Shown here: piece by piece, positions 1 through 64,000 of the stretch
Layout of the letters: every line of letters starts with the position of its first letter
Numbering within the stretch: the stretch's first letter is position 1
Source: Methanosarcina sp. MTP4
Lineage (GTDB): Archaea; Halobacteriota; Methanosarcinia; Methanosarcinales; Methanosarcinaceae
Reading direction: 5' to 3'
Assembly: GCF_000970045.1 (NCBI RefSeq)
Contig: NZ_CP009505.1
Location: forward strand, 2,666,001 to 2,730,000
Length of the DNA stretch: 64,000 bases
The notes under the pieces: model-generated
Database searches by the model: none
What the model saw: only the letters and a program-made list of their open reading frames with translations
What the model was told of the DNA's origin: nothing
Program-made: the position numbers and the translations under genes

Positions 1-596
1 CAGGCTATGCACCTTTCTTCAACCACGTGAGGACTTGTAGGGTAATGCTGGTCCTTTTTCCCGGCAGCAGGGGCACAGCCCATAGCCAGGTTCTTGATCG
101 CCCCTCCGAAACCTGCAACGATGTGCCCCTTGAAATGCGACATCACGACCATGGAATCGGCTGCCACGATATCGGACCCGATTTTTACGGACTTGAAGTG
201 CTTTTGCCTGATTTCGACCTCGGCTATGTTCTGGCTCTTCAGCCCGTCGGAAATGATCAGCGGAGCCCGGACCACGGAGTAATCAAACCCATGTTCGATT
301 GCCGTTGTCAGGTGGTCAACTGCATTGTGCCGGCTCCCCGAATAGAGGGTGTTTGTGTCCGTGACAAAAGGTTTTCCCCCTGAAGCCCGGATTTTGTCGA
401 CAACCTGCCGGACGAAGACAGGGTTGATGTACCCGTCGTTTCCGTATTCCCCAAAATGGACCTTGATTGCCGTCAGGTCGTCTACCCCTAAAAGTTCGAC
501 AAAACCTGCAGCATCAAAAAGCCGCTGAATCTTACTGATCGTGTTATCCCTGGGGTTTTGTGCCCTCAGGCCTGTAAAATATACCTTGCTTGCCGT
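1..596 (-). CDS. DUF362 domain protein (partial, ACG start)
   Basis: N-terminal part (about 198 codons) of a DUF362 family protein; the rest lies beyond the left edge. The translation begins ASKVYFTGLRAQ and contains AIKVHFGEYGNDGYINPVFV, TDTNTLYSGSR and MSHFKGHIVAGFGGAIKNL, all typical of this family, whose complete archaeal members often carry C-terminal 4Fe-4S motifs not visible here. The function of the family is not settled. An in-frame TAA (609-611) lies five codons before ACG at 594-596, with no ATG, GTG or TTG between them. A strong Shine-Dalgarno (GGAGG) sits 7 nt before the ACG, exactly where family members start, so ACG appears to be the initiation codon or a mutated ATG. See the finding on near-cognate starts. 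Confidence 0.8.
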
Positions 597-1058
597 ATGA
601 GTCCCTCCTTATGAAAAAGAATCAAATTGATGTCCCTTTATGACCTTTTATTCTTCTAATGTCTATTTTAGTTTTATTTTATCCTGGATTTTGTCCTTGT
701 TTTATCCTTAAACTACGTAATCAAGAAAGTCCTGTTTCCTTTTAGGCATTGCGCTTTCCAAAAACCGGGAAAGCTATTTCATCCACATAATATCAAAAAA
801 GGAGGCATTTTCCATCCACATAGTATCAAAAACAAGGAGGCATTTTCCATCCACATGATATCAAAAAACAAGGAAACCATATTCTGAACCCAATAGGAAG
901 CCGGGACTCTCACCGGGCGCCAAAGGCGGCCGGCTTTTTCCTGAAAATGAAAAAGAAAAAGGAGCAGAAAGAAATACAACAACGTCCTCCTCCGCCTCAA
1001 GCTCTGAAAGCAAAAAAGCAGCCCCTGCTCCAGAGCGATACCCCCACAATGTCTGATC
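597..1058. other. Intergenic region with 3-copy tandem repeat
   Basis: No gene is seen here. The AT-rich left part is the upstream region of the DUF362 gene. At 779-883 there are three imperfect copies of a 35-36 bp unit containing GGAGGCATTTTCCATCCACA. The repeat opens small frames on the minus strand, which I regard as spurious because their translation is itself periodic. Confidence 0.6.
779..883. repeat. 35-36 bp tandem repeat, about 3 copies
   Basis: Three head-to-tail copies of a unit reading approximately CATCCACATAGTATCAAAAA followed by a GGAGGCATTTTC segment. Copies differ by a few substitutions and one or two A residues. It lies between the two minus-strand genes DUF362 and NudC. 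No function is apparent. Confidence 0.8.
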
Positions 1059-1979
1059 TTATTTATCCAACCCTTCTTCTTGCAGGAAATAATCGATTAG
1101 CTTCCTTGAGATGCTGATTTTTCCAGGCAGGACCGGAAGTTTCTCAGCCGAAAACCAGCCAGCATCCTCGATCTCCACACCGTCTGGCCGGATTTCTCCG
1201 GATTCGTATTCCGCAGTGAACCCGATCATCAGGGAGTTTGGAAACGGCCAGGCCTGGGTCCCGAAATAGCTGATCTTTCTGACTTCAATTCCGACTTCCT
1301 CTCTGATTTCCCGGACAACGGCAGCTTCAGCCGATTCTCCGGGTTCGACAAAGCCTGCGACCAGGCCGTAGAGGCCGGGAGGGAAATTCGGGGACCTGGC
1401 AAGCAGGATTTCCTTTCCTTTTTTGATGAGCACGATTACCGCAGGCGAGATCCGGGGGTAGAAAAGTTCCCCGCATTTGGGGCATTTCTTTCCCCTTTCC
1501 CCGACCATAGGGAGAGTTCCTGTCCCGCAGCGGCTGCAAAACTGGTTGACCCGGTCCCATTCCATTACCTGGACCGCCTTGTTCACGAGCGAAAAGCACC
1601 TTTCACTGAGCTTCGCATGTGCCTGCTTGAGGTCCAGAAATTCCATTCCTTCCGGAACCTCTATACCCTCTTCAAGCTCTACGGAATAGCAGTGGACCCC
1701 TTCAAGCGTACCCATGTACTGTTCCCTGACAGCCGAAAGCCCGAGCTCTCCGAAGTCCTGTAGCCTCGGGACAGCTGTCGGGTTTTTCTTCACTTTGAGA
1801 AGAATGTCCCGACCCCGAAATGCAAACCAGAGCGCAGGCTCCTGCCTGTCAGCGGGGCCTTCGACACCTATAAGAAATTTCGGGTCCGGATTCATTTTCG
1901 TGATTGAGGAAGTTTTCGTGATTGAAGAAGTGTTCGTGATTGAAGAAGTGTTCGTGGTTGAGGAAGTCATGGTGCTCAT
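1059..1979 (-). CDS. nudC: NAD+ diphosphatase / NADH pyrophosphatase-type Nudix hydrolase
   Basis: Predicted to cleave NAD(H) to NMN(H) and AMP, and in bacteria NudC also removes NAD caps from RNA. A four-cysteine zinc ribbon (CSRCGTGTL and CPKCGELFYPR) precedes the Nudix box GFVEPGESAEAAVVREIREE. The NudC-specific motif appears as TQAWPFPNSLM, close to the usual SQPWPFPxS. The first 28 residues are a low-complexity Ser/Thr/Ile/Lys repeat encoded by an 18-bp tandem array (about 1897-1966). The conserved protein starts near MNPDPKFL, where ATG at 1893-1895 is an alternative start giving 278 aa. A TATA-like element near 2020-2033 lies about 45 nt before the first ATG, which favours 1979, but no Shine-Dalgarno decides between the two. 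Confidence 0.9.
   Translation of the reverse strand: MSTMTSSTTNTSSITNTSSITKTSSITKMNPDPKFLIGVEGPADRQEPALWFAFRGRDILLKVKKNPTAVPRLQDFGELGLSAVREQYMGTLEGVHCYSVELEEGIEVPEGMEFLDLKQAHAKLSERCFSLVNKAVQVMEWDRVNQFCSRCGTGTLPMVGERGKKCPKCGELFYPRISPAVIVLIKKGKEILLARSPNFPPGLYGLVAGFVEPGESAEAAVVREIREEVGIEVRKISYFGTQAWPFPNSLMIGFTAEYESGEIRPDGVEIEDAGWFSAEKLPVLPGKISISRKLIDYFLQEEGLDK
1897..1966. repeat. 18-bp tandem repeat at the NudC N-terminus
   Basis: About four copies of TTCGTGATTGAAGAAGTG. The 18-bp period keeps the reading frame and gives repeated ITKTSS-like residues on the minus strand. It may be a non-coding array captured by an upstream ATG, since the conserved NudC domain begins just after it. Confidence 0.8.
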
Positions 1980-2236
1980 ACTTTTTGGGTTTTATTCTAT
2001 ATTACGTTACTATCCGATATTTATATCTCACTTATTTTATTTTTGCTTTTGCAATAGATCCGGGAATTTGTTTTTGAGGTGATTGATTTTCATTTTGAAG
2101 ATCCTTCTGGAATAATTTTAAATATTAATCTGCTTGAAAGAAGAATAGTGATATAAGGGAGGCAGGGGTTCTTCTGGTCCTTTCGGCTTTCCACAGAATT
2201 AAGCCATGTGAGATTTGCCTTGAGGGGAGTTTTGAT

Positions 2237-3526
2237 TTGACTGAGAACAAAGATAACAACATAGCTATTTATCTTGATTTTGAAAACCTTGTGATTTCTT
2301 CCGAGGAAGTGTACATTTCCAAGGAAAAGCCCCTTTCGCTGGGACCTATAGTGGATTTTGCAGCAAGCAGAGGCAACATCTCCATAAAGAGAGCTTATGC
2401 TAACTGGCAGCCTTACCATTTCAGCCAGTATGAAAGAGCCCTGCTTAACAACGGGTTTGAGCTGGTCCACCTCCCCTTAACTTCAGCCCAGGGAAAGAAC
2501 GGCGTGGATGTCCGCCTGGCGGTGGACGTGATGGAGAACCTTGAACTGTTTCCGTCCATCGACATGATTGTAATAGGGTCAGGAGATACGGATTTCATCC
2601 CTCTCCTGCAAAAAATCCGGGCAAGGGGCAAGAGCGTAATTGTGGTCGGTTTTGAGCACTCAGTGGGCAGTCTCGTCAAGAGCAACTGCACGGAATTCAA
2701 GTCCCTTAACGAACTACTGGGAGAACCTGAAACGGAAACGGAAACGGAATCCGAGATGATAGGCCCGCCGGAAATCGGCGAAGAAGAAGAAGAAGAGGAG
2801 GGAGATGAGGGGGAAGAAGAGGAAGAAGAGGCCTCCGGAACAGGGGGCAAAAGCATAGATGCCGCCGGCAGGGATGTTATGATCCGGTATATAAAGAACC
2901 GGTCGGACGAAGAGCCGGTCCTGATGTCGAACCTCAAGGTTGGCCTGAAACGCATAGACCCCTCTTTTTCGGAAAAAAAATTCGGATTTTCCTCCTTTAA
3001 AAAATACGTGGAATCTCTTGAAGGAGACCTCGTCGAGAGGATAAACCGCAACGAAAAAAGCGTCTACGAAGTCCACCTGGTCGATGCCGGAGATATAAAG
3101 ACCACCAGCGTAGACGCAACCCAGAAAGCCAAAAAGTACCTCAAAACCCTGAAGTACCAGAAAGCAAACAGCCGGAGGTCTACCCTGTGCAGAAACATCT
3201 ACAAACATTACAGAGGGGACGCCGAACACTCCATGCAGAGCGTAACCGATCACCTCTATTCCAGAATGGGCTCAAGCCGGAAGATCTCCAGAAAAGCAAT
3301 CCAGAAATTTGTCATAACACTCTTTGAAGGAGGAGCGCTGGTCTATTCCCGCAAAGCTGAAAAAGGCACCCTCGGAGCCCTTAAAGACAGGCCCCTGAAA
3401 CTTGCAGATTCGATCAAAGACCCCTACATGATAGAAAAAGCCTATATCAAAAGGGTCAGAGAAATCCTGAACAGTGAATTCCCGGACCTGGACGAGAATA
3501 TAATCAATCAAACGGTGAACCACTGA
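2237..3526 (+). CDS. NYN domain (PIN-like RNase) protein with OST-HTH/LOTUS-type domain
   Basis: 429 aa. Residues about 7-165 form a NYN/LabA-like domain with the acidic metal-site motifs IYLDFEN, GVDVRLAVD and VIGSGDTDF; the fold is shared with PIN nucleases. A very acidic linker (about 167-200, runs of Glu) follows. Then comes an OST-HTH/LOTUS-like domain (about 210-285) and a second basic helical region (about 310-400) that may be another winged helix. NYN plus OST-HTH proteins are known in bacteria and eukaryotes and are thought to bind and cut RNA; the target here is unknown. The start is TTG at 2237, supported by GAGGGGAG about 8 nt upstream. It is monocistronic, with a hairpin right after the stop. 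Confidence 0.85.
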   Translation: MTENKDNNIAIYLDFENLVISSEEVYISKEKPLSLGPIVDFAASRGNISIKRAYANWQPYHFSQYERALLNNGFELVHLPLTSAQGKNGVDVRLAVDVMENLELFPSIDMIVIGSGDTDFIPLLQKIRARGKSVIVVGFEHSVGSLVKSNCTEFKSLNELLGEPETETETESEMIGPPEIGEEEEEEEGDEGEEEEEEASGTGGKSIDAAGRDVMIRYIKNRSDEEPVLMSNLKVGLKRIDPSFSEKKFGFSSFKKYVESLEGDLVERINRNEKSVYEVHLVDAGDIKTTSVDATQKAKKYLKTLKYQKANSRRSTLCRNIYKHYRGDAEHSMQSVTDHLYSRMGSSRKISRKAIQKFVITLFEGGALVYSRKAEKGTLGALKDRPLKLADSIKDPYMIEKAYIKRVREILNSEFPDLDENIINQTVNH

Positions 3527-3560
3527 GTGAGGAACTCACCTTAAGATATTTTTTCTCGAA
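3527..3560 (+). terminator. Hairpin plus T-tract after the NYN gene
   Basis: GTGAG-GAA-CTCAC (3527-3539) forms a short perfect stem one base after the stop codon, followed by a T-run at about 3549-3556. Archaeal termination depends mainly on the T-tract, so this is a plausible end of the NYN transcript. Confidence 0.5.
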
Positions 3561-3886
3561 ATCCGGGAGATTCAACACTATTTTTACTTTTTGCAGCTAC
3601 AAATATAGGTGTAGCTCAATTTCCTTCTTTTTAAAACTCCAAAATACAGGGATTTTTCTCATTTACCCCGGAGAAGAATACTTTTTTTGAACCGATTTCC
3701 ATAAACAGTTTCCGTAGATACTGCTGTGAGCAAGATTCTGAACGGGATATTTCAGCACTTTTAATCTTGAAAATTTAGTGGAGAAGACGAGAAGATATGA
3801 AAGACGTTTCTATATAATGAAAAGAATACTGAAAATTATAATATAATATGAATAATTAATGGAAAATACCTGGAAGGGGGGTTATT
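3540..3886. other. Intergenic region, no gene seen
   Basis: AT-rich spacer. A TATA-like element (TCTATATAATGA, about 3809-3820) precedes the small secreted protein and probably belongs to its promoter. No tRNA-like or repeat structure was noticed. Confidence 0.4.
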
Positions 3887-4144
3887 TTGGGATATACTAA
3901 AGCTATACTGACATTACTTTTCTTATTAATTATAGACATCCCAACCGCAAGCGCCGGATGGGAAGACCTTCTTGATGATGCGAGTTCTACCGCAGAAGAT
4001 TGGGCAGATTATGAAAACAGCGACTGGGAAAACTATGAAGATGGAATAATTGATAACTTCCATTTCAACAAAAAACTCGGATATCCTGAATATGATAGTG
4101 GTAACTACCAATCACAAAATGAAATTGACCGGACATTGAGATAG
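3887..4144 (+). CDS. Small secreted hypothetical protein
   Basis: 85 aa with a clear N-terminal signal peptide: a short positive start, a hydrophobic core LTLLFLLIIDI and a TASAG cleavage-like site at about residues 21-24. The mature part is acidic and rich in Trp, Asp and Tyr (WEDLLDD, EDWADYENSDWENYEDG). TTG at 3887 is chosen because GGAAGGGGGG lies about 6 nt upstream. I do not recognise the family. It stands alone between its own promoter and a long spacer, and could be a cell-surface or secreted protein. No cysteine or lipobox is present. Confidence 0.6.
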   Translation: MGYTKAILTLLFLLIIDIPTASAGWEDLLDDASSTAEDWADYENSDWENYEDGIIDNFHFNKKLGYPEYDSGNYQSQNEIDRTLR

Positions 4145-4400
4145 TCCGGAAAAACGCGCACAAAGAGAGTAAAAATCACCGGGATAAAAACCCAAAAGTG
4201 AGTTAGTAAAACTCGGACGCTAAGGGGAAACATTTTTCCATAACCCAAAGCCAGCGAGTAAAAGGGATTGGATTCCGGAGATTTATTTTTTATAAAAACC
4301 AGATTTCTATATTAAAATATTCCGGAATTTTTACCACTTAAGTTATTTTTTAACCTCGTACCCCCTAAAAATTAATATATTTAGAATCTAATTACTAAGT

Positions 4401-5438
4401 ATGGATAGTGCCCACACACTCCCCGCCATCTTCCTCGCCGTAGTCGGGACGATGTACACGGTCCTCGTTGCTTTTACGATCCCCTCGGTCAGGCGTCTGG
4501 ATAAAAATGGGGAAGGGATCAGAAAAGTACTCATTCATTTTACGGCATTATCTGTTACCGCTTTTTTTGACATGGCTTATAATGCATACATTCTTTACAT
4601 AATGAACGGGGGAAAACCCGTAAGCCAGCTCCACATACTTGCAAAGCTCTTTCCCTCACTAAGCTATTTTCACTGGGTATGGACCTTTTCCACCATATCG
4701 ATTGTGTATATCCTTTTCTTTTCATGTGGGCTTCTGTACCTGGTAGTGCTCACGCTGCGTTCGATAAAGATTGAGGAGCTGGAAGCTCAATGGGAAAAAA
4801 ATGAGGGAGAGATCCTTGAAATTCAGGAAAAAAAAGAGGGTGAATTATCGGAACTCGAAGAGAAAAACACTTTACTTAGGCAGTTGAAAGCCGAATTCTC
4901 AGTAGAGTTTAAAGAAGCCCGCACCGAAATCCGGGAAAAAGTAAAAATCATCGTCCGGAAGGAACAAATGATCCGGTCCGGAGCTGTGAGTGCGGAAATA
5001 AGGGAAATGCTCAATCCCGCAATCGAACTCTCAGGTCCTGAAGAAAGCCCGTTCGAAGAATACATCACAAGAGCTGAAAAAATAAAGGATGTTGAAGGTT
5101 TGCCCGAAGACCTGCTCCGGACCATCAGGGAATACCGGGCCTGCCTGGAAAGCATAGATGAAAAGTTCAGAGAATTCATACTGGAATATAACGATGCAAA
5201 ACGGGAAAAGAATGCTATTTTCGAGGCCCTGCAGGAGCTGGAAAATGAGCTGGAGATACTTGAAGAGGAAAATGAGGGCCTGGAAAAGCAATTAAAAGGA
5301 CTGGATGGAGCGTTTCAGGTCGCGCTTTTAACTGATAAAATAAATTACGTTCTTGTAAAGATTTCGGAGCAAGCAGCCGGAAGGCTAAAGGGACTGAAAA
5401 AGCCGACAACTTCGAGCTCGGGGAGAAACGAACTCTGA
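4401..5438 (+). CDS. Membrane protein with long cytoplasmic coiled coil
   Basis: 345 aa of unknown function. Three hydrophobic segments lie at about residues 8-29, 45-69 and 97-120. From about residue 125 to 330 the sequence is a highly charged coiled coil rich in Glu, Lys and Leu. The layout resembles membrane-anchored scaffold or signalling proteins without a recognisable output domain. It is followed at once by the convergent HemK2-type gene. ATG at 4401 lies about 30 nt after an AT-rich stretch (TTAATATATTTAG), consistent with a short or absent leader. The family is not recognised. Confidence 0.75.
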   Translation: MDSAHTLPAIFLAVVGTMYTVLVAFTIPSVRRLDKNGEGIRKVLIHFTALSVTAFFDMAYNAYILYIMNGGKPVSQLHILAKLFPSLSYFHWVWTFSTISIVYILFFSCGLLYLVVLTLRSIKIEELEAQWEKNEGEILEIQEKKEGELSELEEKNTLLRQLKAEFSVEFKEARTEIREKVKIIVRKEQMIRSGAVSAEIREMLNPAIELSGPEESPFEEYITRAEKIKDVEGLPEDLLRTIREYRACLESIDEKFREFILEYNDAKREKNAIFEALQELENELEILEEENEGLEKQLKGLDGAFQVALLTDKINYVLVKISEQAAGRLKGLKKPTTSSSGRNEL

Positions 5439-5475
5439 AAAACATTTGTCTGAAATATCACTAAAGTTTGAAATA

Positions 5476-6084
5476 TCATGAAAGCCTCCCCCTGACAACT
5501 ACCAGCTCCTCAAAAGAAACCTTTTTCCTCCCTACAATATCCACGGCAAACCCGAGCCCTTCCATCTTTTCCTGCACAGCCTCAACTCCCGTTATCGAAG
5601 AGATGAGAACCAGAATTTTCCCTCCCGGCCTGAGGTAAACCCTCACCTTGTCCAAAAACCTGTCCAGGGTCTCCCTCCCGCTTGTCCCGCCGTCAAAAGC
5701 GTAATTAAGCCAGCCGGGCACTTTTTCCATTTCAGAGGTCGGGAGATACGGGGGGTTGAAAAGGATCAGGTCAAAGCGGGTTTCCGGACTCTGGGGTTCA
5801 ATTCCCCTGAAAAGGTCGGTGCGGATGACCTCGACTCCGTTTTCCTTAGCACAACGGGCTGCATGGGGGTTGATTTCTGTTGCAATTATACGGACGTTTT
5901 CGAGGTTTGCCCGGAGCACGGCAGATACAAAACCGCTTCCTGCTCCGACTTCCAGGACGCGCATTCCGGGCTCTGCCTCCTCAAGGGCGGCATCGGCAAG
6001 TAAAAAAGAGTCTTCGGCGGGTTCGTAGACGAGATCGGTTTCCCCGAGCTTTACCCGGGCATTATTATATTCGATTTCCACCAT
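5476..6084 (-). CDS. HemK2/Mtq2-type protein-glutamine methyltransferase
   Basis: 202 aa, class I SAM-dependent methyltransferase. Visible motifs are VLEVGAGSGFVSAVL (SAM motif I), ATEINPHAA (acidic loop) and FNPPYLPTS, the NPPY motif that defines N-methylation of glutamine or adenine amino groups. The short, single-domain form matches archaeal and eukaryotic HemK2/Mtq2, which with Trm112 methylates the GGQ glutamine of release factor 1. It is the last gene of the minus-strand informational run, 55 nt after KsgA, an arrangement seen in other archaea, which supports a translation role. A tRNA or DNA substrate is unlikely. Confidence 0.85.
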   Translation of the reverse strand: MVEIEYNNARVKLGETDLVYEPAEDSFLLADAALEEAEPGMRVLEVGAGSGFVSAVLRANLENVRIIATEINPHAARCAKENGVEVIRTDLFRGIEPQSPETRFDLILFNPPYLPTSEMEKVPGWLNYAFDGGTSGRETLDRFLDKVRVYLRPGGKILVLISSITGVEAVQEKMEGLGFAVDIVGRKKVSFEELVVVRGRLS

Positions 6085-6139
6085 GCATTCTCAGGTTCAG
6101 GTTTTAGATAAGGATTTAAGCAGGATTTCAGCTCGAATT

Positions 6140-6961
6140 TCAGGCAGATTTCAGATCTGATTTCAGATCAAGGATCATGTTCGCGACTTCCGCAAGTTCC
6201 CCGGGAGTCAGGTTTTCGGCCCGTTTGCCCATGAAATCTTCAGGGAGCTGGGTTACGATTTCCTTGACCTCAGGGATTTTAAGGAGGTGATTTGTGTTAA
6301 GAATGGAGTTTCGCAGTTTCTTTCGCCGCTGGCTGAAGACGGCTGCCACGAACTCCAGGAAAAAGGCTTCATCCCGGACTTCGAAGGGAGCCGGGCGGGG
6401 GACCAGTTTGATCACGGCAGAGTCGACTTCAGGAGCGGGCTGGAAGGCGTCTTTCGGGACCTTCATGAGGATTGAGGCCTCGGCAAAGTATTGGGTGTCG
6501 ACCGTGAGGCGGGAGTAGTCCTTGCAGTTAGGGGGAGAAACCATGCGTTTTGCGAACTCGTACTGGTACATGAGGATGCCCGTTTTGAAGTTCCGGTGAA
6601 GGAGCTTGAAAGTGATTTCCGAGGAGATAGAGTAGGGGAGGTTCGAGACGACCTTGTCGAACTCGGGGAAGTCGAGCTTCAGGGCGTCGCCGGGGATGAT
6701 CTCGATGTTTTCCACGGAATCGAAGCGGTCATGGAGGACTGCTACAAGGGCAGGGTCAAGTTCGATTGCGATAACTTTTTTCGCCTTTCTTGCAAGCTTT
6801 TCGGTAAGGTTCCCGATGCCGGCCCCGATCTCGAGTACCGTGTCCTCGGAGGTCAGTTCGGCGGCCGCAACAATCCGGTCGAGGTAACCGGCATCGATCA
6901 GGAAGTGCTGGTCGAAGACGCCGCCTTTTATGCGGTATTTCCTTAGAATAGAACGAACCAA
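6140..6961 (-). CDS. ksgA: 16S rRNA dimethyladenosine transferase KsgA/Dim1
   Basis: 273 aa, the usual length. It dimethylates the two adjacent adenosines of the 3' terminal helix 45 of small-subunit rRNA, a late step in 30S assembly. Motifs seen are QHFLID near the N-terminus, VLEIGAGIGNLTEKL (SAM site), AIELDPALV, IPGDALKLDFP and the catalytic SNLPYSISSEI. The C-terminal domain has the family segment VFSQRRKKLRNSI. It lies between DUF655 and the HemK2-type gene, all on the minus strand, a conserved archaeal arrangement. The spacer upstream to DUF655 is 189 nt and contains degenerate GAATAAGATAGCG-like repeats. Confidence 0.95.
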   Translation of the reverse strand: MVRSILRKYRIKGGVFDQHFLIDAGYLDRIVAAAELTSEDTVLEIGAGIGNLTEKLARKAKKVIAIELDPALVAVLHDRFDSVENIEIIPGDALKLDFPEFDKVVSNLPYSISSEITFKLLHRNFKTGILMYQYEFAKRMVSPPNCKDYSRLTVDTQYFAEASILMKVPKDAFQPAPEVDSAVIKLVPRPAPFEVRDEAFFLEFVAAVFSQRRKKLRNSILNTNHLLKIPEVKEIVTQLPEDFMGKRAENLTPGELAEVANMILDLKSDLKSA

Positions 6962-6984
6962 AGATGAAAACTCCTGAATGGATA

Positions 6985-7105
6985 AATTGAATATGATAGC
7001 TGATTGACTGATCGAAATAACGGATAGACTGAATAAGATAGCGAGTAGAGTGAATAAGATAGCGTATTATCTGCACGAAATAACGGATTGGATGAATAAA
7101 ATCGA
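6985..7105. repeat. Degenerate short repeats between KsgA and DUF655
   Basis: Several imperfect copies of a unit like ATAACGGATAGACTGAATAAGATAGCG (shown here only in outline, period about 20-24 bp). It lies upstream of KsgA and is one of many degenerate intergenic arrays in this window. No function is evident. Confidence 0.5.
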
Positions 7106-7150
7106 TCTAAAAAAGGAATAAAAGCTAAGAGGCCCTTCAAAAGATCCCCC

Positions 7151-7888
7151 TCATGCCGGCCTCTGGCGGCGCGGCGGAGTAGTAAAGAGCCTGTACTTGA
7201 TAAAGTCGTCCTTGAGTTCTTCTTCGATCCTGTGAGCTAAGACCTTTGCCGGGTCATGAAGACTCGGGATCCTCTCGTGGATATCCTGAAAACTCTTAAA
7301 ATCCCCTTTCTTGTGCTCATCGATGATAGACCACATAAGCTTTTTCCCGATCCCCGGAAGGAGTTCGAGCATGTGAAGGCGGGTGGTGATGGAATGAGCT
7401 TCATTGAAGAACTTTACGAATCTCTCTTCCTGGTGCCGGACACAGGCTTCAAGGATGTACGGGAGTTCAAGGTTTGCACCGTGGGTCAGGTCGGGGTAGC
7501 CAATGCGCTGCTTTACGTGGTCGATGGTGTCCCGGTCGCCGGATCCGATGTAGACCCTTGCCTGGATTTCCGGGATCACGCCGTTCTTGGGGACAAGCTC
7601 CATCAGGGTGAACTTCTTGTCGCCAACCGCCTGGACCAGAGGCTTTTTCTGGGACAAGGACCTTGCATTCACTGCTTTCCCGTAAGGGAGGTAATCAAGC
7701 ACCCATACGTATTCTTCCCTTTCACCGGAATTCTCCCCGCCTTTCCCGGAAGGTCGAGGACCTGATGAGCGAGAGCCTCTTTCAGGGTGAGGCCTACCTG
7801 CCGAACGTCTGTCAGAAAAAGATTTACCAGTGGAATTTCTGCCCTTTTGCGGTCCACCTGATTGTGATTTTTCGTCTCTCATCAGCAC
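7151..7888 (-). CDS. DUF655 helix-hairpin-helix nucleic-acid-binding protein
   Basis: 245 aa. The first 60 residues are a disordered Gly/Ser/Arg/Pro-rich tail. A beta-rich domain follows (VWVLDYLPYGKAV, AVGDKKFTLMELVPK, ARVYIGSGDRDTI). The C-terminal domain contains a helix-hairpin-helix (LHMLELLPGIGKKLMWSIIDE). This architecture is the archaeal DUF655 family, encoded beside rpoF and ksgA in many euryarchaea and presumed to act in RNA or DNA metabolism. The exact role is unknown. The start could be at 7888 or two codons later (MRDEK); the long basic tail makes the exact start uncertain. Confidence 0.85.
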   Translation of the reverse strand: MLMRDEKSQSGGPQKGRNSTGKSFSDRRSAGRPHPERGSRSSGPRPSGKGGENSGEREEYVWVLDYLPYGKAVNARSLSQKKPLVQAVGDKKFTLMELVPKNGVIPEIQARVYIGSGDRDTIDHVKQRIGYPDLTHGANLELPYILEACVRHQEERFVKFFNEAHSITTRLHMLELLPGIGKKLMWSIIDEHKKGDFKSFQDIHERIPSLHDPAKVLAHRIEEELKDDFIKYRLFTTPPRRQRPA

Positions 7889-8423
7889 CCATCCTATATA
7901 TAAATTAACCCCAGAACGTATTTACAACCAGGATACTCCCGGCTATCTATGATCTCGGAAGATTCCCAACTTATCATAACATGAACAGAATATTCCTCTT
8001 ATGGAAACATTCCTCTTATGGAAACATTCCTCTTATGGAAACATTCCTCTTATGGAAACATTCCTCTTATGGAAACATTCCTCTTATGGAAACATTCCTC
8101 TTATGGAATATTCCTTTACTGCATGACCGGGATATTCCCAACTTTTAATGATCGTCTTCCGGATGGAGAATTCTCCAGCCTTCAGGCAACCTATGCAATC
8201 CCCCGGTGATGTCAGATTCCCCGGTATTAAATGATTACCCGAGCTATGCAGATATCCTCCGGTCAGGGGGATTCCTTAACCTTCAGGATAATCCCTCAGG
8301 TCAAGATGTTCCCAGAGACTTAAGTAAATTTTCCCAGGTATCCAGGACTACCCTCATGAATAACAAGATGAAAACTTCTATATAGCTTATTCTATTCTAT
8401 TTCTCTTATTCCCTGCCCCTAAT
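7889..8423. other. Intergenic spacer with 17-bp tandem array
   Basis: No gene is seen. The region is dominated by the array at 7995-8113. The remainder contains loosely repeated phrases around CCGGT/TTCCC (8190-8330). A plus-strand open frame at 8018-8209 is produced by the array and is rejected. Confidence 0.6.
7995..8113. repeat. 17-bp tandem repeat, 7 copies
   Basis: Seven nearly identical head-to-tail copies of CCTCTTATGGAAACATT; only the last copy diverges. It lies in the 535-bp spacer upstream of DUF655 and downstream of rpoF. The near-identity points to recent expansion, probably by replication slippage. Confidence 0.95.
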
Positions 8424-8777
8424 TCAGTCCATTGCCTCGGCTACTAACTCGAGTATCTGGTCCAGTTCCTCATTGCTGAGGGTATACTTTTCTTTAGCGT
8501 AAACAGCCCTGAGTTCATCCCTGGACTGTGGCATGAGATCTGCAATCCGGACCGCGATAACAGGCTTCATTTTTTCAAGTTCAAGCAACTTGTTGACCAG
8601 CCCTCTGGATTTTTCAGAAGTGGTTTTTGCAAACACCTCCGCGTGGTGCAGGGCTTTTCGGAACTCGTATGCCACTTCCAGATTTCTCTCTCTGCGCTCG
8701 TCCGCGATCTCGGACAGCATTTCCTTGACTTCAGCCAGCGTCAATAACTCTTCATTCAGGACTTCCTTAACTATCAT
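8424..8777 (-). CDS. rpoF: DNA-directed RNA polymerase subunit Rpo4 (RpoF)
   Basis: 117 aa. It matches archaeal Rpo4, homologous to eukaryotic Rpb4, which with Rpo7 forms the stalk of RNA polymerase that helps open-complex formation and RNA binding. The conserved N-terminal segment ELLTLAEVKEMLSEI and C-terminal helices (LPQSRDELRAVYAKEKYTL-type, here LMPQSRDELRAVYAKEK) are evident. It stands between L21e upstream and DUF655 downstream, the standard archaeal neighbourhood, though here separated by more than 500 bp on each side, so each gene probably has its own promoter. Confidence 0.95.
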   Translation of the reverse strand: MIVKEVLNEELLTLAEVKEMLSEIADERRERNLEVAYEFRKALHHAEVFAKTTSEKSRGLVNKLLELEKMKPVIAVRIADLMPQSRDELRAVYAKEKYTLSNEELDQILELVAEAMD

Positions 8778-9319
8778 TGGAATACACTCTTGTTGGGCTA
8801 GAATTTCAGGTAGTTACCGCTTTTCGGGGCATCTACTTCGATTTATCTTCTGTCCTTCCCCTAATAAGCTGCTATTAATTTCCACCTGTTAACTTTTCTT
8901 AAGCTTCAACCTGTCGACTAATTCGACCATCCGGAGATAAGTCATTTGTATGTTTGACAAACGATATATAATTATAGATGTCTCTGGACATCCAATATAT
9001 CTGGAGCTACAATGTATCTGGACATCAAATGTCAACGGACATCAAATGTCTCCATATCTGCAATTATAGATGATTCTGAATAAGCTGAAACCTGATATTT
9101 TCAAAAGCAACTCTGGCACATCCCCTCTTGAAAATATTTTTTTGCACAGATCCGTTTCCTATCCTGAAGGCTTCCTACCTGAAAAAACCACTCAAAGATT
9201 GGGCTATTATTTTTAAAACTGCTAAGTAGGGAGCTTAAACGCTACGCAAAAATGCTACAGGTAAACGGCAGGGGATAAAAGTGGGTTAGGTTATATGAAA
9301 CCTAACATCTACACTGTGC
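8778..9319. other. Intergenic spacer with degenerate repeats
   Basis: No gene is seen. At about 8968-9060 there are repeated phrases of the form TCTGGACATC and ACATCAAATGTC, together giving imperfect direct repeats. TATA-like sequences for rpoF could lie near 8964-8972 (GATATATAATT). The rest is AT-rich without apparent structure. Confidence 0.45.
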
Positions 9320-9616
9320 TTAATTGTATTTCTGCGGTTTCAGGTGCTGAGGCAGGGACAGAACTTCCTTCATAGCGTTGCCGCTGCGGACCTGGAGCAG
9401 ATATGCTCTTCCGCGCTGCCCGACAATCTTGCCGGTAGAACCCTGAAACTTGGCATTGGGCATGCCCTTCTGGACACTCGGGTCAATATCGATGTGGACC
9501 ATCTGCCCTTCGTCGAACTTCTGGATTACCTTGATTACAGGGGAGATTCCCCTCTCACGAATTGTCTTTTTTAACTTGTACCTTGTGCAACGTCTCTCAC
9601 CGTGGGAATTTGTCAT
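9320..9616 (-). CDS. rpl21e: 50S ribosomal protein L21e
   Basis: 98 aa, full length for archaeal L21e. Family signatures are [20 protein letters not shown] near the N-terminus and [20 protein letters not shown] in the SH3-like core. It is a structural protein of the large ribosomal subunit found in archaea and eukaryotes. ATG at 9616 is preceded on its strand by AAAGGAGGAAC, an excellent Shine-Dalgarno. It lies upstream of rpoF on the same strand, 268 bp downstream of Pus10. Confidence 0.97.
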
Positions 9617-9734
9617 CGCATGTTCCTCCTTTAGAATGCTCGATTAATGTCAATTCTCTCTAATAAGATCTTCTATCTAATAAGATAAATATTATTTAAA
9701 TAAACCTGCCATACCGTGAAAATTTGGTCGGATG

Positions 9735-9890
9735 CAAGTTCGATTCAGATGTGACCCCGATTCAGCCATTGCCCGATACAGATATATGAGTCTGATTCGA
9801 ACATCTGGTCTGATTCAGATATGAATCCGATTCGGCTATAAAGCCGGAGTCAGATATAAACTTGATTCAAACATCTGGTCGGGTTCAGAT
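9735..9890. repeat. Degenerate GATTCAGATATGA repeats
   Basis: Seven or more imperfect copies of a 12-18 bp phrase around GATTCAGATATGA and GATTCGAACATCTGGTC in the L21e/Pus10 spacer, running into the 3' end of Pus10. This is a decayed tandem array. Confidence 0.6.
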
Positions 9891-11180
9891 ATCGACGTTG
9901 ATTACGTCAAGCTCTTCCACATGCGCAGGGAATCCTAAAAGCCCGCTGAGGCTTGGGTTTGTCCTGCCCTCGTCCCCTGAGACCAGCTCTTTCACGTAGA
10001 GCCCGCCTTCGCAGTGCACCGTGATAAAAGCATAGCCGGAATCGGTAAGCTCTTTAAGTTCCATTTCATGCACGCGCCTTTTCCGGATCAGATCGGCCCT
10101 TCGGTGCGCAACACGCGTGGGGGTTTGCTGGGCTATCTCAGTGCCACTTAGAGTTTCGAGGCAGGATTTAAGCTTTTCCTCTGAAACAGGCTCTTTAAAT
10201 GTAACTTTAAGCTTATAAGCTTTATCCGCCTTTGAGTTTTTCAGGGTTTCAATCATGCCCTTTGCAACGAATTTCAGGTCCCTTACCTCGACTTTTCCTG
10301 CTGCCTGCTCGTTAATCTCCGCCATCAGTTCCTCAAGGTCTGCCGAGCGTTTTTTCGGGGATTTTGCTTCCACCACAAAAGGCCTTCCGCTCCCGAGCAT
10401 CAGGGCGTCGATATCCTCCCTGCCCGAACCGTGGAAAGCCGTATCCACAGCCAGGAAAGCTTCCACCACAGGGTCCTTGATCAGTTCGTCCACGGATTCG
10501 GGGTACTGCTTGCCCGTGAAATCGCAGATCTCGCAGCCTTTTCCCCGACATTTCCGGCAGGGCCAGCGGGTCTGTGGGATGCCGCGGACCATTTTCCTGT
10601 ACCTGCCGTAGACATAGACAGACCTGACCTGAAGCTCCAGCTCCTCCTTTGTAAGGTCAAGGGTAATCACTATGTCCGGGTTTTGGAAATCAACGTCCTT
10701 TCCTACCTTTCCAGAGATCAGCTTCCCAACCTCCCTGTTGACTTCGGTCTTCAGCTGCTCGGCATAAGAGGTCCCTGTCTCTGCCCAGAGGATTTCTTCG
10801 TTTTCACTCAGAAGCCCGCTCACCTTCGTACCCACGAGGAAAGTGGAATAATCAATGCCTTCAAGCTGCCTGACCGCTTCATCGGCCCAGGTGTCCAGTT
10901 TCCGGAACAGGTCAAGGCAGACACAACACTGCTCATCCTCGCCTTCGATTCCAAGCGTCTTTCTTGCGTAAGCACTGCAGGAAGCAAGTTCCCTGAGAAG
11001 GGTGTCGTCGTTTTCAGTTTTATAGACACGGTCCCCTTCCAGGGCAAGGGTCAGCTTAACAGCCTGACCCCGCTCCATATTGCTGAGGCCTGTGGATAAT
11101 TTTGCAAACTGGCGGCCCATGCAGTGGTCACAGACAGGGCCTTCCTGAAGTATCTTTTTTGAAATTTCCAGTACATCCAT
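9885..11180 (-). CDS. pus10: tRNA pseudouridine synthase Pus10
   Basis: 431 aa. It makes pseudouridine 54 (and 55) in the T arm of archaeal tRNAs. The N-terminal THUMP-related region has a zinc site (CDHCMGRQF with later CCVC; also CRKCRGKGCEIC). The catalytic region contains GSGREDIDALMLGSGRPF, where the Asp of GREDIDA is the expected nucleophile, then VVEAKSPKKR and near the C-terminus the RADLIRKRRVHEM and GLYVKELVSGDEGRT motifs. It lies 338 bp downstream of TrmY, whose substrate is the pseudouridine that Pus10 makes. Confidence 0.95.
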   Translation of the reverse strand: MDVLEISKKILQEGPVCDHCMGRQFAKLSTGLSNMERGQAVKLTLALEGDRVYKTENDDTLLRELASCSAYARKTLGIEGEDEQCCVCLDLFRKLDTWADEAVRQLEGIDYSTFLVGTKVSGLLSENEEILWAETGTSYAEQLKTEVNREVGKLISGKVGKDVDFQNPDIVITLDLTKEELELQVRSVYVYGRYRKMVRGIPQTRWPCRKCRGKGCEICDFTGKQYPESVDELIKDPVVEAFLAVDTAFHGSGREDIDALMLGSGRPFVVEAKSPKKRSADLEELMAEINEQAAGKVEVRDLKFVAKGMIETLKNSKADKAYKLKVTFKEPVSEEKLKSCLETLSGTEIAQQTPTRVAHRRADLIRKRRVHEMELKELTDSGYAFITVHCEGGLYVKELVSGDEGRTNPSLSGLLGFPAHVEELDVINVDI

Positions 11181-11518
11181 TTGGTTTCACTTTCTTGAGA
11201 GCTCTTTCGGGGTAGCAGGGAAATGAGTAACACGATAAATGATTAGTAAATGATTGGTAAATGATTACACAATAAATGATTACACAATAAATGATTACAC
11301 AATAAATGATTGAAAGATGATCGGTGAATAGGTGGAATTAAAGATAAGGGGTAAATAATCAGGTAAGCGTCTATCCTGATACAGGGAACTGTGATATAAC
11401 GTTTTTTATTCGCCTTCCGAAAAGACAGGCTTTATGGGAGTTTTCACTCCCAGGACCCGCCTGCTTCAGTTTCAGCCCTTCAAGCTGAAACCTTGGGTTC
11501 AACCCAATCGGCTGCAAC
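11181..11518. other. Spacer between TrmY and Pus10 with two repeat types
   Basis: No gene is seen. At about 11243-11310 there are four copies of a 17-bp unit AATGATTACACAATAAA. At about 11460-11540 are several imperfect copies of GGTTCAACCCAATCGGCTGC, extending into the 3' end of TrmY. A TATA box for Pus10 is not obvious. Confidence 0.6.
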
Positions 11519-12160
11519 TTAATTTTCAACCCTGTCGGCTGCACATTCGCTCTCAACGGCAGGCTCGACTTCAGCTTCCAGCCTGTCAAGTTCGTTGTGG
11601 ATAAGGGTTATGCAGTGGTTGGAGTGCAGGGAAATAGGACCCACGGAGATAATTTTCGCTCCTGCCCCAAGGATTTCTTCTTCCTCTTCTTCGGTGACCC
11701 CGGTGTGGTCCCCGAGGATAAAAACAGGGTCCGTAATTTCCCGGGCAACTTCCCTTATATCTGCCCCGTCTTCCCGGAGGTAGAGCAGGGTGCGCCCCTT
11801 AAATTGTTCCAGCAGGGTTTTCAGGTCACCCCTACAGACCCAGACACCTGGTGTGGAACGGACCTCATACTCAGACGCCTCCTTTTTGAGGGCTTTCTGG
11901 ATTAAAGAGCCGCTACTGCGCTCGTCCGGGTTCAGGTACCTCAGGGTCATGCCGTCGAAGCGCACGATTTTCCCGGGATCGGGTTCCCCGAGGAGGAGCA
12001 GGTGTACATTTACGTCTCTTCGCATCCCGAAAGAGAGAAAGAGGGCAGAACTCACACAGCGGCAGAGGATGTCCATCCGACCCGCCGAACCCGGAAGGTC
12101 GTTTAAAGGAAAATCTCCGCTTGTCATTGCCTTGTGCCCTATGATAACGATATCGCGCAT
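11519..12160 (-). CDS. trmY: tRNA (pseudouridine(54)-N1)-methyltransferase TrmY
   Basis: 213 aa, SPOUT-class SAM methyltransferase that converts pseudouridine 54 of tRNA to N1-methylpseudouridine. Recognisable segments are MRDIVIIGHKA, DLPGSAGRMDILCRC, LNPDERSSGSLIQKAL and, in the SPOUT knot, FILGDHTGVTEEEE and ISVGPISLHSNHCITLIHNELD. After that motif the last 20 or so residues (acidic, EVEPAVESECAADRVEN) are extra and are encoded by DNA that forms part of a degenerate repeat. The next gene downstream on this strand is Pus10, the enzyme of the preceding step. Confidence 0.95.
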   Translation of the reverse strand: MRDIVIIGHKAMTSGDFPLNDLPGSAGRMDILCRCVSSALFLSFGMRRDVNVHLLLLGEPDPGKIVRFDGMTLRYLNPDERSSGSLIQKALKKEASEYEVRSTPGVWVCRGDLKTLLEQFKGRTLLYLREDGADIREVAREITDPVFILGDHTGVTEEEEEEILGAGAKIISVGPISLHSNHCITLIHNELDRLEAEVEPAVESECAADRVEN

Positions 12161-12237
12161 GGAGGCACTATATTTACGTAAGGGATATAAAAGATGTATG
12201 CATGTTCACTGGCATAGCCCGGATAAGCTCATACTGG

Positions 12238-12325
12238 ATGAATAAATCAGACTGGAAAAAATAAATCAAACTGGAAAGAATAAATCAGACTGGAAAGAGT
12301 AAATCAAACTGGATGAATAAAACAC
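12238..12325. repeat. 17-18 bp tandem repeat upstream of the phosphoesterase
   Basis: Four to five imperfect copies of CTGGAAAGAATAAATCAAA. It lies between the divergent TrmY and metallophosphoesterase genes. Confidence 0.75.
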
Positions 12326-12375
12326 ACAGAGAACAGTTATAATAATTAAAAATCAAGATCCAGAAAGGGATAAGG

Positions 12376-13035
12376 ATGAAGATACTCGCAATTTCCGACC
12401 CCCACGGGGACTATTCGAAAATGAAAGCAATCATGGAACGGGCAGGAGACTTCGACCTTGCAGTCATCGCAGGAGACCTGACCAATTTCGGCCCCGATGA
12501 GAAGGTCGAAGAACTCATGGAACTGTTCGACAAACCCGTGCTCGCGATTCCAGGGAACTGTGACCAGAAGAGCATTCTGGAAGCCCTGGACGCCTCAAAG
12601 GCGACCAACCTCCACGGAAAAGCCAAACAGATCGGAAAAATCCGATTCATCGGACTCGGAGGCTCGAACCCCACCCCCTTCAACACCCCCTTCGAAATTC
12701 CGGAAGAAGAAATCGAAAGCACCCTTGAAGGAATGGTCTGCTCCGCAGAAGCCGCCGGGAACTGCGGGAAGGTCGTGCTCCTGACCCATGCCCCACCTCA
12801 GGGGACCTGCGACGAAATCCCCTGCGGGCACGTGGGCAGTACTGCCATCCGGAAGTTCCTTGACAGGGTAGACCTTATAGTCTGCGGGCATATCCACGAA
12901 GCCAAAGGTTTAGAAAAGGTCGGAAAAACCACAGTGGTGAACCCCGGAGAAGCCTGCAAGGGCTCCTGCGCCCTGATAACCATTGAGGAAGCCGAAGAGG
13001 ACAAAACCATAGAAGTCGAGCTTATAGAAGTCTGA
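12376..13035 (+). CDS. Calcineurin-like metallophosphoesterase
   Basis: 219 aa. The binuclear-metal motifs are in order: SDPHGD (residues 7-12), AGDLTNFG (about 34-41), GNCD (about 58-61), THAPPQG (about 138) and CGHIHEAKG (about 171-178). Archaeal homologues of this size are phosphodiesterases of unknown physiological substrate. ATG at 12376 is preceded by AAAGGGATAAGG, a usable Shine-Dalgarno. It is monocistronic, divergent from TrmY. Confidence 0.9.
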   Translation: MKILAISDPHGDYSKMKAIMERAGDFDLAVIAGDLTNFGPDEKVEELMELFDKPVLAIPGNCDQKSILEALDASKATNLHGKAKQIGKIRFIGLGGSNPTPFNTPFEIPEEEIESTLEGMVCSAEAAGNCGKVVLLTHAPPQGTCDEIPCGHVGSTAIRKFLDRVDLIVCGHIHEAKGLEKVGKTTVVNPGEACKGSCALITIEEAEEDKTIEVELIEV

Positions 13036-13229
13036 ACCTGCTTCAATCCCGAATCCCTGACCCCCGTTTGCCGGAATATCGGCCGGGCTTTCAGGGATAC
13101 TTTTTTGTTTTATTTACCTCCTGTTTCTACCTGGATTTATCCCTTTATCCCTTGCGGAAATATCAAAAGGGAATGTTTAAAATAAATTAAATTCCAAACT
13201 TTACATATGGAATTTTCTGAGGTTGAACG

Positions 13230-14519
13230 ACGGACGTAATCCAGGATTTTGGGTTTGACCCGGTTTTTATCGATTTCCTCCAAAAATTGGCCATAGCTTT
13301 CCTTATAGGGATACTTATCGGGATCGAAAGGGAACACCGCAGCCAGACTCACGAGATCTTTGCAGGAGTAAGGACCTACAGTATAACCTGCATTACAGGG
13401 ATGCTTACCGCCCTCCTGACAGCCTCAACGGGATCAGGAATCGTGTACATAGCTGCGCTTTTCTTTGCAGCAGTCTGCTGCATAATCACCTACACCAAAA
13501 TCACCATGTACCAGAGGATAGGCGTGACCAGTCCCATCACCCTTTTTTTCATATTCATCCAGGGAGTGCTTGTGGGGTACGGGTACGGCCTCTTTGCAAT
13601 CGTTTCCGCAGTTGTGGTGAGCTTCCTCCTGATACAGAAAAAGCCCCTTCACGAGTTTGCCGGGAACCTAACAAGGGAGGAGCTCCTGAACGCCATGCAG
13701 TTCCTGGCCGTGGCTTTCATCCTTTATCCCGTGATGCCTGAAAAAAAGATTTTCGGGCTTGTAGACCTGAAAACCGCAATCCTGATCGTTGTCCTGGTAT
13801 CCCTGATAAGTTTCCTGAGCTACGTGCTCCTGAGAAAATTCGGGGCAAAAAAGGGGCTCTGTTATTCCGGTTTTCTAGGAGGATTCGTGAACAGCGAAGC
13901 TACCACCGGAGCCCTTGCCGGGATCTCAAAAAAAAGTTCCGGGATGGCAGAACCCGTACTTGTCGGAATATTGCTCTGCAACACCTCAATGCTTATCCGG
14001 AACCTGGTAGTGGCGTTCATAGTTGACCCGAGCGGGAAGACAACCCTTTTAATGTTACCGCCCCAGCTTGCAGTAATCCTCCTCTCAGCCCTCTTTGTGC
14101 TCAGGAAGAACAAAAACCTCTGCCCGATCGGCGCGGAAACCCTTGAGATCAAGTCTCCTTTTTCCCTTGGCCCTGCTTTCAAGTTCGGAGCCGCTTTCAC
14201 CCTGATCCTTATTATAGGCAGCACCGCCAATGAAGTGGCAGGCACTGCCGGGATCTACGCAACCGCCCTCGGGGCTTTTGTCAGCAGCTCGGGGGTAATC
14301 GTATCCATCACCCTGCTTGCCGTAAGCGGGAACATCTCATACATGACCGCAGCAAACACGGCCGTGCTGGCAAGCCTGATCAGCACGGTAAACAAGATCC
14401 TGCTCAGCAAGATATCCGGCTCAAACGAACTGTATTCTATTTCAAAGACAGTTTTCGGGATGATAACCTTCACAGGAGTTGCCGCATTGTTCTTATGGAG
14501 TTATGTAAGCGGCATGTGA
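13230..14519 (+). CDS. MgtC/SapB plus DUF4010 family membrane protein (probable ACG start)
   Basis: About 429 aa with some ten hydrophobic segments. The N-terminal MgtC-like part has the family motif FLIGILIGIEREH and RTYSITCITGML. The C-terminal half is DUF4010-like (FLGGFVNSEATTGALAG, ASSSGVIVSITLLAVSGN-type segments). Its transport or regulatory role is unknown. The first standard start in frame is TTG at 13287, but it truncates the conserved N-terminal helix. In-frame codons continue upstream (DVIQDFGFDPVFIDFLQK) to ACG at 13230-13232, 6 nt after GAGGT, and a TGA at 13224-13226 closes the frame. I therefore place the start at ACG 13230. Confidence 0.8.
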   Translation, partial: TDVIQDFGFDPVFIDFLQKLAIAFLIGILIGIEREHRSQTHEIFAGVRTYSITCITGMLTALLTASTGSGIVYIAALFFAAVCCIITYTKITMYQRIGVTSPITLFFIFIQGVLVGYGYGLFAIVSAVVVSFLLIQKKPLHEFAGNLTREELLNAMQFLAVAFILYPVMPEKKIFGLVDLKTAILIVVLVSLISFLSYVLLRKFGAKKGLCYSGFLGGFVNSEATTGALAGISKKSSGMAEPVLVGILLCNTSMLIRNLVVAFIVDPSGKTTLLMLPPQLAVILLSALFVLRKNKNLCPIGAETLEIKSPFSLGPAFKFGAAFTLILIIGSTANEVAGTAGIYATALGAFVSSSGVIVSITLLAVSGNISYMTAANTAVLASLISTVNKILLSKISGSNELYSISKTVFGMITFTGVAALFLWSYVSGM

Positions 14520-14904
14520 AAAGTAGAATAGAGAGCTAAAAATCTAGTTCCGGAAAGCAAAATCCGGAATTCCACCATGAAATATCTCTTATATACTTGA
14601 ATTATGAATTATGTACTTTAAGCATATTTATGTGTAAGAGCGCACTTACATAACTTATATCATACCTTAACCATATTTTATACCAAACCTTATCAGACTT
14701 CATACCAAACCTTATACCGGACCTTCATACACCAATCTCAAGAAAAGAAAAGGTTGGTTGAAATACGAATAATCAAAGCAACCTCAAAACCTGAAAATTC
14801 ATTCAAGCAAACTCAAAACAAATAGAAACAGAAAAGACACAAAATTCCGGACAAGAGCCAAGCTCCCGGAATTTCCATATAAAATAGACGTGGGGAATTT
14901 ATTG
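14520..14904. other. Intergenic spacer with short repeats
   Basis: No gene is seen. About 14660-14745 contains four imperfect repeats of ATACCAAACCTTAT. The rest is AT-rich and must hold the promoter of the lipoprotein gene. Confidence 0.5.
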
Positions 14905-15471
14905 ATGAAAGCAAAGATCATTGTTTTGCTCCTCGTATTAAGCGCCGTGCTCCTTTCAGGATGTGTGGGAGACGAACAGCCTGCTGAGGAAGAAGAAATC
15001 CCTGAAGAGGAAGTGGCTCCTGAAGAAAACGAAACTTCTGAAGAGGAAATGATTCCTGAAGAAGAAATACCACCAGAAGAAAACGAAACTTCTGAAGAGG
15101 AAATGATTCCTGAAGAAGAAGTAACACCAGAAGAAAACGAAACTTCTGAAGAAGAAGCTCCTGAAGAGGAAGTGACTTCCGAGGGACCAACAATCATAAG
15201 TCCTGAAACTAGTACAAAAACTTACACCGTAAGAATAGAGAACTTCAGAGCTTCCCCTTCAAGCCTTGTGATCGAGGAAGGAGATACCGTTGCTTGGATT
15301 AATTTCCAGGACAGACTCTTCACCCTGGTCAGCGAAGAAGGACTTTTTGAGAATAAAAACCTGGTATACAGGCGCAGCTACCCTTATACCTTTGAAGAAG
15401 CTGGCACCTATAACTTCAGCGTCCTCGGGCAGGGTAGGATGGACGTTACCATAACCGTAGAAGAGCCCTGA
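14905..15471 (+). CDS. Acidic lipoprotein with cupredoxin-like domain
   Basis: 188 aa. The signal peptide MKAKIIVLLLVLSAVLLSGC ends in a lipobox (LLSGC), so the mature protein is probably lipid-anchored outside the cell. Residues about 22-95 are an acidic stalk of repeated EEEMIPEEE and PEENETSEEE blocks, from a 36-54 bp DNA repeat. The last 90 residues (TYTVRIENFRASPSSLVIEEG, then DTVAWINFQDRLFTL and FEEAGTYNFSVLGQG) look like a plastocyanin or cupredoxin fold, but the usual Cys and His copper ligands are absent, so it probably does not bind copper in the standard way. ATG at 14905 fits GTGGGGA about 8 nt upstream; GTG at 14890 is an alternative. Confidence 0.75.
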   Translation: MKAKIIVLLLVLSAVLLSGCVGDEQPAEEEEIPEEEVAPEENETSEEEMIPEEEIPPEENETSEEEMIPEEEVTPEENETSEEEAPEEEVTSEGPTIISPETSTKTYTVRIENFRASPSSLVIEEGDTVAWINFQDRLFTLVSEEGLFENKNLVYRRSYPYTFEEAGTYNFSVLGQGRMDVTITVEEP

Positions 15472-15997
15472 AAAGGAAACAGCTCTCCGGAATATTTTCC
15501 AGACCCCAAAAAACATTACTTTTAACCGGAAGCACAGGAAATATATTCCAGCCACCTAACTGAAATTCAACCGGAAGGGGGTAAATCCTCTTCCAAAAAA
15601 ATCTTTTTTTGATTATCCCTGATTACTCACACATCTGTTTTTAAATGTGAGATGACCGGTTCCATTGTCCGGACCAGGATATCTGGAAATTTTCTGATCT
15701 CATTTGAAATATATTCACGAAAATGTTATTATTTATAAAAGGCTTATATTAAATGGGAGTAAAGGAAAGGAACTGCCAGAGAAAGGGGGTGTGATTAAAT
15801 CAGATAATTGGATCAAAACAACTTGATCCGGATTCAAAAACTGATGTACTATCCCTTTCAAATCTCCAATGAAAAACTTTCAGGACATCAAACTAACAAC
15901 CTTTCAGGCCCCCTCAACGGGAATTCTTCAAATTCCCTGCCCAGAAGAGCTGAAAAAAATCAATCCGGATGCGTAATTCCGGTTTGTTCGGGCAGCT
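15472..15997. other. Intergenic spacer upstream of Trm1
   Basis: No gene is supported. A TATA-like element ATTTATAAAAGG occurs near 15730-15741, with a purine-rich GAAAGGGGGTGTG at about 15781-15793 that is not followed by a sensible reading frame. A frame at 15808-16005 overlaps the Trm1 start and has no coding character. Confidence 0.4.
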
Positions 15998-17212
15998 ATG
16001 GATAAAAATGACCATTACTGTAAAATACGATATCAAAGAATAGCATTGCAGATGACCCTTAAAACAATTATGGAAGGCACGACAGGGGTTTCAGTCCCAG
16101 TCCCGCCTCAGGATGCGGCCTTCCCTCCCTCTGCAGCACCGGTATTTTATAACCCGGAGATGGAACTCAACCGCGACATCAATGTTGCAGCAACTGCAGC
16201 TTTCGTGGACAGACTGCTCGGAAAGAGGGATATGCAAAGGGAAGAGGTCCGTTACGTGGATGCCTTTTCCGCATCGGGAATCAGGGGGCTCCGGGTCGCA
16301 GGGGAAGTAGGAATCCACGCTACCCTGAACGACTGGAGCCAGGAGGCATTTGAGCTCATTCAGCAGAACATCAAACTCAACGGGCTGGAGGAAAAAGCAG
16401 AGGGATGCCGGAAGAATGCAAACGTACTGCTCCACGAGCAGAGATTCCACATCGTGGACATCGACCCCTTCGGGACCCCCTCTCCCTTTCTGGACGCGGC
16501 TTCCTCATCGGTCATGAACCTGCTTTCGGTTACGGCAACTGATACCGCACCTCTTTGCGGAGCCCACCTGAATTCGGGAATCAGGAAGTATGCGGCCGTG
16601 CCCCTTAACACGGAATTCCACAGTGAGATGGGAATGCGGGTCCTGCTCGGGTCCTGCGCCCGGGAACTTGCAAAACACGAAAAATCAATGGACCCCCTGC
16701 TCTCCCATGTCACCCGGCACTACGTCCGCAGTTACCTTGAAGTGCGTCAGGGAGCAAAACAGGCGGACAGAACCCTTAAATCCGTAGGCTTCCTCGCCCA
16801 CTGTCCGAAATGCGGTTTCAGGCAACCCGTAGAAGGACTGGCCGTGCACATCGACCGGGAATGCCCTGTCTGCGGGGCCGGCACGAATATTGCAGGTCCG
16901 CTCTGGCTCGGCCCCTTGAGGGAGCCTGCATTTTGCAATGAGGTGCTTGCCGAAATGGAAAAGCGCCCTCTCAGGACAAAAGAAAAAGCCATGAAGATAA
17001 TCAGCTTCTGCAGAGACGAACTCGACATACCAATGTTCTACGACCAGCACGTAATCTGCAAGGAACTGGGAGTTTCGGCTACAGGCATCGAAGGTTTTCT
17101 CGAAGCCCTGAGAGCAAACGGGTTTGAAGCCTCACGTACCCATTTCAGCGGAACTTCATTCAAGACGGACGCCACGCTTCCGGAAATTAAGGAAATAATC
17201 CGTTCCCTGTAA
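15998..17212 (+). CDS. trm1: tRNA (guanine(26)-N2)-dimethyltransferase Trm1
   Basis: 404 aa. It dimethylates N2 of G26 at the junction of the D and anticodon stems. Visible motifs are [28 protein letters not shown] (SAM site) and the catalytic [17 protein letters not shown] four-cysteine zinc site (CPKCGF and CPVCGA) lies about residues 268-295. ATG at 15998 is the longest start; the conserved region begins around [14 protein letters not shown], so ATG at 16051 or 16069 may be used. The gene is on its own between long spacers. Confidence 0.93.
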
Positions 17213-17498
17213 AAAATCTCAAAAATTTCAAGCATCCAAAAAGCCTGAAACCCTCTCAAAAGTCCAAAAACTTAAAACTTCAAAAAAGTCCAAAAATCTC
17301 AAAAGTTTCAGGAGAGCTCAAAAATCTTAAAAGATTCAGGAAAGCTGAAGCTCAGAGAAAAATAAGGAAGATAAAATCAAAACGAAGTATTAGAAGATTA
17401 ACTGTCAAAATATTATGCAAAAATTATTAAATGATAAAAAATATTTGGGTCTGTAAGATCCAGAGGCAACCCGCCATAAGGCACTCCAATGTGATATT
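17213..17498. other. Spacer with CAAAAATCTC-type repeats
   Basis: No gene is seen. About 17215-17350 contains degenerate repeats of AAAAATCTCAAAAGTTTCA and AAAAGTCCAAAAA. A TATA-like AAAAAATATTTGG lies near 17437-17449, about 55 bp before the next start. Confidence 0.45.
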
Positions 17499-18155
17499 AT
17501 GTCCGACGATGATGCAGAAAAATTGTTTTTGCAGGAAAAACCCACTCTTGCACTGCTTATTATAGGCTCGATGGAAAAGACCTACGCCTCCGTGATTTCA
17601 AAAGAGATAGATTCCACTTTTGCCCATACCACGAGGATCCTCACCAAAATGGAACAGTGCGGACTTATCAGATTCACATTCGAGGGGCGGATCAAATTTG
17701 TTGAACTTACGGAATACGGAAAGGATGTCGAAATCGCCCTCAAGGAGTTCCGGAATGTCATCCGGGAAGCAGCCCCCCCGGAAGAAGCCGAAGAAGCCGG
17801 AGAAGCCGGAGAAGCGGCAGCTGCGGGGAGCGTTAGAGAAGGAAGCGCCGAGTATGCGGCTGGAAAAGCGGCAGAAGAAGCAGGAGAAGCCGAAAAAATA
17901 AAGGAACTCGACACGATAAATAAGGAAATCCTAGAGAAAATCAGGAACTTCAGGGAAAAAATCAAGAACATCCACCGGGAAGCTCTGGAACAGGGAGACA
18001 GCAGGGATATGATTTCCCGAAAGCTGGGCCCCTACAGCCGGGACATCAAAAAACTCAGGAACATGATTGAAACAGCTGAAAGCCCCATTGATGAAATTGT
18101 TACGGGATCCCTGGAAGAAAGTTCCAGCCTCCTTGAATCTTACCTTAAACGTTGA
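17499..18155 (+). CDS. Winged-helix protein with C-terminal coiled coil
   Basis: 218 aa. The N-terminal 90 residues read as a MarR/PhiH1-type winged helix: TLALLIIGSMEKTYASVISKE, then AHTTRILTKMEQCGLIRF (recognition helix) and the wing FEGRIKFVELTEYG. An Ala/Glu-rich low-complexity linker follows (EEAEEAGEAGEAAAA-type, residues about 95-130). The remainder is a charged helical region. It may be a transcription regulator, but archaeal proteins of this type also act in chromatin or recombination. Target unknown. The neighbours are Trm1 and DUF2110 without operon spacing. Confidence 0.75.
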   Translation: MSDDDAEKLFLQEKPTLALLIIGSMEKTYASVISKEIDSTFAHTTRILTKMEQCGLIRFTFEGRIKFVELTEYGKDVEIALKEFRNVIREAAPPEEAEEAGEAGEAAAAGSVREGSAEYAAGKAAEEAGEAEKIKELDTINKEILEKIRNFREKIKNIHREALEQGDSRDMISRKLGPYSRDIKKLRNMIETAESPIDEIVTGSLEESSSLLESYLKR

Positions 18156-18501
18156 TTACTAGATTTGAGTACCTTAAACGTATGATACCTTTAAACATAG
18201 GTACCTTAAAAGTAGATCCTTAAAAGTAGATCCTTAAAAGTAGATACTTTAAACGTATGATACCTTAAACGTATGATACCTTAAACATTGAAATCCACAT
18301 CATAAATTAATAAAAGCCCCGAAGGTTGAAACTCAACTTCACAAACGACACCCAGCTTTAACATTGGAATACATTGCACTTTTGGTACCCGCCTTATACG
18401 TTTATATCCAGCTTTAGCATTCATACTCTCCTTAAAATCGGGAACCATTTTCATTTAACTCAACGGAATTTAAAATTCAAAGTTGATACGGCAGGAAGAA
18501 C
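18156..18501. repeat. Intergenic array of ACCTTAAACGTATGAT-type repeats
   Basis: About 18165-18290 holds eight imperfect copies of a 13-17 bp phrase (TACCTTAAACGTATGA, CCTTAAAAGTAGAT). The following 200 bp up to DUF2110 has no apparent structure apart from CAGCTTTA phrases repeated at about 18352 and 18410. Confidence 0.7.
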
Positions 18502-19197
18502 ATGAAAAAAGTAGTCATACTGCAACCCCTATATGGAAACCGGGAAAGGGCAATTAATTCCCTTAAAGCCCTTATTGAAAACGAATTGAAAGAACTTGAA
18601 GTGGAGTTTGAAATATCAGTTGCCTCTGACCAGTGGGCGGAGATAAGCCTTGAAGGGGAAGACGAAGATGTTTCCAGAAACTTCCTGGTTTCGAAATACG
18701 GAACCCCTGCCAATAAAGCCGAACCTGGAAAAGTATACAGGGGTTTTATCCTGGCCGTCGAGGAAGATTTACTCGTGGTCAATATCGGTTTCCCTGTGAG
18801 GGTCGAAGCCAGAGAGCTAAAGGCCCTGGGTAGTGGGAAAGCAAAACAGCTTGCTGCAAGGTTCGGGCTGATTCCCCACCTTCCGGCAGAAATCGAAATC
18901 ATTGAAAGCAAAGGCAACCGTCACAGGGCAAGGTTCAGCAAGCAGCAGCTTGACCTCTGGTGGGAGTGGAAAAAGGCAGGCACGGACAGAGTAACAATAA
19001 ATGCTGCCACCCGTTCGGAGATAAAAAGCGCAATCAAAAAGACCGGACACGGCAAGGACATTTACGAGATCGAACGCCTGGGGCTCCTGGAACACGCAAT
19101 CGTCTGCAGGGAAAAGACAGACGGACCGGGGATCGTAGCCGCAATAGGCCCGCTCCTGAAATCGGAAATGGGAGTCGTGATAGGAAGCGCCGATTGA
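18502..19197 (+). CDS. DUF2110 family protein
   Basis: 231 aa, an archaeal conserved protein of unknown function. Recognised by its N-terminus MKKVVILQPLYGNRERAINS and the segments EPGKVYRGFILAVEEDLLVVNI, FGLIPHLPAEIEI and the C-terminal GLLEHAIVCREKTDGPGIVAAIGPLL. Several predicted alpha/beta modules suggest an RNA- or DNA-associated role, but there is no catalytic signature. ATG at 18502 follows GGCAGGAAGAAC, an acceptable Shine-Dalgarno. Confidence 0.85.
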   Translation: MKKVVILQPLYGNRERAINSLKALIENELKELEVEFEISVASDQWAEISLEGEDEDVSRNFLVSKYGTPANKAEPGKVYRGFILAVEEDLLVVNIGFPVRVEARELKALGSGKAKQLAARFGLIPHLPAEIEIIESKGNRHRARFSKQQLDLWWEWKKAGTDRVTINAATRSEIKSAIKKTGHGKDIYEIERLGLLEHAIVCREKTDGPGIVAAIGPLLKSEMGVVIGSAD

Positions 19198-19528
19198 TCG
19201 GCATCCTAACAGCCCCGAAATATTAATAATTGTTTTTCCAGATAACGAAAGACTGGAGAGATAAATTGAAACATAATTATATAAATAGCGTTTAAAAAAG
19301 AGTGAATGTTATAAAGAAATTTTCAGAAAATAATTTTGACTGGAATCCAGAACCGTACTTTGCTGGTGTAAGCAAGAACCTTAATCAGGATACGGCAATC
19401 AGCAATCTTAATAAGGAAACATAGTAGGGATTCTGTAATAAGAAAACGGGATCAGCGATCTTAATCAGAAACCATATTCAGGGCACCGTAATCTCGAACA
19501 TGCAGTGTCCGTGCCCGGTCCCATAGCA
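19198..19528. other. Intergenic spacer between convergent genes
   Basis: No gene is seen. A weak direct repeat (AATCAGCAATCTTAAT and GATCAGCGATCTTAATCAG, about 19398 and 19450) is present. Transcripts of DUF2110 and msvR converge here. Confidence 0.4.
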
Positions 19529-20224
19529 TTATTTTTCCCGGACCCGGAATTCCCTGCCCAGCTTACCACAGAGGATGCCTTCGATGAGGCCTTCACTCAG
19601 GGCACAGAAAGGCTTCCCGATAACGGGCATCGACTCGGCCTTGAAAGGGTCTTCAATTAGGAGGGAAAGAGGTTCGGTTTTGAGCATGGAAAGCCTTCCG
19701 TTTCCCCCGGATTCCAGGAAGTATCCGATTTCTTCCAGGAGCCCTTCGAGGGTTTCGGACTCAAAAGCGGATGAAAGGTGGACACCAATGTCACATCCGA
19801 TCTTTTTTACAATAGGGACATTATCAATCCCGTAGGCTTCGAACCCGAAGCGTAAAGCATGGTAGACGGATTCCATAAAGGAAAAACGGTCTTTTTTCCC
19901 GTTTCTGGCAACCTTTTGCAGCAGACTGTTATAGTGTTCATGGACAGGTTTCTGGGAGCAGCCCATGTAATGAGAGGTGAGGGAATATATTTTCCGGCGG
20001 CGGTCGGCAGGATCAACCATTTCCTCTACGAGTTCGGTGGTCCTGAGGTTGTTGAGGTGTACGGAAATCGTGGACTTTGCCTTTGCCGTGTATTTTACGA
20101 TTTCATCAAATGACCTCGAATCTTCCCTGAGGAGATTGAGAATTTGCAACTTTACCGGACTGTCCACCGCAACAAGCCCGGATTCCGTGTAAAAAAATTC
20201 TGTTTTATTCTCAAGCCTTCCCAT
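19529..20224 (-). CDS. msvR: MsvR, methanogen V4R-domain redox regulator
   Basis: 231 aa. An ArsR-like winged helix (residues about 15-85: VDSPVKLQILNLLREDSRSF, then AKSTISVHLNNL and a basic wing) is followed by a V4R ligand-sensing domain. This is the layout of MsvR, a methanogen-specific repressor that senses redox state through cysteines. Cysteines are at residues 89, 144, 207 and 219. The start MGRLENK at 20224 is chosen because the promoter TATA and an MsvR-type operator lie between it and the upstream ATG at 20419, which would place the promoter inside the gene. It is divergent from pspA, 215 bp apart, and presumably autoregulated. Confidence 0.9.
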   Translation of the reverse strand: MGRLENKTEFFYTESGLVAVDSPVKLQILNLLREDSRSFDEIVKYTAKAKSTISVHLNNLRTTELVEEMVDPADRRRKIYSLTSHYMGCSQKPVHEHYNSLLQKVARNGKKDRFSFMESVYHALRFGFEAYGIDNVPIVKKIGCDIGVHLSSAFESETLEGLLEEIGYFLESGGNGRLSMLKTEPLSLLIEDPFKAESMPVIGKPFCALSEGLIEGILCGKLGREFRVREK

Positions 20225-20263
20225 AATATCTTTATATAAGTTGTTTTTTGGATATATAAAACG

Positions 20264-20279
20264 TTCGCAGGGTTGCGAA
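20264..20279. promoter_or_regulatory. MsvR-type operator TTCG-N8-CGAA
   Basis: TTCGCAGGGTTGCGAA is a perfect inverted TTCG/CGAA pair with 8 nt between, matching the published MsvR box pattern TTCG(N7-9)CGAA. It lies 40 nt before the msvR start, between two TATA-like elements, and about 10 nt upstream of the plus-strand TATA of pspA. Confidence 0.75.
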
Positions 20280-20283
20280 TAAT

Positions 20284-20303
20284 CGATATTAATATATAAA
20301 TAT
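20284..20303. promoter_or_regulatory. Shared TATA region of msvR and pspA
   Basis: ATATTAATATATAAATAT reads as a TATA-like element on both strands. On the minus strand a second TATA-like TTTATATATCC (about 20250-20261) follows the operator. On the plus strand the element is about 140 nt upstream of pspA. Assignment of transcription starts is inference. Confidence 0.5.
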
Positions 20304-20439
20304 GAAGTTATAAATTGTGAAGCTTCAGGTCCCCTTCCAAAGAAAGATCCTCCCCCGGATAGGATGAATCCCCCGGCAAAAAAATAAAAATACCAGCCTC
20401 TCCAATTAACAGGTAGCAAGAAAAAATCGGGGGGAAAAC

Positions 20440-21186
20440 ATGGGGTTAATCAACCGAATGGAAACGGTCTTCAAGTCGAAGATGAACAAAGTGCTCAACA
20501 GGATGGAAGATCCCAGGGAAACACTGGACTATTCCTATGAAAAACAACTCGAAATGCTTCAAGACGTAAAACGGGGAGTTGCCGAGGTGACCACCTCAAA
20601 AAAGCGCCTCCAGCTCCAGCGGGCAAAACTGATGCAGAGCGTGGGCAAACTTGACTCTCAGGCAAAAGACGCGGTCACGGCTGACAGGGAAGACCTTGCA
20701 AGGATGGCCCTTGAAAGGAAAGCCGCCCTCATGCAGCAGGTAGAGGGTATTGACATTGAAATCGCCGAGCTTGAGAAGCAGCAAGAAAAGCTCATTGCCT
20801 CCGAAAAGCGCCTCTCCACCAAGGTCGAGATCTTCAGGACCCGGAAAGAGTCCATAAAAGCCGGGTATTCCGCAGCTGAAGCCCAGGTCCGGATCAACGA
20901 GTCCGTAACCGGGATCAGCGAAGAGATGGCGGACGTGGGGCTTGCAATCGAGAGGGCCGAAAACAAGACAGAAGAAATGAAAGCCCGGGCAGAGGCCATC
21001 GACGAGCTCATGGAAATCGGGACCCTGGAAGACCTTACAGGCCCTCAGGACGATATCGAACGGGAACTTGCAAAAATCAGTGCCCAGACAAGCATTGAGT
21101 CCGAACTCGCCAGGCTCAAAGCCGAAGCAGGCAAAGAACCCGAAAAACCAGAAGGCAAAGAAGCAGGCAAGGGGGCAGAGAAATGA
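20440..21186 (+). CDS. pspA: PspA/IM30 (Vipp1) family membrane-stress protein
   Basis: 248 aa. PspA-fold proteins are helical ESCRT-III relatives that assemble on the cytoplasmic membrane face and maintain it under stress. The N-terminus GLINRMETVFKSKMNKVLNR and MEDPRETLDYSYEKQLEML is diagnostic, followed by continuous coiled coil to about residue 220 and a charged Lys/Glu/Pro/Gly tail. ATG at 20440 follows AAAAAATCGGGGGGAAAAC with a good GGGGGG Shine-Dalgarno. The stop overlaps the start of the next gene (pspAA) by 4 nt, so the two are co-translated. The divergent msvR may control it through the operator at 20264. Confidence 0.93.
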   Translation: MGLINRMETVFKSKMNKVLNRMEDPRETLDYSYEKQLEMLQDVKRGVAEVTTSKKRLQLQRAKLMQSVGKLDSQAKDAVTADREDLARMALERKAALMQQVEGIDIEIAELEKQQEKLIASEKRLSTKVEIFRTRKESIKAGYSAAEAQVRINESVTGISEEMADVGLAIERAENKTEEMKARAEAIDELMEIGTLEDLTGPQDDIERELAKISAQTSIESELARLKAEAGKEPEKPEGKEAGKGAEK

Positions 21187-21461
21187 TAATCAGGATTATG
21201 GGCGAGGGACAGTTCCGGGTGCCTGCAGCCCTCTACGACGAACTGAACATGTTGGACAATCGCATAGTGGACTTTGTGGCCGAAGGGAAAGCCGGAGAGT
21301 TCAGAAGCGAACTTGAAAAGCTGGTCGCCATGATCAGGGCAAAAGGAACCGAAGTAGCGGCGGAAGAAATCGTGGAATCGGACATCATCGTGCCCCCGGA
21401 AGACCTCAGCCTTGAAGAAGCAAAAGAAGTGTTTACGGGGACCGGGATTTTCGAGGATTGA
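21183..21461 (+). CDS. PspAA, PspA-associated small protein
   Basis: 92 aa. It matches the PspA-associated domain A (PspAA) found immediately after pspA in archaea and actinobacteria: MIIRIMGEGQFRVPAALYDE, then LNMLDNRIVDFVAEG and the C-terminal DIIVPPEDLSLEEAKEVFTG. ATG overlaps the pspA stop (ATGA). Its biochemical role is not known; association with PspA is inferred from conserved gene order. Confidence 0.88.
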   Translation: MIIRIMGEGQFRVPAALYDELNMLDNRIVDFVAEGKAGEFRSELEKLVAMIRAKGTEVAAEEIVESDIIVPPEDLSLEEAKEVFTGTGIFED

Positions 21462-21758
21462 AACACAGCATCTTCTGATTCGGCTTTCAGGATTATGGAT
21501 CTCAGAGGTACAGCCCTTAGAGGTGCAGCTTCCAGAATACTTTAGATATATACACCACAGGAGCAGTTGCCAATGACACGTGGGCAACTGCTAATGATGT
21601 GGAAGCAACTTTAAAAATCAAGCTGCTGCTCCTCAGGAATCAAAACAAATAGGGATAGAAAAATAGAGAAAGAAAAATAGAGAAAGAAAAATAGAGAAAG
21701 AAAAATAGAGAAAGAAAAATAGAGAAAGAGAAAATTAGAAGGCTTCAGGAGTCCACAG
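21462..21758. repeat. Spacer with 14-bp tandem repeat, 5 copies
   Basis: Five exact copies of AAAAATAGAGAAAG at about 21658-21730. The spacer separates the convergent pspAA and universal stress protein genes. On the minus strand the array reads as a series of T/C tracts after the uspA stop and could act in termination. Confidence 0.8.
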
Positions 21759-22196
21759 TCAACGCACAACAATTACCGGAACTTTTGAGTGCCGAACAAC
21801 ATTCTCTGCCACACTGCCGATAAGGAACCTTTTAATTCCTGTCAAACCCTGTGTGCCCATCACTATCAGGTCAATACCGTTTTTCTCTGCATAGTCAAGG
21901 ATTTGTTCGGCAGGGCTACCTTTCAGCAATACCAGCTCCACCTTGACTTCAGCTCCTTTTCCGGCTTTTTCAACATCTGCAGTCGCAAGTTCCCCTCTAT
22001 CAGTCAGATATTCCTCAAAAGGTTCGGCCCAGCCCATAACTTTTCCCGAAACTTTTGCATGCTCATCGGAAACGACGTACACAGCGTACACTTCAGCACC
22101 GCTTACCTTCGCAATATCTATTCCATGAGAAACAGCTCTTCTGGCGTTTTCCGAACCATCAGTTGCAATCAGGATTTTTTTGAAAAGATTCCCCAT
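21759..22196 (-). CDS. Universal stress protein (UspA family)
   Basis: 145 aa, single Usp domain. N-terminal FKKILIATDGSENARRAVSH with the conserved Asp, and the ATP-binding loop MGTQGLTGIKRFLIGSVAE, which fits G-x2-G-x9-G-S, so it is an ATP-binding member. Such proteins are dimeric and accumulate under stress, but the molecular function is usually unclear. It lies between the pspA operon and a lipoprotein gene in a stretch rich in envelope-stress genes. Confidence 0.93.
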   Translation of the reverse strand: MGNLFKKILIATDGSENARRAVSHGIDIAKVSGAEVYAVYVVSDEHAKVSGKVMGWAEPFEEYLTDRGELATADVEKAGKGAEVKVELVLLKGSPAEQILDYAEKNGIDLIVMGTQGLTGIKRFLIGSVAENVVRHSKVPVIVVR

Positions 22197-22430
22197 CGTA
22201 TATCAACTCCACCTAATTATGTAATATAAAATATGGAGTTATTACTATTAAAATTTCATCCCGGAGGGTCTGATTTCTGCAATAAAGGACTCAAACAATT
22301 GATAATAAAAAATGAGACACATGTAAAATTAATACATAAAAACAGTACCGTAAAACTACGAATTGAATTGAAGTTTAGGCAAGAAATATATTCATTCGGG
22401 GACAAGCGAAGGTCAATAAAGGAGGATGAC

Positions 22431-23642
22431 ATGAATTACAGATTCCTGACAAAATTGTTTACATTGACACTGATTTTAGTCCTGCTTTCCTTCAGCGGTT
22501 GCGTTGATACCAATGAAGAGGAAGATACACTGGAAAATGAAAACAGAGAACCTGTCGAAGCTTTCGTATACGGAACTGCCCCCGTGGAAGAAGTGCATGT
22601 CGAGATGAAAAAGACGGTAATCCCGCCCGAAATAAGCATCTCCGTAAAAGGTAACCTGCCCGACGGCTGCACCGGGATTGACCTGAAGAACATCACGATG
22701 GAAAAGGAAAACGGGAACATCACAATCGGAATACCCACTATAAGGCCTGCCGATACGGTCTGTACCGAAGCCCTGGTGCCTTTCGAAGAAAAGATCCCGC
22801 TTGATGTTGAAGGCTTTGAGGTCGGCAACTATACGGTATCCGTAAATGGGATCGAAACAAGCTTTGAACTTACTGCTTACGACATCGTGACCCCGGACGA
22901 AACCTACGCTCCCGGAAAAGCGGCTGTTGAGGACGTAACGGTAATAATGACAAGGTCCATTCCTCCGCATGTAAGGGCAGTGGTCTCCGGGATGCTTGCC
23001 GGAAACTGTGAAAGGATCGATGTCGGAAACATATCAATCGAAAAGCAGGACCGGGTAATCCTCGTGGAGCTTCCAACCCTGAGCCTGACAAACGCTCCCT
23101 GCACCATGAACCTGGTACCCTTTACGGAGTACATCCCTATCAACATCGAGGGCCTTGAACCGGGAGAATACACAGTCTCGGTAAACGGGGTAAACGGCAC
23201 CTTTGTCCTGGGTGATTACGGAGTTCCTTCAGAGCTATCCGAGCCATCCGAGCCATCCAAACCCTCAGAGAGTGTTTCAGGTGAAGATGCGGAAACTTAC
23301 GGGCTTATTGAAGGAAACATCCTCTTTGAAGACCTTGAAGAAACGATCGAAGAAGTTACTGTTTACATCCGGCTTGATGATGTAAGTCTTGCGGATGCCC
23401 CTTCTACAGTGATCTCGGAGAACGTTATTGAAAATGTGTCGGTGAGCCCGGAAGAAAATAAAGTTCCTTTCACCCTTGGCTTCCCGGAACTTGTGGCAAA
23501 CAGGACGTATTCACTCTATGTCCATGTAGATGTTGACGGAGACGGGAAAGTCTCAAAGGGAGACTACGTAACCACGATGCACAACGGTGTACCCACCGAC
23601 CAGGACACGGTAAATATGGACGTGACGGTTGAACGCGTATAA
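22431..23642 (+). CDS. Lipoprotein with two tandem domains and a YbaY/YscW-like C-terminus
   Basis: 403 aa. Signal peptide with lipobox (LLSFSGC). Two homologous domains of about 100 residues follow (residues about 50-140 and 150-240), each with a conserved Cys pair (PDGCTGIDLKNI / DTVCTEALVPFEEK and GNCERIDVGNI / APCTMNLVPFTEY) and ending GNYTVSVNG or GEYTVSVNG. After a Pro/Ser linker (SEPSEPSKPSES) the C-terminus resembles the YbaY/YscW lipoprotein domain (VTVYIRLDDVSLADAPSTVI) and has a calcium-loop-like DVDGDGKVSKGD. ATG at 22431 follows AAAGGAGGATGAC; upstream in-frame ATGs have no such site. Function unknown. Confidence 0.8.
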   Translation: MNYRFLTKLFTLTLILVLLSFSGCVDTNEEEDTLENENREPVEAFVYGTAPVEEVHVEMKKTVIPPEISISVKGNLPDGCTGIDLKNITMEKENGNITIGIPTIRPADTVCTEALVPFEEKIPLDVEGFEVGNYTVSVNGIETSFELTAYDIVTPDETYAPGKAAVEDVTVIMTRSIPPHVRAVVSGMLAGNCERIDVGNISIEKQDRVILVELPTLSLTNAPCTMNLVPFTEYIPINIEGLEPGEYTVSVNGVNGTFVLGDYGVPSELSEPSEPSKPSESVSGEDAETYGLIEGNILFEDLEETIEEVTVYIRLDDVSLADAPSTVISENVIENVSVSPEENKVPFTLGFPELVANRTYSLYVHVDVDGDGKVSKGDYVTTMHNGVPTDQDTVNMDVTVERV

Positions 23643-23749
23643 GCACCAAAAAACCGATAGAAAACCGTCGGGAACTAAGGAAAAGGAAATTTCAGGATTT
23701 GAAAGGTCAAAAAGGAGCTAAGGAGCAGGAAATTTCAGGATATGGAAAA

Positions 23750-24376
23750 TTAGAAGGGAATTCCCCACAGAGGATACCATTTTTCCACATCTTTTTCAAT
23801 GGGGAGTTCCCGCTCCATCCCTGTCCTGAGCCTGAATTCCATTGGAGTATCCCTTTTCTTTCCCGCAAGCGGCACAAAAGGATAATAACTGCCCTGCTTG
23901 AAATTGTAGATCCAGTAAACCACTTTTTTGCCGGTATGCCTCCCGGCTTCCGGACCTTCGACCTTACCTTCACCCTCACTCTCACCCTCAAAACGGTAGA
24001 TTGCACAGAGAAGCTGCTTCCCAAACCCTTGTTCCTCAAGGGTCTGGCTTACCAGGTGGATGTTTGCGACCAGGTCTTCGAAGTCAGGGTCTTTGAAAAT
24101 TGCCCAGAGAAAATTGTATTCGTCTTTTTCAAGCCGGAATTCGGTCCCGGTTTCTTTTGCGCCGTATTCCAGAAGTTCCTCAATCTCTTTCCGGGCGCTG
24201 GTGTAGGCGGAAGCTTCGATGGGCTTAAAGCAAATCCCCGCCTTTCCTGAAGGTTCCAGGCCCATACTGGTTTCCAGGGTGATGCTGGCCGTGGAGACCG
24301 CAAAAAGCTTGTCAGGCCGTGATTTAGGAAGGCTGCTCCTACCAAGGACGGCATCCACGAAATCCTTTAGCCCCAT
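23750..24376 (-). CDS. PspAB, HtpX-linked PspA-associated protein
   Basis: 208 aa. It matches the PspAB family (PspA-associated domain B), recognised by MGLKDFVDAVLGRSSLPKSR, then AGICFKPIEASAYTSARKEIEELL and YPFVPLAGKKRDTPMEFRL. In other archaea and in actinobacteria this gene sits beside htpX, as here (92 bp downstream of it on the same strand). No catalytic residues are evident. It links the HtpX protease to the PspA membrane-stress response, although nobody has shown the mechanism as far as I know. Confidence 0.85.
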   Translation of the reverse strand: MGLKDFVDAVLGRSSLPKSRPDKLFAVSTASITLETSMGLEPSGKAGICFKPIEASAYTSARKEIEELLEYGAKETGTEFRLEKDEYNFLWAIFKDPDFEDLVANIHLVSQTLEEQGFGKQLLCAIYRFEGESEGEGKVEGPEAGRHTGKKVVYWIYNFKQGSYYPFVPLAGKKRDTPMEFRLRTGMERELPIEKDVEKWYPLWGIPF

Positions 24377-24468
24377 TTTAGTTCAACTCTCCCATCTTCC
24401 ACCTCTTCCTCATCTTCCTCACCTTCTTCTCCTCTCCTCGCCTTTCCCATCTTCCCTCTTTCGCTTAT

Positions 24469-25347
24469 TCAGGCCAACTCCTTCTGGATCTTCTCAAGGG
24501 CTGCAAGCCGCTGTTCCACCGGAGGATGGGTGGAAAAGAGGTTCATGAACGAAGAGCCGGAAAGGGCCGGGATAATGAAAAAGGCATTCATCCCCTCGAC
24601 CTTCCGGAGGTCTTCCGTGGGGACTTTTTGCATCACCCCGCTGATTTTCATCAGGGCGGAAGCCAGGTTCGAAGGCTGCCCCGTGATAACTGCCGAGCCC
24701 CGGTCTGCGGAAAACTCCCGGTAGCGGGAAAGAGCACGGATCAAAAGGAAACTGAGCAGCCAGACTCCCAGGGAGACGAGCCAGACCAGAAGAATGCTCC
24801 CACCGTTCCGCCTCTGCCCCCCACTTCCGAAGTAGAGGCTGTAGCGGACAAAATAGAACGCTATGGTAGAAATAAAACTGGCAATGGTCATAACCATCAC
24901 GTCCCGGTTCTTGACATGGCTCAGTTCGTGGGCAAGCACGGCTTCGAGTTCGGCAGGAGTCAGTTTATCCAGGATCCCGGTGGTGACTGCAACCACGGCA
25001 TTACTGGGGCTTCTGCCTGTGGCAAAGGCGTTTGGGACCGGAGTATCCACAATGGCAACCCTTGGCTTAGGGATATCGGCAATAGCACAGAGCCTCGTGA
25101 TTGTCTCGTGCAGGCGTGGAGCCTCAATTTCGGAAACAATATGAGCCCCTGTCGTCCAGAGTACCATCCTGTCCGAGTAAAAGTACTGGATTGCCATGAA
25201 AGCCCCTATAAAGAGCAGCATGAACGTGGGCGGTGCCCCGTAGTAAGAGAGAAAAACCAGGAAAAAAAGATAAACTGCCGCCAGAAGAAACATTGTAAAA
25301 AGCATCCTGCCCTGTAAACCCCAGTCCTGTTCCCATTTCCGTTTCAT
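24469..25347 (-). CDS. htpX: HtpX family membrane zinc metalloprotease
   Basis: 292 aa, M48 peptidase. Two N-terminal membrane helices (about 17-38 and 40-58) are followed by the zinc motif VLAHELSHVKNRD (HExxH), two further hydrophobic segments (about 155-175 and 188-208) and the third-ligand region EFSADRGSAVITG. The substrate-binding motif VPNAFATGRSPSNA is present. It degrades damaged membrane proteins in bacteria. It stands upstream of PspAB and near pspA-pspAA, giving the local cluster a membrane-quality-control theme. Start ATG at 25347 follows GGGGGGAAATCC on its strand. Confidence 0.95.
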   Translation of the reverse strand: MKRKWEQDWGLQGRMLFTMFLLAAVYLFFLVFLSYYGAPPTFMLLFIGAFMAIQYFYSDRMVLWTTGAHIVSEIEAPRLHETITRLCAIADIPKPRVAIVDTPVPNAFATGRSPSNAVVAVTTGILDKLTPAELEAVLAHELSHVKNRDVMVMTIASFISTIAFYFVRYSLYFGSGGQRRNGGSILLVWLVSLGVWLLSFLLIRALSRYREFSADRGSAVITGQPSNLASALMKISGVMQKVPTEDLRKVEGMNAFFIIPALSGSSFMNLFSTHPPVEQRLAALEKIQKELA

Positions 25348-25771
25348 GGATTTCCCCCCGGTTATTTTCGTGCATCCGCAATTTTGCGGATCCAGTTTTT
25401 CGTTATATTTTTGCTTATATTTTATTCTTCATCTTATTTGAACCAGAACCTCAGGAGGGTCAGGTAAACAAGTTGTAACCGCAATACCAATGTTCATATA
25501 AGTAAGCTGTAATCGCAATGTCAATGTGTATATAAATGAGCTGTAATCGCAATGTCAATGTGTATATAAATGAGCTGTAATCGCAATATCAATGTGTATA
25601 TAAATGAGCTGTAATCGCAATTACCAGAATCAAGTCATACCCGGCGATCCAACCCCCCAATCAATGAAAACACCGATATCTTTTTTATCATAAAGGAATT
25701 CAAAAGATTCAGGAAAAAATTCGAATACCTTTGTTTTTCTGATAATAAAAAATTGATTAAAGGTCCAAGCC
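25348..25771. other. Divergent promoter region with 34-bp TATA-bearing repeat
   Basis: No gene is seen. The region separates htpX from the ABC transporter and is dominated by the repeat at 25474-25622. Confidence 0.6.
25474..25622. repeat. 34-bp tandem repeat, about 4 copies, each with a TATA-like element
   Basis: Unit begins AGCTGTAATCGCAATGTCAA and ends TGTGTATATAAATG; three copies are nearly identical and the outer ones diverge. Every full copy includes TGTATATAAATG, an archaeal TATA-box-like sequence on the plus strand. It lies 150-300 bp upstream of the ABC transporter start. Confidence 0.9.
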
Positions 25772-26575
25772 ATGCAAAACATCCTCTCAGTCCAGTCCCT
25801 TACAAAAAAATTCGACGACTTCACCGCCGTGAACAGCATTAGCTTCGACGTCGAAGCCGGCTCGATCTTTGCATTCCTCGGGCCGAACGGCGCAGGGAAG
25901 TCCACGACTATCAAAATGCTCACAACCGTCCTGAAGCCAACAAACGGCGAGATCCGGATTAACGGCTTCAACGTGCTAAAAGAACAGGACGAAGCCAGGG
26001 CTTCTTTCGGGATCGTTTTCCAGGACCAGAGCCTGGACGACGAGCTTACGGCTTATGAAAATATGACCTACCATGCGGTGATCTACAAGGTCCCGAAAAA
26101 AGAAAGAGACGAAAGGATCCGAAAAGCCCTTGAAATTGTGGGGCTCTGGGACAGGCGCAAAGATTTCGTGAAAACTTACTCAGGCGGGATGAAACGCAGG
26201 CTTGAGATTGCGAGGTCGCTTGTCCACTACCCAAAAATCCTTTTCCTGGACGAGCCCACGGTCGGCCTGGACCCCCAGACGCGAAAAGCCATCTGGAGCC
26301 ATATCCAGACCCTTAACAAAGAAAGAGGCATGACAATTTTCCTGACAACGCACTACATGGAAGAGGCTGAAGCAATCGCAGACAAAATCGCAATCATAGA
26401 CCACGGGAAAATCATAGAGACCGGCACCCTGGAGGAAATTAAGGAGAGAAACGGGACCGGAACCCTGGAAGAGGCTTTCCTGAACCTGACCGGGAGGGAC
26501 ATAAGAGATGAAAATGGAGCATCGATGAGTAAAATGCGGCTTATGGGAGGCATGCACAGGAGGCGGAGACATTGA
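25772..26575 (+). CDS. ABC transporter ATP-binding protein (DrrA-like)
   Basis: 267 aa. Complete ATPase motifs are present: GPNGAGKST (Walker A), FQDQSLDDEL (Q-loop), YSGGMKRRLEIAR (signature), ILFLDEPTVGLDPQTR (Walker B and D-loop) and TTHYMEEAEAIAD (H-loop). The C-terminal 40 residues (GTLEEAFLNLTGRDIRD) are typical of the DrrA/NodI type that pairs with ABC-2 permeases for export of drugs, lipids or other hydrophobic compounds. The stop overlaps the TTG start of the permease by 4 nt. Substrate unknown. Confidence 0.93.
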   Translation: MQNILSVQSLTKKFDDFTAVNSISFDVEAGSIFAFLGPNGAGKSTTIKMLTTVLKPTNGEIRINGFNVLKEQDEARASFGIVFQDQSLDDELTAYENMTYHAVIYKVPKKERDERIRKALEIVGLWDRRKDFVKTYSGGMKRRLEIARSLVHYPKILFLDEPTVGLDPQTRKAIWSHIQTLNKERGMTIFLTTHYMEEAEAIADKIAIIDHGKIIETGTLEEIKERNGTGTLEEAFLNLTGRDIRDENGASMSKMRLMGGMHRRRRH

Positions 26576-27324
26576 TCGAGGTAATCTACATCCTGTGGCT
26601 GCGGCAGCTCAAACGCTACTGGCGCTCCAAAGCCCGGCTGATCGGCTCCCTGGGACAGCCTCTCCTCTTCATGGTCGCCTTCGGCTTCGGTTTCGGCCCC
26701 ATGTACGCCCGGGCCAGCGGTGGGGCAAACTACATGGACTTCCTGGCCCCGGGAATTGTTTCCATGTCAATCCTTTTTACAGCCGTCTTTTCCGGCCTGG
26801 AAGTCATCTGGGACCGGCAGTTCGGCTTTTTGAAAGAGACCCTGGTAGCCCCGATCACCAGGACGGAAATCATGATCGGAAAAACCCTCGGTGGGGCAAC
26901 CATCGCCATGATCCAGGGCCTGGTAGTCTTTGCCCTTACCTACCTTCTTGGCTTCAGGGCCTCGGGTTTCGGAAGCCTTGCCCTCGGCCTGCTCTTCATG
27001 TTCCTGATCGCCCTCTTCTTCACAGGCATGGGCCTGACCATAGCCTCGAAAATGAAAGACATGCACGGTTTCCAGCTGATCATGAACTTCCTGATCATGC
27101 CCATATTCTTCCTCTCGGGAGCCCTTTTCCCCCTGAATGACCTTCCCCCTGCAATCTACTTCATCAGCAGGATCGATCCCCTTACCTACGGCGTAGACGG
27201 CCTCAGAGGAGCGCTTACCGGGGTCAGCACCTTTGGAGTGTACTACGACCTGGCTGCAATCGCAGCACTTTCGGCTTTCATCTGTACGATAGGGGCTTTG
27301 CTGTTCTCGAAGATTGAAGCGTAA
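26572..27324 (+). CDS. ABC-2 type permease (DrrB-like)
   Basis: 250 aa with six predicted membrane helices. The ABC-2 signature region is GTPLFFLSGALFPLNDLPPAI-like (here MPIFFLSGALFPLNDLPPA) followed by RIDPLTYGVDGLRGAL, typical of DrrB and NodJ. TTG at 26572 within the TTGA overlap is the likely start (MIEVIYILWLRQLKRYWRSK), since the N-terminal amphipathic segment is conserved in the family. It forms the exporter with the preceding ATPase. Confidence 0.92.
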   Translation: MIEVIYILWLRQLKRYWRSKARLIGSLGQPLLFMVAFGFGFGPMYARASGGANYMDFLAPGIVSMSILFTAVFSGLEVIWDRQFGFLKETLVAPITRTEIMIGKTLGGATIAMIQGLVVFALTYLLGFRASGFGSLALGLLFMFLIALFFTGMGLTIASKMKDMHGFQLIMNFLIMPIFFLSGALFPLNDLPPAIYFISRIDPLTYGVDGLRGALTGVSTFGVYYDLAAIAALSAFICTIGALLFSKIEA

Positions 27325-27562
27325 GTGTTTAACATTTCTTACGAAATAAGGAAATAGTGTATGATTATATACTATTCTGTAGTAATTTGCACCATAGGGG
27401 ATAATTATACACAATTTGGTCGTGTGTGCCGAATTCATTGATCTGGAATTAGCTGCCTACTCAGCAGATTTGGCGACAGGTTCATTGAATTAACAACGCA
27501 AAAAAAACTGAGGTAGAAAGCTGAGTTAAAAATGGCATAAAGCTGAGGTAGAAGAGTTGGGC
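27325..27562. other. AT-rich spacer
   Basis: Short spacer with a repeated phrase AAAGCTGAGGTAGAA (about 27511 and 27540). From about here to 30400 base composition shifts to higher AT than the flanking housekeeping genes. Confidence 0.4.
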
Positions 27563-28189
27563 ATGTTAGATATTATTGAGTTTTTAATCTTAGGGTCTTT
27601 TCTTGGCCTTGCTTCAGGAATGTCTCCGGGTCCGCTACTGGCTATAACTATCTCTGAAACTCTACAGCACGGCAAATGGGAAGGGATAAAGGTTGCAATA
27701 TCTCCTTTGATTACAGACTTGCCAATAATTTTATCCGTATTGTTCATTCTGTCACATCTGACAAGCTATAATTCCATTATCGGAATTATAGCATTTTTAG
27801 GGGCATCGTACCTGATATATTCAGGAATGGAATCGATGAAAATCAAAAAAGGTAACCTTGAACTAAATTTAGAAAAGAAAGATGCCCTTAAAAAAGGAGT
27901 TATTGTCAACTTCGGGAATCCGCACCCTTACATATTCTGGATCTCAATAGGCGGGCCAATTATTTTCAAGAGTTTAAGTACCCATATCTGGGCTATGGTC
28001 CTGTTTGTATTCGGTTTCTATGTTTTTCTTGTAGGGTCAAAGGTAGTTATTGCGTTAATTGTAGAAAGGTCGAAATCTTTTATTAACAGTAAATATTATT
28101 TTTCTATCATTCGCATTCTGGGAATTGCGCAGATTGTATTCGGATTAACTTTTATTAAATTGGGCCTGGATTCATTAGGAGTACTTTGA
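27563..28189 (+). CDS. LysE family amino-acid exporter
   Basis: 208 aa with six predicted helices. The N-terminus FLILGSFLGLASGMSPGPLLAI contains the family motif SPGP. The middle GVIVNFGNPHPYIFWISIGGP matches the N-P-H/K-P region. LysE/RhtB proteins export amino acids or small metabolites. ATG at 27563 is used; an in-frame TTG two codons upstream is possible. AT-rich codon use and its position next to DUF2227 in an AT-rich block suggest an accessory gene. Confidence 0.9.
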   Translation: MLDIIEFLILGSFLGLASGMSPGPLLAITISETLQHGKWEGIKVAISPLITDLPIILSVLFILSHLTSYNSIIGIIAFLGASYLIYSGMESMKIKKGNLELNLEKKDALKKGVIVNFGNPHPYIFWISIGGPIIFKSLSTHIWAMVLFVFGFYVFLVGSKVVIALIVERSKSFINSKYYFSIIRILGIAQIVFGLTFIKLGLDSLGVL

Positions 28190-28288
28190 TTATTAAAAAT
28201 AATATAAAAGATTTTGAATAAATAGTGAATAATGTTGACTTTGTTTGATCTTTGTTATTTTTGAGTTAATTTGTTTTGACAGCCCTTG

Positions 28289-28801
28289 TTATGATTTTGT
28301 TGTGTGAGAATTGTTTAATTTCTTTTTTATTTTATTGGATTTTCTTTTTACTTTTGTCCAAATTAGATCTGCAATGATGTGAGCTTCAATAGAAATGATA
28401 ATTCCGGTTAGTAATGAGATAATATATTTTGTTGGGACGTATGCGATGTTGAAATTGAATAATATGACAATTGGTGCTATGATGAGCAATCCTACTGTAG
28501 AAATAATTATGATTGGGCCCAACAACGGGTGATGTAGTTTGCCACGATGTTTGAATATTTTTTGGTATGGCCACCATATATATCTCAAAATACCCCATCT
28601 TTTAAAAGGTTCACTTTGAATATCTAAATCGGGACTAAGATAATATGTTCCAAATATGAGTGCAAGTGAGAATATTGTTGTAGCATCAAATTCAAGATAC
28701 TCGGGAGGAATATACGTTTGCATAAATTTTGTATGTAAGCTTAACAAAATAACAAACAGTAGTATGATATTTATTTTTGTATGAGTTTTTCCATTAGGCA
28801 T
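28289..28801 (-). CDS. DUF2227 family membrane protein
   Basis: 170 aa. The N-terminus MPNGKTHTKIN and the motifs SPDLDIQSEPFKRWGILRYIWWPYQ and HRGKLHHPLLGP are characteristic of DUF2227, putative metal-binding membrane proteins related to the PAP2-like/YdjM hydrolase group. Four hydrophobic segments are present. The start MPNGK (28801) is chosen because the conserved motif begins there; no Shine-Dalgarno precedes it but a TATA-like AAATATATAAAC at about 28848-28862 fits a leaderless transcript. The longer frame to 28969 overlaps this promoter. Function unknown; AT-rich like its neighbour LysE. Confidence 0.8.
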   Translation of the reverse strand: MPNGKTHTKINIILLFVILLSLHTKFMQTYIPPEYLEFDATTIFSLALIFGTYYLSPDLDIQSEPFKRWGILRYIWWPYQKIFKHRGKLHHPLLGPIIIISTVGLLIIAPIVILFNFNIAYVPTKYIISLLTGIIISIEAHIIADLIWTKVKRKSNKIKKKLNNSHTTKS

Positions 28802-29156
28802 GCTGAACACCGTTTTTTTAAAAAGAACTGCCTCAATTATTATGAAGATGTTTATATATTTAACGTAGAAATGAAGAGAATGTTGTATCCCAAAATGATT
28901 CCTCAGTTTCAAGACCCCTGGATAGTTCAATACAAGATACAACATCGAACAGCTCCAAAGGTTAATCATTGAGGCAATTGCAATTCCATTGTGGTACTAT
29001 GGAACGATCATATAATGTGAAATAAATTTGAAGCTGAAGTAAGATAGTTGGCCACCTGTACCCGATATCTAGCCATGACAAAAAAATTGGAAAAGGAAAA
29101 TCATTTTGGGATAAAAAAGAAAGGATTTAAAAAGAAAAAAGAGAACTGTTCCAACT
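28802..29156. other. Intergenic spacer
   Basis: Apart from the DUF2227 promoter I see no gene or structure in this AT-rich stretch. Confidence 0.4.
28848..28864 (-). promoter_or_regulatory. TATA-like element of the DUF2227 gene
   Basis: Minus-strand GTTAAATATATAAACA ends about 47-50 nt before ATG at 28801, consistent with transcription starting about 25 nt before the start codon. Confidence 0.45.
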
Positions 29157-29933
29157 TTAGAACTCAAGTTCAAGCCCCACAGGACAGTGGTCTGAACCCA
29201 TAATCTCCGAAAGTATCGAGGCAGATTTTACATTTTCCTTCATGTTCTCACTGACGAAGAAGTAATCTAGACGCCAGCCAACATTCCTTTCCCTTGCGCG
29301 GGTGCGCATCGACCACCAGGTATAATTCTTATCTTCCTGGTTGAACATCCGGAAGGTGTCGATGTAGCCGGCATCAAGAAATCTATCCATCCAGGCCCGT
29401 TCTTCGGGGAGGAAGCCGGAGTTGGTCTCGTTTTCCTTCGGCCTTGCCAGGTCGATTTCTTTATGGGCGGTGTTGACGTCCCCGCAGATTACGAGTTTTT
29501 TGCCTTCGGCTGTCAGGGCGTTTGCGTAGTCCAGGAAAGCGTCGTAAAATGCCATTTTGTAGTCCAGGCGCTCCCGGGAAGCTTTGCCGTTCGGGAAGTA
29601 GATGTTCATAAGGGTGAAGTCCTCGTAGTCGGCCCTGATGAAGCGGCCCTCACTGTCAAAATCTTCGATCCCCATGCCAGTCTCAATGTTAAGGGGCTTT
29701 TCCCTGGAAAAGAGACCTACCCCGCTGTAGCCCTTCCGCTCGGCGGAAACGAAGTAGTTGTGGTATCCCGGGATGTTCTTAGCTTCCCTCGGGAGCTTGT
29801 CAGGAGAAGCTTTGGTTTCCTGGATTCCGATGATGTCGAATTTCTGCTCCAGCAAAAGCTCCAGAAAGCCCTTTTTCATAGCAGCCCGAAGCCCGTTTAC
29901 GTTCCAGGAGATGATTTTGTACTTGCCTGGCAT
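29157..29933 (-). CDS. xth: Exodeoxyribonuclease III (AP endonuclease)
   Basis: 258 aa. ExoIII-type member of the exonuclease-endonuclease-phosphatase fold. Motifs seen are [24 protein letters not shown] (metal-binding Glu), [40 protein letters not shown] and [11 protein letters not shown] (catalytic Asp-His). It cuts at abasic sites and removes 3' blocks in base excision repair. The start MPGKYK (29933) is preceded by TTGAGGACAC at Shine-Dalgarno distance; the ATG at 29957 has no such site. A single-gene unit. Confidence 0.95.
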
Positions 29934-29957
29934 TTTTGTGTCCTCAAGTTTCCTCAA

Positions 29958-30416
29958 TGTTTACTATCTCAATGTATCTCAATATATCTGGCAACTCAGT
30001 AATATTTGTGATGTCTCACAGGATAAAAAAACCAAGATCTCAGCTATGAACTAAGGTTGCAAACCGGAAAGTCAACAGGGATCATCATTTTTAAATTAGT
30101 TATAATTTTGTATTGATATCTCTAATTATTTATTTAGAACCTATTAAATAAAATCGTAAGTTTTTAGTAAGATTTAAAGTCTCACTGTGTATTGAATTTC
30201 TTGAGAATGTACTATTCATTAGTGGATTGTACATAACCGTACCCCTTGAAACAGAAAGGGCAAGATAGCAATCCAGAAATTACCTGTACGTACTCAATGT
30301 CTCGAAACACAGTCAGATAAAGTTCAAAATCAAAAATAAGTTCGCAGCTAACCATAATCCAGACAGTAGATACAAATTGCCTGATACGAATAATAACTTT
30401 TATTGTAGTGTTTGTT
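29958..30416. other. Intergenic region upstream of the surface protein
   Basis: Very AT-rich divergent promoter region. ExoIII would be transcribed left from near 30000 (GATATATTGAG on the minus strand) and the surface protein right. A small minus-strand frame (30212-30541) overlaps the signal peptide of the next gene and is rejected. Confidence 0.4.
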
Positions 30417-33400
30417 ATGTGGAAGATAGAAAGAATCGTTATACTCTTTTTTGCATTGATGCTTGCAATCAACCTGACAATCACAGGCAATGTAGCTGCT
30501 GAAACGTTTTCTGTGGATGACGACGGACCGGCAAATTTCACGACAATTCAAGAAGCCCTGAATAACGCAAGTTCCGAAGATGAAATCGTCGTCAAATCAG
30601 GCACGTATATGGAAAATGTAGACGTGAATAAAGATAACATAACAATAAGATCCGAATCCGGAAACCCTTTCGACACTGTAGTTAAGGCAGACAGTAGCTC
30701 AGACCACGTTTTTCATGTTACGGCAGACGAAGTAAAAATTAGCGGGTTTAACATAACGGGAGCCAGTGGCACCGAGCGCGCCGGAATCTACCTTGAAGGA
30801 GTTGAATATTGCCTTATTGAAAATAACACATTATCGAAAAACGACTACGGCATCTTTCTGAGGTCTTCGAGCAACAACACGCTTTCTAATAACACCGCGG
30901 ACTCGAACACCAACGACGGCATCTCTCTTTATTCTTCGAGCAGCAACACGCTTTCTAATAACACCGCGGACTCGAACAACGAGGAAGGCATTGCTCTTTG
31001 TTATTCGAGCAACGATAACACGCTTGAAAATAACACCGCATCGAACAACTCCTACGGCATCTATTTGACTTTTTCTGGCAGCAGTATTCTTTCCGGAAAC
31101 TGGATGCAGGACAACAGGTACAATTTCTACGCAGATGGTGAACTGGATCCCAACGTTGTCTATACTAATAACAGTGTAGATGGGAAGCCAATTTATTATC
31201 TTGTTGAGGCTTCAGATCTTGAAATCAATTCATCTTCAAATGCAGGGACTGTTCACCTGATTGACTGCAAAAATATCACTGTTAAAGACCTGACTATTGA
31301 AAAGACAGGGAACGGAATATACCTTCGTAACACCACGGATTCGAAACTGGAAAATAACACCGCATCGAACAACTACTTAGGCATCTATCTGTCTTCTTCC
31401 AGCGGCAACACGCTGACCAGCAACAATGTATCGGCCAACGGGGACGGCATCGGTATATATCTGTCTTATTCGAGCAACAACACGCTTTCAAACAATACCG
31501 CATCGAACAACTTCCTAGGCATCTATCTCTATGTTTCGAGCAGCAACACGCTTTCTAATAACATAGCATCGAACAACGAGTACGGCATCGATCTGGAATC
31601 TTCGAGCAGCAACACGCTTTCTAATAACATAGCATCGAACAACGCCTGCGGCATCGATCTGGCCTGTTCAAGCAGCAACACGCTTTCTAATAACAAAGCA
31701 TTGAACAACACCAATGGCATCTGGCTGGTTTATTCGAGCAGCAACACGCTTTCTAATAACACCGCATCGAACAACGACGACGGCATCCATCTGAGAGATT
31801 CGAGCAACTCTAATACGCTTGAAAGTAACACAGCAAACTTGAACAACGATCGCGGCATCTTTCTGAATTTTTCGAGCAACAACACGCTTTCTAATAACAC
31901 CGCATCGAACAACGACGACGGCATCCATCTATGGTATTCCAGTAACAACAATACACTCAGCAATAACATAGCATCAAACAACATCGAGTACGGCATTTAT
32001 CTAAGGGATTCCAGCAATAATTTCATCTACAACAACTATTTCAACAATACTAATAACGCTTATTTTGAAGGTACAAACACCGGTAACTTATGGAACACCA
32101 CGGAAAAGGTCTGGTATACCTACGACGACAACCCGCATTACGGGTATCTTGGAAACTATTTCTCCGACTACTCTGGATCCGATACTTCTGGAGATGGGGT
32201 GGGAGAAGCCCCTTACTTTCTTGATTTTGACAATGCAGACGATTATCCACTGGTTGCATTGCCTTTTGAAATTCTGCCATCCCACGTAAGAAACACAGAT
32301 TCAGGAAAAGAATTCCCGACAATCCAGACAGCTATAGATGACCCGGATACACAAGATGGTGATACTGTCCTTGTTTACCCCGGGACTTATATGGAAAATG
32401 TAGACGTGGATAAAGCTAACATAAAAATAATGTCCGAATCCGGAAACCCTTTCGACACTATAGTTCAGGCAGCCAGTAGCTCAGACCACGTTTTTTATGT
32501 TACGGCAGACGGAGTAAAAATTAGCGGGTTTAGCATAACGGGAGCCAGTGGCACCAATTGTGCCGGAATCTACCTTGAAACAGTTCTAGATTGCCTTATT
32601 GAAAATAACGCAGCGTCGAACAACTCTCGCGGCATCTGTCTTTCTTTTTCGAGTGGCAACACGCTTGAAAATAACGCAGCATCGAACAACGATTACGGCA
32701 TCTGTCTGCAAGTATCGGACTACAATATTCTTTCCGGAAATCTAATGCAGGACAACACGTATAATTTCTACGCAGATTGTGGAGCTCTGAGTGCAGGTAA
32801 TGAAAATATTGTCTATGCTAATAACAGAGTAGACGGAAAGAATATTTATTATCTTTTAGAGGTTTCAGATCTTGAAATCAATTCATATTCAAATGCAGGG
32901 ACTGTCTACCTGATTAACTGTAAAAATATCACTGTTAAAGACCTTAAGATCGAAAAGTCAGGGAATGGAATATACCTTTACAATACCACGGATTCAAAAC
33001 TGGAGAATAACAGTATAATGGAAAATCACTTTGGCATCCATCTGGCTGCTTCAGACAGCAACAAGCTTTCAAACAATGCCGCATCGAACAACGAGTACGG
33101 CATCTTTCTGGATGCTTCGTGCAGAAACACGCTTGAAAATAACACCGCATCGAATAACAACGATGGTATCTATCTGGAGTTTTCGAGTAGCAACAAGCTT
33201 TCAAACAATACCGCATCGAACAACCAATATGGCATATTTCTAAGGGATTCCAACTACAATTCCATCTACAACAACTATTTCAGCAACACTAATAACGCTT
33301 TATTCTCAGGCACAAACACCGGCAACATCTGGAACACTGCAAAAACCCCCGGCTCAAATATCGTTGGCGGCCCATACCTCGGAGGCAATTACTGGGCAAA

Positions 33401-35708
33401 ACCCGACGGTAGCGAATGGAGCCAGACAACTCCAGATTCAGACATGGATGGTTTCTGTGATTTGCAGTACTCCACAGGAAATGGCCCGGATTCCCTCCCG
33501 CTTGCCCTGTGGGCTCCTGTCAAGAACGTAAACTCAGGAGAACTCTTCTGGACTATCCAGGCTGCAGTAAATGCTGCAAGCCCCGGAGACACCATCACCG
33601 TTTACCCCGGGACTTATACGGAAAATGTAGACGTGGATAGAGCTAACATAACAATAAAATCCTACTCAGGAAACTTTTTCGACACTATAGTTCAGGCAGC
33701 CAGTAGCTCAGACCACGTTTTTTCCGTTAAGGCAGACGGAGTGAAAATTAGCGGGTTTAGCATAACGGGAGCCAATGACTCGGAATGCGGAATCTACCTT
33801 GGCGGATTTGAATATTGCCTTATTGAAAATAACGAATTATCGAACAACTTCTTCGGCATCTGGCTGCCTTCTTCGAGTAACAACACGCTGAACAACAACA
33901 CAGTATCGAACAACTTCTTCGGCATCGCGCTGTCTCATTCGAGCAACAACAACATTCTTTCAAACAATACAGCATCGGATAACGGAAGTGGAATCTGGCT
34001 GGATTCTTCGAGCAACAATACGCTTGAAAATAACACAGTGGATTTGAATAGAGGAATGGGCATCTATCTATGGAATCCCAGCGACAACAACAAACTTATC
34101 AACAACAAACTTATCAATAACACAGTAACTAACAACGAATATGGCATCTGGCTGGATTCTTCGAACAGCAGTATTCTATCCGGAAACCTGATGCAGGACA
34201 ACACATGTAATTTTTACACAGGGTATGGACATATGGATACCAATATTATCCATAGCAATAACACCATAGATGGAAAACCAATTTATTATCTTGTTAAAGT
34301 TTCAGATATTGAGATCAATTCATCTTCAAATGCAGGGACTGTCTACTTGATTGACTGTATAAATATAACTGTTAAAGACCTGAAGATCGAGAAAACAGGT
34401 ACAGGAATATACCTTTACAATACCACGGACTCGAAACTGGAAAACAACAGTATAATGGAAACTTACGAGGGCATCTATCTAGAATCTTCCAGCGACAATT
34501 TAATCTACAACAACTACTTCAACAATAATAATAACGTTTTTTTATCAGGAACAAACACCGGCAACATCTGGAACACGACCAAAACCGCAGGCTCAAACAT
34601 CATCGGCGGCCCCTACCTTGGTGGAAACTTCTGGGCAACACCAACCGAGGACGGCTTCAGCCAGATCCACGATGACACCGATGGAGATGGCATTTGTGAT
34701 CTAGATTATGACCTGGGTGGAGGGAACATTGATTATCTGCCTCTTCTCATCCCTTCACCCTACAAGCCTGAGGACCCGTCAAAACCCCAAGTAGTTGATG
34801 GTGGTGATAACGGAGGTGAAGAAGAAGAAGTAGTTGAAGAAGAAGTAGTTGAAGAAGAAGTAGTTGAAGAAGAAGTAGTTGAAGAAGAAGTAGTTGAAGA
34901 AGAAGTAGTTGAAGAAGAAGTAGTTGAAGAAGAAGTAGTTGAAGAAGACGAAGTAGATGAAGAAGACGAAGTAGATGAAGTAGATGAAGAAGAAGTAGTT
35001 GAAGAAGAAGTAGTTGAAGAAGTAAACTCAACTTACATTATTGAAAAAATTACTGAGGATTTACAAGAAGATATCACTGTAAAATATGAGTTTCAAGAGC
35101 AGGAAAACTGTATTGAAGACATTTCCTTCAACCCTGGAAAGACTGAGGACAACGTGACCGCTGAAGTGAAGATACTTGAAGACATCCCCCCTGAGGTTTT
35201 AGCCCCACCTAAGGGTATCGTCTACAAAGGAATGAAGATTCAGGTAGGTAATGCTGAATTTTCGAGTGACGAGAAAAACTTCGAGAATGTAACAATCAAG
35301 TTCAGGGTTGAAAAGAGCTGGATTCAAGAAAACAACATTAATGAATCCACAATCGTTATGCGCAGGTATTCAGAGGGAAAATGGGAAGATCTTAACACTT
35401 CCCTTCTTAACACTTCAAAGGTCAGCAATGCAACGATTGAAGAAAACAACATTAGCGAAGACAATATCCATTTGGAAAGGTATTCAGTGGGAATATGGGA
35501 ACTTCTTAAAACTCCAAAAGTCAATGATTATGATGATTATATCTATTTTGTGGCTGAAACTCCAGGTTTCTCTTGGTTTGAAATCTTTGGAAAGGTACTA
35601 CCGGATGGGCTAACGAATCAGGGTCCCATTTTGCCGGCAGCGTTTCTTTTAATAATTTGTCTCGGAAAATTTTTTGTGTCAAGAGAAAAGGATCAAGATG
35701 AAAAATAA
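30417..35708 (+). CDS. Giant surface protein: NosD/CASH right-handed beta-helix, acidic stalk, PGF-pre-PGF domain, C-terminal membrane anchor
   Basis: 1763 aa. A signal peptide (residues 1-28) is followed by three tandem blocks of parallel beta-helix (NosD/CASH, PbH1-type repeats: SSSNTLSNNTASNNxxGIxL over and over), each introduced by a domain with TIQxAxxxAxxGDTIxVxPGTY and closed by a YNNYFNNTNN-GTNTGNxWNT segment. An acidic tract of about nine VVEEE repeats (34815-35022) is the stalk. Then comes a PGF-pre-PGF-type domain (residues about 1545-1735, with VYFVAETPGFSWFEIFGK-like ending) and a membrane segment LPAAFLLIICLGKFF with a charged tail. The family is abundant in Methanosarcina S-layer-associated proteins; carbohydrate binding or degradation is possible but not shown. 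ATG at 30417 is preferred over GTG 30408. Confidence 0.85.
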   Translation: MWKIERIVILFFALMLAINLTITGNVAAETFSVDDDGPANFTTIQEALNNASSEDEIVVKSGTYMENVDVNKDNITIRSESGNPFDTVVKADSSSDHVFHVTADEVKISGFNITGASGTERAGIYLEGVEYCLIENNTLSKNDYGIFLRSSSNNTLSNNTADSNTNDGISLYSSSSNTLSNNTADSNNEEGIALCYSSNDNTLENNTASNNSYGIYLTFSGSSILSGNWMQDNRYNFYADGELDPNVVYTNNSVDGKPIYYLVEASDLEINSSSNAGTVHLIDCKNITVKDLTIEKTGNGIYLRNTTDSKLENNTASNNYLGIYLSSSSGNTLTSNNVSANGDGIGIYLSYSSNNTLSNNTASNNFLGIYLYVSSSNTLSNNIASNNEYGIDLESSSSNTLSNNIASNNACGIDLACSSSNTLSNNKALNNTNGIWLVYSSSNTLSNNTASNNDDGIHLRDSSNSNTLESNTANLNNDRGIFLNFSSNNTLSNNTASNNDDGIHLWYSSNNNTLSNNIASNNIEYGIYLRDSSNNFIYNNYFNNTNNAYFEGTNTGNLWNTTEKVWYTYDDNPHYGYLGNYFSDYSGSDTSGDGVGEAPYFLDFDNADDYPLVALPFEILPSHVRNTDSGKEFPTIQTAIDDPDTQDGDTVLVYPGTYMENVDVDKANIKIMSESGNPFDTIVQAASSSDHVFYVTADGVKISGFSITGASGTNCAGIYLETVLDCLIENNAASNNSRGICLSFSSGNTLENNAASNNDYGICLQVSDYNILSGNLMQDNTYNFYADCGALSAGNENIVYANNRVDGKNIYYLLEVSDLEINSYSNAGTVYLINCKNITVKDLKIEKSGNGIYLYNTTDSKLENNSIMENHFGIHLAASDSNKLSNNAASNNEYGIFLDASCRNTLENNTASNNNDGIYLEFSSSNKLSNNTASNNQYGIFLRDSNYNSIYNNYFSNTNNALFSGTNTGNIWNTAKTPGSNIVGGPYLGGNYWAKPDGSEWSQTTPDSDMDGFCDLQYSTGNGPDSLPLALWAPVKNVNSGELFWTIQAAVNAASPGDTITVYPGTYTENVDVDRANITIKSYSGNFFDTIVQAASSSDHVFSVKADGVKISGFSITGANDSECGIYLGGFEYCLIENNELSNNFFGIWLPSSSNNTLNNNTVSNNFFGIALSHSSNNNILSNNTASDNGSGIWLDSSSNNTLENNTVDLNRGMGIYLWNPSDNNKLINNKLINNTVTNNEYGIWLDSSNSSILSGNLMQDNTCNFYTGYGHMDTNIIHSNNTIDGKPIYYLVKVSDIEINSSSNAGTVYLIDCINITVKDLKIEKTGTGIYLYNTTDSKLENNSIMETYEGIYLESSSDNLIYNNYFNNNNNVFLSGTNTGNIWNTTKTAGSNIIGGPYLGGNFWATPTEDGFSQIHDDTDGDGICDLDYDLGGGNIDYLPLLIPSPYKPEDPSKPQVVDGGDNGGEEEEVVEEEVVEEEVVEEEVVEEEVVEEEVVEEEVVEEEVVEEDEVDEEDEVDEVDEEEVVEEEVVEEVNSTYIIEKITEDLQEDITVKYEFQEQENCIEDISFNPGKTEDNVTAEVKILEDIPPEVLAPPKGIVYKGMKIQVGNAEFSSDEKNFENVTIKFRVEKSWIQENNINESTIVMRRYSEGKWEDLNTSLLNTSKVSNATIEENNISEDNIHLERYSVGIWELLKTPKVNDYDDYIYFVAETPGFSWFEIFGKVLPDGLTNQGPILPAAFLLIICLGKFFVSREKDQDEK
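34815..35022. repeat. 15-bp perfect repeat encoding VVEEE
   Basis: About eight exact copies of GAAGTAGTTGAAGAA, then a variant section (GAAGACGAAGTAGATGAA) and two more copies, inside the surface protein gene. A multiple of three, so slippage would change stalk length without breaking the frame. Confidence 0.95.
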
Positions 35709-35874
35709 TTAATTTTTATGATTATGCCCATATTCGGCAGAAATACATAAATGAGACATCTATCTGTACAGATGAATCATTTTAGGGGAGGCAACTCCTC
35801 TATTTTACATTTTTGGGCATTAATATTATCCTTATTGTGTCCTGGTGCTGAATGTAGGATATATGTTCTATTAA

Positions 35875-37269
35875 TCAAGTTTCATTCATCAATTTTATGA
35901 ATAACTCGTCCTTCCATAATATTTTAAAATCCTCGTCGTTTTTTGCATATTCCTTCCATTCCGGATTAACTTTTATTGCGTTTTTTAGATCATGAAGTGC
36001 CTCTTTTTTCTTTCCGTTCGTACAGTAAATACAGGCACGGTCGTAGAGTGCATCTTGGTCGTCAGGGTCTGTTTCCAAAACTGTGTTATAAACTTTTAAG
36101 GCGTCCTCAAGCCTGCCTATTATGAACAAAGATTTTCCTTTGTTAATCATTGCGTCTGCATTCTCTTGATTTATTCCCAGAGCCCTGTCATAAGCCTTCA
36201 GAGCATCTTCGTGCTTATCAAGACTGGAAAGGGAGGCCCCCAGGCCAATAAATGAGCCTTCGTGGTTTTTGTTGAGGTCGGTGGAATGTTCAAACATTTT
36301 TCTGGAACACTCATATTTTTCTTTGTTAAAATAAGCGATTCCAAGGTTGTAAAATAAACTGTAAAGAAGCTGATATTCAGATTCAGCTTTTTTTGCTTCA
36401 ATACAATTTTTTGCAGAAAGTTCAAGGAATTCAAACTGCTGATTTTTTGTGTATCGAGAATACGCTTCAAGAGCTTCTGTATAATACTTTAATCCGGTCC
36501 ATGTTTTTGCCTGGAGTTCTTCTTTTGAGATGTCATAAACTATCATGAAGGCAAGTTCCCGGATTTTGCTTATAATCTGGTCCCCATCACCATTTTGAAT
36601 ATTTTCACGGCTGGTGTCCCAATAAAAGACCTCGTTACCCTCCATCTGTGCGGTTACACGGATACCTGATTCACATTCCTGCAGATTTCCTGTGATTCGC
36701 CTCCCTGGGCCTCCCAGAGGCCACAATTGTTTGAGGATAACAGCTAAGTCTCCTACCGGTAGGTTCACCCCACCGATGCTAAATTCTCCTACACTGGATA
36801 TTTTAGCTTCAAGACATTCCCTATTAGGGGTCACTTTTGGCAATATGATTTTTTCGGGGTTTATGTTGAGGTAGTCATTACAGTGAATCTGATCAATTCG
36901 GCGCAGTTCCAGAATAAGGGAATCTGAGATTATTTTTTCATTATATTTCTTTTCGGAGATATGGATGTCGAAGGGTGACACGACAATTTTTTCATCTTCT
37001 CTGGACATCCATATAATCATTTTGAACATGAAAGTTAAAAGAGTTATAGCTACAAGGAACTGAACAATAGAGAATATTAAGTCATTAATAGAGGATATTG
37101 AATTACTAGTAGAGGATATTAAGTTATTAATAGAGAATGTTGAGTTATTCGTAGGGAATGTTGATTTATTGGCAGTATCCAGTAGAAAATTCTCTCCGTA
37201 AGAGCCAGTGAGGGTCTGTTGGAATATAGGAATTGCTGATTGTGCGCTTTCAATTAATTTTTTGATCAT
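35875..37269 (-). CDS. Membrane-anchored TPR protein
   Basis: 464 aa. The N-terminal 60 residues contain a low-complexity Asn/Ser/Ile repeat (STFPTNNSTFSINNLISSTS) and one membrane helix at about 63-87 (LIFSIVQFLVAITLLTFMFKMI). Next is a domain of about 180 residues containing EFSIGGVNLPVGDLAVILK and GRRITGNLQECESGIRVTAQ, which I have no name for. From about residue 300 there are at least four TPR units (LFYNLGIAYFNKEKYECSRKMF, GASLSSLDKHEDALKAYDRA and so on). ATG at 37269 has an excellent GGAGGAAG Shine-Dalgarno. It could be a scaffold of a signalling complex; the target is unknown. Confidence 0.75.
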   Translation of the reverse strand: MIKKLIESAQSAIPIFQQTLTGSYGENFLLDTANKSTFPTNNSTFSINNLISSTSNSISSINDLIFSIVQFLVAITLLTFMFKMIIWMSREDEKIVVSPFDIHISEKKYNEKIISDSLILELRRIDQIHCNDYLNINPEKIILPKVTPNRECLEAKISSVGEFSIGGVNLPVGDLAVILKQLWPLGGPGRRITGNLQECESGIRVTAQMEGNEVFYWDTSRENIQNGDGDQIISKIRELAFMIVYDISKEELQAKTWTGLKYYTEALEAYSRYTKNQQFEFLELSAKNCIEAKKAESEYQLLYSLFYNLGIAYFNKEKYECSRKMFEHSTDLNKNHEGSFIGLGASLSSLDKHEDALKAYDRALGINQENADAMINKGKSLFIIGRLEDALKVYNTVLETDPDDQDALYDRACIYCTNGKKKEALHDLKNAIKVNPEWKEYAKNDEDFKILWKDELFIKLMNET

Positions 37270-37895
37270 TACTTCCTCCAGTATGACCCCCTCACTCGAA
37301 GATAAAAATACTGCCTTACATCCAGGTAAATATCACAGATTAAATATGCGTCTTATCTTAATAAAACATACAGTTGAAGGATGAAGTGAGATCTAGATTT
37401 TGTAAGCTTTTGTTCCCTTCTCCTTTCTTATTACAGGTATTGAGGCTACTGTATATCTCTTCCTCGGAGGCCGGATATCAAAAGCTTTTTGATTTCAGTC
37501 GAATTTGTTTCCTTTTACGAAATATGGAGTGGAGGCGCGAACGTACCCCGTTGCTTGCAGTGTGGTGCTCCGAAGATAACAAGTAACAGGAGCGAAGATA
37601 ACAATTAATAGGGGGATCGATTCAGATGCAAATCAAAGCTGCGAGAAAAGCTCTGGATTCGTGTTAGTCCCGCTAATATATCTCCGGGGCCCTTAAAGAA
37701 GAATAAAGGCCCCGAATACATCTCTTTTTGAATATTCAATCAGGGTCTTACAAATTAATGAAAATAGCTCTTTTTTGAGAAAGTTATGCAAAAATGATTT
37801 AACTTTTTATATAACCTTATACGTATTCGGAATCAGAATTTTTGCCTTTTAGTGATCGAGTGTTAGGACTTTAAGCCGAAAAAACAGGGAAACAC
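37270..37895. other. Intergenic region with hairpin
   Basis: No gene is supported; a frame at 37374-37586 lacks a plausible start site and coding pattern. A GC-rich hairpin lies at 37685-37714. A TATA-like TTTTTATATAACC at about 37803-37815 probably serves the Cache-cupin gene. Confidence 0.5.
37685..37714. other. GC-rich hairpin
   Basis: CGGGGCCCTT and AAAGGCCCCG form a stem of about 9-10 bp with an A-rich loop of about 10 nt. It stands out in AT-rich DNA. It may be the remnant of a terminator or a structured RNA element; no gene ends immediately before it. Confidence 0.5.
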
Positions 37896-38957
37896 ATGAA
37901 TCTGATAAAATTTGTTTGCGGCATGCTTGCAGTCGCCCTGGTCCTGGGAATTCTTACCAGTGGAAGTCCGGATGATGGAAATCAGGACAACTCTACCTTC
38001 AGCCTGGACGGAACTGCCAGCGAAACCGGAGGAGATTCCCGGGCAGAAGAAATGGAAACAGAAGACCCGGGAGAAAGGTATGATTCCGGAGAGGGCATGG
38101 AGGCAGATATTGCTTCGACAGAGCCTGCAGCTTCGGAACCTGAACTGCCGGGAACTCTGATGTTCGGCGAAGGAAAAAGCGATATGGCAGGCCAGCAAAG
38201 GTACATCGAAGCCAGGGTAAAAGCCACAGCCGGGCTTATCGAGGAAGAAGGGGATAAAATATTTCCGGATTTCAGAGAAGAAGGCACTTCCTGGTTCCAC
38301 CATGACTTCTATGTCTTTGTCTGGAAAACCGACGGGACGGCTGTTGTCTATCCCCCGGACAGCAGCATGGAAGGGCAAGACCTGAAAGAGCTTCAGGACT
38401 CCACCGGGAAACCCATAGGAGAACTTTTCATTGAAACCGCCCTTAGCGGGGAGAGGGAAGGCTGGGTGGACTACTATTGGCCAAAACCCGGGGAAGACGA
38501 GCCTGTCTTGAAGTATTCCTTTATCAGGAAGGTTAACAGGGACGGACAGGACTACCTTGTCGGAGCAGGTTTTTACGCGGATGACTACCTTATTTCCAGA
38601 AACCTCGATGAATGCAAAGTCCTCTCCCGCGACGGAGGCATCTACGTTTCCGAGCTCTTACACCCGGAAAACTTTGACAGGGAACTCGATCTGGACTACA
38701 GCATCGCTCATTCCATCATCGAACCCGGGGAAAACAATGCCCCCCACCTGATGAGCAACCCTGAAGTCTACTACATACTCGAAGGGGGGGGAGTGATCTA
38801 TATAGATGGGGTCCCGGTAAAACTCCGGCCCGGACAGCTGGTGTACATCCCTGAAGATTCTATCCAGTGCACTTACAACACGGGAAACACAAGCCTTGAG
38901 TTCCTGGCAATAAACCAGCCTGCCTGGGACGAGGATAAAGAAGAGATTTTCGACTGA
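37896..38957 (+). CDS. Secreted Cache-cupin fusion protein
   Basis: 353 aa. N-terminal signal or anchor (LIKFVCGMLAVALVLGILT), then an acidic linker to residue about 80. Residues 95-225 form a single Cache-type sensor domain: RYIEARVKATAGLIEEEGDK, FHHDFYVFVWKTDGTAVVYPP, GEREGWVDYYWPKPGEDEP and YLVGAGFYADDY. Residues 245-345 are a cupin: IIEPGENNAPHLMSNPEVYYI, then GGGVIYIDGVPVKLRPGQLVYIP. Only one His is obvious in the first cupin motif, so metal binding is uncertain. Cache domains normally belong to receptors; here a cupin replaces the signalling part. The role may be small-molecule binding outside the cell. Confidence 0.8.
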   Translation: MNLIKFVCGMLAVALVLGILTSGSPDDGNQDNSTFSLDGTASETGGDSRAEEMETEDPGERYDSGEGMEADIASTEPAASEPELPGTLMFGEGKSDMAGQQRYIEARVKATAGLIEEEGDKIFPDFREEGTSWFHHDFYVFVWKTDGTAVVYPPDSSMEGQDLKELQDSTGKPIGELFIETALSGEREGWVDYYWPKPGEDEPVLKYSFIRKVNRDGQDYLVGAGFYADDYLISRNLDECKVLSRDGGIYVSELLHPENFDRELDLDYSIAHSIIEPGENNAPHLMSNPEVYYILEGGGVIYIDGVPVKLRPGQLVYIPEDSIQCTYNTGNTSLEFLAINQPAWDEDKEEIFD

Positions 38958-39004
38958 ATGACAAACAAGAAAGTGAAAAACAAAGCCAAAAAGCGGGAAT
39001 GTCT

Positions 39005-41287
39005 TCATTCATAGACGATGCACATCCCCCAGCTGTCCAGGGTGCCGGTGTCCCTCTCTGCCAGGTCAAAAACTTTCAGGGTCCAGGTGCCTTTCATTTC
39101 TTTGCTGACGGCTGCCTGTAAATCTTCATCCCATTTGGTGCTGCATACTTTTTTGATTTCCCTTCTGCTGTACCCGGTCCTGTTGTGCAGCATCAGTTTC
39201 TTCCCTGAAGGCATGAGAAGGATTACCCTGAGGTCCCCGATCCAGGGATGGGTGATTCCAAGAGAGACGTCCAGGTTTACAATCTTCCCGGGCCTTTCAA
39301 TATAGATCTGGCTTTCGATGCCCTTCGAATCGTTATCGGGAATTTCCTGCCACAGGAAAAGTTCTCTCCGGAGCTCTTTCTTTTCGGCTTTCTGGACCAG
39401 AAACTTAAGCCCCCAGCCGACCAGGGAACCAGCGTGGTCCCTGGCGTGGTCCGCGACCCACAAGCGCCATTTCCCGTGAACTCGCTCACCAATGCAGGTC
39501 CTGAGCTTCGGGGCTGAGCCCAGGTTGTATGTTCTGGATATGTTTTTCCCAGGGAGTCCTTTCCGGTCATGCAGGACAACCGTTCCCCCGGCAGGGGTGA
39601 GAAGAGTAATCCTCAGGTCCCTTGTATAAGGATGTTCGATGTTCACCTTCACCCGGATGTCTTTTACCAGCCCCTCCTCCTCGACATCAATAGCACTCAG
39701 GACTCCTTCCGGATGCAGGTCAGGGATAGGGACCGGAGTTTCGGGAGATACTTCCCCTTTGACTATGAGCAGGGCTCCTGAGGGCTGCCCGAGCCCCACT
39801 GCAGCCCAGGCATTCTTGATTGCGGCGTATTCGGCTCCCTCTTCCCCGTAGAGCTGACGGCAGGCATTCAACTGGGCATACCGGGCTTCCCTGAAAGTCC
39901 ACCTGCTCAGGGTTGCACTGCAGAGGTATGCGGTCAGGGCGAGATAGTAGATCTGCTCAGCTTTTTTACGGGCAATTCCCTCGACACTGATTCCGTAATG
40001 CGTCCCCCCGGCTATGATCAGGTATGCAAGCTTGTTGGGGATCCCGCTGTTTAGATGGACGTAACCACTGTCGTTTTTGTACTGATCGGGCAGTTCCCCG
40101 GAAGTGAGCTTCATGTAGTTATCCATGTGGTCGATCTGCCCGTATTTCGGGGGGTCCGAGAGGTCACGCAGGGCATCCCCCTCATAAAAGGGAGTGTAGA
40201 CCCCTTCCCCGATTTCCCATTCCTCTATTTTTCCTCTGTTTGAGATCAGGACCGCAAAGACGTCTGCAAAGGACTCGTCCAGGGCTCCAGCTTCTTCACT
40301 GTACACGAACTTTGCAGTATAGGCAGCCAGGGCATGGGTCAGTTCATGGGCAACGATATCCAAGGCAAAAGCAAGGGGGAGCCACCTGTACCCGTCTCCG
40401 TCCCCGAAAACGAGCTGTTTGTAATGGTCGCTCCAGAAAGCGTTATTGAAATTCTTTTGGAAATGGACGGTGGACACAAGGGGCGAGCCCCGGTTATCAT
40501 AACTGTCCCTTCCGAACCTGTGCTTAAAATACCAGTATACTGTTGCCATATTATCATGGGCTGCCCGGGCTACCTCGTCAGGGCCGGCCTGTCCGTCTTC
40601 AAGCAGCAGTTCTCCGGGAAGGACTTCCTTATTGTGCCCGGAATACGTTTTTCTCGAAAGGGCAGCCCTGATCTGGGAAAATTTGTACCGCAGTTCCCCG
40701 GTATGGGCATCGATAAAATAGAACCTGCCTGCCAGACCTTTTGAAGAAAGGGATTCGACCTGCCAGACCAGGTGCACCTGCTCTTCCCTATCCCTGTACA
40801 GCATCAGCCTGGTACTGAGGATAACGGTTCCTTTTCCGGGGCCAATGTCTTCAAAAACGGTTTTCACAGCATCGGGTTCTCCGATATTCGGCTCCAGGGA
40901 AACGGAAAGCTCCATCAGCCGAAAATCCTTGTATGCAATGACCTCTCCTGCAGGATTTATGTGAACCTGTACAGACCCCTCAAATACGGGGACCCCGCTT
41001 AAAAGCTGGAGGAAAACGACATGAAAAAAGCCCATAAAGTCGGTCTCCAGGACTACAAGTTCCAGTTTTTCATCAAATCCCTCCTGCCTCTCCAGAAGCT
41101 CCCGGGATTCTTCAAGGAAGCGGCGGGCAATACTCTCCGGGCTGTCGGGGGATGGCCTCGAAAGCGTCCCCTTGATGAACTTTGGGAATTTCCCCAGGGA
41201 ATCCCAGAAAATTTTACATTCCGGGTCGAGATCCATCAACTTTGCCACAGCCATTGCCTGCTTTTCGCTCAGTTCCAGTACTCCCAT
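39005..41287 (-). CDS. M4 (thermolysin-type) metalloprotease with two P domains
   Basis: 760 aa. N-terminal FTP/PepSY-like propeptide (residues 60-200). The M4 catalytic domain carries DIVAHELTHALAAY (HExxH), EAGALDESFADVFAVL (third zinc ligand) and YVHLNSGIPNKLAYLIIAGG. Two C-terminal P/Homo B domains follow (about 515-640 and 645-760), both with HPYTRDLRITLLTPAGG or HPWIGDLRVILLMPSGK and WxLxVxDxAxxDxGxLxxWGL. Typical bacterial proteins of this type are secreted, but this one has no visible signal peptide: the N-terminus MGVLELSEKQAMAVAKLMDL is soluble. It may act inside the cell or be released another way. Bacterial origin by transfer is likely. Confidence 0.88.
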   Translation of the reverse strand: MGVLELSEKQAMAVAKLMDLDPECKIFWDSLGKFPKFIKGTLSRPSPDSPESIARRFLEESRELLERQEGFDEKLELVVLETDFMGFFHVVFLQLLSGVPVFEGSVQVHINPAGEVIAYKDFRLMELSVSLEPNIGEPDAVKTVFEDIGPGKGTVILSTRLMLYRDREEQVHLVWQVESLSSKGLAGRFYFIDAHTGELRYKFSQIRAALSRKTYSGHNKEVLPGELLLEDGQAGPDEVARAAHDNMATVYWYFKHRFGRDSYDNRGSPLVSTVHFQKNFNNAFWSDHYKQLVFGDGDGYRWLPLAFALDIVAHELTHALAAYTAKFVYSEEAGALDESFADVFAVLISNRGKIEEWEIGEGVYTPFYEGDALRDLSDPPKYGQIDHMDNYMKLTSGELPDQYKNDSGYVHLNSGIPNKLAYLIIAGGTHYGISVEGIARKKAEQIYYLALTAYLCSATLSRWTFREARYAQLNACRQLYGEEGAEYAAIKNAWAAVGLGQPSGALLIVKGEVSPETPVPIPDLHPEGVLSAIDVEEEGLVKDIRVKVNIEHPYTRDLRITLLTPAGGTVVLHDRKGLPGKNISRTYNLGSAPKLRTCIGERVHGKWRLWVADHARDHAGSLVGWGLKFLVQKAEKKELRRELFLWQEIPDNDSKGIESQIYIERPGKIVNLDVSLGITHPWIGDLRVILLMPSGKKLMLHNRTGYSRREIKKVCSTKWDEDLQAAVSKEMKGTWTLKVFDLAERDTGTLDSWGMCIVYE

Positions 41288-41620
41288 GCATCCCCCGGAG
41301 CCCTTTGAATCCCCTGATACAGTCTGTTATTCTTTCTTCCCTCAGGCCTTCAATCCGTTAATCAATCAGTACGTCAGTCAATTAGTAAGTCACTATAGTC
41401 CCGAACGTAAACATTTACACTTACATTATAACCACGGAAGACGCGGAAAGCACGGAAGGATTGTGCCCCTATTTCCTTTATTCCGTGTTTTCCGGGCTTT
41501 ATGTGGTTAAACTTTCACTTGAGATTGGTTAAAGAATTTAAGTCCTTGAATATAAATCAGTAAATCGGTAAGTCACTAAATCTGGAAGTCACTAAATCGG
41601 CAATTTTGTCAGCCAGCCAA
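41288..41620. other. Intergenic region with long imperfect inverted repeat
   Basis: No gene is seen. It contains the inverted repeat at 41429-41509 and loosely repeated AGTCACTAAATC phrases at about 41535-41605. Confidence 0.6.
41429..41509. repeat. 81-bp imperfect inverted repeat (CCACGGAAGACGCGGAAAGC type)
   Basis: Left arm TAACCACGGAAG...CGGAAAGCACGGAA, right arm TTCCGTGTTTTCCG...TATGTGGTTA. The outermost 7 bp and the inner 14 bp (one mismatch) pair. The phrase CCACGGAAGACGCGGAAAGC resembles a widespread short palindromic repeat type seen scattered in microbial intergenic DNA. It could be a non-autonomous mobile palindrome or a strong RNA hairpin. Confidence 0.7.
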
Positions 41621-41998
41621 TCAGTCCGGAGGCATAACCTCCATGAGTATCGTCCAACACACCGAAAAAAAGACTACGAAATAGAAAACAACCACCAGAA
41701 ACCTGTCAATGAGTTCGACTCTCTGCACGATTCGAATCCAGAGAAGCGAAAAGAAAACTGCTGAGACGTAGACCAGAGGAGAAGTCCACCCGAAAAAAGT
41801 AAAGACCAGGTAGAGCTGCAAAAGCGCAAAAAAACCCATCCCTGCCGGGAAGCAGAGATACACGGAAAACATGCCTGCAAAGTCCGCCCCAACCGTATAA
41901 AGGAGGTGCGGGACAAGCGATAAAGATACGAAAACCAGAAACTGCCAGCTCTTCAGAGTCTCCTTTAAGGTGAGCTGCTTTCTCCTCCTGCTTATCAT
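41621..41998 (-). CDS. Small multi-pass membrane protein
   Basis: 125 aa with four hydrophobic segments (about 15-33, 40-63, 65-85 and 95-118) and a basic N-terminus (MISRRRKQLTLKE). ATG at 41998 is selected because GGGGAGAAA is directly upstream on its strand; the longer frame to 42175 begins with sequence that does not look coding. I do not recognise the family. Confidence 0.6.
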   Translation of the reverse strand: MISRRRKQLTLKETLKSWQFLVFVSLSLVPHLLYTVGADFAGMFSVYLCFPAGMGFFALLQLYLVFTFFGWTSPLVYVSAVFFSLLWIRIVQRVELIDRFLVVVFYFVVFFSVCWTILMEVMPPD

Positions 41999-42214
41999 TT
42001 TCTCCCCATGGATTTTATGAGCTACTCGTATATTTCGGTTACTGTCATGAGTGATGAAAGCAGAAAACCGCCCAAAAAACAAATAAAAAATTGAGTGTTC
42101 TGAAAACCGAGAAAAGATCCAGAAGAGATACTTAGATTTAATGAAAAAGAGGGTAAGAAAGGAAAACGGACCCACCTGTCACATTGCCACTGAAATTTGC
42201 AACAGGGAGTACGT

Positions 42215-44776
42215 TCAGTACTGGAGTGGGCCTATGAACTGCCCGAAGGCAATAGGATTGCTTTCTAAAGGAACATTATCTATTACAGTGTTGTTTTCTG
42301 TATCAATTACAGAGATATTTTTGCTTTTATAGTTCGCCACGTATACCATTTTTCCATCCGGCGTGACTGCAACTCCTTTAGGACAGCTGCCGACAGGCAC
42401 CCTGGCTGTAACAGTGTTTGTAGCTGTGTCAATTACAGAGACGTTGTTGCTGCCATAGTTCGCCACATATACCTCTTTTCCATCCGGCGTGACTGCAACC
42501 CCCCTGGGACGGCTTCCAACAGGCACATTATCTGTAACAGTGCTTGTGGCTGTATCAATTACAGAGACGTTGTTGCTTTCAGAGTTCGCCACATATACCT
42601 CTTTTCCATCCGGCGTGACTGCAACTCCCTCAGGACAGCTGCCGACAGGCACCGTGGATGTAACAGTGTTTGTGGCTGTATCAATTACAGAGACGTTATC
42701 GCTCCGGTGGTTCGCCACATATACCTTTGTTCCTGCCTGGTTGACTGCAACTCCCCAGGGATAGCTGCCGACAGGCACCGTGGCTATAACCTTATTTGTA
42801 GCTGTATCAATTACAGAGACGTTGTTGCTTTCAGAGTTTGCCACATACACAATTGTTCCTGCCTGGCTGATTGCAACTCCCCAGGGATAGCTGCCGACAG
42901 GCACCGTGGCTATAACCTTGTTTGTAGCTGTGTCAATTACGGAGACGTTATCGCCCCGGTGGTTCACTACATATACTTTTTTTCCGTCCGGTGCGACTGC
43001 AACTCCCCAGGGACAGTTTCCTACAGGCACAGTGGCTGTAACATTGTTTGTGGAGGTGTTAATTACAGAGACGTTGTTGCTTTCAGAGTTAGTGATATAT
43101 AAGGCATATGGCTTGTCGGGGTCGGAAGTGTCGGGAAATTTCTGAACGGTTATTGTGGCATGTGTTGAATTTGTACCGTTTTTATTGATTGCTGTCAGGT
43201 TAACGTTATAGATTCCTGCTGTAGAGTAGGTATGCATTGGATTCTGCTCGGTTGAAGGAGCATTGTCTCCAAAGTCCCAGTTCCATTCTGTTGCATTTTC
43301 AGAGAGGTCTGTAAACTGTACAGAAAGGGGAGTATAACCCTGTGTGACATTGCTGCTGAAGTTCGAAACAGGAAGGACGGAAGGAGGCGGAGGAGGTTTC
43401 GAAACGGTTATTGTGGCATTCTTTGAATCTGTATATATTCCATTGGTTACAGTTAGCGTAACGTTATAGCTTCCTGCTGTAGAGTAAGTGTGCGTTGGAT
43501 TCTGCTCGGGTGAATTCGCTTTGTCTCCAAAGTCCCAGTTCCATTCTTTTACATTTTCAGATAGGTCTGTAAACTGCACAGAAAGAGGATTACCCTGCGT
43601 GACATTGCTGATGAAATTTGCAACAGGAAGGACGGAAGGACGCGGAGGACGCGGAGGACGCGGAGGACGCAGAGGAGGTTTCGAAACGGTTATTGTGGCA
43701 TTCTTTGAATCTGTATATATTCCATTGGTTACAGTTAGCGTAACGTTATAGTTTCCTGCTGTAGAGTAAGTGTGCGTTGGATTCTGCTCGGGTGAATTCG
43801 CTTTGTCTCCAAAGTCCCAGTTCCATTCTGTTGCATTTTCAGATAGGTCTGTAAACTGCACAGAAAGAGGATTACCCTGCGTGACATTGCTGATGAAATT
43901 TGCAACAGGAAGGACGGAAGGAGGCGGAGGCGGAGGCGGTTTCTGAACGGTTATGTTGGCAAGTTTTGAATCTGTACCGTTTGCATTGGATACTGTCAGG
44001 TTAACGGTATAGTTTCCTGCTGTAGAGTAAGTATGCGTTGTATTCTTCCAGGTTGTATTCTTCCAGGTTGTATTCTTCCAGGTTGTATTCGTTCCGTCTC
44101 CAAAGTCCCAATTCCATCCTGTTGCATTTTCAGATAGATCTGTAAACTGTACAGGAAAGGGAACATAACCATCGGTGACATTGATACTGAAATTTGCGAC
44201 AGGTATTTCTGTTTGTTCGGGAATTGATATTATTTTTCCTTGTTTGGGAACTGTTATTATTTTTCTTTGTTCGAGAACGGTTATTGCATCAAGAAATGTT
44301 ATTGAATCAATATTTGAATCTATACTTTTTCCAGGGGAGATCGGGCTGACTGGATCGGGGTTTACATCATAACTTACCATGGAAAAGCCGACCATGGCCA
44401 ATAGTGCTATACAAACTACGACCGCCAGGATCACTCTAGGAGCTGGCCAGAATAAGATCTTTGTCAAGTCCTTACTATAAGTAGCCTCATAAACCGACTG
44501 TAAATTCTCCGTCCAGGACTCAGAAACATTTTCCTGTGGGGTATCATTAACCGACTTTATAGTATTTTCCAGTGCATTTTTAAAGTAAGGATCGTTCTCA
44601 AAATATTGTTCCAGCTGATCATCTGACATATTTTTAATCTTGGCTTCGAATATCTTTTTCTGGCTTTCTGTTAGGCTTTTCATCAGTTTCTTGGTTGACT
44701 CCCTGACTACATTGCTGACAGCAGTCTGGGTGAAAACTTTTACACTAACCTTTACATCCGGTTTAATGTCACTCAT
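42215..44776 (-). CDS. Membrane-anchored surface protein with four PKD domains and a YVTN beta-propeller
   Basis: 853 aa. The first 110 residues are soluble and charged, then one membrane helix at about 114-134 (RVILAVVVCIALLAMVGFSM), so the C-terminal part should be outside the cell. Four PKD domains (about 195-520) each show VQFTDLSENATEWNWDFGD and HTYSTAGxYNVxLT. The second linker is a Pro/Arg repeat (RPPRPPRPPRP). Seven YVTN repeats (about 530-840: NVSVIDTATNxVxATVPVGS followed by PxGVAVTPDGKxVYVAN) make a seven-bladed propeller. Both types are common in Methanosarcina surface proteins. The start MSDIKPD (44776) overlaps the upstream gene by 8 nt, so the two genes are one operon. Confidence 0.85.
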   Translation of the reverse strand: MSDIKPDVKVSVKVFTQTAVSNVVRESTKKLMKSLTESQKKIFEAKIKNMSDDQLEQYFENDPYFKNALENTIKSVNDTPQENVSESWTENLQSVYEATYSKDLTKILFWPAPRVILAVVVCIALLAMVGFSMVSYDVNPDPVSPISPGKSIDSNIDSITFLDAITVLEQRKIITVPKQGKIISIPEQTEIPVANFSINVTDGYVPFPVQFTDLSENATGWNWDFGDGTNTTWKNTTWKNTTWKNTTHTYSTAGNYTVNLTVSNANGTDSKLANITVQKPPPPPPPSVLPVANFISNVTQGNPLSVQFTDLSENATEWNWDFGDKANSPEQNPTHTYSTAGNYNVTLTVTNGIYTDSKNATITVSKPPLRPPRPPRPPRPSVLPVANFISNVTQGNPLSVQFTDLSENVKEWNWDFGDKANSPEQNPTHTYSTAGSYNVTLTVTNGIYTDSKNATITVSKPPPPPSVLPVSNFSSNVTQGYTPLSVQFTDLSENATEWNWDFGDNAPSTEQNPMHTYSTAGIYNVNLTAINKNGTNSTHATITVQKFPDTSDPDKPYALYITNSESNNVSVINTSTNNVTATVPVGNCPWGVAVAPDGKKVYVVNHRGDNVSVIDTATNKVIATVPVGSYPWGVAISQAGTIVYVANSESNNVSVIDTATNKVIATVPVGSYPWGVAVNQAGTKVYVANHRSDNVSVIDTATNTVTSTVPVGSCPEGVAVTPDGKEVYVANSESNNVSVIDTATSTVTDNVPVGSRPRGVAVTPDGKEVYVANYGSNNVSVIDTATNTVTARVPVGSCPKGVAVTPDGKMVYVANYKSKNISVIDTENNTVIDNVPLESNPIAFGQFIGPLQY

Positions 44777-45377
44777 GATCAACCCTTTTGTTATCGAGTT
44801 TACAATCAATCTCTTTGCAGATCCTTTCCTCACACACTTTTAGATTCTTATTCAGGTCCTTGTTGAACTCATCCTGCAGGCAGTCGAAAAAGCTTCTAAA
44901 TACCACGTCGGTAGGGAAATTTTTTCTCATACTTCCACAGGCATCCCCAACACACACTTTAATCGTTTTAGCCGAAGCGTCGACACAGCCTTTTAACTCA
45001 GAGGCAGACCTTTTATCCAGCTCGATATCAGCATCCCTTATTTCCTCGACTGCCTTATTACATGCCTTCTCCATTTTCTGCTTAAAAGAAGGGCCAATCT
45101 TCGCCCTGTATTCGTTACTGACGGTCTGCTTAATCGCGATGCAGACAGCCTCGTCTGAAGCGATCTCGCAGGCATTTTCCAGAATCCTCTCCAGGCATTT
45201 CACATCGAGATTATCGAATCCCGCAGTCCTGGACTCACTGACACCGGCTACGAATCCCTTCTTTATCCCTTCCCTGAGCCCCTCGTTGAAACCCTCATCC
45301 ATGCCTTCGAGGATGTCCTTAACCACCGTTTCGTAACTGCGGCAATAATTATCCAAAGAAGCCTCTATCTCCGTCAA
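44769..45377 (-). CDS. Cysteine-rich cytoplasmic protein, operon partner of the PKD/YVTN protein
   Basis: 202 aa, no signal peptide or membrane helix. It has twelve cysteines, including CLERILENACEIA, KVCVGDACGSM and KVCEERICKEIDCKLD, and a Gly/Glu-rich segment GMDEGFNEGLREGIKKGFVAGV near the N-terminus that resembles short amphipathic repeats. Mostly helical. I do not recognise the family. It ends 8 nt inside the start of the PKD/YVTN gene, so translation is probably coupled. Because that protein has a 110-residue N-terminal cytoplasmic part, a cytoplasmic partnership is a reasonable guess. Confidence 0.65.
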   Translation of the reverse strand: MTEIEASLDNYCRSYETVVKDILEGMDEGFNEGLREGIKKGFVAGVSESRTAGFDNLDVKCLERILENACEIASDEAVCIAIKQTVSNEYRAKIGPSFKQKMEKACNKAVEEIRDADIELDKRSASELKGCVDASAKTIKVCVGDACGSMRKNFPTDVVFRSFFDCLQDEFNKDLNKNLKVCEERICKEIDCKLDNKRVDHE

Positions 45378-45536
45378 AGTATAACCCCCACATTATGAAA
45401 TTATAATTTATTATAGGAAGGAATTGGACCTTTTGAATGAGTTATTAATTAATATTGAAAACCGAGCACAATCCAGTGTTTGTAAATGTTGAGATTCTTA
45501 TGCTTGTGGTTTTCAGTGACTACCCCCCGCAAACCA

Positions 45537-45653
45537 TCAGTAACTAGCCTTTAGACACCTCACTTCTTCCTTAACCTCATTCAATTCGATCTCAAGACAC
45601 TCTATATGGTCAATAATGGCCTCTGGATTAGAGGGATATGAATAGGATTCCAT
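45537..45653 (-). CDS. Small coiled-coil protein (38 aa)
   Basis: ATG at 45653 opens 38 codons: MESYSYPSNPEAIIDHIECL followed by EIELNEVKEEVRCLKASY. The sequence has a clear heptad-like pattern and two Cys, and looks coding although it is too short for routine ORF lists. The Shine-Dalgarno (GGGACG) is weak. Its promoter would lie in the AT-rich DNA at 45660-45780. Function unknown. Confidence 0.4.
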   Translation of the reverse strand: MESYSYPSNPEAIIDHIECLEIELNEVKEEVRCLKASY

Positions 45654-46056
45654 CACGTCCCATACAAAACACGAAACGAATGATTTTTATGAATTTTTAT
45701 ATTGGCAATATGAAAATAACCAGTATTTAGTGTAGCAGAAAAATAAATTCGGAGCAAGGTAACTGAATAAATTACAGAAAATGAAAAATAGATTACGAAT
45801 ATAATTTTGAAATGTAAAAGGTAAAAAGAAAAGCAGAAGACAGGCCATTCGAAAATGGTATTCCTTATTTGATACGGAGTCAAGGTTTCAAAAAAACACT
45901 GAAGCCTGAGAAAAAATATAATCGGGATTAAAAAACCATTGACAAACTTCTTATTGACAAGATTCCTATTGACAAACTTCATCCCTCAATCCGGTTCCAG
46001 ACTCTCAGGCAAAGGATCATCCAAACAAGATATGCAAAATCTTCCGGGGAGCTTAA
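45654..46056. other. AT-rich spacer
   Basis: No gene is supported. An open minus-strand frame (45653-45982) gives a low-complexity Phe/Ile/Tyr-rich translation typical of AT-rich DNA. A short direct repeat ATTGACAA(A/G)(C/A)TTC occurs three times at about 45938-45981. Confidence 0.4.
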
Positions 46057-47053
46057 TTAACCGAAATCAGACAGTTCGAATTCCGCAATCACCGGCGCAT
46101 GGTCAGATTCCGGAAACTTCTTTTCTGTCGCAAAAGCGATCGATTCGTCGTGCAGCAGCTCATTATGCACCTCAGAACCCTTATAGTGCGCCAGCATGCT
46201 TCTCGACACCAGCAGGTGGTCAAGCATCCTCCCCCTTCCCCGGTGGTAAAGCGAAAAACGGGCGGATTCGGAGATGCTCATTTCACATGGCAGCATGACA
46301 CGCTTTGCCAGCCCACCGTTGCCAGTATTTTCTACCTGCCCCCGGGGCTTCCACAGGCACCTCATCGAAGTCCGCATTGAAGTCCCCGCAAACTACGATC
46401 CAGGCGGCTTCGTCTTCATCGAATAGCTAATCAATCAGCATCCGGGTTTCCAGGGCCTGCCCGACTCTTTTCACGGAAGAAAGGAAGAAGCCCTCGGCCC
46501 AGCCGGAGGCAGTCTTCCAGGTGAACCGGTCCAGCTTCTGGCCCTCTATGTCCGTGGGTAACCTTGACTTTAAATGGAGGTTGATGACGTCAAGTGTCCG
46601 GTCCCCAAAGCTGACCCGGGCATGAAGGATCGGCCTCTCCCAGCTTACTTTTTTGGCTTTTTGTTCTTCCCCTCCGGTCGTCTCCGCTGTTACTATCCTG
46701 TAATGCGGGGCAGGAGCATAATAGTGCCTGTACTGGTGGTGCTCCTGAATCTCATAGCGGCTTAAGATTACAAGATTGCGTTCATCACAGACCTCTGCCC
46801 CATCTCCGGTCATAGTAGATACCCTGTGGAAACCTGCATATGGGGTATCCCGGAGAAGGGAGTCCAGAGCCAGCAGTCGGCGAGGGTGCCCTGCCTCTTC
46901 CTGCCCGTTGACCTCCTGAAGGCAGAGGATGTCGGCATTGAGCCGGAGCAGTTGCGTGCGAATTACGGAAATGCGTTCTTCCAGTGTCGGCTTCTGGACG
47001 GGCTTATCGTCAAGGTTTTCCAGGTTAAAGGTTGCTATGCGTAGTTTACTCAA
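46057..47053 (-). pseudogene. Endonuclease/exonuclease/phosphatase family gene, interrupted by TAG and a frameshift
   Basis: The N-terminal part (46430-47053) reads LRIATFNLENLDDKP, ADILCLQEVNGQEEAG, RNLVILSRYEI and DVINLHLKSRLP, all EEP-fold motifs, and stops at an in-frame TAG (46427-46429). The frame continues after the TAG with LFDEDEAAWIVVCGDFNADF, the expected next motif. It then leaves the frame at a C5G4 run (46338-46346); the remainder (46057 to about 46340) continues in another frame with GRGRMLDHLLVSRSMLAHY and PESDHAPVIAEFEL, the conserved C-terminus. Removing one base from the homopolymer restores the whole protein. TAG could be pyrrolysine in this lineage, but two lesions favour a pseudogene or, for the frameshift, a sequence error. 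Confidence 0.8.
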
Positions 47054-47338
47054 GATAGTACCTCCTGAAGCTTTACAATAATTTTAGATCACAGGGAATG
47101 GGAAAACAAATAACCTGTAGTAATCAAAAAGAGGTTTCAATTATGACCTGCGGGGTGCTATAAAAAGAATTTTGAAATTCATCATCGAATATCGAATGTT
47201 TTAGGAATAATTGAAATACAACTTCAAGCTTTCACTTATGGAATTGCTCTATAATTCCATTTCCTCAAATACTCATCAAAGACAATTTTCATTTTTTCCT
47301 TGAATTTTTCACTTACTTTTCTAGCCGTGACATAAACT
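47054..47338. other. Spacer downstream of the SIR2-CHAT gene
   Basis: AT-rich. On the minus strand just after the SIR2-CHAT stop a short open stretch (about 47231-47345) translates to KVYVTARKVSEKFKEKMKIV followed by FDEYLRKWNYRAIP, which looks protein-like but has no start codon; it may be the tail of a lost gene. No other feature is seen. Confidence 0.35.
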
Positions 47339-48877
47339 TTATCGTTGATAGATTAAAACCGGCGTTAGATGCCCTGGAATACCATGTAGTTGGATTTGTA
47401 CACACCCAAATCTATATGCATCTTCAATGCTACGCCCTCCTCCTAATGCCTGGTAAAAACCAATAGCGAAGGCGATAGCAGCTTCATCGCCGATTGCCTG
47501 GTTCATGCCAATGACATATTTGATGTGTTTAGCGATGGCTTTTGCCTGAATCTCTGCGTAACAAGCGTTCAATATTACACAATTCACCTGACCGCTAAAT
47601 TGTTCAAACAATGCAGCCAACGCATCAGGCTCGATTGGGTGGGTTTTCCCTGCCAGATCCTCAAAGCACAACGCACCGGTAGGTGTGCCATGACCGGAAA
47701 AATGGACTATTTGAGGCCGTGCATCGAGCAAAGCCTGGGATATATCTGATGGGCGAACCGACAACTGTGGCAATTCTAACATAAAGTTATCCCGAAGTCT
47801 GGCCAATTTCAGTTTTTCTTTGATCTCACGAAATTCTTCACCAAGCCGCAGGCGAGATGCATCAGTGGGATCGGCTGCTAAGAAGAGTATCGAAACCTTA
47901 TCGGCTTCTTCTTTTGCCTGACCTGGTCGCTTATACTCCTTTTTAAGCCGGTCAATATTTGCCGTATCGGCCTCTTTTTTTATGGTAGCACGATTGAAAG
48001 CCTCCCATCTTGTTTTCAATTCTGCGGCAAATTCGTGGCAATCGTGCCAGTATACCTGGATACGAAGATTTTCAAAATAACGATCCAGATATTTCTGAAC
48101 ATTTTCTCTTTGAGTATCAGGAACATTCCCTGGCACAAGCTGCACGGATATGTGCTTTCTACCAATACTTCTTCCTAAGTATCCGGCAAGAATCCGGGAA
48201 AGAACACGGAAATCCCAATCAGTTATCTTGTAGCCTAGAAGAAGAAGAGATGTGCCTGTAAATGCCTCCTGAATACGCGGAGGAAGCAGGTTTTGTTCCA
48301 TTGAAATGGCAACAAGGAAGTCCAGATAGTCGTCCTCTGTTAAAACCAGCGACTCTGGTTTTTTATAGTAGCCGTGAAGATGAAATACTAAAGGTTTTTC
48401 AGGAGTGGGGTCGAAGTCTGATGACGTCGGTTTGCGTTGCACGAGGTATTCATTCCACCGACATATTTCCTGGATTGGTTCTTTGTTACGGCTTTTAAGA
48501 GCCCGCACCATAAGGTCATCGTAAGTTGTGGTAATATAAACTGGCAGTGGGAGATCGGCCAGCACTCCGTGAATTTCATCAGGAGTTTCGAAGTATGTTG
48601 GTGTGACTTCTTCTGACAGTTTAGTGATTTCATTACAAATTTCATCCCTTGGAAACATCTCGTCTTCTTCAGTCACAGCCACAAACTGAGCCACCCGTGT
48701 CAAGTCATCCGAGTCTTCCATTGGGTAGTCGTACTCTTCTGCCCATTCATTTGCAATCTGGGAACTAACAGAAATATTTTCAGAACATGTCCCAGATCCA
48801 AGAAAAGGAGTACACTTCCCATTCTTGATTCTCCGAAGAAGAAGGTCCCAATCCTTCTCTCCCAGCATCTTTGGCAT
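47339..48877 (-). CDS. SIR2-like domain fused to CHAT protease domain (conflict-system effector)
   Basis: 512 aa. Residues about 1-290 are a SIR2-like domain: CTPFLGSGT (25-30, nucleotide loop), YITTTYDDLM, PLVFHLHGYYKKPESLVLTE (His166 and His168) and LLLLGYKITDWDFRVLSRIL. Such domains in defence proteins cleave NAD+. Residues about 327-512 are a CHAT (caspase-like) domain: VSILFLAADPTDASRLRLGEE, VHFSGHG with His396 and CVILNACYAE with Cys439 as the catalytic pair, and GMNQAIGDEAAIAFAIGFYQALG. ATG at 48877 is preferred (GGAGGGTG 6 nt upstream) to the GTG at 48895. Downstream of Trypco1 and the nSTAND1-WD40 gene on the same strand. Inferred role: protease and/or NADase output triggered by the STAND sensor. 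Confidence 0.88.
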   Translation of the reverse strand: MPKMLGEKDWDLLLRRIKNGKCTPFLGSGTCSENISVSSQIANEWAEEYDYPMEDSDDLTRVAQFVAVTEEDEMFPRDEICNEITKLSEEVTPTYFETPDEIHGVLADLPLPVYITTTYDDLMVRALKSRNKEPIQEICRWNEYLVQRKPTSSDFDPTPEKPLVFHLHGYYKKPESLVLTEDDYLDFLVAISMEQNLLPPRIQEAFTGTSLLLLGYKITDWDFRVLSRILAGYLGRSIGRKHISVQLVPGNVPDTQRENVQKYLDRYFENLRIQVYWHDCHEFAAELKTRWEAFNRATIKKEADTANIDRLKKEYKRPGQAKEEADKVSILFLAADPTDASRLRLGEEFREIKEKLKLARLRDNFMLELPQLSVRPSDISQALLDARPQIVHFSGHGTPTGALCFEDLAGKTHPIEPDALAALFEQFSGQVNCVILNACYAEIQAKAIAKHIKYVIGMNQAIGDEAAIAFAIGFYQALGGGRSIEDAYRFGCVQIQLHGIPGHLTPVLIYQR

Positions 48878-49018
48878 TACTAACACCCTCCACAAAGTTA
48901 AATTTTCTTCTCAATTTTTCCAGTTTTTATTCTCCCCACTCGTTGAACCGGTCCATTATTTTAGAAGCAGATTAAAAATCAGGGCACGGAATGGAAACGT
49001 TTTCAATTCTTCCCTTTT

Positions 49019-49348
49019 TCAACTCTTCCAGGTCAAAGTCACATTAAAGTTAGCACCCGTACCCGCTGCTATAAACATACCGGCTTTTAAATCCATTGAA
49101 ATGCCAAAAGAAACTCGAACTTCTTCCGGTTTCTTACTGAGGTCTTTTAGCCTATCAAGTATAGTATTTGCAACCGGCTTTACAATAATACCAAGCGATT
49201 CTTCAAATGTCTGATTTGTGATATCCACAATCTCATGAGGTGCAGATGGACGTGAAACACGAACCGTTTCCCCTTCCTCTTCAGTCTCTTCTGCTTCTAT
49301 TAATACAGTGCTGCCGTCTTCCAGAGTAAATTTTACAAGGCGTGTCAT
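49019..49348 (-). CDS. Trypco1-type protein (CU044_2847 family)
   Basis: 109 aa. The sequence MTRLVKFTLEDGSTVLIEAE, then TFEESLGIIVKPVANTILDRL and VRVSFGISMDLKAGMFIAAG matches the CU044_2847 / trypsin-co-occurring domain 1 family, small proteins encoded next to trypsin-like proteases, CHAT proteases and STAND NTPases in conflict systems described by comparative genomics. It is thought to be an adaptor or regulator, without catalytic residues. It sits 142 bp upstream of SIR2-CHAT and 333 bp downstream of the nSTAND1 gene, same strand, so it belongs to this module. Confidence 0.8.
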   Translation of the reverse strand: MTRLVKFTLEDGSTVLIEAEETEEEGETVRVSRPSAPHEIVDITNQTFEESLGIIVKPVANTILDRLKDLSKKPEEVRVSFGISMDLKAGMFIAAGTGANFNVTLTWKS

Positions 49349-49681
49349 AGAAAATCAAAACTTGGAATGTTTATTACATAAGTGGCATTTTTATTGAATA
49401 ATTAAAATATACTTATTAATATAGAGAGAATGGTTATTGAATTGATAAGAAAAAGACGTCAGAATTACAGATAAAAAGAATAGTTGTTTTGAATGGATTG
49501 AAAATAATTGCTTAGTTAGAAAGTAACAAGGACTAAAAGAGAAACATCAAGCCTGAATGTTATTTTTCAATAGCAAATGTTTGTAAATTTTAGAGATGTA
49601 CTTTAACATTTAGGGGATTAATGAAAGCTACCCACTCGAAACAGCGAAGAGCCCGAGAATTTTTGTCCCTGTTAGTTTTTA
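49349..49681. other. AT-rich spacer between nSTAND1 and Trypco1
   Basis: No gene is seen. It is long enough to hold a separate promoter for Trypco1 plus SIR2-CHAT; TATA-like TTATTAATATAG (plus strand reading) occurs near 49411-49423. Confidence 0.4.
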
Positions 49682-52600
49682 TTATGGCAAATTTGGAAAT
49701 GTCTCGCGATAAGACTCATCACCCATACACTTACACCATATATCTTCCGGTATGTTCCGAGTTAAACGACTGCTGGATTCGTTTATAAGCTCCTCTGTAT
49801 CACATATTCTCCACAATCTTGCGGTGTAATCATTTGTCGTTGCGATATATTTTCCATCAGGACTGAAGACAACATCATTTACTATATTACAATTATGTTC
49901 CAGAACAGAAATTTGTTCACCTGTAGATACATTCCATACGCATGCTGTATAGTCAAGACTCGCTGTAGCGACACATTTTCCATCAGGACTGAAGACAACA
50001 TCAATTACCGAACCATAATGTTCCAGAGGGTCACAAATTTCTTTACCTGTATCTGCATTCCATAAGCATGCTGTATAGTTACGACTCGCTGTAGCGACAT
50101 ATTTTCCATCAGGACTGAATACAGCTTTATACACCGGACTAGTGTGGTTCAGAACAGCAGTTTCTTCACCTGTAGATGCGTTCCATATGCGTGCTGTGGA
50201 GTCATCACTAGCTGTAGCGATGTATTTTCCACAAGGACTGAAGACAACATTATTTACACAACTATTATGATTATTCAGAACAGCAGTTTCTTTACCTGTA
50301 GATGCATTCCATACGCGTGCTGTATTGTCAACATATCCCCAACTCGCTGTAGCAACATATTTTCCATCAGGACTGAAGACAATATCATACACCCCAAGGC
50401 TATTGTCCAGAACAGAAACTAGTTTACCTGTAGCTGCATCCCATACACCAGCAGTATTATCCTCACTTGCCGTTGCGATATATCTTCCGTCAGGACTGAA
50501 TACCGTTTTATACACTGGACTAGTATGGTTCAGAACAGAAATTTCTTCACCTGTAGATACGTTCCATACACATGCTGTGTTGTCAGCACTTGCCGTAGCG
50601 ACATATTTTCCATCAGAACTAAAATTAACATCATTTACACAACCATAATGGTCGAGAACAAGAACTGATTTACCTGTAGATACATTCCATATGCGTGATG
50701 TGTTGTCAGCACTCGCCGTAGCGACATATTTTCCATCAGGACTGAAGACAACATCATTTACCCAATCATTATGGTTGAGAGTAGAAGTGTCTGTAGATAC
50801 AATGCGTGATGTATTGTCAGCACTTGCCGTAGCGACATATTTTCCATCAGGACTGAAAACAACATTATTTACCAAATCATTATGATATAGAATATAAATT
50901 ACTTTACCTGTATCTGCATCCCATATGCGTGCTGTGGAGTCATCACTCGCCGTAGCAATATAATTTCCATCAGGACTGAAAACAACATCATTTACCCAAC
51001 CATTGTGTTCCAAAGGAGGAAGAATTTCTTCACCTGTAGATACATTCCATACGCGTGCTGTGTTATCTGCACTCGCCGTAGCAATATATTTTCCATCAGG
51101 ACTGAAGACAACATCATTTACCCAACCATTATGGTTCAGAGTGAAATTTTCATTGCCTGTAGATACATCCCATACCTTTGCTGTGTAGCCATTACTCACC
51201 GTTGCAATATATTTTCCATCAGGACTGAATACAGCATTATTTATCGAACCATTATGGTACAGAACAGCAATTTCTTCCCCTGTAGATGCGTTCCACAAAC
51301 GTGCTGTGCAGTTCAAACTTGTGTAGTCCAAATTCGTTGTGTCCAAATTCATTGCTTCCAAGCTCATTGGGCAACTCATTGTAGCTACGTATTTTCCATC
51401 AGGACTGAAGACAGCATTATACACCAGATCAGTATGATTCAGAACAGCAGTTTCTTCCCCTGTAGATGCGTCCCATAAACTTGCTTTCCAGTCCAAACTC
51501 TTCGGGTCCAGACCCATTGGGTCCAAACTCACTGTAGCCCACATGACGTATTTTCCATCAGGACTGAATACAGCATTATAAACATAATTATAATGGTTCG
51601 GAACATCAGTTCCTTCACCTGTGAATGCGTTCCATAAACTTGCTTTCAAGTCCGAATTTATTGTAGCTACGTATTTTCCATCAGGACTTAATACGACATT
51701 ATTCACCGAACTAGTATGGTTCAGAACAGAAACTGATTTACCTGTAGCTGCATCCCATACGCGTGATGTGTTGTCAGCACTCGCAGTTGCGATATATCTT
51801 TCATCTGGACTGAAGACAACATTATTTATCGAACCATTATGGTTCAGAACAGAAATTGTACCTGTAGCTGCATCCCATACGCGTGATGTGTTGTCAGCAC
51901 TCGCAGTTGCGATATATCTTCCATCAGGACTGAAGACAACATTATTTATCGAACCATTATGGTTCAGAACAACAACTTTATGAGGTATGAATGATAGCCC
52001 GTAACGTATTAACTGTTCAGCCTCCGATGTTCTACTAATTCGAAATGATTCGATAGCAATAAGAATACCTATATCTCGAGTATCATAAAATTTTAGGAAC
52101 TTAATGGCTGGTGTATTTAAACTTAAAGCAAAAGCTTCTCTCTCCTTTTCTTTAGCACGCCGTTTCGCACTACTGGCTTTTTTTCTCTGTTCTTCAGCAA
52201 GCTGTTTCTCCTCCTCAGCTATTTTTGCTTGTTCTTCAGCTATTTTTGCCTGTTCTTCAGCATGCTGTTTCTCCTCATTAGCTATTATTGTCTGTTCATC
52301 AGCACGCTGTTTCTCCTCATTAGCTATTATTGTCTGTTCTTCAGCACGCTGTTTCTGCATCTCGGCTATTTTTGTCTGTTCTTCAGCATGCTGTTTCTCT
52401 TCATTAGCTATTTTTGCCTGTTCTTCGGAGTTAATCCATTGAAAGGCTGCAAATCCAGCTAGAAGAAGAAAAATAAGGGAATAGACTCCAATTCTTTTAA
52501 TTTTGCGGCGCAGTATCCTTTCTTTTTCAGCCCGCTTTTTCTCTGCCACCCGTTCTTTTTCAGCCCATTCTCTCTCCAGCCGCTCTTTCTCTGCTCGTTC

Positions 52601-53815
52601 CTTCTCTTCCCTTTTTTTCTCTGCCAGTTCATCATTAAAAACCTTGTTAGAAGATAGTATAGGTTCGATAAACCTGTCGTGTGTCAGTTCATACCAGCGC
52701 GCACCTGCCCGCCACTCTGCTCTGATAAGGTGCATGCTTTCAAGCACATCAATGGCTGTATTGGGAACACCTAAAGTGGACTCCGGAGCGCGGTACACCA
52801 TCCCTCGAGTCTCCATCGCCGTTATCAGCACTTCACCGCATAATGTGCGTAGCCCCTCCTCGTCAATGCCTGCCTTCGCTGCAGCTGCCCTTATAGCCTC
52901 TTCGTAAAATCTGTAAAGTTCCTGTTTTACATTGCCATAGGTTTTCAGGTGCTGAAACGTTATTTCCCTTTCATCCGGCGGTAACTCCCGCCAGAGGTTC
53001 TGGCATACTACCTGAAGTTGCACGGCCTCTATGTATTCTCCTGTGACCTCAGCGGTCTCCCCCGGGATTGTCTCAACTCGAATCTTCAGCAAATCATCGA
53101 CAAGCTTTTCTGCCACGCCTTCTGCAAAAAAGCGGCCAGTGTCTTTCAAAGGCTCTTTGATTGCCAGCTGGGCAGCCTCACTGCGCAGACGCTCCATGCG
53201 AAAACGCGTCCGCAACCTTTCGGGCAGAAGATATGCATAAGGGTCTAGCCGAGCTATGAAATCCTCCCGCATGACAAAAACAACCCTTAGAAGGGGATCT
53301 GCTTTCAAAGCAGCACTTACCTGATCAAAGAAAACCTCCCTATCTTTCCACCTGCCCTGATATGAAGAGAAGATTTCCTCGAACTGATCGAAGATGATTA
53401 CGCGGGGTAAAGGCATACCATCTTTATCCTGCATACGCCCCTGTCCATTTAAAAAATCAACAAATTTCATTTTAGCCAGGAGCTCAACATCATACGCACC
53501 TTCAGCCCAGCTTGTGAGAGTATTAAAGACATATATGTTCGAAATCTCGTCAGTTCCTATATTTTCAAAAATTGTGCCTTTAACTCGCGCCACCGGGAAA
53601 ACTTCAAACTGGTTTTCCTCAAGGAGAGGAATAAGCCCTGCATTGATAAGTGAAGTCTTACCTGCACCCGACTGGGCATAGACGAGGACCAGATTATGTG
53701 CAATGACCAGGGAAAGGAGATCGCGAGCTTCACGGTCTCTTCCGAAAAAAATGGGTTTATCTTCCTGTTCAAAAGGTCGAGGGCCCACGTAAGCCTGGAA
53801 TTCAGGTACCACCAT
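49682..53815 (-). CDS. nSTAND1 NTPase with membrane helix, coiled coil and about 17 WD40 repeats
   Basis: 1377 aa. Residues 1-400: nSTAND1 NTPase starting YVGPRPFEQEDKPIFFGRD, with P-loop AQSGAGKTS (47-55), Walker B RVIIFDQFEEIF (about 138-149), the sensor MREDFIARLDPY and a winged-helix-like region ending VYRAPESTLGV and WYELTHDRFIEPIL. A Lys/Glu-rich helix leads to one membrane segment (about 442-460, GVYSLIFLLLAGFAAFQWI), then a repeated coiled coil (EEQAKIAEEEKQ-type, to about 560). From about 613 to the end are some 17 WD40 blades (HNGSINNVVFSPDGKYIATAS, then DNTARVWNVSTGEE); blade 9 is truncated and blades 4 and 5 carry pentapeptide-like insertions. STAND proteins are signal-triggered oligomerising switches; this one is expected to be the sensor of the module. 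The 5' end overlaps the SIR2 fragment. Confidence 0.9.
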   Translation of the reverse strand: MVVPEFQAYVGPRPFEQEDKPIFFGRDREARDLLSLVIAHNLVLVYAQSGAGKTSLINAGLIPLLEENQFEVFPVARVKGTIFENIGTDEISNIYVFNTLTSWAEGAYDVELLAKMKFVDFLNGQGRMQDKDGMPLPRVIIFDQFEEIFSSYQGRWKDREVFFDQVSAALKADPLLRVVFVMREDFIARLDPYAYLLPERLRTRFRMERLRSEAAQLAIKEPLKDTGRFFAEGVAEKLVDDLLKIRVETIPGETAEVTGEYIEAVQLQVVCQNLWRELPPDEREITFQHLKTYGNVKQELYRFYEEAIRAAAAKAGIDEEGLRTLCGEVLITAMETRGMVYRAPESTLGVPNTAIDVLESMHLIRAEWRAGARWYELTHDRFIEPILSSNKVFNDELAEKKREEKERAEKERLEREWAEKERVAEKKRAEKERILRRKIKRIGVYSLIFLLLAGFAAFQWINSEEQAKIANEEKQHAEEQTKIAEMQKQRAEEQTIIANEEKQRADEQTIIANEEKQHAEEQAKIAEEQAKIAEEEKQLAEEQRKKASSAKRRAKEKEREAFALSLNTPAIKFLKFYDTRDIGILIAIESFRISRTSEAEQLIRYGLSFIPHKVVVLNHNGSINNVVFSPDGRYIATASADNTSRVWDAATGTISVLNHNGSINNVVFSPDERYIATASADNTSRVWDAATGKSVSVLNHTSSVNNVVLSPDGKYVATINSDLKASLWNAFTGEGTDVPNHYNYVYNAVFSPDGKYVMWATVSLDPMGLDPKSLDWKASLWDASTGEETAVLNHTDLVYNAVFSPDGKYVATMSCPMSLEAMNLDTTNLDYTSLNCTARLWNASTGEEIAVLYHNGSINNAVFSPDGKYIATVSNGYTAKVWDVSTGNENFTLNHNGWVNDVVFSPDGKYIATASADNTARVWNVSTGEEILPPLEHNGWVNDVVFSPDGNYIATASDDSTARIWDADTGKVIYILYHNDLVNNVVFSPDGKYVATASADNTSRIVSTDTSTLNHNDWVNDVVFSPDGKYVATASADNTSRIWNVSTGKSVLVLDHYGCVNDVNFSSDGKYVATASADNTACVWNVSTGEEISVLNHTSPVYKTVFSPDGRYIATASEDNTAGVWDAATGKLVSVLDNSLGVYDIVFSPDGKYVATASWGYVDNTARVWNASTGKETAVLNNHNSCVNNVVFSPCGKYIATASDDSTARIWNASTGEETAVLNHTSPVYKAVFSPDGKYVATASRNYTACLWNADTGKEICDPLEHYGSVIDVVFSPDGKCVATASLDYTACVWNVSTGEQISVLEHNCNIVNDVVFSPDGKYIATTNDYTARLWRICDTEELINESSSRLTRNIPEDIWCKCMGDESYRETFPNLP
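50900..51700. repeat. WD40-encoding repeats with pentapeptide-like insertions
   Basis: Part of the roughly 126-bp WD40 unit array (49750-51980). Blade inserts at about 51310-51375 encode MSLEAMNLDTTNLDYTSLNC and at about 51495-51540 encode SLDPMGLDPKSLDWKA, each a short series of 15-bp units. These units are absent from the other blades. Confidence 0.8.
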
Positions 53816-54119
53816 TGAAAGCCTCCCATCGCGTTCTCAATTCTGCGGCAAATTCGCGGCAATCTTGCCAGTATACCTGGATATAAAGATCCGCAAAATA
53901 GCGATCCGGATATTTCTGAGCTTTTTCTTTTTGGGCCTCAGAAACATCCTCTGTTAGAACCAGTGACGCTGGTATTTCATAGCAGCCATGGAGGTGACAT
54001 ACCAAAGGTTTTTCATGAGTAGGGGTGAAGTCTGATGACGTTGGTTTGTGTTGCATGAGGTATTCGTTCCACCTGAACAAATGTTCTTTCAACTCTATCA
54101 CCACATTTTCTCCGTTCAA
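53802..54119 (-). pseudogene. Truncated SIR2-like domain fragment, paralogous to the SIR2-CHAT protein
   Basis: 105 codons. RWNEYLMQHKPTSSDFTPTH and EKPLVCHLHGCYEIPASLVL correspond to residues 140-180 of the SIR2-CHAT protein; the sequence then jumps to EKAQKYPDRYFADLYIQVYW and DCREFAAELRTRWEAFN, matching residues 258-296. It lacks the nucleotide-binding N-terminus and about 75 central residues, so it cannot be an active SIR2. Identity at DNA level to the paralogue is high over the shared parts, suggesting recent duplication. Its end overlaps the nSTAND1 start by 14 nt in another frame, which suggests that a SIR2-nSTAND1 fusion once existed here. Confidence 0.8.
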
Positions 54120-54719
54120 TATTTAATGGAATATTTAGAGGCTGTCTTAAAATTCAAACCATTTCCCCAATTGGATAATGAGCAACATTAATTTCAAATT
54201 CAGATCATAAATTCTCTGAAATTCAGGTACACATTGACCTTAAGGCATCACTTTCTCCCTTCGGACTATACACACTCGAAGTAAAAATAGAGTACAGTAA
54301 ACATTAAATCCTACCGTTTTTCGGTTCAAATACATGAGTCCTATCCCAGTAAAAAATTTATTATCTTTTCATCAACCCTGATACGGCTGGATATAAGAGA
54401 TCTTATCTCTCCTGGCTCTTTACCTATTTCAGACCCTTCAAGAGCGATAAGATGATTTTTAACCAGGGGAAATGTGAAGGAAAAGTATACCCTTAAGTTG
54501 TGAGAGTATGGAGCCTCAGTTCCCTGCCAGTTATCAGGCTTTCTTTCTTTTTTTCCTTAATTTTTTACCTATTGCCCCAATTTCCTCTAATCCGGCTCCG
54601 GATGAGATATTCGTTCTGCTCCCGAATTCCTAACTTCTCTGGAGGATGTTTATTTCATTTTCCGAGACATAGAGCCCCATGAACTCATCCACGGGCCTCG
54701 GAGAATCTGCCTTCAGCTT
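54120..54719. other. Spacer with a possible gene remnant
   Basis: No complete gene. See the fragment at 54342-54555. The rest is AT-rich with no structure noticed. Confidence 0.4.
54342..54555 (-). pseudogene. Possible C-terminal remnant of an unidentified gene
   Basis: A minus-strand frame of about 70 codons without a standard start reads KPDNWQGTEAPYSHNLRVYF, SFTFPLVKNHLIALEGSEIG and KEPGEIRSLISSRIRVDEKI before stop at 54342-54344. The amphipathic pattern and charged composition look like real protein, probably the end of a lost gene, or a gene with a non-standard start. Family not recognised. Confidence 0.3.
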
Positions 54720-55091
54720 TTATTTTGATCTCACATCAGAAACCCCTACATCCTTATTAGCCAGGCTTCCGGCATTTATTTCCAGAACTTCCCGGTAAGC
54801 CTTTATTAGGATTTCAGAATCCGGGAGGTTGCCCCTCGACTTGAGCCGATCCACCTCAAGCAGAAACTTAGCTACATTTTCAGGAGGCAGATTTTTTTCC
54901 GCAAACCTCGCCGCCAGAATTTTCAGCTCTTTTCTGGAAGAATATTTCTTTGGCTTTTTTTCATCAACAAAGTTGAAGATAACCCCACAAGTCCCGTGAC
55001 CGATAGTTCTGGTGGAAGGATTTGCCGAAGTTTTAATATAATCTTTAAATGTTTCCCTTCCCACCAGTTCACCACATTCGCATATGATTAT
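54720..55091 (-). CDS. Small zinc-binding-type hypothetical protein
   Basis: About 123 aa if started at ATA (55089-55091), 114 aa if at GTG (55064). Upstream of the GTG the frame reads IICECGELVGRETF; the CEC pair and the later IGHGTCGVIFNF give four potential zinc ligands, which argues that the extra residues belong to the protein. The C-terminal part is helical and charged (SRKELKILAARFAEKNLPPE). No ATG is available in this frame. It is divergent from Taw2. Function unknown. Confidence 0.6.
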   Translation of the reverse strand: MIICECGELVGRETFKDYIKTSANPSTRTIGHGTCGVIFNFVDEKKPKKYSSRKELKILAARFAEKNLPPENVAKFLLEVDRLKSRGNLPDSEILIKAYREVLEINAGSLANKDVGVSDVRSK

Positions 55092-55327
55092 TTGACCAAA
55101 CCCCCCCGGTGAATAGAATAAGAAAAAAGCAAAAAATAAAGAAACTCAACCTGAAATCTAGAGTTCCCACTGACTGCGGAAGTTGTCATCGCCCCATCGC
55201 TCGCTCCCGAATAGTCCTCCAGCCAGAAGTTTTATGGAAATATAGGAGAGATATAGATTCACAATTATATATGTATTCTTATGTAAATAATTTGAAGAAT
55301 AATATGCTAACAAAAAACATTAATCAG

Positions 55328-56386
55328 ATGCCTGATATCCTATTCATTCCTATGTACAGAGCCATCCGTGTTCCGGTCGAAAAGGGAGAAGAAACCCGCC
55401 TGAAGGTTTTAGCCTCAGGGCTTCTCGACCAAACCCGAAAAATCCGGAAAGTCCGGACAGAAGAAGGAACTTTCCTGGAAATCCCGATAACGGAAGCCGC
55501 AGGCGACAGGATTAGGGACTTTTCCATCATCAACCAGAAAAACCCCGAATTCCTGAAAAAGCCTGCATCCCTGAAAGAATACCTCGCAGACACCTTAAGC
55601 GAAACAGAGCTTGAACATGTCCCCTCCAGCTGGCATGTCCTCGGAGACATTATCATCGTCAGCATCCCCGAAATCCTTGAAGGCAAAAAAAATCCTATTG
55701 CAAAAGCCCTCCTTACCATGTACCCGAAATGCAAAAGCGTAGTCAGGGACATGGGAATCGAAGGGCAGTTCCGCCAGCCGAAAAGGGAACTTCTCCTCGG
55801 AACCTCCACGGAAACCATCCACAAGGAACACGGCTGCCTCTTCAAGCAGGACGTAACGAAAGTGATGTACTCCAAAGGCAACCTGGACGAGAGAAAGCGG
55901 ATGAGCAAACTCGGGCAGGGAGAAGTTGTAGTGGACATGTTTGCGGGAATAGGCTACTTTTCAATTCCCATGGCAGTCCATACGCGGCCGGAAAAAATCT
56001 ACTCGATTGAAATAAACCCCGAGTCCTTTTCCTACCTTAAAGAAAACATAAGGTTGAACCACGTCGAAGACATCATCTTTCCCCTCAGGGGGGACTGCGC
56101 CGAGGTCGCTCCCGGGGGAGAAGCCGACAGGGTTCTCATGGGCTATGTGAGAACAACACACCACTACCTGCTCCCGGCAATAAATGCTCTCAAGAAAAGC
56201 GGGGGGATTTTGCATTACCACGAAACAGTACCCGAAAAGCTTGCGGAAGAAAGGCCTGAAGCGAGGATCAGGGAAGCCACCGAAACCCTGGGGAAAAAAG
56301 TGGAGATACTGGGGCTCAGGAGGATAAAAAAATACTCTCCAGGAGTGCTGCATGTGGTCGTGGATGCCAGGATATATGAAGCTTAA
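55328..56386 (+). CDS. taw2: tRNA(Phe) wyosine-pathway aminocarboxypropyltransferase Taw2
   Basis: 352 aa. It transfers the 3-amino-3-carboxypropyl group of SAM to 4-demethylwyosine (imG-14) at position 37 of tRNA-Phe. Motifs shared with archaeal Taw2 are WHVLGDIIIVSIP, LLLGTSTETIHKEHGCLFK, DVTKVMYSKGNLDERKRM, VVVDMFAGIGYFSIPMAV (SAM site) and RVLMGYVRTTHHYL in place of the Trm5 NLP motif, then ILHYHETVPEK and KKYSPGVLHVVVD. A frame runs upstream to GTG 55109, but its N-terminal 70 residues have no conserved character; ATG 55304 (MLTKN) or 55328 (MPDIL) after a TATA-like ATTATATATG (55264-55273) is more likely. Confidence 0.9.
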   Translation: MPDILFIPMYRAIRVPVEKGEETRLKVLASGLLDQTRKIRKVRTEEGTFLEIPITEAAGDRIRDFSIINQKNPEFLKKPASLKEYLADTLSETELEHVPSSWHVLGDIIIVSIPEILEGKKNPIAKALLTMYPKCKSVVRDMGIEGQFRQPKRELLLGTSTETIHKEHGCLFKQDVTKVMYSKGNLDERKRMSKLGQGEVVVDMFAGIGYFSIPMAVHTRPEKIYSIEINPESFSYLKENIRLNHVEDIIFPLRGDCAEVAPGGEADRVLMGYVRTTHHYLLPAINALKKSGGILHYHETVPEKLAEERPEARIREATETLGKKVEILGLRRIKKYSPGVLHVVVDARIYEA

Positions 56387-56852
56387 GTGAATTTTGGTGC
56401 TCATTCATTGCTTGGAAGGGAAATATTTCATTTGGACCCGTTAAACCGTTTTTCATAAATTAGATATTAAAGGGTGCCTCCGCCAGCTTGCCTGGCGGCC
56501 CTCGCCAAAAAGAAACAAAATAACCGAATAAAAAAGACATTGGATAGATTATTTACAGATTGTATTTACTTTTGTTTTATTTCTAATATTGCCATTTTTT
56601 CAGGCTACTTTTAATTTTCTTCATTTTTATTCTGGAAAGGCCGGAATCCTTCGGCTTCCGGAAACAAGAACGACGTGAGACGACAAGTTCCGGTTGTTTG
56701 GGACCATAATCAAAAACTTAGACCAAAAAGTTATTTTTTATTCAATGATATAAACCGAATAAATTAGGACGACCTGACAGTTCATATTGGATTCTCATAT
56801 TTGGGTGAGAATTGGATATCTTAACGGGAAAGAGAACTCACCTATCCCGGGC
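56387..56852. other. Spacer with two GC-rich hairpins
   Basis: No gene is seen. CCGCCAG-CTTGC-CTGGCGG (56480-56498) and CCGGAA-TCCTTCGGC-TTCCGG (56641-56661) are perfect short palindromes in otherwise AT-rich DNA. They look like dispersed repetitive palindromes or terminator hairpins for the convergent transcripts. Confidence 0.6.
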
Positions 56853-57485
56853 TTACTCTCCAGGGCTGAACCTGTACCTTATGCCCCTGGGTCCTACCGG
56901 GGAACCTGTCCTGACATACACGTTCATGTCGATTATTTTATCGTAAATTCTTCGCCTGTGCACAATCGGCCACCAGCCGTAGAGGAAAATATGCACTGGC
57001 TCCCACATGGCAACCCAGCCTATGATAAGGAGACCCTCGGAAACCAGGGTATTTAACAGGCTTTCTTCAAAAGCGGAAAGCAACCGGATTAAAACCAGAC
57101 AGAGGAAAAGGAAGAAGAGGGCAATGAACAGGTTTCTTCTCCCCCGCTTGAGAAGCCTTTTCAGATCAATTTCATTGAGAGTCTTTTTGTAAGCAAAGTG
57201 GTTTTTGATCGCTTTTTTAATTGCAAGCTGGACTTCCTCGCTGATTTCGGAAGGAGGAAAATAGATCATTATTTCAAGGGGTTTTTTCAGAGGGAATTCC
57301 TCCACTGCATTGTAAATGTATTCATCTGCACCGGCATCAAGCTCCCTTTCGTGCAACGGAGCAGGATCAAAGGGATCGTAAAGCTCCAGCAGTTTATGGA
57401 GTTCAAGCTCAATTACCAGTTTTCCCGCATGCTCCCTATAAAGGGCTTCCGTACCCTGCGCTGAAAAATTATTTTCCCCGGTTAT
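56853..57485 (-). CDS. Two-helix membrane protein of unknown function (probable ATA start)
   Basis: About 210 aa. The N-terminal 130 residues are soluble (TGENNFSAQGTEALYREHAG, KLVIELELHKLLELYDPFDP, then DEYIYNAVEEFPLKKPLEIM). Two membrane segments lie near 145-165 and 172-192, followed by WWPIVHRRRIYDKIIDMNVY and a Gly/Pro-rich end. The only in-frame TTG (57356) would remove 43 residues of convincing coding sequence. A TAA closes the frame at 57489-57491, and ATA at 57483-57485 lies 6 nt after GGGGG, so ATA is the probable start or a mutated ATG. Family not recognised. Confidence 0.65.
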   Translation of the reverse strand: MTGENNFSAQGTEALYREHAGKLVIELELHKLLELYDPFDPAPLHERELDAGADEYIYNAVEEFPLKKPLEIMIYFPPSEISEEVQLAIKKAIKNHFAYKKTLNEIDLKRLLKRGRRNLFIALFFLFLCLVLIRLLSAFEESLLNTLVSEGLLIIGWVAMWEPVHIFLYGWWPIVHRRRIYDKIIDMNVYVRTGSPVGPRGIRYRFSPGE

Positions 57486-57659
57486 TTTTTACCCCCTTCT
57501 TCCGGGCTATTTATTAAATAAAGCCAAATGCCCCTTTTCAATATTGAGCGGGGAAAGATATAATTCTGTTTATCAGCCTTCGCATACCCGGGCACATCCC
57601 CTGTTCTTCTCATTAACCCGGAAAAATTACAATGACCATTTTTCAGTACTGCATCTTTT

Positions 57660-58157
57660 TCAGTACTGAGCCGCAGCCTGCTGGATTGCCCTGCAGAGTT
57701 CATCGGGTTTTCTGGAACTGATCAGCATTTTTTCCCCGGAAATCAGCTTCAGAATTACGACCGGACTGACCTTCTGCTGAGGAGTTTTTGATTTATCGGC
57801 TTCTCCTCCTTTGAAGGACTCATAAGCCTGGATTTTACATTCCTCCACGATATAATAGGGGATTTTTTTAAAGGAGAAGTTAAGGGGAACAAAACGGATG
57901 TATATTCCATCCATCCTGACTTCTGTAATGTGCTTTGTGTAGTATAACATAAAGGGAAAAAACACCCCGAAGACAAACCAGAGAATGTTAAGGTAAAGGT
58001 CGGGGACGTTCTGGACACCGGAAGGTTTTACTAAGACATAGCGCTGAACCTGGATATACCAGAGGAGAAAGGCAGGATAAAGGACAAAAATCCAGAAGAT
58101 ATTGTTGTGCAGGTTCTGGACCTCGCGAAAGATTACACCTGTTTTCTGCTGCTCCGT
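57660..58157 (-). CDS. Small membrane protein with PH-like domain, DUF6141-like (probable ACG start)
   Basis: About 165 aa. Two hydrophobic helices (about 19-36 LHNNIFWIFVLYPAFLLWYI and 58-78 LYLNILWFVFGVFFPFMLYY) are followed by a domain with ITEVRMDGIYIRFVPLNFSF, KKIPYYIVEECKIQAYESF and a helical end SSRKPDELCRAIQQAA, resembling the PH-like fold of DUF6141-type proteins. A GTG at 57965 would cut through the second helix. The frame extends to ACG at 58155-58157, which lies 6 nt after GAGGG on its strand, giving (M)EQQKTGVIFREVQNLHNN. Function unknown. Confidence 0.65.
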   Translation of the reverse strand, partial: TEQQKTGVIFREVQNLHNNIFWIFVLYPAFLLWYIQVQRYVLVKPSGVQNVPDLYLNILWFVFGVFFPFMLYYTKHITEVRMDGIYIRFVPLNFSFKKIPYYIVEECKIQAYESFKGGEADKSKTPQQKVSPVVILKLISGEKMLISSRKPDELCRAIQQAAAQY

Positions 58158-58820
58158 AGAAATCCCTCTTAAAATTGTTTATTTTTTCTATGAGAAAGGG
58201 AACATTATATGCGTTCATAAGCATTCCGGAAAAAACGCTAATTAAATAAAAAGGCAGAATCTAAAAATGGGGTGATATTCAGGAAATTCACTGGAATCTT
58301 AAAAGAAAGACTTATCAATTATTATTTAAAATCAAAAAAGGCTTTTCCTGGCTAAAATTCAATTAAAAAGTCAGAAATATTCTTAAAATAAATAATAAAA
58401 AACTAAAAAATCCTTAAATCAAAAAAAATGTATTAAATGATTTTAAAATAGTCATATGCCAGAATAAAATACGGAATGATTTATTCAAAGTATAATAAAC
58501 TCTAAAAGAAATAAAGGATTATTAAAAGGACTTATTTACTAATTGAAACAGGGAATTTCAAGGGGAAAAAAGGAATGTTAACCTCGTTTTCTCCGGATTA
58601 TGTTCTTCTTTGTAACAACATGCCCTGCCGTACCGCTGCTGCAGGTTTTTCATGGATCTGGGAGCCGATCATCCCCACGCTGAACATTGGAACTTTCTGG
58701 CTGTCACACGTAAATACTCCCGTAAGAAAAATTCAGAAAAATGTTAAAAGGTTGAAAAAGACCAAAAAGGCTGAAAAAAAGCAATTGGAACGGGAAAAAG
58801 GAGTGATTAAGAAAAGAAGG
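58158..58820. other. Very AT-rich spacer
   Basis: Contains no gene I can support. A plus-strand frame from 58575 has a weak Shine-Dalgarno but runs antisense through the CMD-family gene; rejected. The left part (58280-58540) is nearly all A and T with TTAAAATA phrases. Confidence 0.45.
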
Positions 58821-59183
58821 TTATTCAAAACCCAGCCTTTCCATCTCCTTGAGCACAACGGCACTGAAATCCGTAAAGTTCTGGATTCCACCTGTCCAGG
58901 CTGCCATCATCATGGCATCCATGATTTCGGCTTTTGTTGCTTCAAATTTCTTGAGCCTCGAAAGGATCTTGACCGCACTCTCCGTGTTGTTGTTTGAGCA
59001 GGCGACCGTGAAGACCAGGATGTGCTTGTTCTTCAGGGAAAGTCCGCCTTCCCTATCAGCCCAGATGGCTTTGTAAAAACCTGCGAGACCTTCGGCAAAG
59101 TCCTCGTTCATGTCTCTGGCGTACTTGATGGCTCTGGGCATGAAACCCTTAAGCGTCTTGATTTCTTCGATATTCTTCCCCAT
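58821..59183 (-). CDS. Carboxymuconolactone decarboxylase (AhpD-like) family protein
   Basis: 120 aa. The helical CMD fold is recognised by YKAIWADREGGLSLKNKHIL, VFTVACSNNNTESAVKIL and DAMMMAAWTGGIQNF. Peroxidase members have C-x2-C plus a downstream His; here only one Cys remains (ACSNNN) and the His position is missing, so disulfide-reductase activity is doubtful. ATG at 59183 follows AGGTTG by 6 nt. It lies near DUF2124 and mch on the same strand, probably part of a conserved methanogen neighbourhood. Confidence 0.85.
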   Translation of the reverse strand: MGKNIEEIKTLKGFMPRAIKYARDMNEDFAEGLAGFYKAIWADREGGLSLKNKHILVFTVACSNNNTESAVKILSRLKKFEATKAEIMDAMMMAAWTGGIQNFTDFSAVVLKEMERLGFE

Positions 59184-59354
59184 AATTATCAACCTGTAAT
59201 TCGTTTGAATAGGATATAATATTTATCGTAAATTATATACCTATTCCCTTCCAGGGATCAGAAAAGCTGATTATTAAGCGGGAAAAATTTGAAATTCCTT
59301 TTAATATTTTCAGATTGTTTCTTTTCATGGATTGCTTCTTTTTCACATTATCCT

Positions 59355-59822
59355 TCAGACTTCCATGACCTTAATATCCAGGTCAGCGTTGATAATGTAG
59401 TCAAAGGCAATTACTTCTTCCCATTTCTGCTGCGAGAACATCGACTGGAAGCAGACACCTATGACCTTCCCGTTTTCCTTTCCGTTGAGGATTCTCCCGA
59501 CCAGCTCGTTTGCCTTTTCCGCCTCAACCCCGATCTTCGGCATGGCAAGCCCGCCAAGGAGGACCACGGTATCGGCTGAGGGGTCAGTGGAGTCTCCTAA
59601 CTGCATGCCCTGCTTGGTCATTAAAAGTGTTTTTGCGCTTTCAAAGTCCAGGTTCGGGATAAAAGCCAGCTGTTTGTTCCGGACCACGAATCCGATGAGT
59701 TCGGCAAAGGGGGTGCAGAACCCAGGGGTCCCGACGAACGTTATCTTTTCCGAATCTTCAACAAGAGCCCTGAACCCATTCAGGATCCCGCCTACGCCCT
59801 GACCTGTATTTATCACCTGCAT
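59355..59822 (-). CDS. DUF2124 family protein (methanogen-specific)
   Basis: 155 aa. The sequence (ITFVGTPGFCTPFAELIGFV, RNKQLAFIPNLDFESAKTLL, ADTVVLLGGLAMPKIG and VIGVCFQSMF) matches DUF2124, known to me from methanogens only. The fold appears alpha/beta with Gly-rich loops (VGTPG, LLGGLAMPKIG) that could bind a nucleotide or cofactor; no function is established. It is located between the CMD-family gene and mch, on the same strand, separated by 171 and 394 bp. Confidence 0.88.
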   Translation of the reverse strand: MQVINTGQGVGGILNGFRALVEDSEKITFVGTPGFCTPFAELIGFVVRNKQLAFIPNLDFESAKTLLMTKQGMQLGDSTDPSADTVVLLGGLAMPKIGVEAEKANELVGRILNGKENGKVIGVCFQSMFSQQKWEEVIAFDYIINADLDIKVMEV

Positions 59823-60060
59823 TTTTTACACCTCTTTAAAATAAACCATTAAGATAAGCAATACACTTGAAAATTCGTACTTTATGCATTTGAAAATTCG
59901 TACAGCTAAGAAGTGCGTTTTTGTATTCAAACGCCCGTTTTTTAAATTCTGAAAACTCGCGAAATTGTACGAATGATCTGCATACTTTTTATGAATTCTA
60001 AGTTGGATTGGGGGAACGTCTTTAAATAAGTACTGTTAACGGCGTTTTCCCGGACTGATT
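59823..60060. other. Upstream region of DUF2124
   Basis: AT-rich. TTGAAAATTCGTAC occurs twice (about 59867 and 59889), and CGAAATTGTACGAA is near 59959-59972. No gene. Confidence 0.4.
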
Positions 60061-60216
60061 CGAGAAAAAAGGAGAAAGAAATGAGCAAGAAAAAAAAGTG
60101 GGGACGAAGAGGAGAAAATAGATCAGGCAAAACAAAAAAAAGGAAAAAAGAGGAAACGAAGAGACCAGAAAAGAAAAACAAAAAAGGAAAAAAGTTAGGA
60201 AAAAGGGCAGTTGCCC
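60061..60216 (-). terminator. Poly-pyrimidine terminator region of mch
   Basis: Directly after the mch stop the transcribed strand reads as a succession of T5-T8 tracts broken by C (plus strand all-purine, AAAAAAGG units). Archaeal RNA polymerase terminates at such T-runs, and a strong terminator is plausible after a highly expressed gene like mch. Confidence 0.6.
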
Positions 60217-60230
60217 TTAGAGCTGCTTGA
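60081..60230 (+). CDS. Possible 49-aa Lys/Arg-rich protein
   Basis: ATG 60081 is preceded by AAAGGAGAAAG (good Shine-Dalgarno) and opens 49 codons: [20 protein letters not shown], then [20 protein letters not shown] and KRAVALRAA. About half the residues are Lys or Arg. It runs antisense to the mch terminator tracts and 14 nt into the mch 3' end, so it may be only a by-product of a purine-rich strand. Confidence 0.25.
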
Positions 60231-61182
60231 TCCCGAAGGACTCGAGCAGGATGTCGGGATAAAGCCCGCCGCAGGAAACGGTCTTTGTGCTGTTGAGATC
60301 GTTTACGGTAAGCCTGGCAGGGGCAAACATGCCTGCGTCAACCTTGAAGAAGTCGAAGCCTGCTTCCTTGAAGGTCTTATAGAAGGGCTTTCCGAAATCA
60401 CCGGAGGTTGTGGAGGGGGCTTTCCTTACAAAGTCCTCGAGTTCTGAAAGTTCACCATCGAATTCTACGGTGTAGTTGGTCTCACCGCAGTAGATCACAC
60501 AGTCGTTGGTTGAACCCATGCACTGTACATCGTTTCCGACGATCGGGGCGATTGGGGCGGTTCCATACCCACTCTTAATGCAGTTGATGTCAAAGCCGAT
60601 GGATTCGAGCTTGTGGATCCCGGTTTCTACCACACGGGCAGAGATCTGGACCGAGCCTGCGATGGAAGCGGTGGGGGCAACGGCGATCATTACGTTTTCG
60701 GGGTCTACGCTGCAGTGCTTGGCGATGTACTCCACGACCTTCTCATCAGGAAGTTTGTCGGATTCCAGGACCAGAACCGCAGCTTCGAAATCATCTTCGT
60801 ACCCGATTTCCTCGTAGAGCTCTTTTGGCTTCAAGCCGAGTGCCCGGGCAGGCCCGGAACCCATTGCGAAGTAGTCGCCTACGGAAATTCTCCAGCCTGC
60901 GTACTGGGAAGCCATGCAGGCAATGACAGGGTTGTCGCTTGCTACCTGGATGGCAGGCCACTTGATCCCGTTCAGGTCGAAGGTGCTGTACCTGAGGTCG
61001 GCAAGGTCGGCAAGGCAGAGCCTTGACAGGTACATGCCTGCCTCATACCCGCCTTCCGCGTTGACCCCACAGTCAATGATTGTGGCGCCGTTTTCGAGCT
61101 TGACAACTTCCGCTTTTATGTCTTCGACCCAGTCGAGCATCTCTTCGATGACGTATGATCCCATTTCGTTGACGCTTATCAA
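60217..61182 (-). CDS. mch: Methenyltetrahydromethanopterin cyclohydrolase
   Basis: 321 aa, full length. It interconverts N5-formyl-H4MPT and N5,N10-methenyl-H4MPT in the C1 pathway of methanogenesis (forward from CO2, reverse during methyl oxidation). Strong matches along the whole protein include the N-terminus [18 protein letters not shown], then [55 protein letters not shown] and [17 protein letters not shown]. The TTG start at 61182 has an AAAGGTGA Shine-Dalgarno and the family N-terminus. A hairpin precedes that site in a leader of about 140 nt. Confidence 0.98.
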
Positions 61183-61198
61183 ATTATCACCTTTACAT

Positions 61199-61219
61199 TT
61201 TCCGGCCTGTAACCGGAAA
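61199..61219 (-). promoter_or_regulatory. Hairpin in the mch leader
   Basis: TTTCCGG-CCTGTAA-CCGGAAA is a perfect 7-bp inverted repeat with a 7-nt loop, about 10 nt upstream of the mch Shine-Dalgarno. It might affect translation or mRNA stability. Function inferred only from position. Confidence 0.45.
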
Positions 61220-61348
61220 CCTAGAATATTATTTTGAATCCATCAAAGGTTGGTTCGCCCGGGGAAGGACAAAGCATCCGGGCAATGGATTGCTAAACCG
61301 AGTTAGATATTTTGAATTATCCCTGCGATTTGCTACCGTGATAAGGGA

Positions 61349-61364
61349 GAATCCAATATATAGA
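61349..61364 (-). promoter_or_regulatory. TATA-like element of mch
   Basis: Minus-strand AGTATCTATATATTGG is the best TATA-like element upstream of mch, predicting a transcription start near 61325 and a leader of about 140 nt. Confidence 0.5.
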
Positions 61365-61383
61365 TACTGTTGTATTATTTTTT

Positions 61384-62592
61384 TCACATAATATATATTC
61401 GGTCGTTTTCCCGGACCTTCCCTTCCACGGAAAGCCCCACTTCATCCCCCTTTTCAGCCCTGTCCAGAAGCAGGCCTTCTTTTTTCACGGACCGGACCTG
61501 CTGCCTGAGATAGGTTGTGCTCCCCTCTATAAGGATTTCATCCCCCACAGCAAGCCCTTCCTCGAGGAGCCTGACAGCCGCAGCCCCGGCTTTAGGGTAA
61601 TAGTTCGTAACGATTCCCGCTGCCCTGCGCTTATTCTCCGAGGCGTTCATGCCTTTTTCAGGGGAAAAGCCTTCCAGCCCGGGGACCCCGAAGTAAAAGC
61701 CCGTGGAAAAGCCCCTGTTGTAGACCGAAGCGAGTTCCCGGGTCCAGGCTTCAACCTTTTCAGGGGTATAGTCGCCCTTTTCGTACGCAGCAATAGCTTC
61801 CCTGTAGCAGCGGGAAACCGTTTCAAGATAGCCGGGGTCCCGGAGCCGTCCCTCGACCTTGAAAGCCGAGATGCCTGCCTCGACCAATTCCGGGACGTGC
61901 CCTATCATGCAGAGGTCTTTTGCGCTGAGGAGGTACTTTCCCCGGCTTTCTGCTACGATCCCGTTTTCCCCGTGCAGTTCCCATTCCCAGCGGCAGGGCT
62001 GGGTGCACTCCCCACAGTTCCCGGATTTGCCCAGGATGTAAGCCGAAAGGTGGCACCTGCCCGAGACCGCCATGCACATGGCGCCGTGGACAAAAGCCTC
62101 GATTTCCACTTCCGAATTCTCCCGGACCTTCCGGATCTCTTCCAGGGAAAGTTCCCTTGAGAGCACGATCCGCTTTGCCCCAAGGCCCCTGTAAAACTCC
62201 GCAGTCTCATGGTTTGTGACATTAGCCTGGGTTGAAATGTGGACCGGAAGCCCCGCTTTTCCTGCCCTGAGGATTACCGCAGGGTCCCAGGCAATAATTG
62301 CATCAACTCCCGCATCGGATGCTGCTTCGACCACCTCCGAAGCTTCCCCTATTCTTTCCTCATTTACGGTGGAGTTTACTGCCAGGTAAGCCCGAAGCCC
62401 CCTTGCCCGGACTTCTTCAGTGAAGGCTCCCAGGTTCTCCAGGGTGATCTCCCTTGCCCGCGCCCGCAGGCTCAGCCGGTCCGTTGAAAAATAAACGGCG
62501 TCTGCATACCGGGCACATGCCTCAAGCCCTGCAAGGTTCCTGACTCCCATAATGAGTTCGGGTCCTGAATTATTAATCACAAGCTTTCTCTG
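61384..62592 (-). CDS. Peptidase U32 family protein
   Basis: 402 aa. The N-terminal barrel reads ELIMGVRNLAGLEACARYAD, AVYFSTDRLSLRARA and the U32 signature EAFVHGAMCMAVSGRCHLSA with the cysteine motif SGNCGECTQPCRWEW, which in relatives (TrhP/RlhA/UbiU types) holds an iron-sulfur cluster. A C-terminal beta-barrel (VGDEILIEGSTTYLRQQVRS, VEGKVRENDRIYIM) follows. Members hydroxylate RNA or ubiquinone intermediates, so tRNA/rRNA modification is more likely than proteolysis. The start at 62592 (MQRKL) is preferred over 62622 because the TATA-like ATATTTTTAAATG abuts the upstream ATG. Confidence 0.88.
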   Translation of the reverse strand, partial: QRKLVINNSGPELIMGVRNLAGLEACARYADAVYFSTDRLSLRARAREITLENLGAFTEEVRARGLRAYLAVNSTVNEERIGEASEVVEAASDAGVDAIIAWDPAVILRAGKAGLPVHISTQANVTNHETAEFYRGLGAKRIVLSRELSLEEIRKVRENSEVEIEAFVHGAMCMAVSGRCHLSAYILGKSGNCGECTQPCRWEWELHGENGIVAESRGKYLLSAKDLCMIGHVPELVEAGISAFKVEGRLRDPGYLETVSRCYREAIAAYEKGDYTPEKVEAWTRELASVYNRGFSTGFYFGVPGLEGFSPEKGMNASENKRRAAGIVTNYYPKAGAAAVRLLEEGLAVGDEILIEGSTTYLRQQVRSVKKEGLLLDRAEKGDEVGLSVEGKVRENDRIYIM

Positions 62593-62806
62593 CATAGGAA
62601 TGTGAAATGCCACACCTTTCATTTAAAAATATCTTTGTATAAGTGCTACGATTTGGCAAATAATGGTAATGAATGTTAACTCTCCGCATCAAATGTGAAT
62701 AGATGCCGGTTAACGGAAAACTATAAATAAAGTAACAACTTTTTCCAAAGTGGAGTCATTTCCTTAAAAAAACGTTTAATGAATATACAAGGAAACATAG
62801 GGACAT

Positions 62807-62908
62807 ATGATAAGCAAAAGAAAATGGGGGATACAAAATATGGAGCACGAACTGGAAGAGGTTGAAATAGATTACCTCGAATTCAGGAGAGAGATGGGAG
62901 AAGAATAA
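62807..62908 (+). CDS. Possible small acidic protein (33 aa)
   Basis: ATG 62807 encodes MISKRKWGIQNMEHELEEVE followed by IDYLEFRREMGEE. An internal ATG (62840) with GGGGGA 8 nt upstream could give a 22-aa product. The acidic heptad-like pattern is consistent with a real peptide, but the reading is short and unsupported otherwise. Confidence 0.35.
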   Translation: MISKRKWGIQNMEHELEEVEIDYLEFRREMGEE

Positions 62909-63008
62909 AAACATAAAATGGGAAAATAAAACTTAAAACGGGTAAATAAAACATAAAAATGGCAAATAAAACTTACAAGGGGTAAATAAAACATAAAATG
63001 GGGAAAAT
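62905..63008. repeat. About 20-bp tandem repeat, 5 copies
   Basis: Imperfect copies of AATAAAACATAAAATGGGGA (variants AATAAAACTTAAAACGGGTA). It lies directly after the small acidic ORF. Confidence 0.8.
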
Positions 63009-63254
63009 GCCAATTTATTTTTTCCAAAATTACATTAACTACCAAATTTATTCTTTTTTTTCTTTTTTGAGTTAGTACCCAAAAAAACGTTAATTTTGTA
63101 GTAACTGCGGGTATATAAAGAATTAAAGCATTCTCATTTGAAGGAAACACGAGGAACAGGGTAATCCCTCAAAATCTTCTGATTTCGTATCATAAATGTT
63201 TACTAATTTTGCGTCATGAGAGTTATATAAATAAATTCTACATAAAGTGATACC

Positions 63255-63452
63255 ATGGAGAAAAATATAAACATGGAAACAAACAAGACGGTCAAATGCC
63301 AGGTTTGCGGGTCCATGGTGCCTGAAAACGAAAGTATGCAGGAAAACGGACAGGTTCTTTGTGAAGAATGCTATATGGACCTGAAAAGTAACCAGGGCGA
63401 GCAAAAGAAATGCAAAGCAAGGAAAGCGAAAAGCAAGGAGATACGGTATTAA
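63255..63452 (+). CDS. Small zinc-finger protein
   Basis: 65 aa. Two CxxC pairs, VKCQVCGSMV (residues 14-17) and VLCEECYMDL (about 36-39), form a treble-clef or LIM-like zinc finger. The tail is basic (EQKKCKARKAKSKEIRY). A similar arrangement occurs in small archaeal proteins of unknown function that may bind nucleic acids. ATG 63255 or the internal ATG 63273 (METNKTVK) could be used; the former follows a TATA element by about 20 nt, so it is probably leaderless. Confidence 0.75.
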   Translation: MEKNINMETNKTVKCQVCGSMVPENESMQENGQVLCEECYMDLKSNQGEQKKCKARKAKSKEIRY

Positions 63453-63954
63453 AGATAAAATAAAAGACTCCAGGAAATTTCGGATAAAACCATAGGTAAT
63501 CTACCTCGATAAGTTGATGTTTCTGACTCTTCAGGGGACTACCCGGCCTGGCTGGGCACTGCATAACTTTATTTAGTTGTAATTTATATATATAGATGGG
63601 CCAGTTTCATAAATACTATTCCTGTCCACAACCCGAATAATGAAGCTGGTTCTCTTTAATTCTTGTTTTTTATTAATTACACATTGCTTCAACATATGTG
63701 GACTATGCCTGGCTGCATTCTATACTCGGATGATCTCCGCAGGGTACATATCCAACGGATTGATCTATTGCGGCGACCTCTTTATGCCCAGGACTTAAAA
63801 AACTGTTTTGAGAGGAGAGCTTTTAAAGCTTGTACACCGGGGATTCGGGAGAATTCTTATTTTTGAATTTTATAAGAAATATTTAGGGGAAAAATATTTA
63901 TTATAAGTAAATGAACTGTAACAATGGGAAAAAAAGTTACAAGTGGGGAATTAG
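63453..63954. other. Intergenic region upstream of the last gene
   Basis: Contains a TATA-like AATTTATATATATAG (63578-63592) and, from ATG 63640, a 52-codon hydrophobic frame (MKLVLFNSCFLLITHCFNIC and so on, to 63798) that lacks a Shine-Dalgarno; I give it low weight. A second TATA-like TATTTATTATAAG is at about 63894-63906, about 50 bp before the next start. Confidence 0.4.
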
Positions 63955-64000
63955 ATGAAAATACGTGTAGTTAGTTCCAAAGAAGAGATTTTTACGCTTA
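63955..64000 (+). CDS. N-terminus of an unidentified protein (partial)
   Basis: ATG 63955 with AAGTGGGGAA about 6 nt upstream opens MKIRVVSSKEEIFTL, which runs off the window. The N-terminus resembles small Rossmann-like conserved proteins of methanogens, but 15 residues do not allow an assignment. Confidence 0.6.
   Translation, partial: MKIRVVSSKEEIFTL

Follow-up and report, generated by a model that had tools for sequence, protein, structure and literature searches.

A conserved msvR-pspA neighbourhood with a candidate shared promoter in the Methanosarcina lineage

In bacteria, the PspA effector is under dedicated transcriptional control by PspF, LiaRS or ClgR. The archaeal locus described here may share this principle; PspB, PspC and PspF are absent from the gene group examined, and regulation would fall to a thiol-redox repressor rather than a membrane-stress sensor. 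The PspA-PspAA dyad and the metallopeptidase-PspAB system have already been published [Ravi et al., 2024 (PMC11237479)], and the gene pairs PspA-PspAA and HtpX-PspAB are thus not new. Identical pairs are found here, but with pspAA and pspAB facing each other in three genera and, in a fourth, doing so beside msvR; the main text of Ravi et al. does not mention MsvR (PMC11237479). In Haloferax volcanii PspA is upregulated under salt stress (PMC9239133).

Two MsvR systems are among the closest described relatives. In Methanothermobacter thermautotrophicus an MsvR box region lies between msvR and the divergent fpaA operon, which encodes an F420H2 oxidase and other oxygen-defence genes; the boxes touch the promoter elements and repression has been shown in vitro (PMC3729527). 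The layout is similar in the locus described here, with the differences that the partner is pspA-pspAA, that there is a single inverted box and that control of the partner is only hypothesised. The MsvR of Methanosarcina acetivorans (MaMsvR, MA1458) binds such a box only in its reduced form, from which repression of its own gene was proposed; binding requires AT-rich flanks, the extent found to matter being 17 bp (PMC3729527). The MaMsvR C206A mutant binds DNA regardless of redox state, whereas C232A and C240A form unstable DNA complexes (PMC3729527). Isom et al. (2013) took MA1459 as the neighbour of msvR (intergenic lengths of 181 and 128 bp in their figure legend) and concluded that MsvR regulates itself only (PMC3729527). 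In the literature searched, in which subscription journals are little covered, no confirmed target of Methanosarcina MsvR besides itself was found, nor any report on the response of M. acetivorans pspA or msvR to oxygen, nor any paper linking MsvR to Psp.

The window, a 64,000-nucleotide stretch of the Methanosarcina sp. MTP4 genome, carries an orthologue of the M. acetivorans msvR locus, with DUF2110 on one side and the same geometry of box and TATA element (PMC3729527), and with the features listed here.

19478-19528, minus strand: untranslated msvR tail, intact, CYGTGHGHCMFEITVP and stop (71-row MsvR alignment; full-length sister protein as modelled by AlphaFold)
19529-19531, minus strand: premature TAA codon in msvR (GAA in three sister species)
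19529-20224, minus strand: msvR, ArsR-type HTH plus V4R redox regulator, truncated (NF053755, 254 bits; HTH_5; V4R)
20252-20261, minus strand: msvR TATA box, conserved, with the spacing to box and start known from the mapped promoter of M. acetivorans msvR (PMC3729527)
20264-20279, no strand: MsvR box TTCG-N8-CGAA, its distance to the msvR start fixed throughout the linked clade
20290-20314, plus strand: conserved TATA-like elements facing pspA (AATATATAAATA and TTATAAA), a candidate divergent promoter (column conservation)
20440-21186, plus strand: pspA, PspA/IM30 family (PF04012, 85 bits)
21183-21461, plus strand: pspAA, overlapping pspA by 4 nt (PF22743, 113 bits)
21759-22196, minus strand: universal stress protein gene, usp (PF00582; synteny)
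22431-23642, plus strand: fast-evolving lipoprotein (lipobox; weak YscW match below the Pfam cut-off)
23750-24376, minus strand: pspAB (PF22742, 262 bits)
24469-25347, minus strand: htpX, M48 membrane protease with HELSH motif (PRK02391, 471 bits)

All seven genes except that for the lipoprotein exceed curated profile cut-offs. The msvR product, with an N-terminal ArsR-type HTH and a C-terminal V4R domain, lies above the NF053755 (MsvR profile) cut-off of 220 bits, and PspA, PspAA, HtpX and PspAB pass theirs and are arranged as the two pairs, htpX and pspAB on the same strand with 92 nt between them. The PspAA archetype cited by Ravi et al., AAM04874.1, is presumably an M. acetivorans protein. 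The genes and positions given by an earlier sequence-only reading, including the 4-nt overlap of pspA and pspAA, are thus borne out by profile matches; its description of the two pairs as conserved is supported as well. Its YbaY/YscW-like lipoprotein does have a lipobox, whereas the YscW resemblance stays below the Pfam cut-off; and every gene that it named in a ‘complete’ Psp cluster is present, but the word is loose, archaeal Psp sets having no fixed roster. The lipoprotein gene occurs in three of the four species of the window genus, and its window branch carries 25 amino-acid and 16 synonymous changes (one outgroup species lacks the gene). The usp gene adjoins pspAA in Methanosarcina too. 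Family membership suggests a membrane-stress role for the Psp and HtpX genes of the window. Two repeats were observed in the gaps, a six-copy 14-bp repeat (AAATAGAGAAAGAA) between pspAA and usp (21647-21735) and, separating htpX from an ABC transporter operon (25474-25621), a 34-bp tandem repeat in 4.4 copies whose units (TGTATATAAATGAGC) are TATA-like.

The window gene is MsvR by descent but is truncated, which the sequence-only reading had overlooked. In an alignment of 71 MsvR rows its codon 232 is TAA where three sister species have GAA, leaving 231 codons against about 246-248 in relatives; the profile match in the genome-wide search continues past this in-frame stop, and the codons beyond it are intact, containing CYGTGHGHCMFEI. 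The untranslated tail comprises two of the three V4R cysteines studied in M. acetivorans (PMC3729527) and the last V4R strand (residues 241-246 of the full-length sister protein as modelled by AlphaFold, mean pLDDT 87.9). The two cysteines, equivalents of MaMsvR C232 and C240, are present in 66/71 and 71/71 rows; sister species have all three, the window protein that equivalent to C206 only. With these residues and the strand lost, redox control in the window genome is probably impaired. After separating from its nearest sister, the window lineage has gathered five synonymous and no amino-acid changes in msvR, so the nonsense change is either recent or a sequencing error. That it is an error and that MsvR is intact in the organism is possible if somewhat doubtful: this would account for the absence of amino-acid changes, for the intact frame of the tail and for the absence of the stop from all 94 other msvR-bearing genomes of the Methanosarcinaceae, but GAA to TAA is a substitution, whereas long-read errors are typically indels, and the genome is a single contig, 99.9% complete. 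Read-through by pyrrolysine was rejected, the stop being TAA and not TAG. Elsewhere in the family, the msvR genes of two genomes of one genus, probably Methanohalobium (to which we take genomes G028 and G029 to belong), share an in-frame TAG at codon 90 (L056:9784-10533 and L057:9701-10450), a position that is Q in relatives. The reading frame is conserved on either side of the TAG, and PylS is present; the TAG is thus a candidate for a pyrrolysine codon within a transcription factor gene.

The neighbourhood of msvR, a survey of which the sequence-only reading had proposed, was followed through 112 Methanosarcinaceae genomes, of which 95 have msvR, 69 PspAA and 71 PspAB (two of these fragmentary). 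With the two fragmentary cases left out, PspAA and PspAB co-occur in 68 genomes and each is found alone in one; both are confined to the same six genera, and pspAA is missing from 28 of the genomes with msvR. The genes msvR and pspAA are linked in 24/26 Methanosarcina genomes, in 4/4 of the window genus and in the one genome of a third genus (G004). These three linked genera group at a support of 0.999-1.0 in a FastTree tree of Trm1, DUF2110 and MsvR, and of the 31 clade genomes that have both msvR and pspA, 29 have them as divergent neighbours. In Methanolobus, Methanococcoides and Methanomethylovorans msvR is linked to psp genes in none of the 36 genomes having both systems, and pspAA is linked to pspAB in 37/37; the latter linkage is seen in 4/4 genomes of the window genus and in 1/26 of Methanosarcina. 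Only in the window genus do msvR and both psp pairs lie together. M. acetivorans (which we take G074 to be) has two loci, msvR|pspA-pspAA-usp and ABC|htpX-pspAB, which equal the window order with a single break between usp and pspAB.

Because the adjacency is kept in 29 of 31 clade genomes, the grouping of msvR with psp is not chance, and the arrangement is not restricted to this strain. The simplest history would have pspA-pspAA facing pspAB-htpX as an old convergent four-gene cluster, which was joined once to msvR in the common ancestor of Methanosarcina, the window genus and the third genus, and was later split in Methanosarcina; the tree fits one origin of the join. The cluster called ‘complete’ thus looks like a retained ancestral order, an intermediate rather than a new module. 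The proposal that membrane maintenance is tied to redox stress ‘in methanogens’ proved too broad, given the 36 genomes of other genera in which msvR and psp are unlinked and the 28 without pspAA; for the Methanosarcina lineage it is a live, unproven hypothesis. Within Methanosarcina, G076 has pspA-pspAA away from msvR and about 2.4 kb from htpX-pspAB (L139:4727-9882), apparently a re-association, and G077 and G094 carry a second pspA-pspAA pair off msvR and without an MsvR box (L141:8834-9862 and L142:8609-9644).

For M. acetivorans, MA1459 fits L042:10413-10781, a TTG-started frame on the minus strand exactly 128 bp from msvR, the match resting on this shared distance. It sits inside a 14-copy 18-bp repeat and the next real gene is pspA; MA1459 is probably spurious.

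Upstream of the window msvR is a TTCG-N7-9-CGAA box which, with AT-rich flanks, occurs once in the genome. In every linked genome read, 39-40 nt separate the box from the msvR start; its distance to pspA is variable, from 160 to 596 nt. To the right of the box lies an element that aligns without gaps in 24 linked loci and consists of ATATATAA at +12 to +20 and TTATAAA at +28 to +34; its core columns (+14 to +18 and +30 to +31) have a pair identity of 0.92, against 0.32 past +35. In 14 unlinked loci these columns do not exceed background (0.3), which points to an origin of the element in the lineage that has pspA on that side. Column conservation was used here in place of a PWM scan: a PWM built from the msvR TATA box scored the element no higher than shuffled AT-rich sequence and is not discriminating there. 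In the unlinked genera no MsvR box was found within 400-700 nt upstream of pspA at any locus examined. Apart from this element no TATA-like element upstream of pspA is conserved clade-wide; a conserved pspA-proximal promoter was rejected, conservation there being limited to the last 20-30 nt (the ribosome-binding region). The layout fits a divergent promoter overlapped by MsvR, but the element may instead act as flanking DNA of the box.

Several other candidates were set aside. The bare MsvR motif is not evidence of a target (genome-wide, 224 forward-strand matches compared with 395 of the reversed control; seven in the window against 3.5 expected), and a second box at 22395, directly before the lipoprotein gene, is not conserved in sister species and was put down to chance. 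A bacterial promoter and terminator scan, aimed at the wrong promoter type, gave chance-level results. Elsewhere in the family, a half-eroded MsvR box (TTCGCTGTTGTATAAA) stands beside an intact msvR in G005, which has lost its psp genes (L061:4340-4420), and the msvR loci of Methanomethylovorans and similar genomes (L203, L212, L216, L219, L221 and L058) have no canonical TTCGN7-9CGAA box.

We tentatively favour the reading that msvR and pspA may share an MsvR-controlled promoter in the linked clade. The locus would be the ancestral msvR and psp locus of the Methanosarcina lineage, where the existing operator of msvR gained a second, pspA-facing promoter after the join. In species with intact MsvR, the reduced protein would probably sit on the box between both TATA elements and hold down msvR and pspA-pspAA; oxidation of the V4R cysteines would release it, and the PspA membrane scaffold would be made when redox balance is lost. 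The reading is supported by the divergent adjacency inside the clade against none in the 36 genomes outside it, by a box spaced rigidly from msvR while its distance to pspA varies, by an element conserved in linked loci and at background in unlinked ones, by the want of any other TATA-like element conserved clade-wide upstream of pspA, by the single AT-flanked operator in the window genome and by pspA being the real neighbour if MA1459 is spurious. Further support comes from the upregulation of HtpX under oxidative stress in H. volcanii (PMC9263693) and from the frequency of long 5' leaders in related methanogens (PMC5378194). That the pspA-facing element is the promoter of pspA and is repressed by MsvR is inferred from these patterns; the PWM result weakens the case.

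It is also a real possibility that the genes are neighbours without shared control, MsvR regulating only itself, the AT-rich element serving as binding context and pspA having its own, weakly conserved proximal promoter. The adjacency would then go back to one rearrangement, passed on in a region whose gene order changes slowly, and the linkage is indeed a single evolutionary event in a generally syntenic stretch: the trm1-HTH-DUF2110 order on the other side of msvR persists across the family without a promoter common to DUF2110 and msvR. The need of MaMsvR for AT-rich flanks offers another reason for conservation of the element (PMC3729527), but its second part (+26 to +35) lies outside the flank found to matter, unlinked genera have the same kind of box without the element, and the proximal TATA that pspA would need was not found conserved. 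The pspA genes of other genera do without an MsvR box. The element also persists in three genomes without pspA beside msvR (G076, G104 and G005), and in G076 and G104 pspA moved, taking along a few hundred nt from its upstream side and leaving box and element behind; both are thus dispensable for pspA in these two genomes, which likewise counts against a shared promoter. A separate leader or non-coding RNA driven by the element, with an indirect or no effect of MsvR on pspA, is improbable: the distance to pspA varies widely over unconserved sequence, including the 18-bp repeat array in M. acetivorans, as such an RNA would allow, but no downstream RNA sequence is conserved in the clade past +35.

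The full chain built on a shared promoter, in which MsvR became wired to an ESCRT-III-like PspA scaffold through one join and a second promoter, oxidation directly switches on membrane repair and a recent nonsense mutation cost the window organism its redox switch, is unlikely to hold in every part.

To our knowledge, the trigger of Psp in archaea is largely not known. The locus offers a specific candidate target of MsvR, with an exact site, placed beside msvR in genetically tractable species, and the probably spurious MA1459 would explain why the 2013 study passed over pspA as the divergent target. As the link is missing in most msvR-bearing genera and many msvR-bearing genomes have no pspAA at all, a coupling of redox state to the membrane would be lineage-specific. 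If the wiring is real, the msvR nonsense mutation in the window organism is a natural test of it, and the conserved box with its clade-specific TATA-like element makes the redox-membrane link a testable hypothesis.
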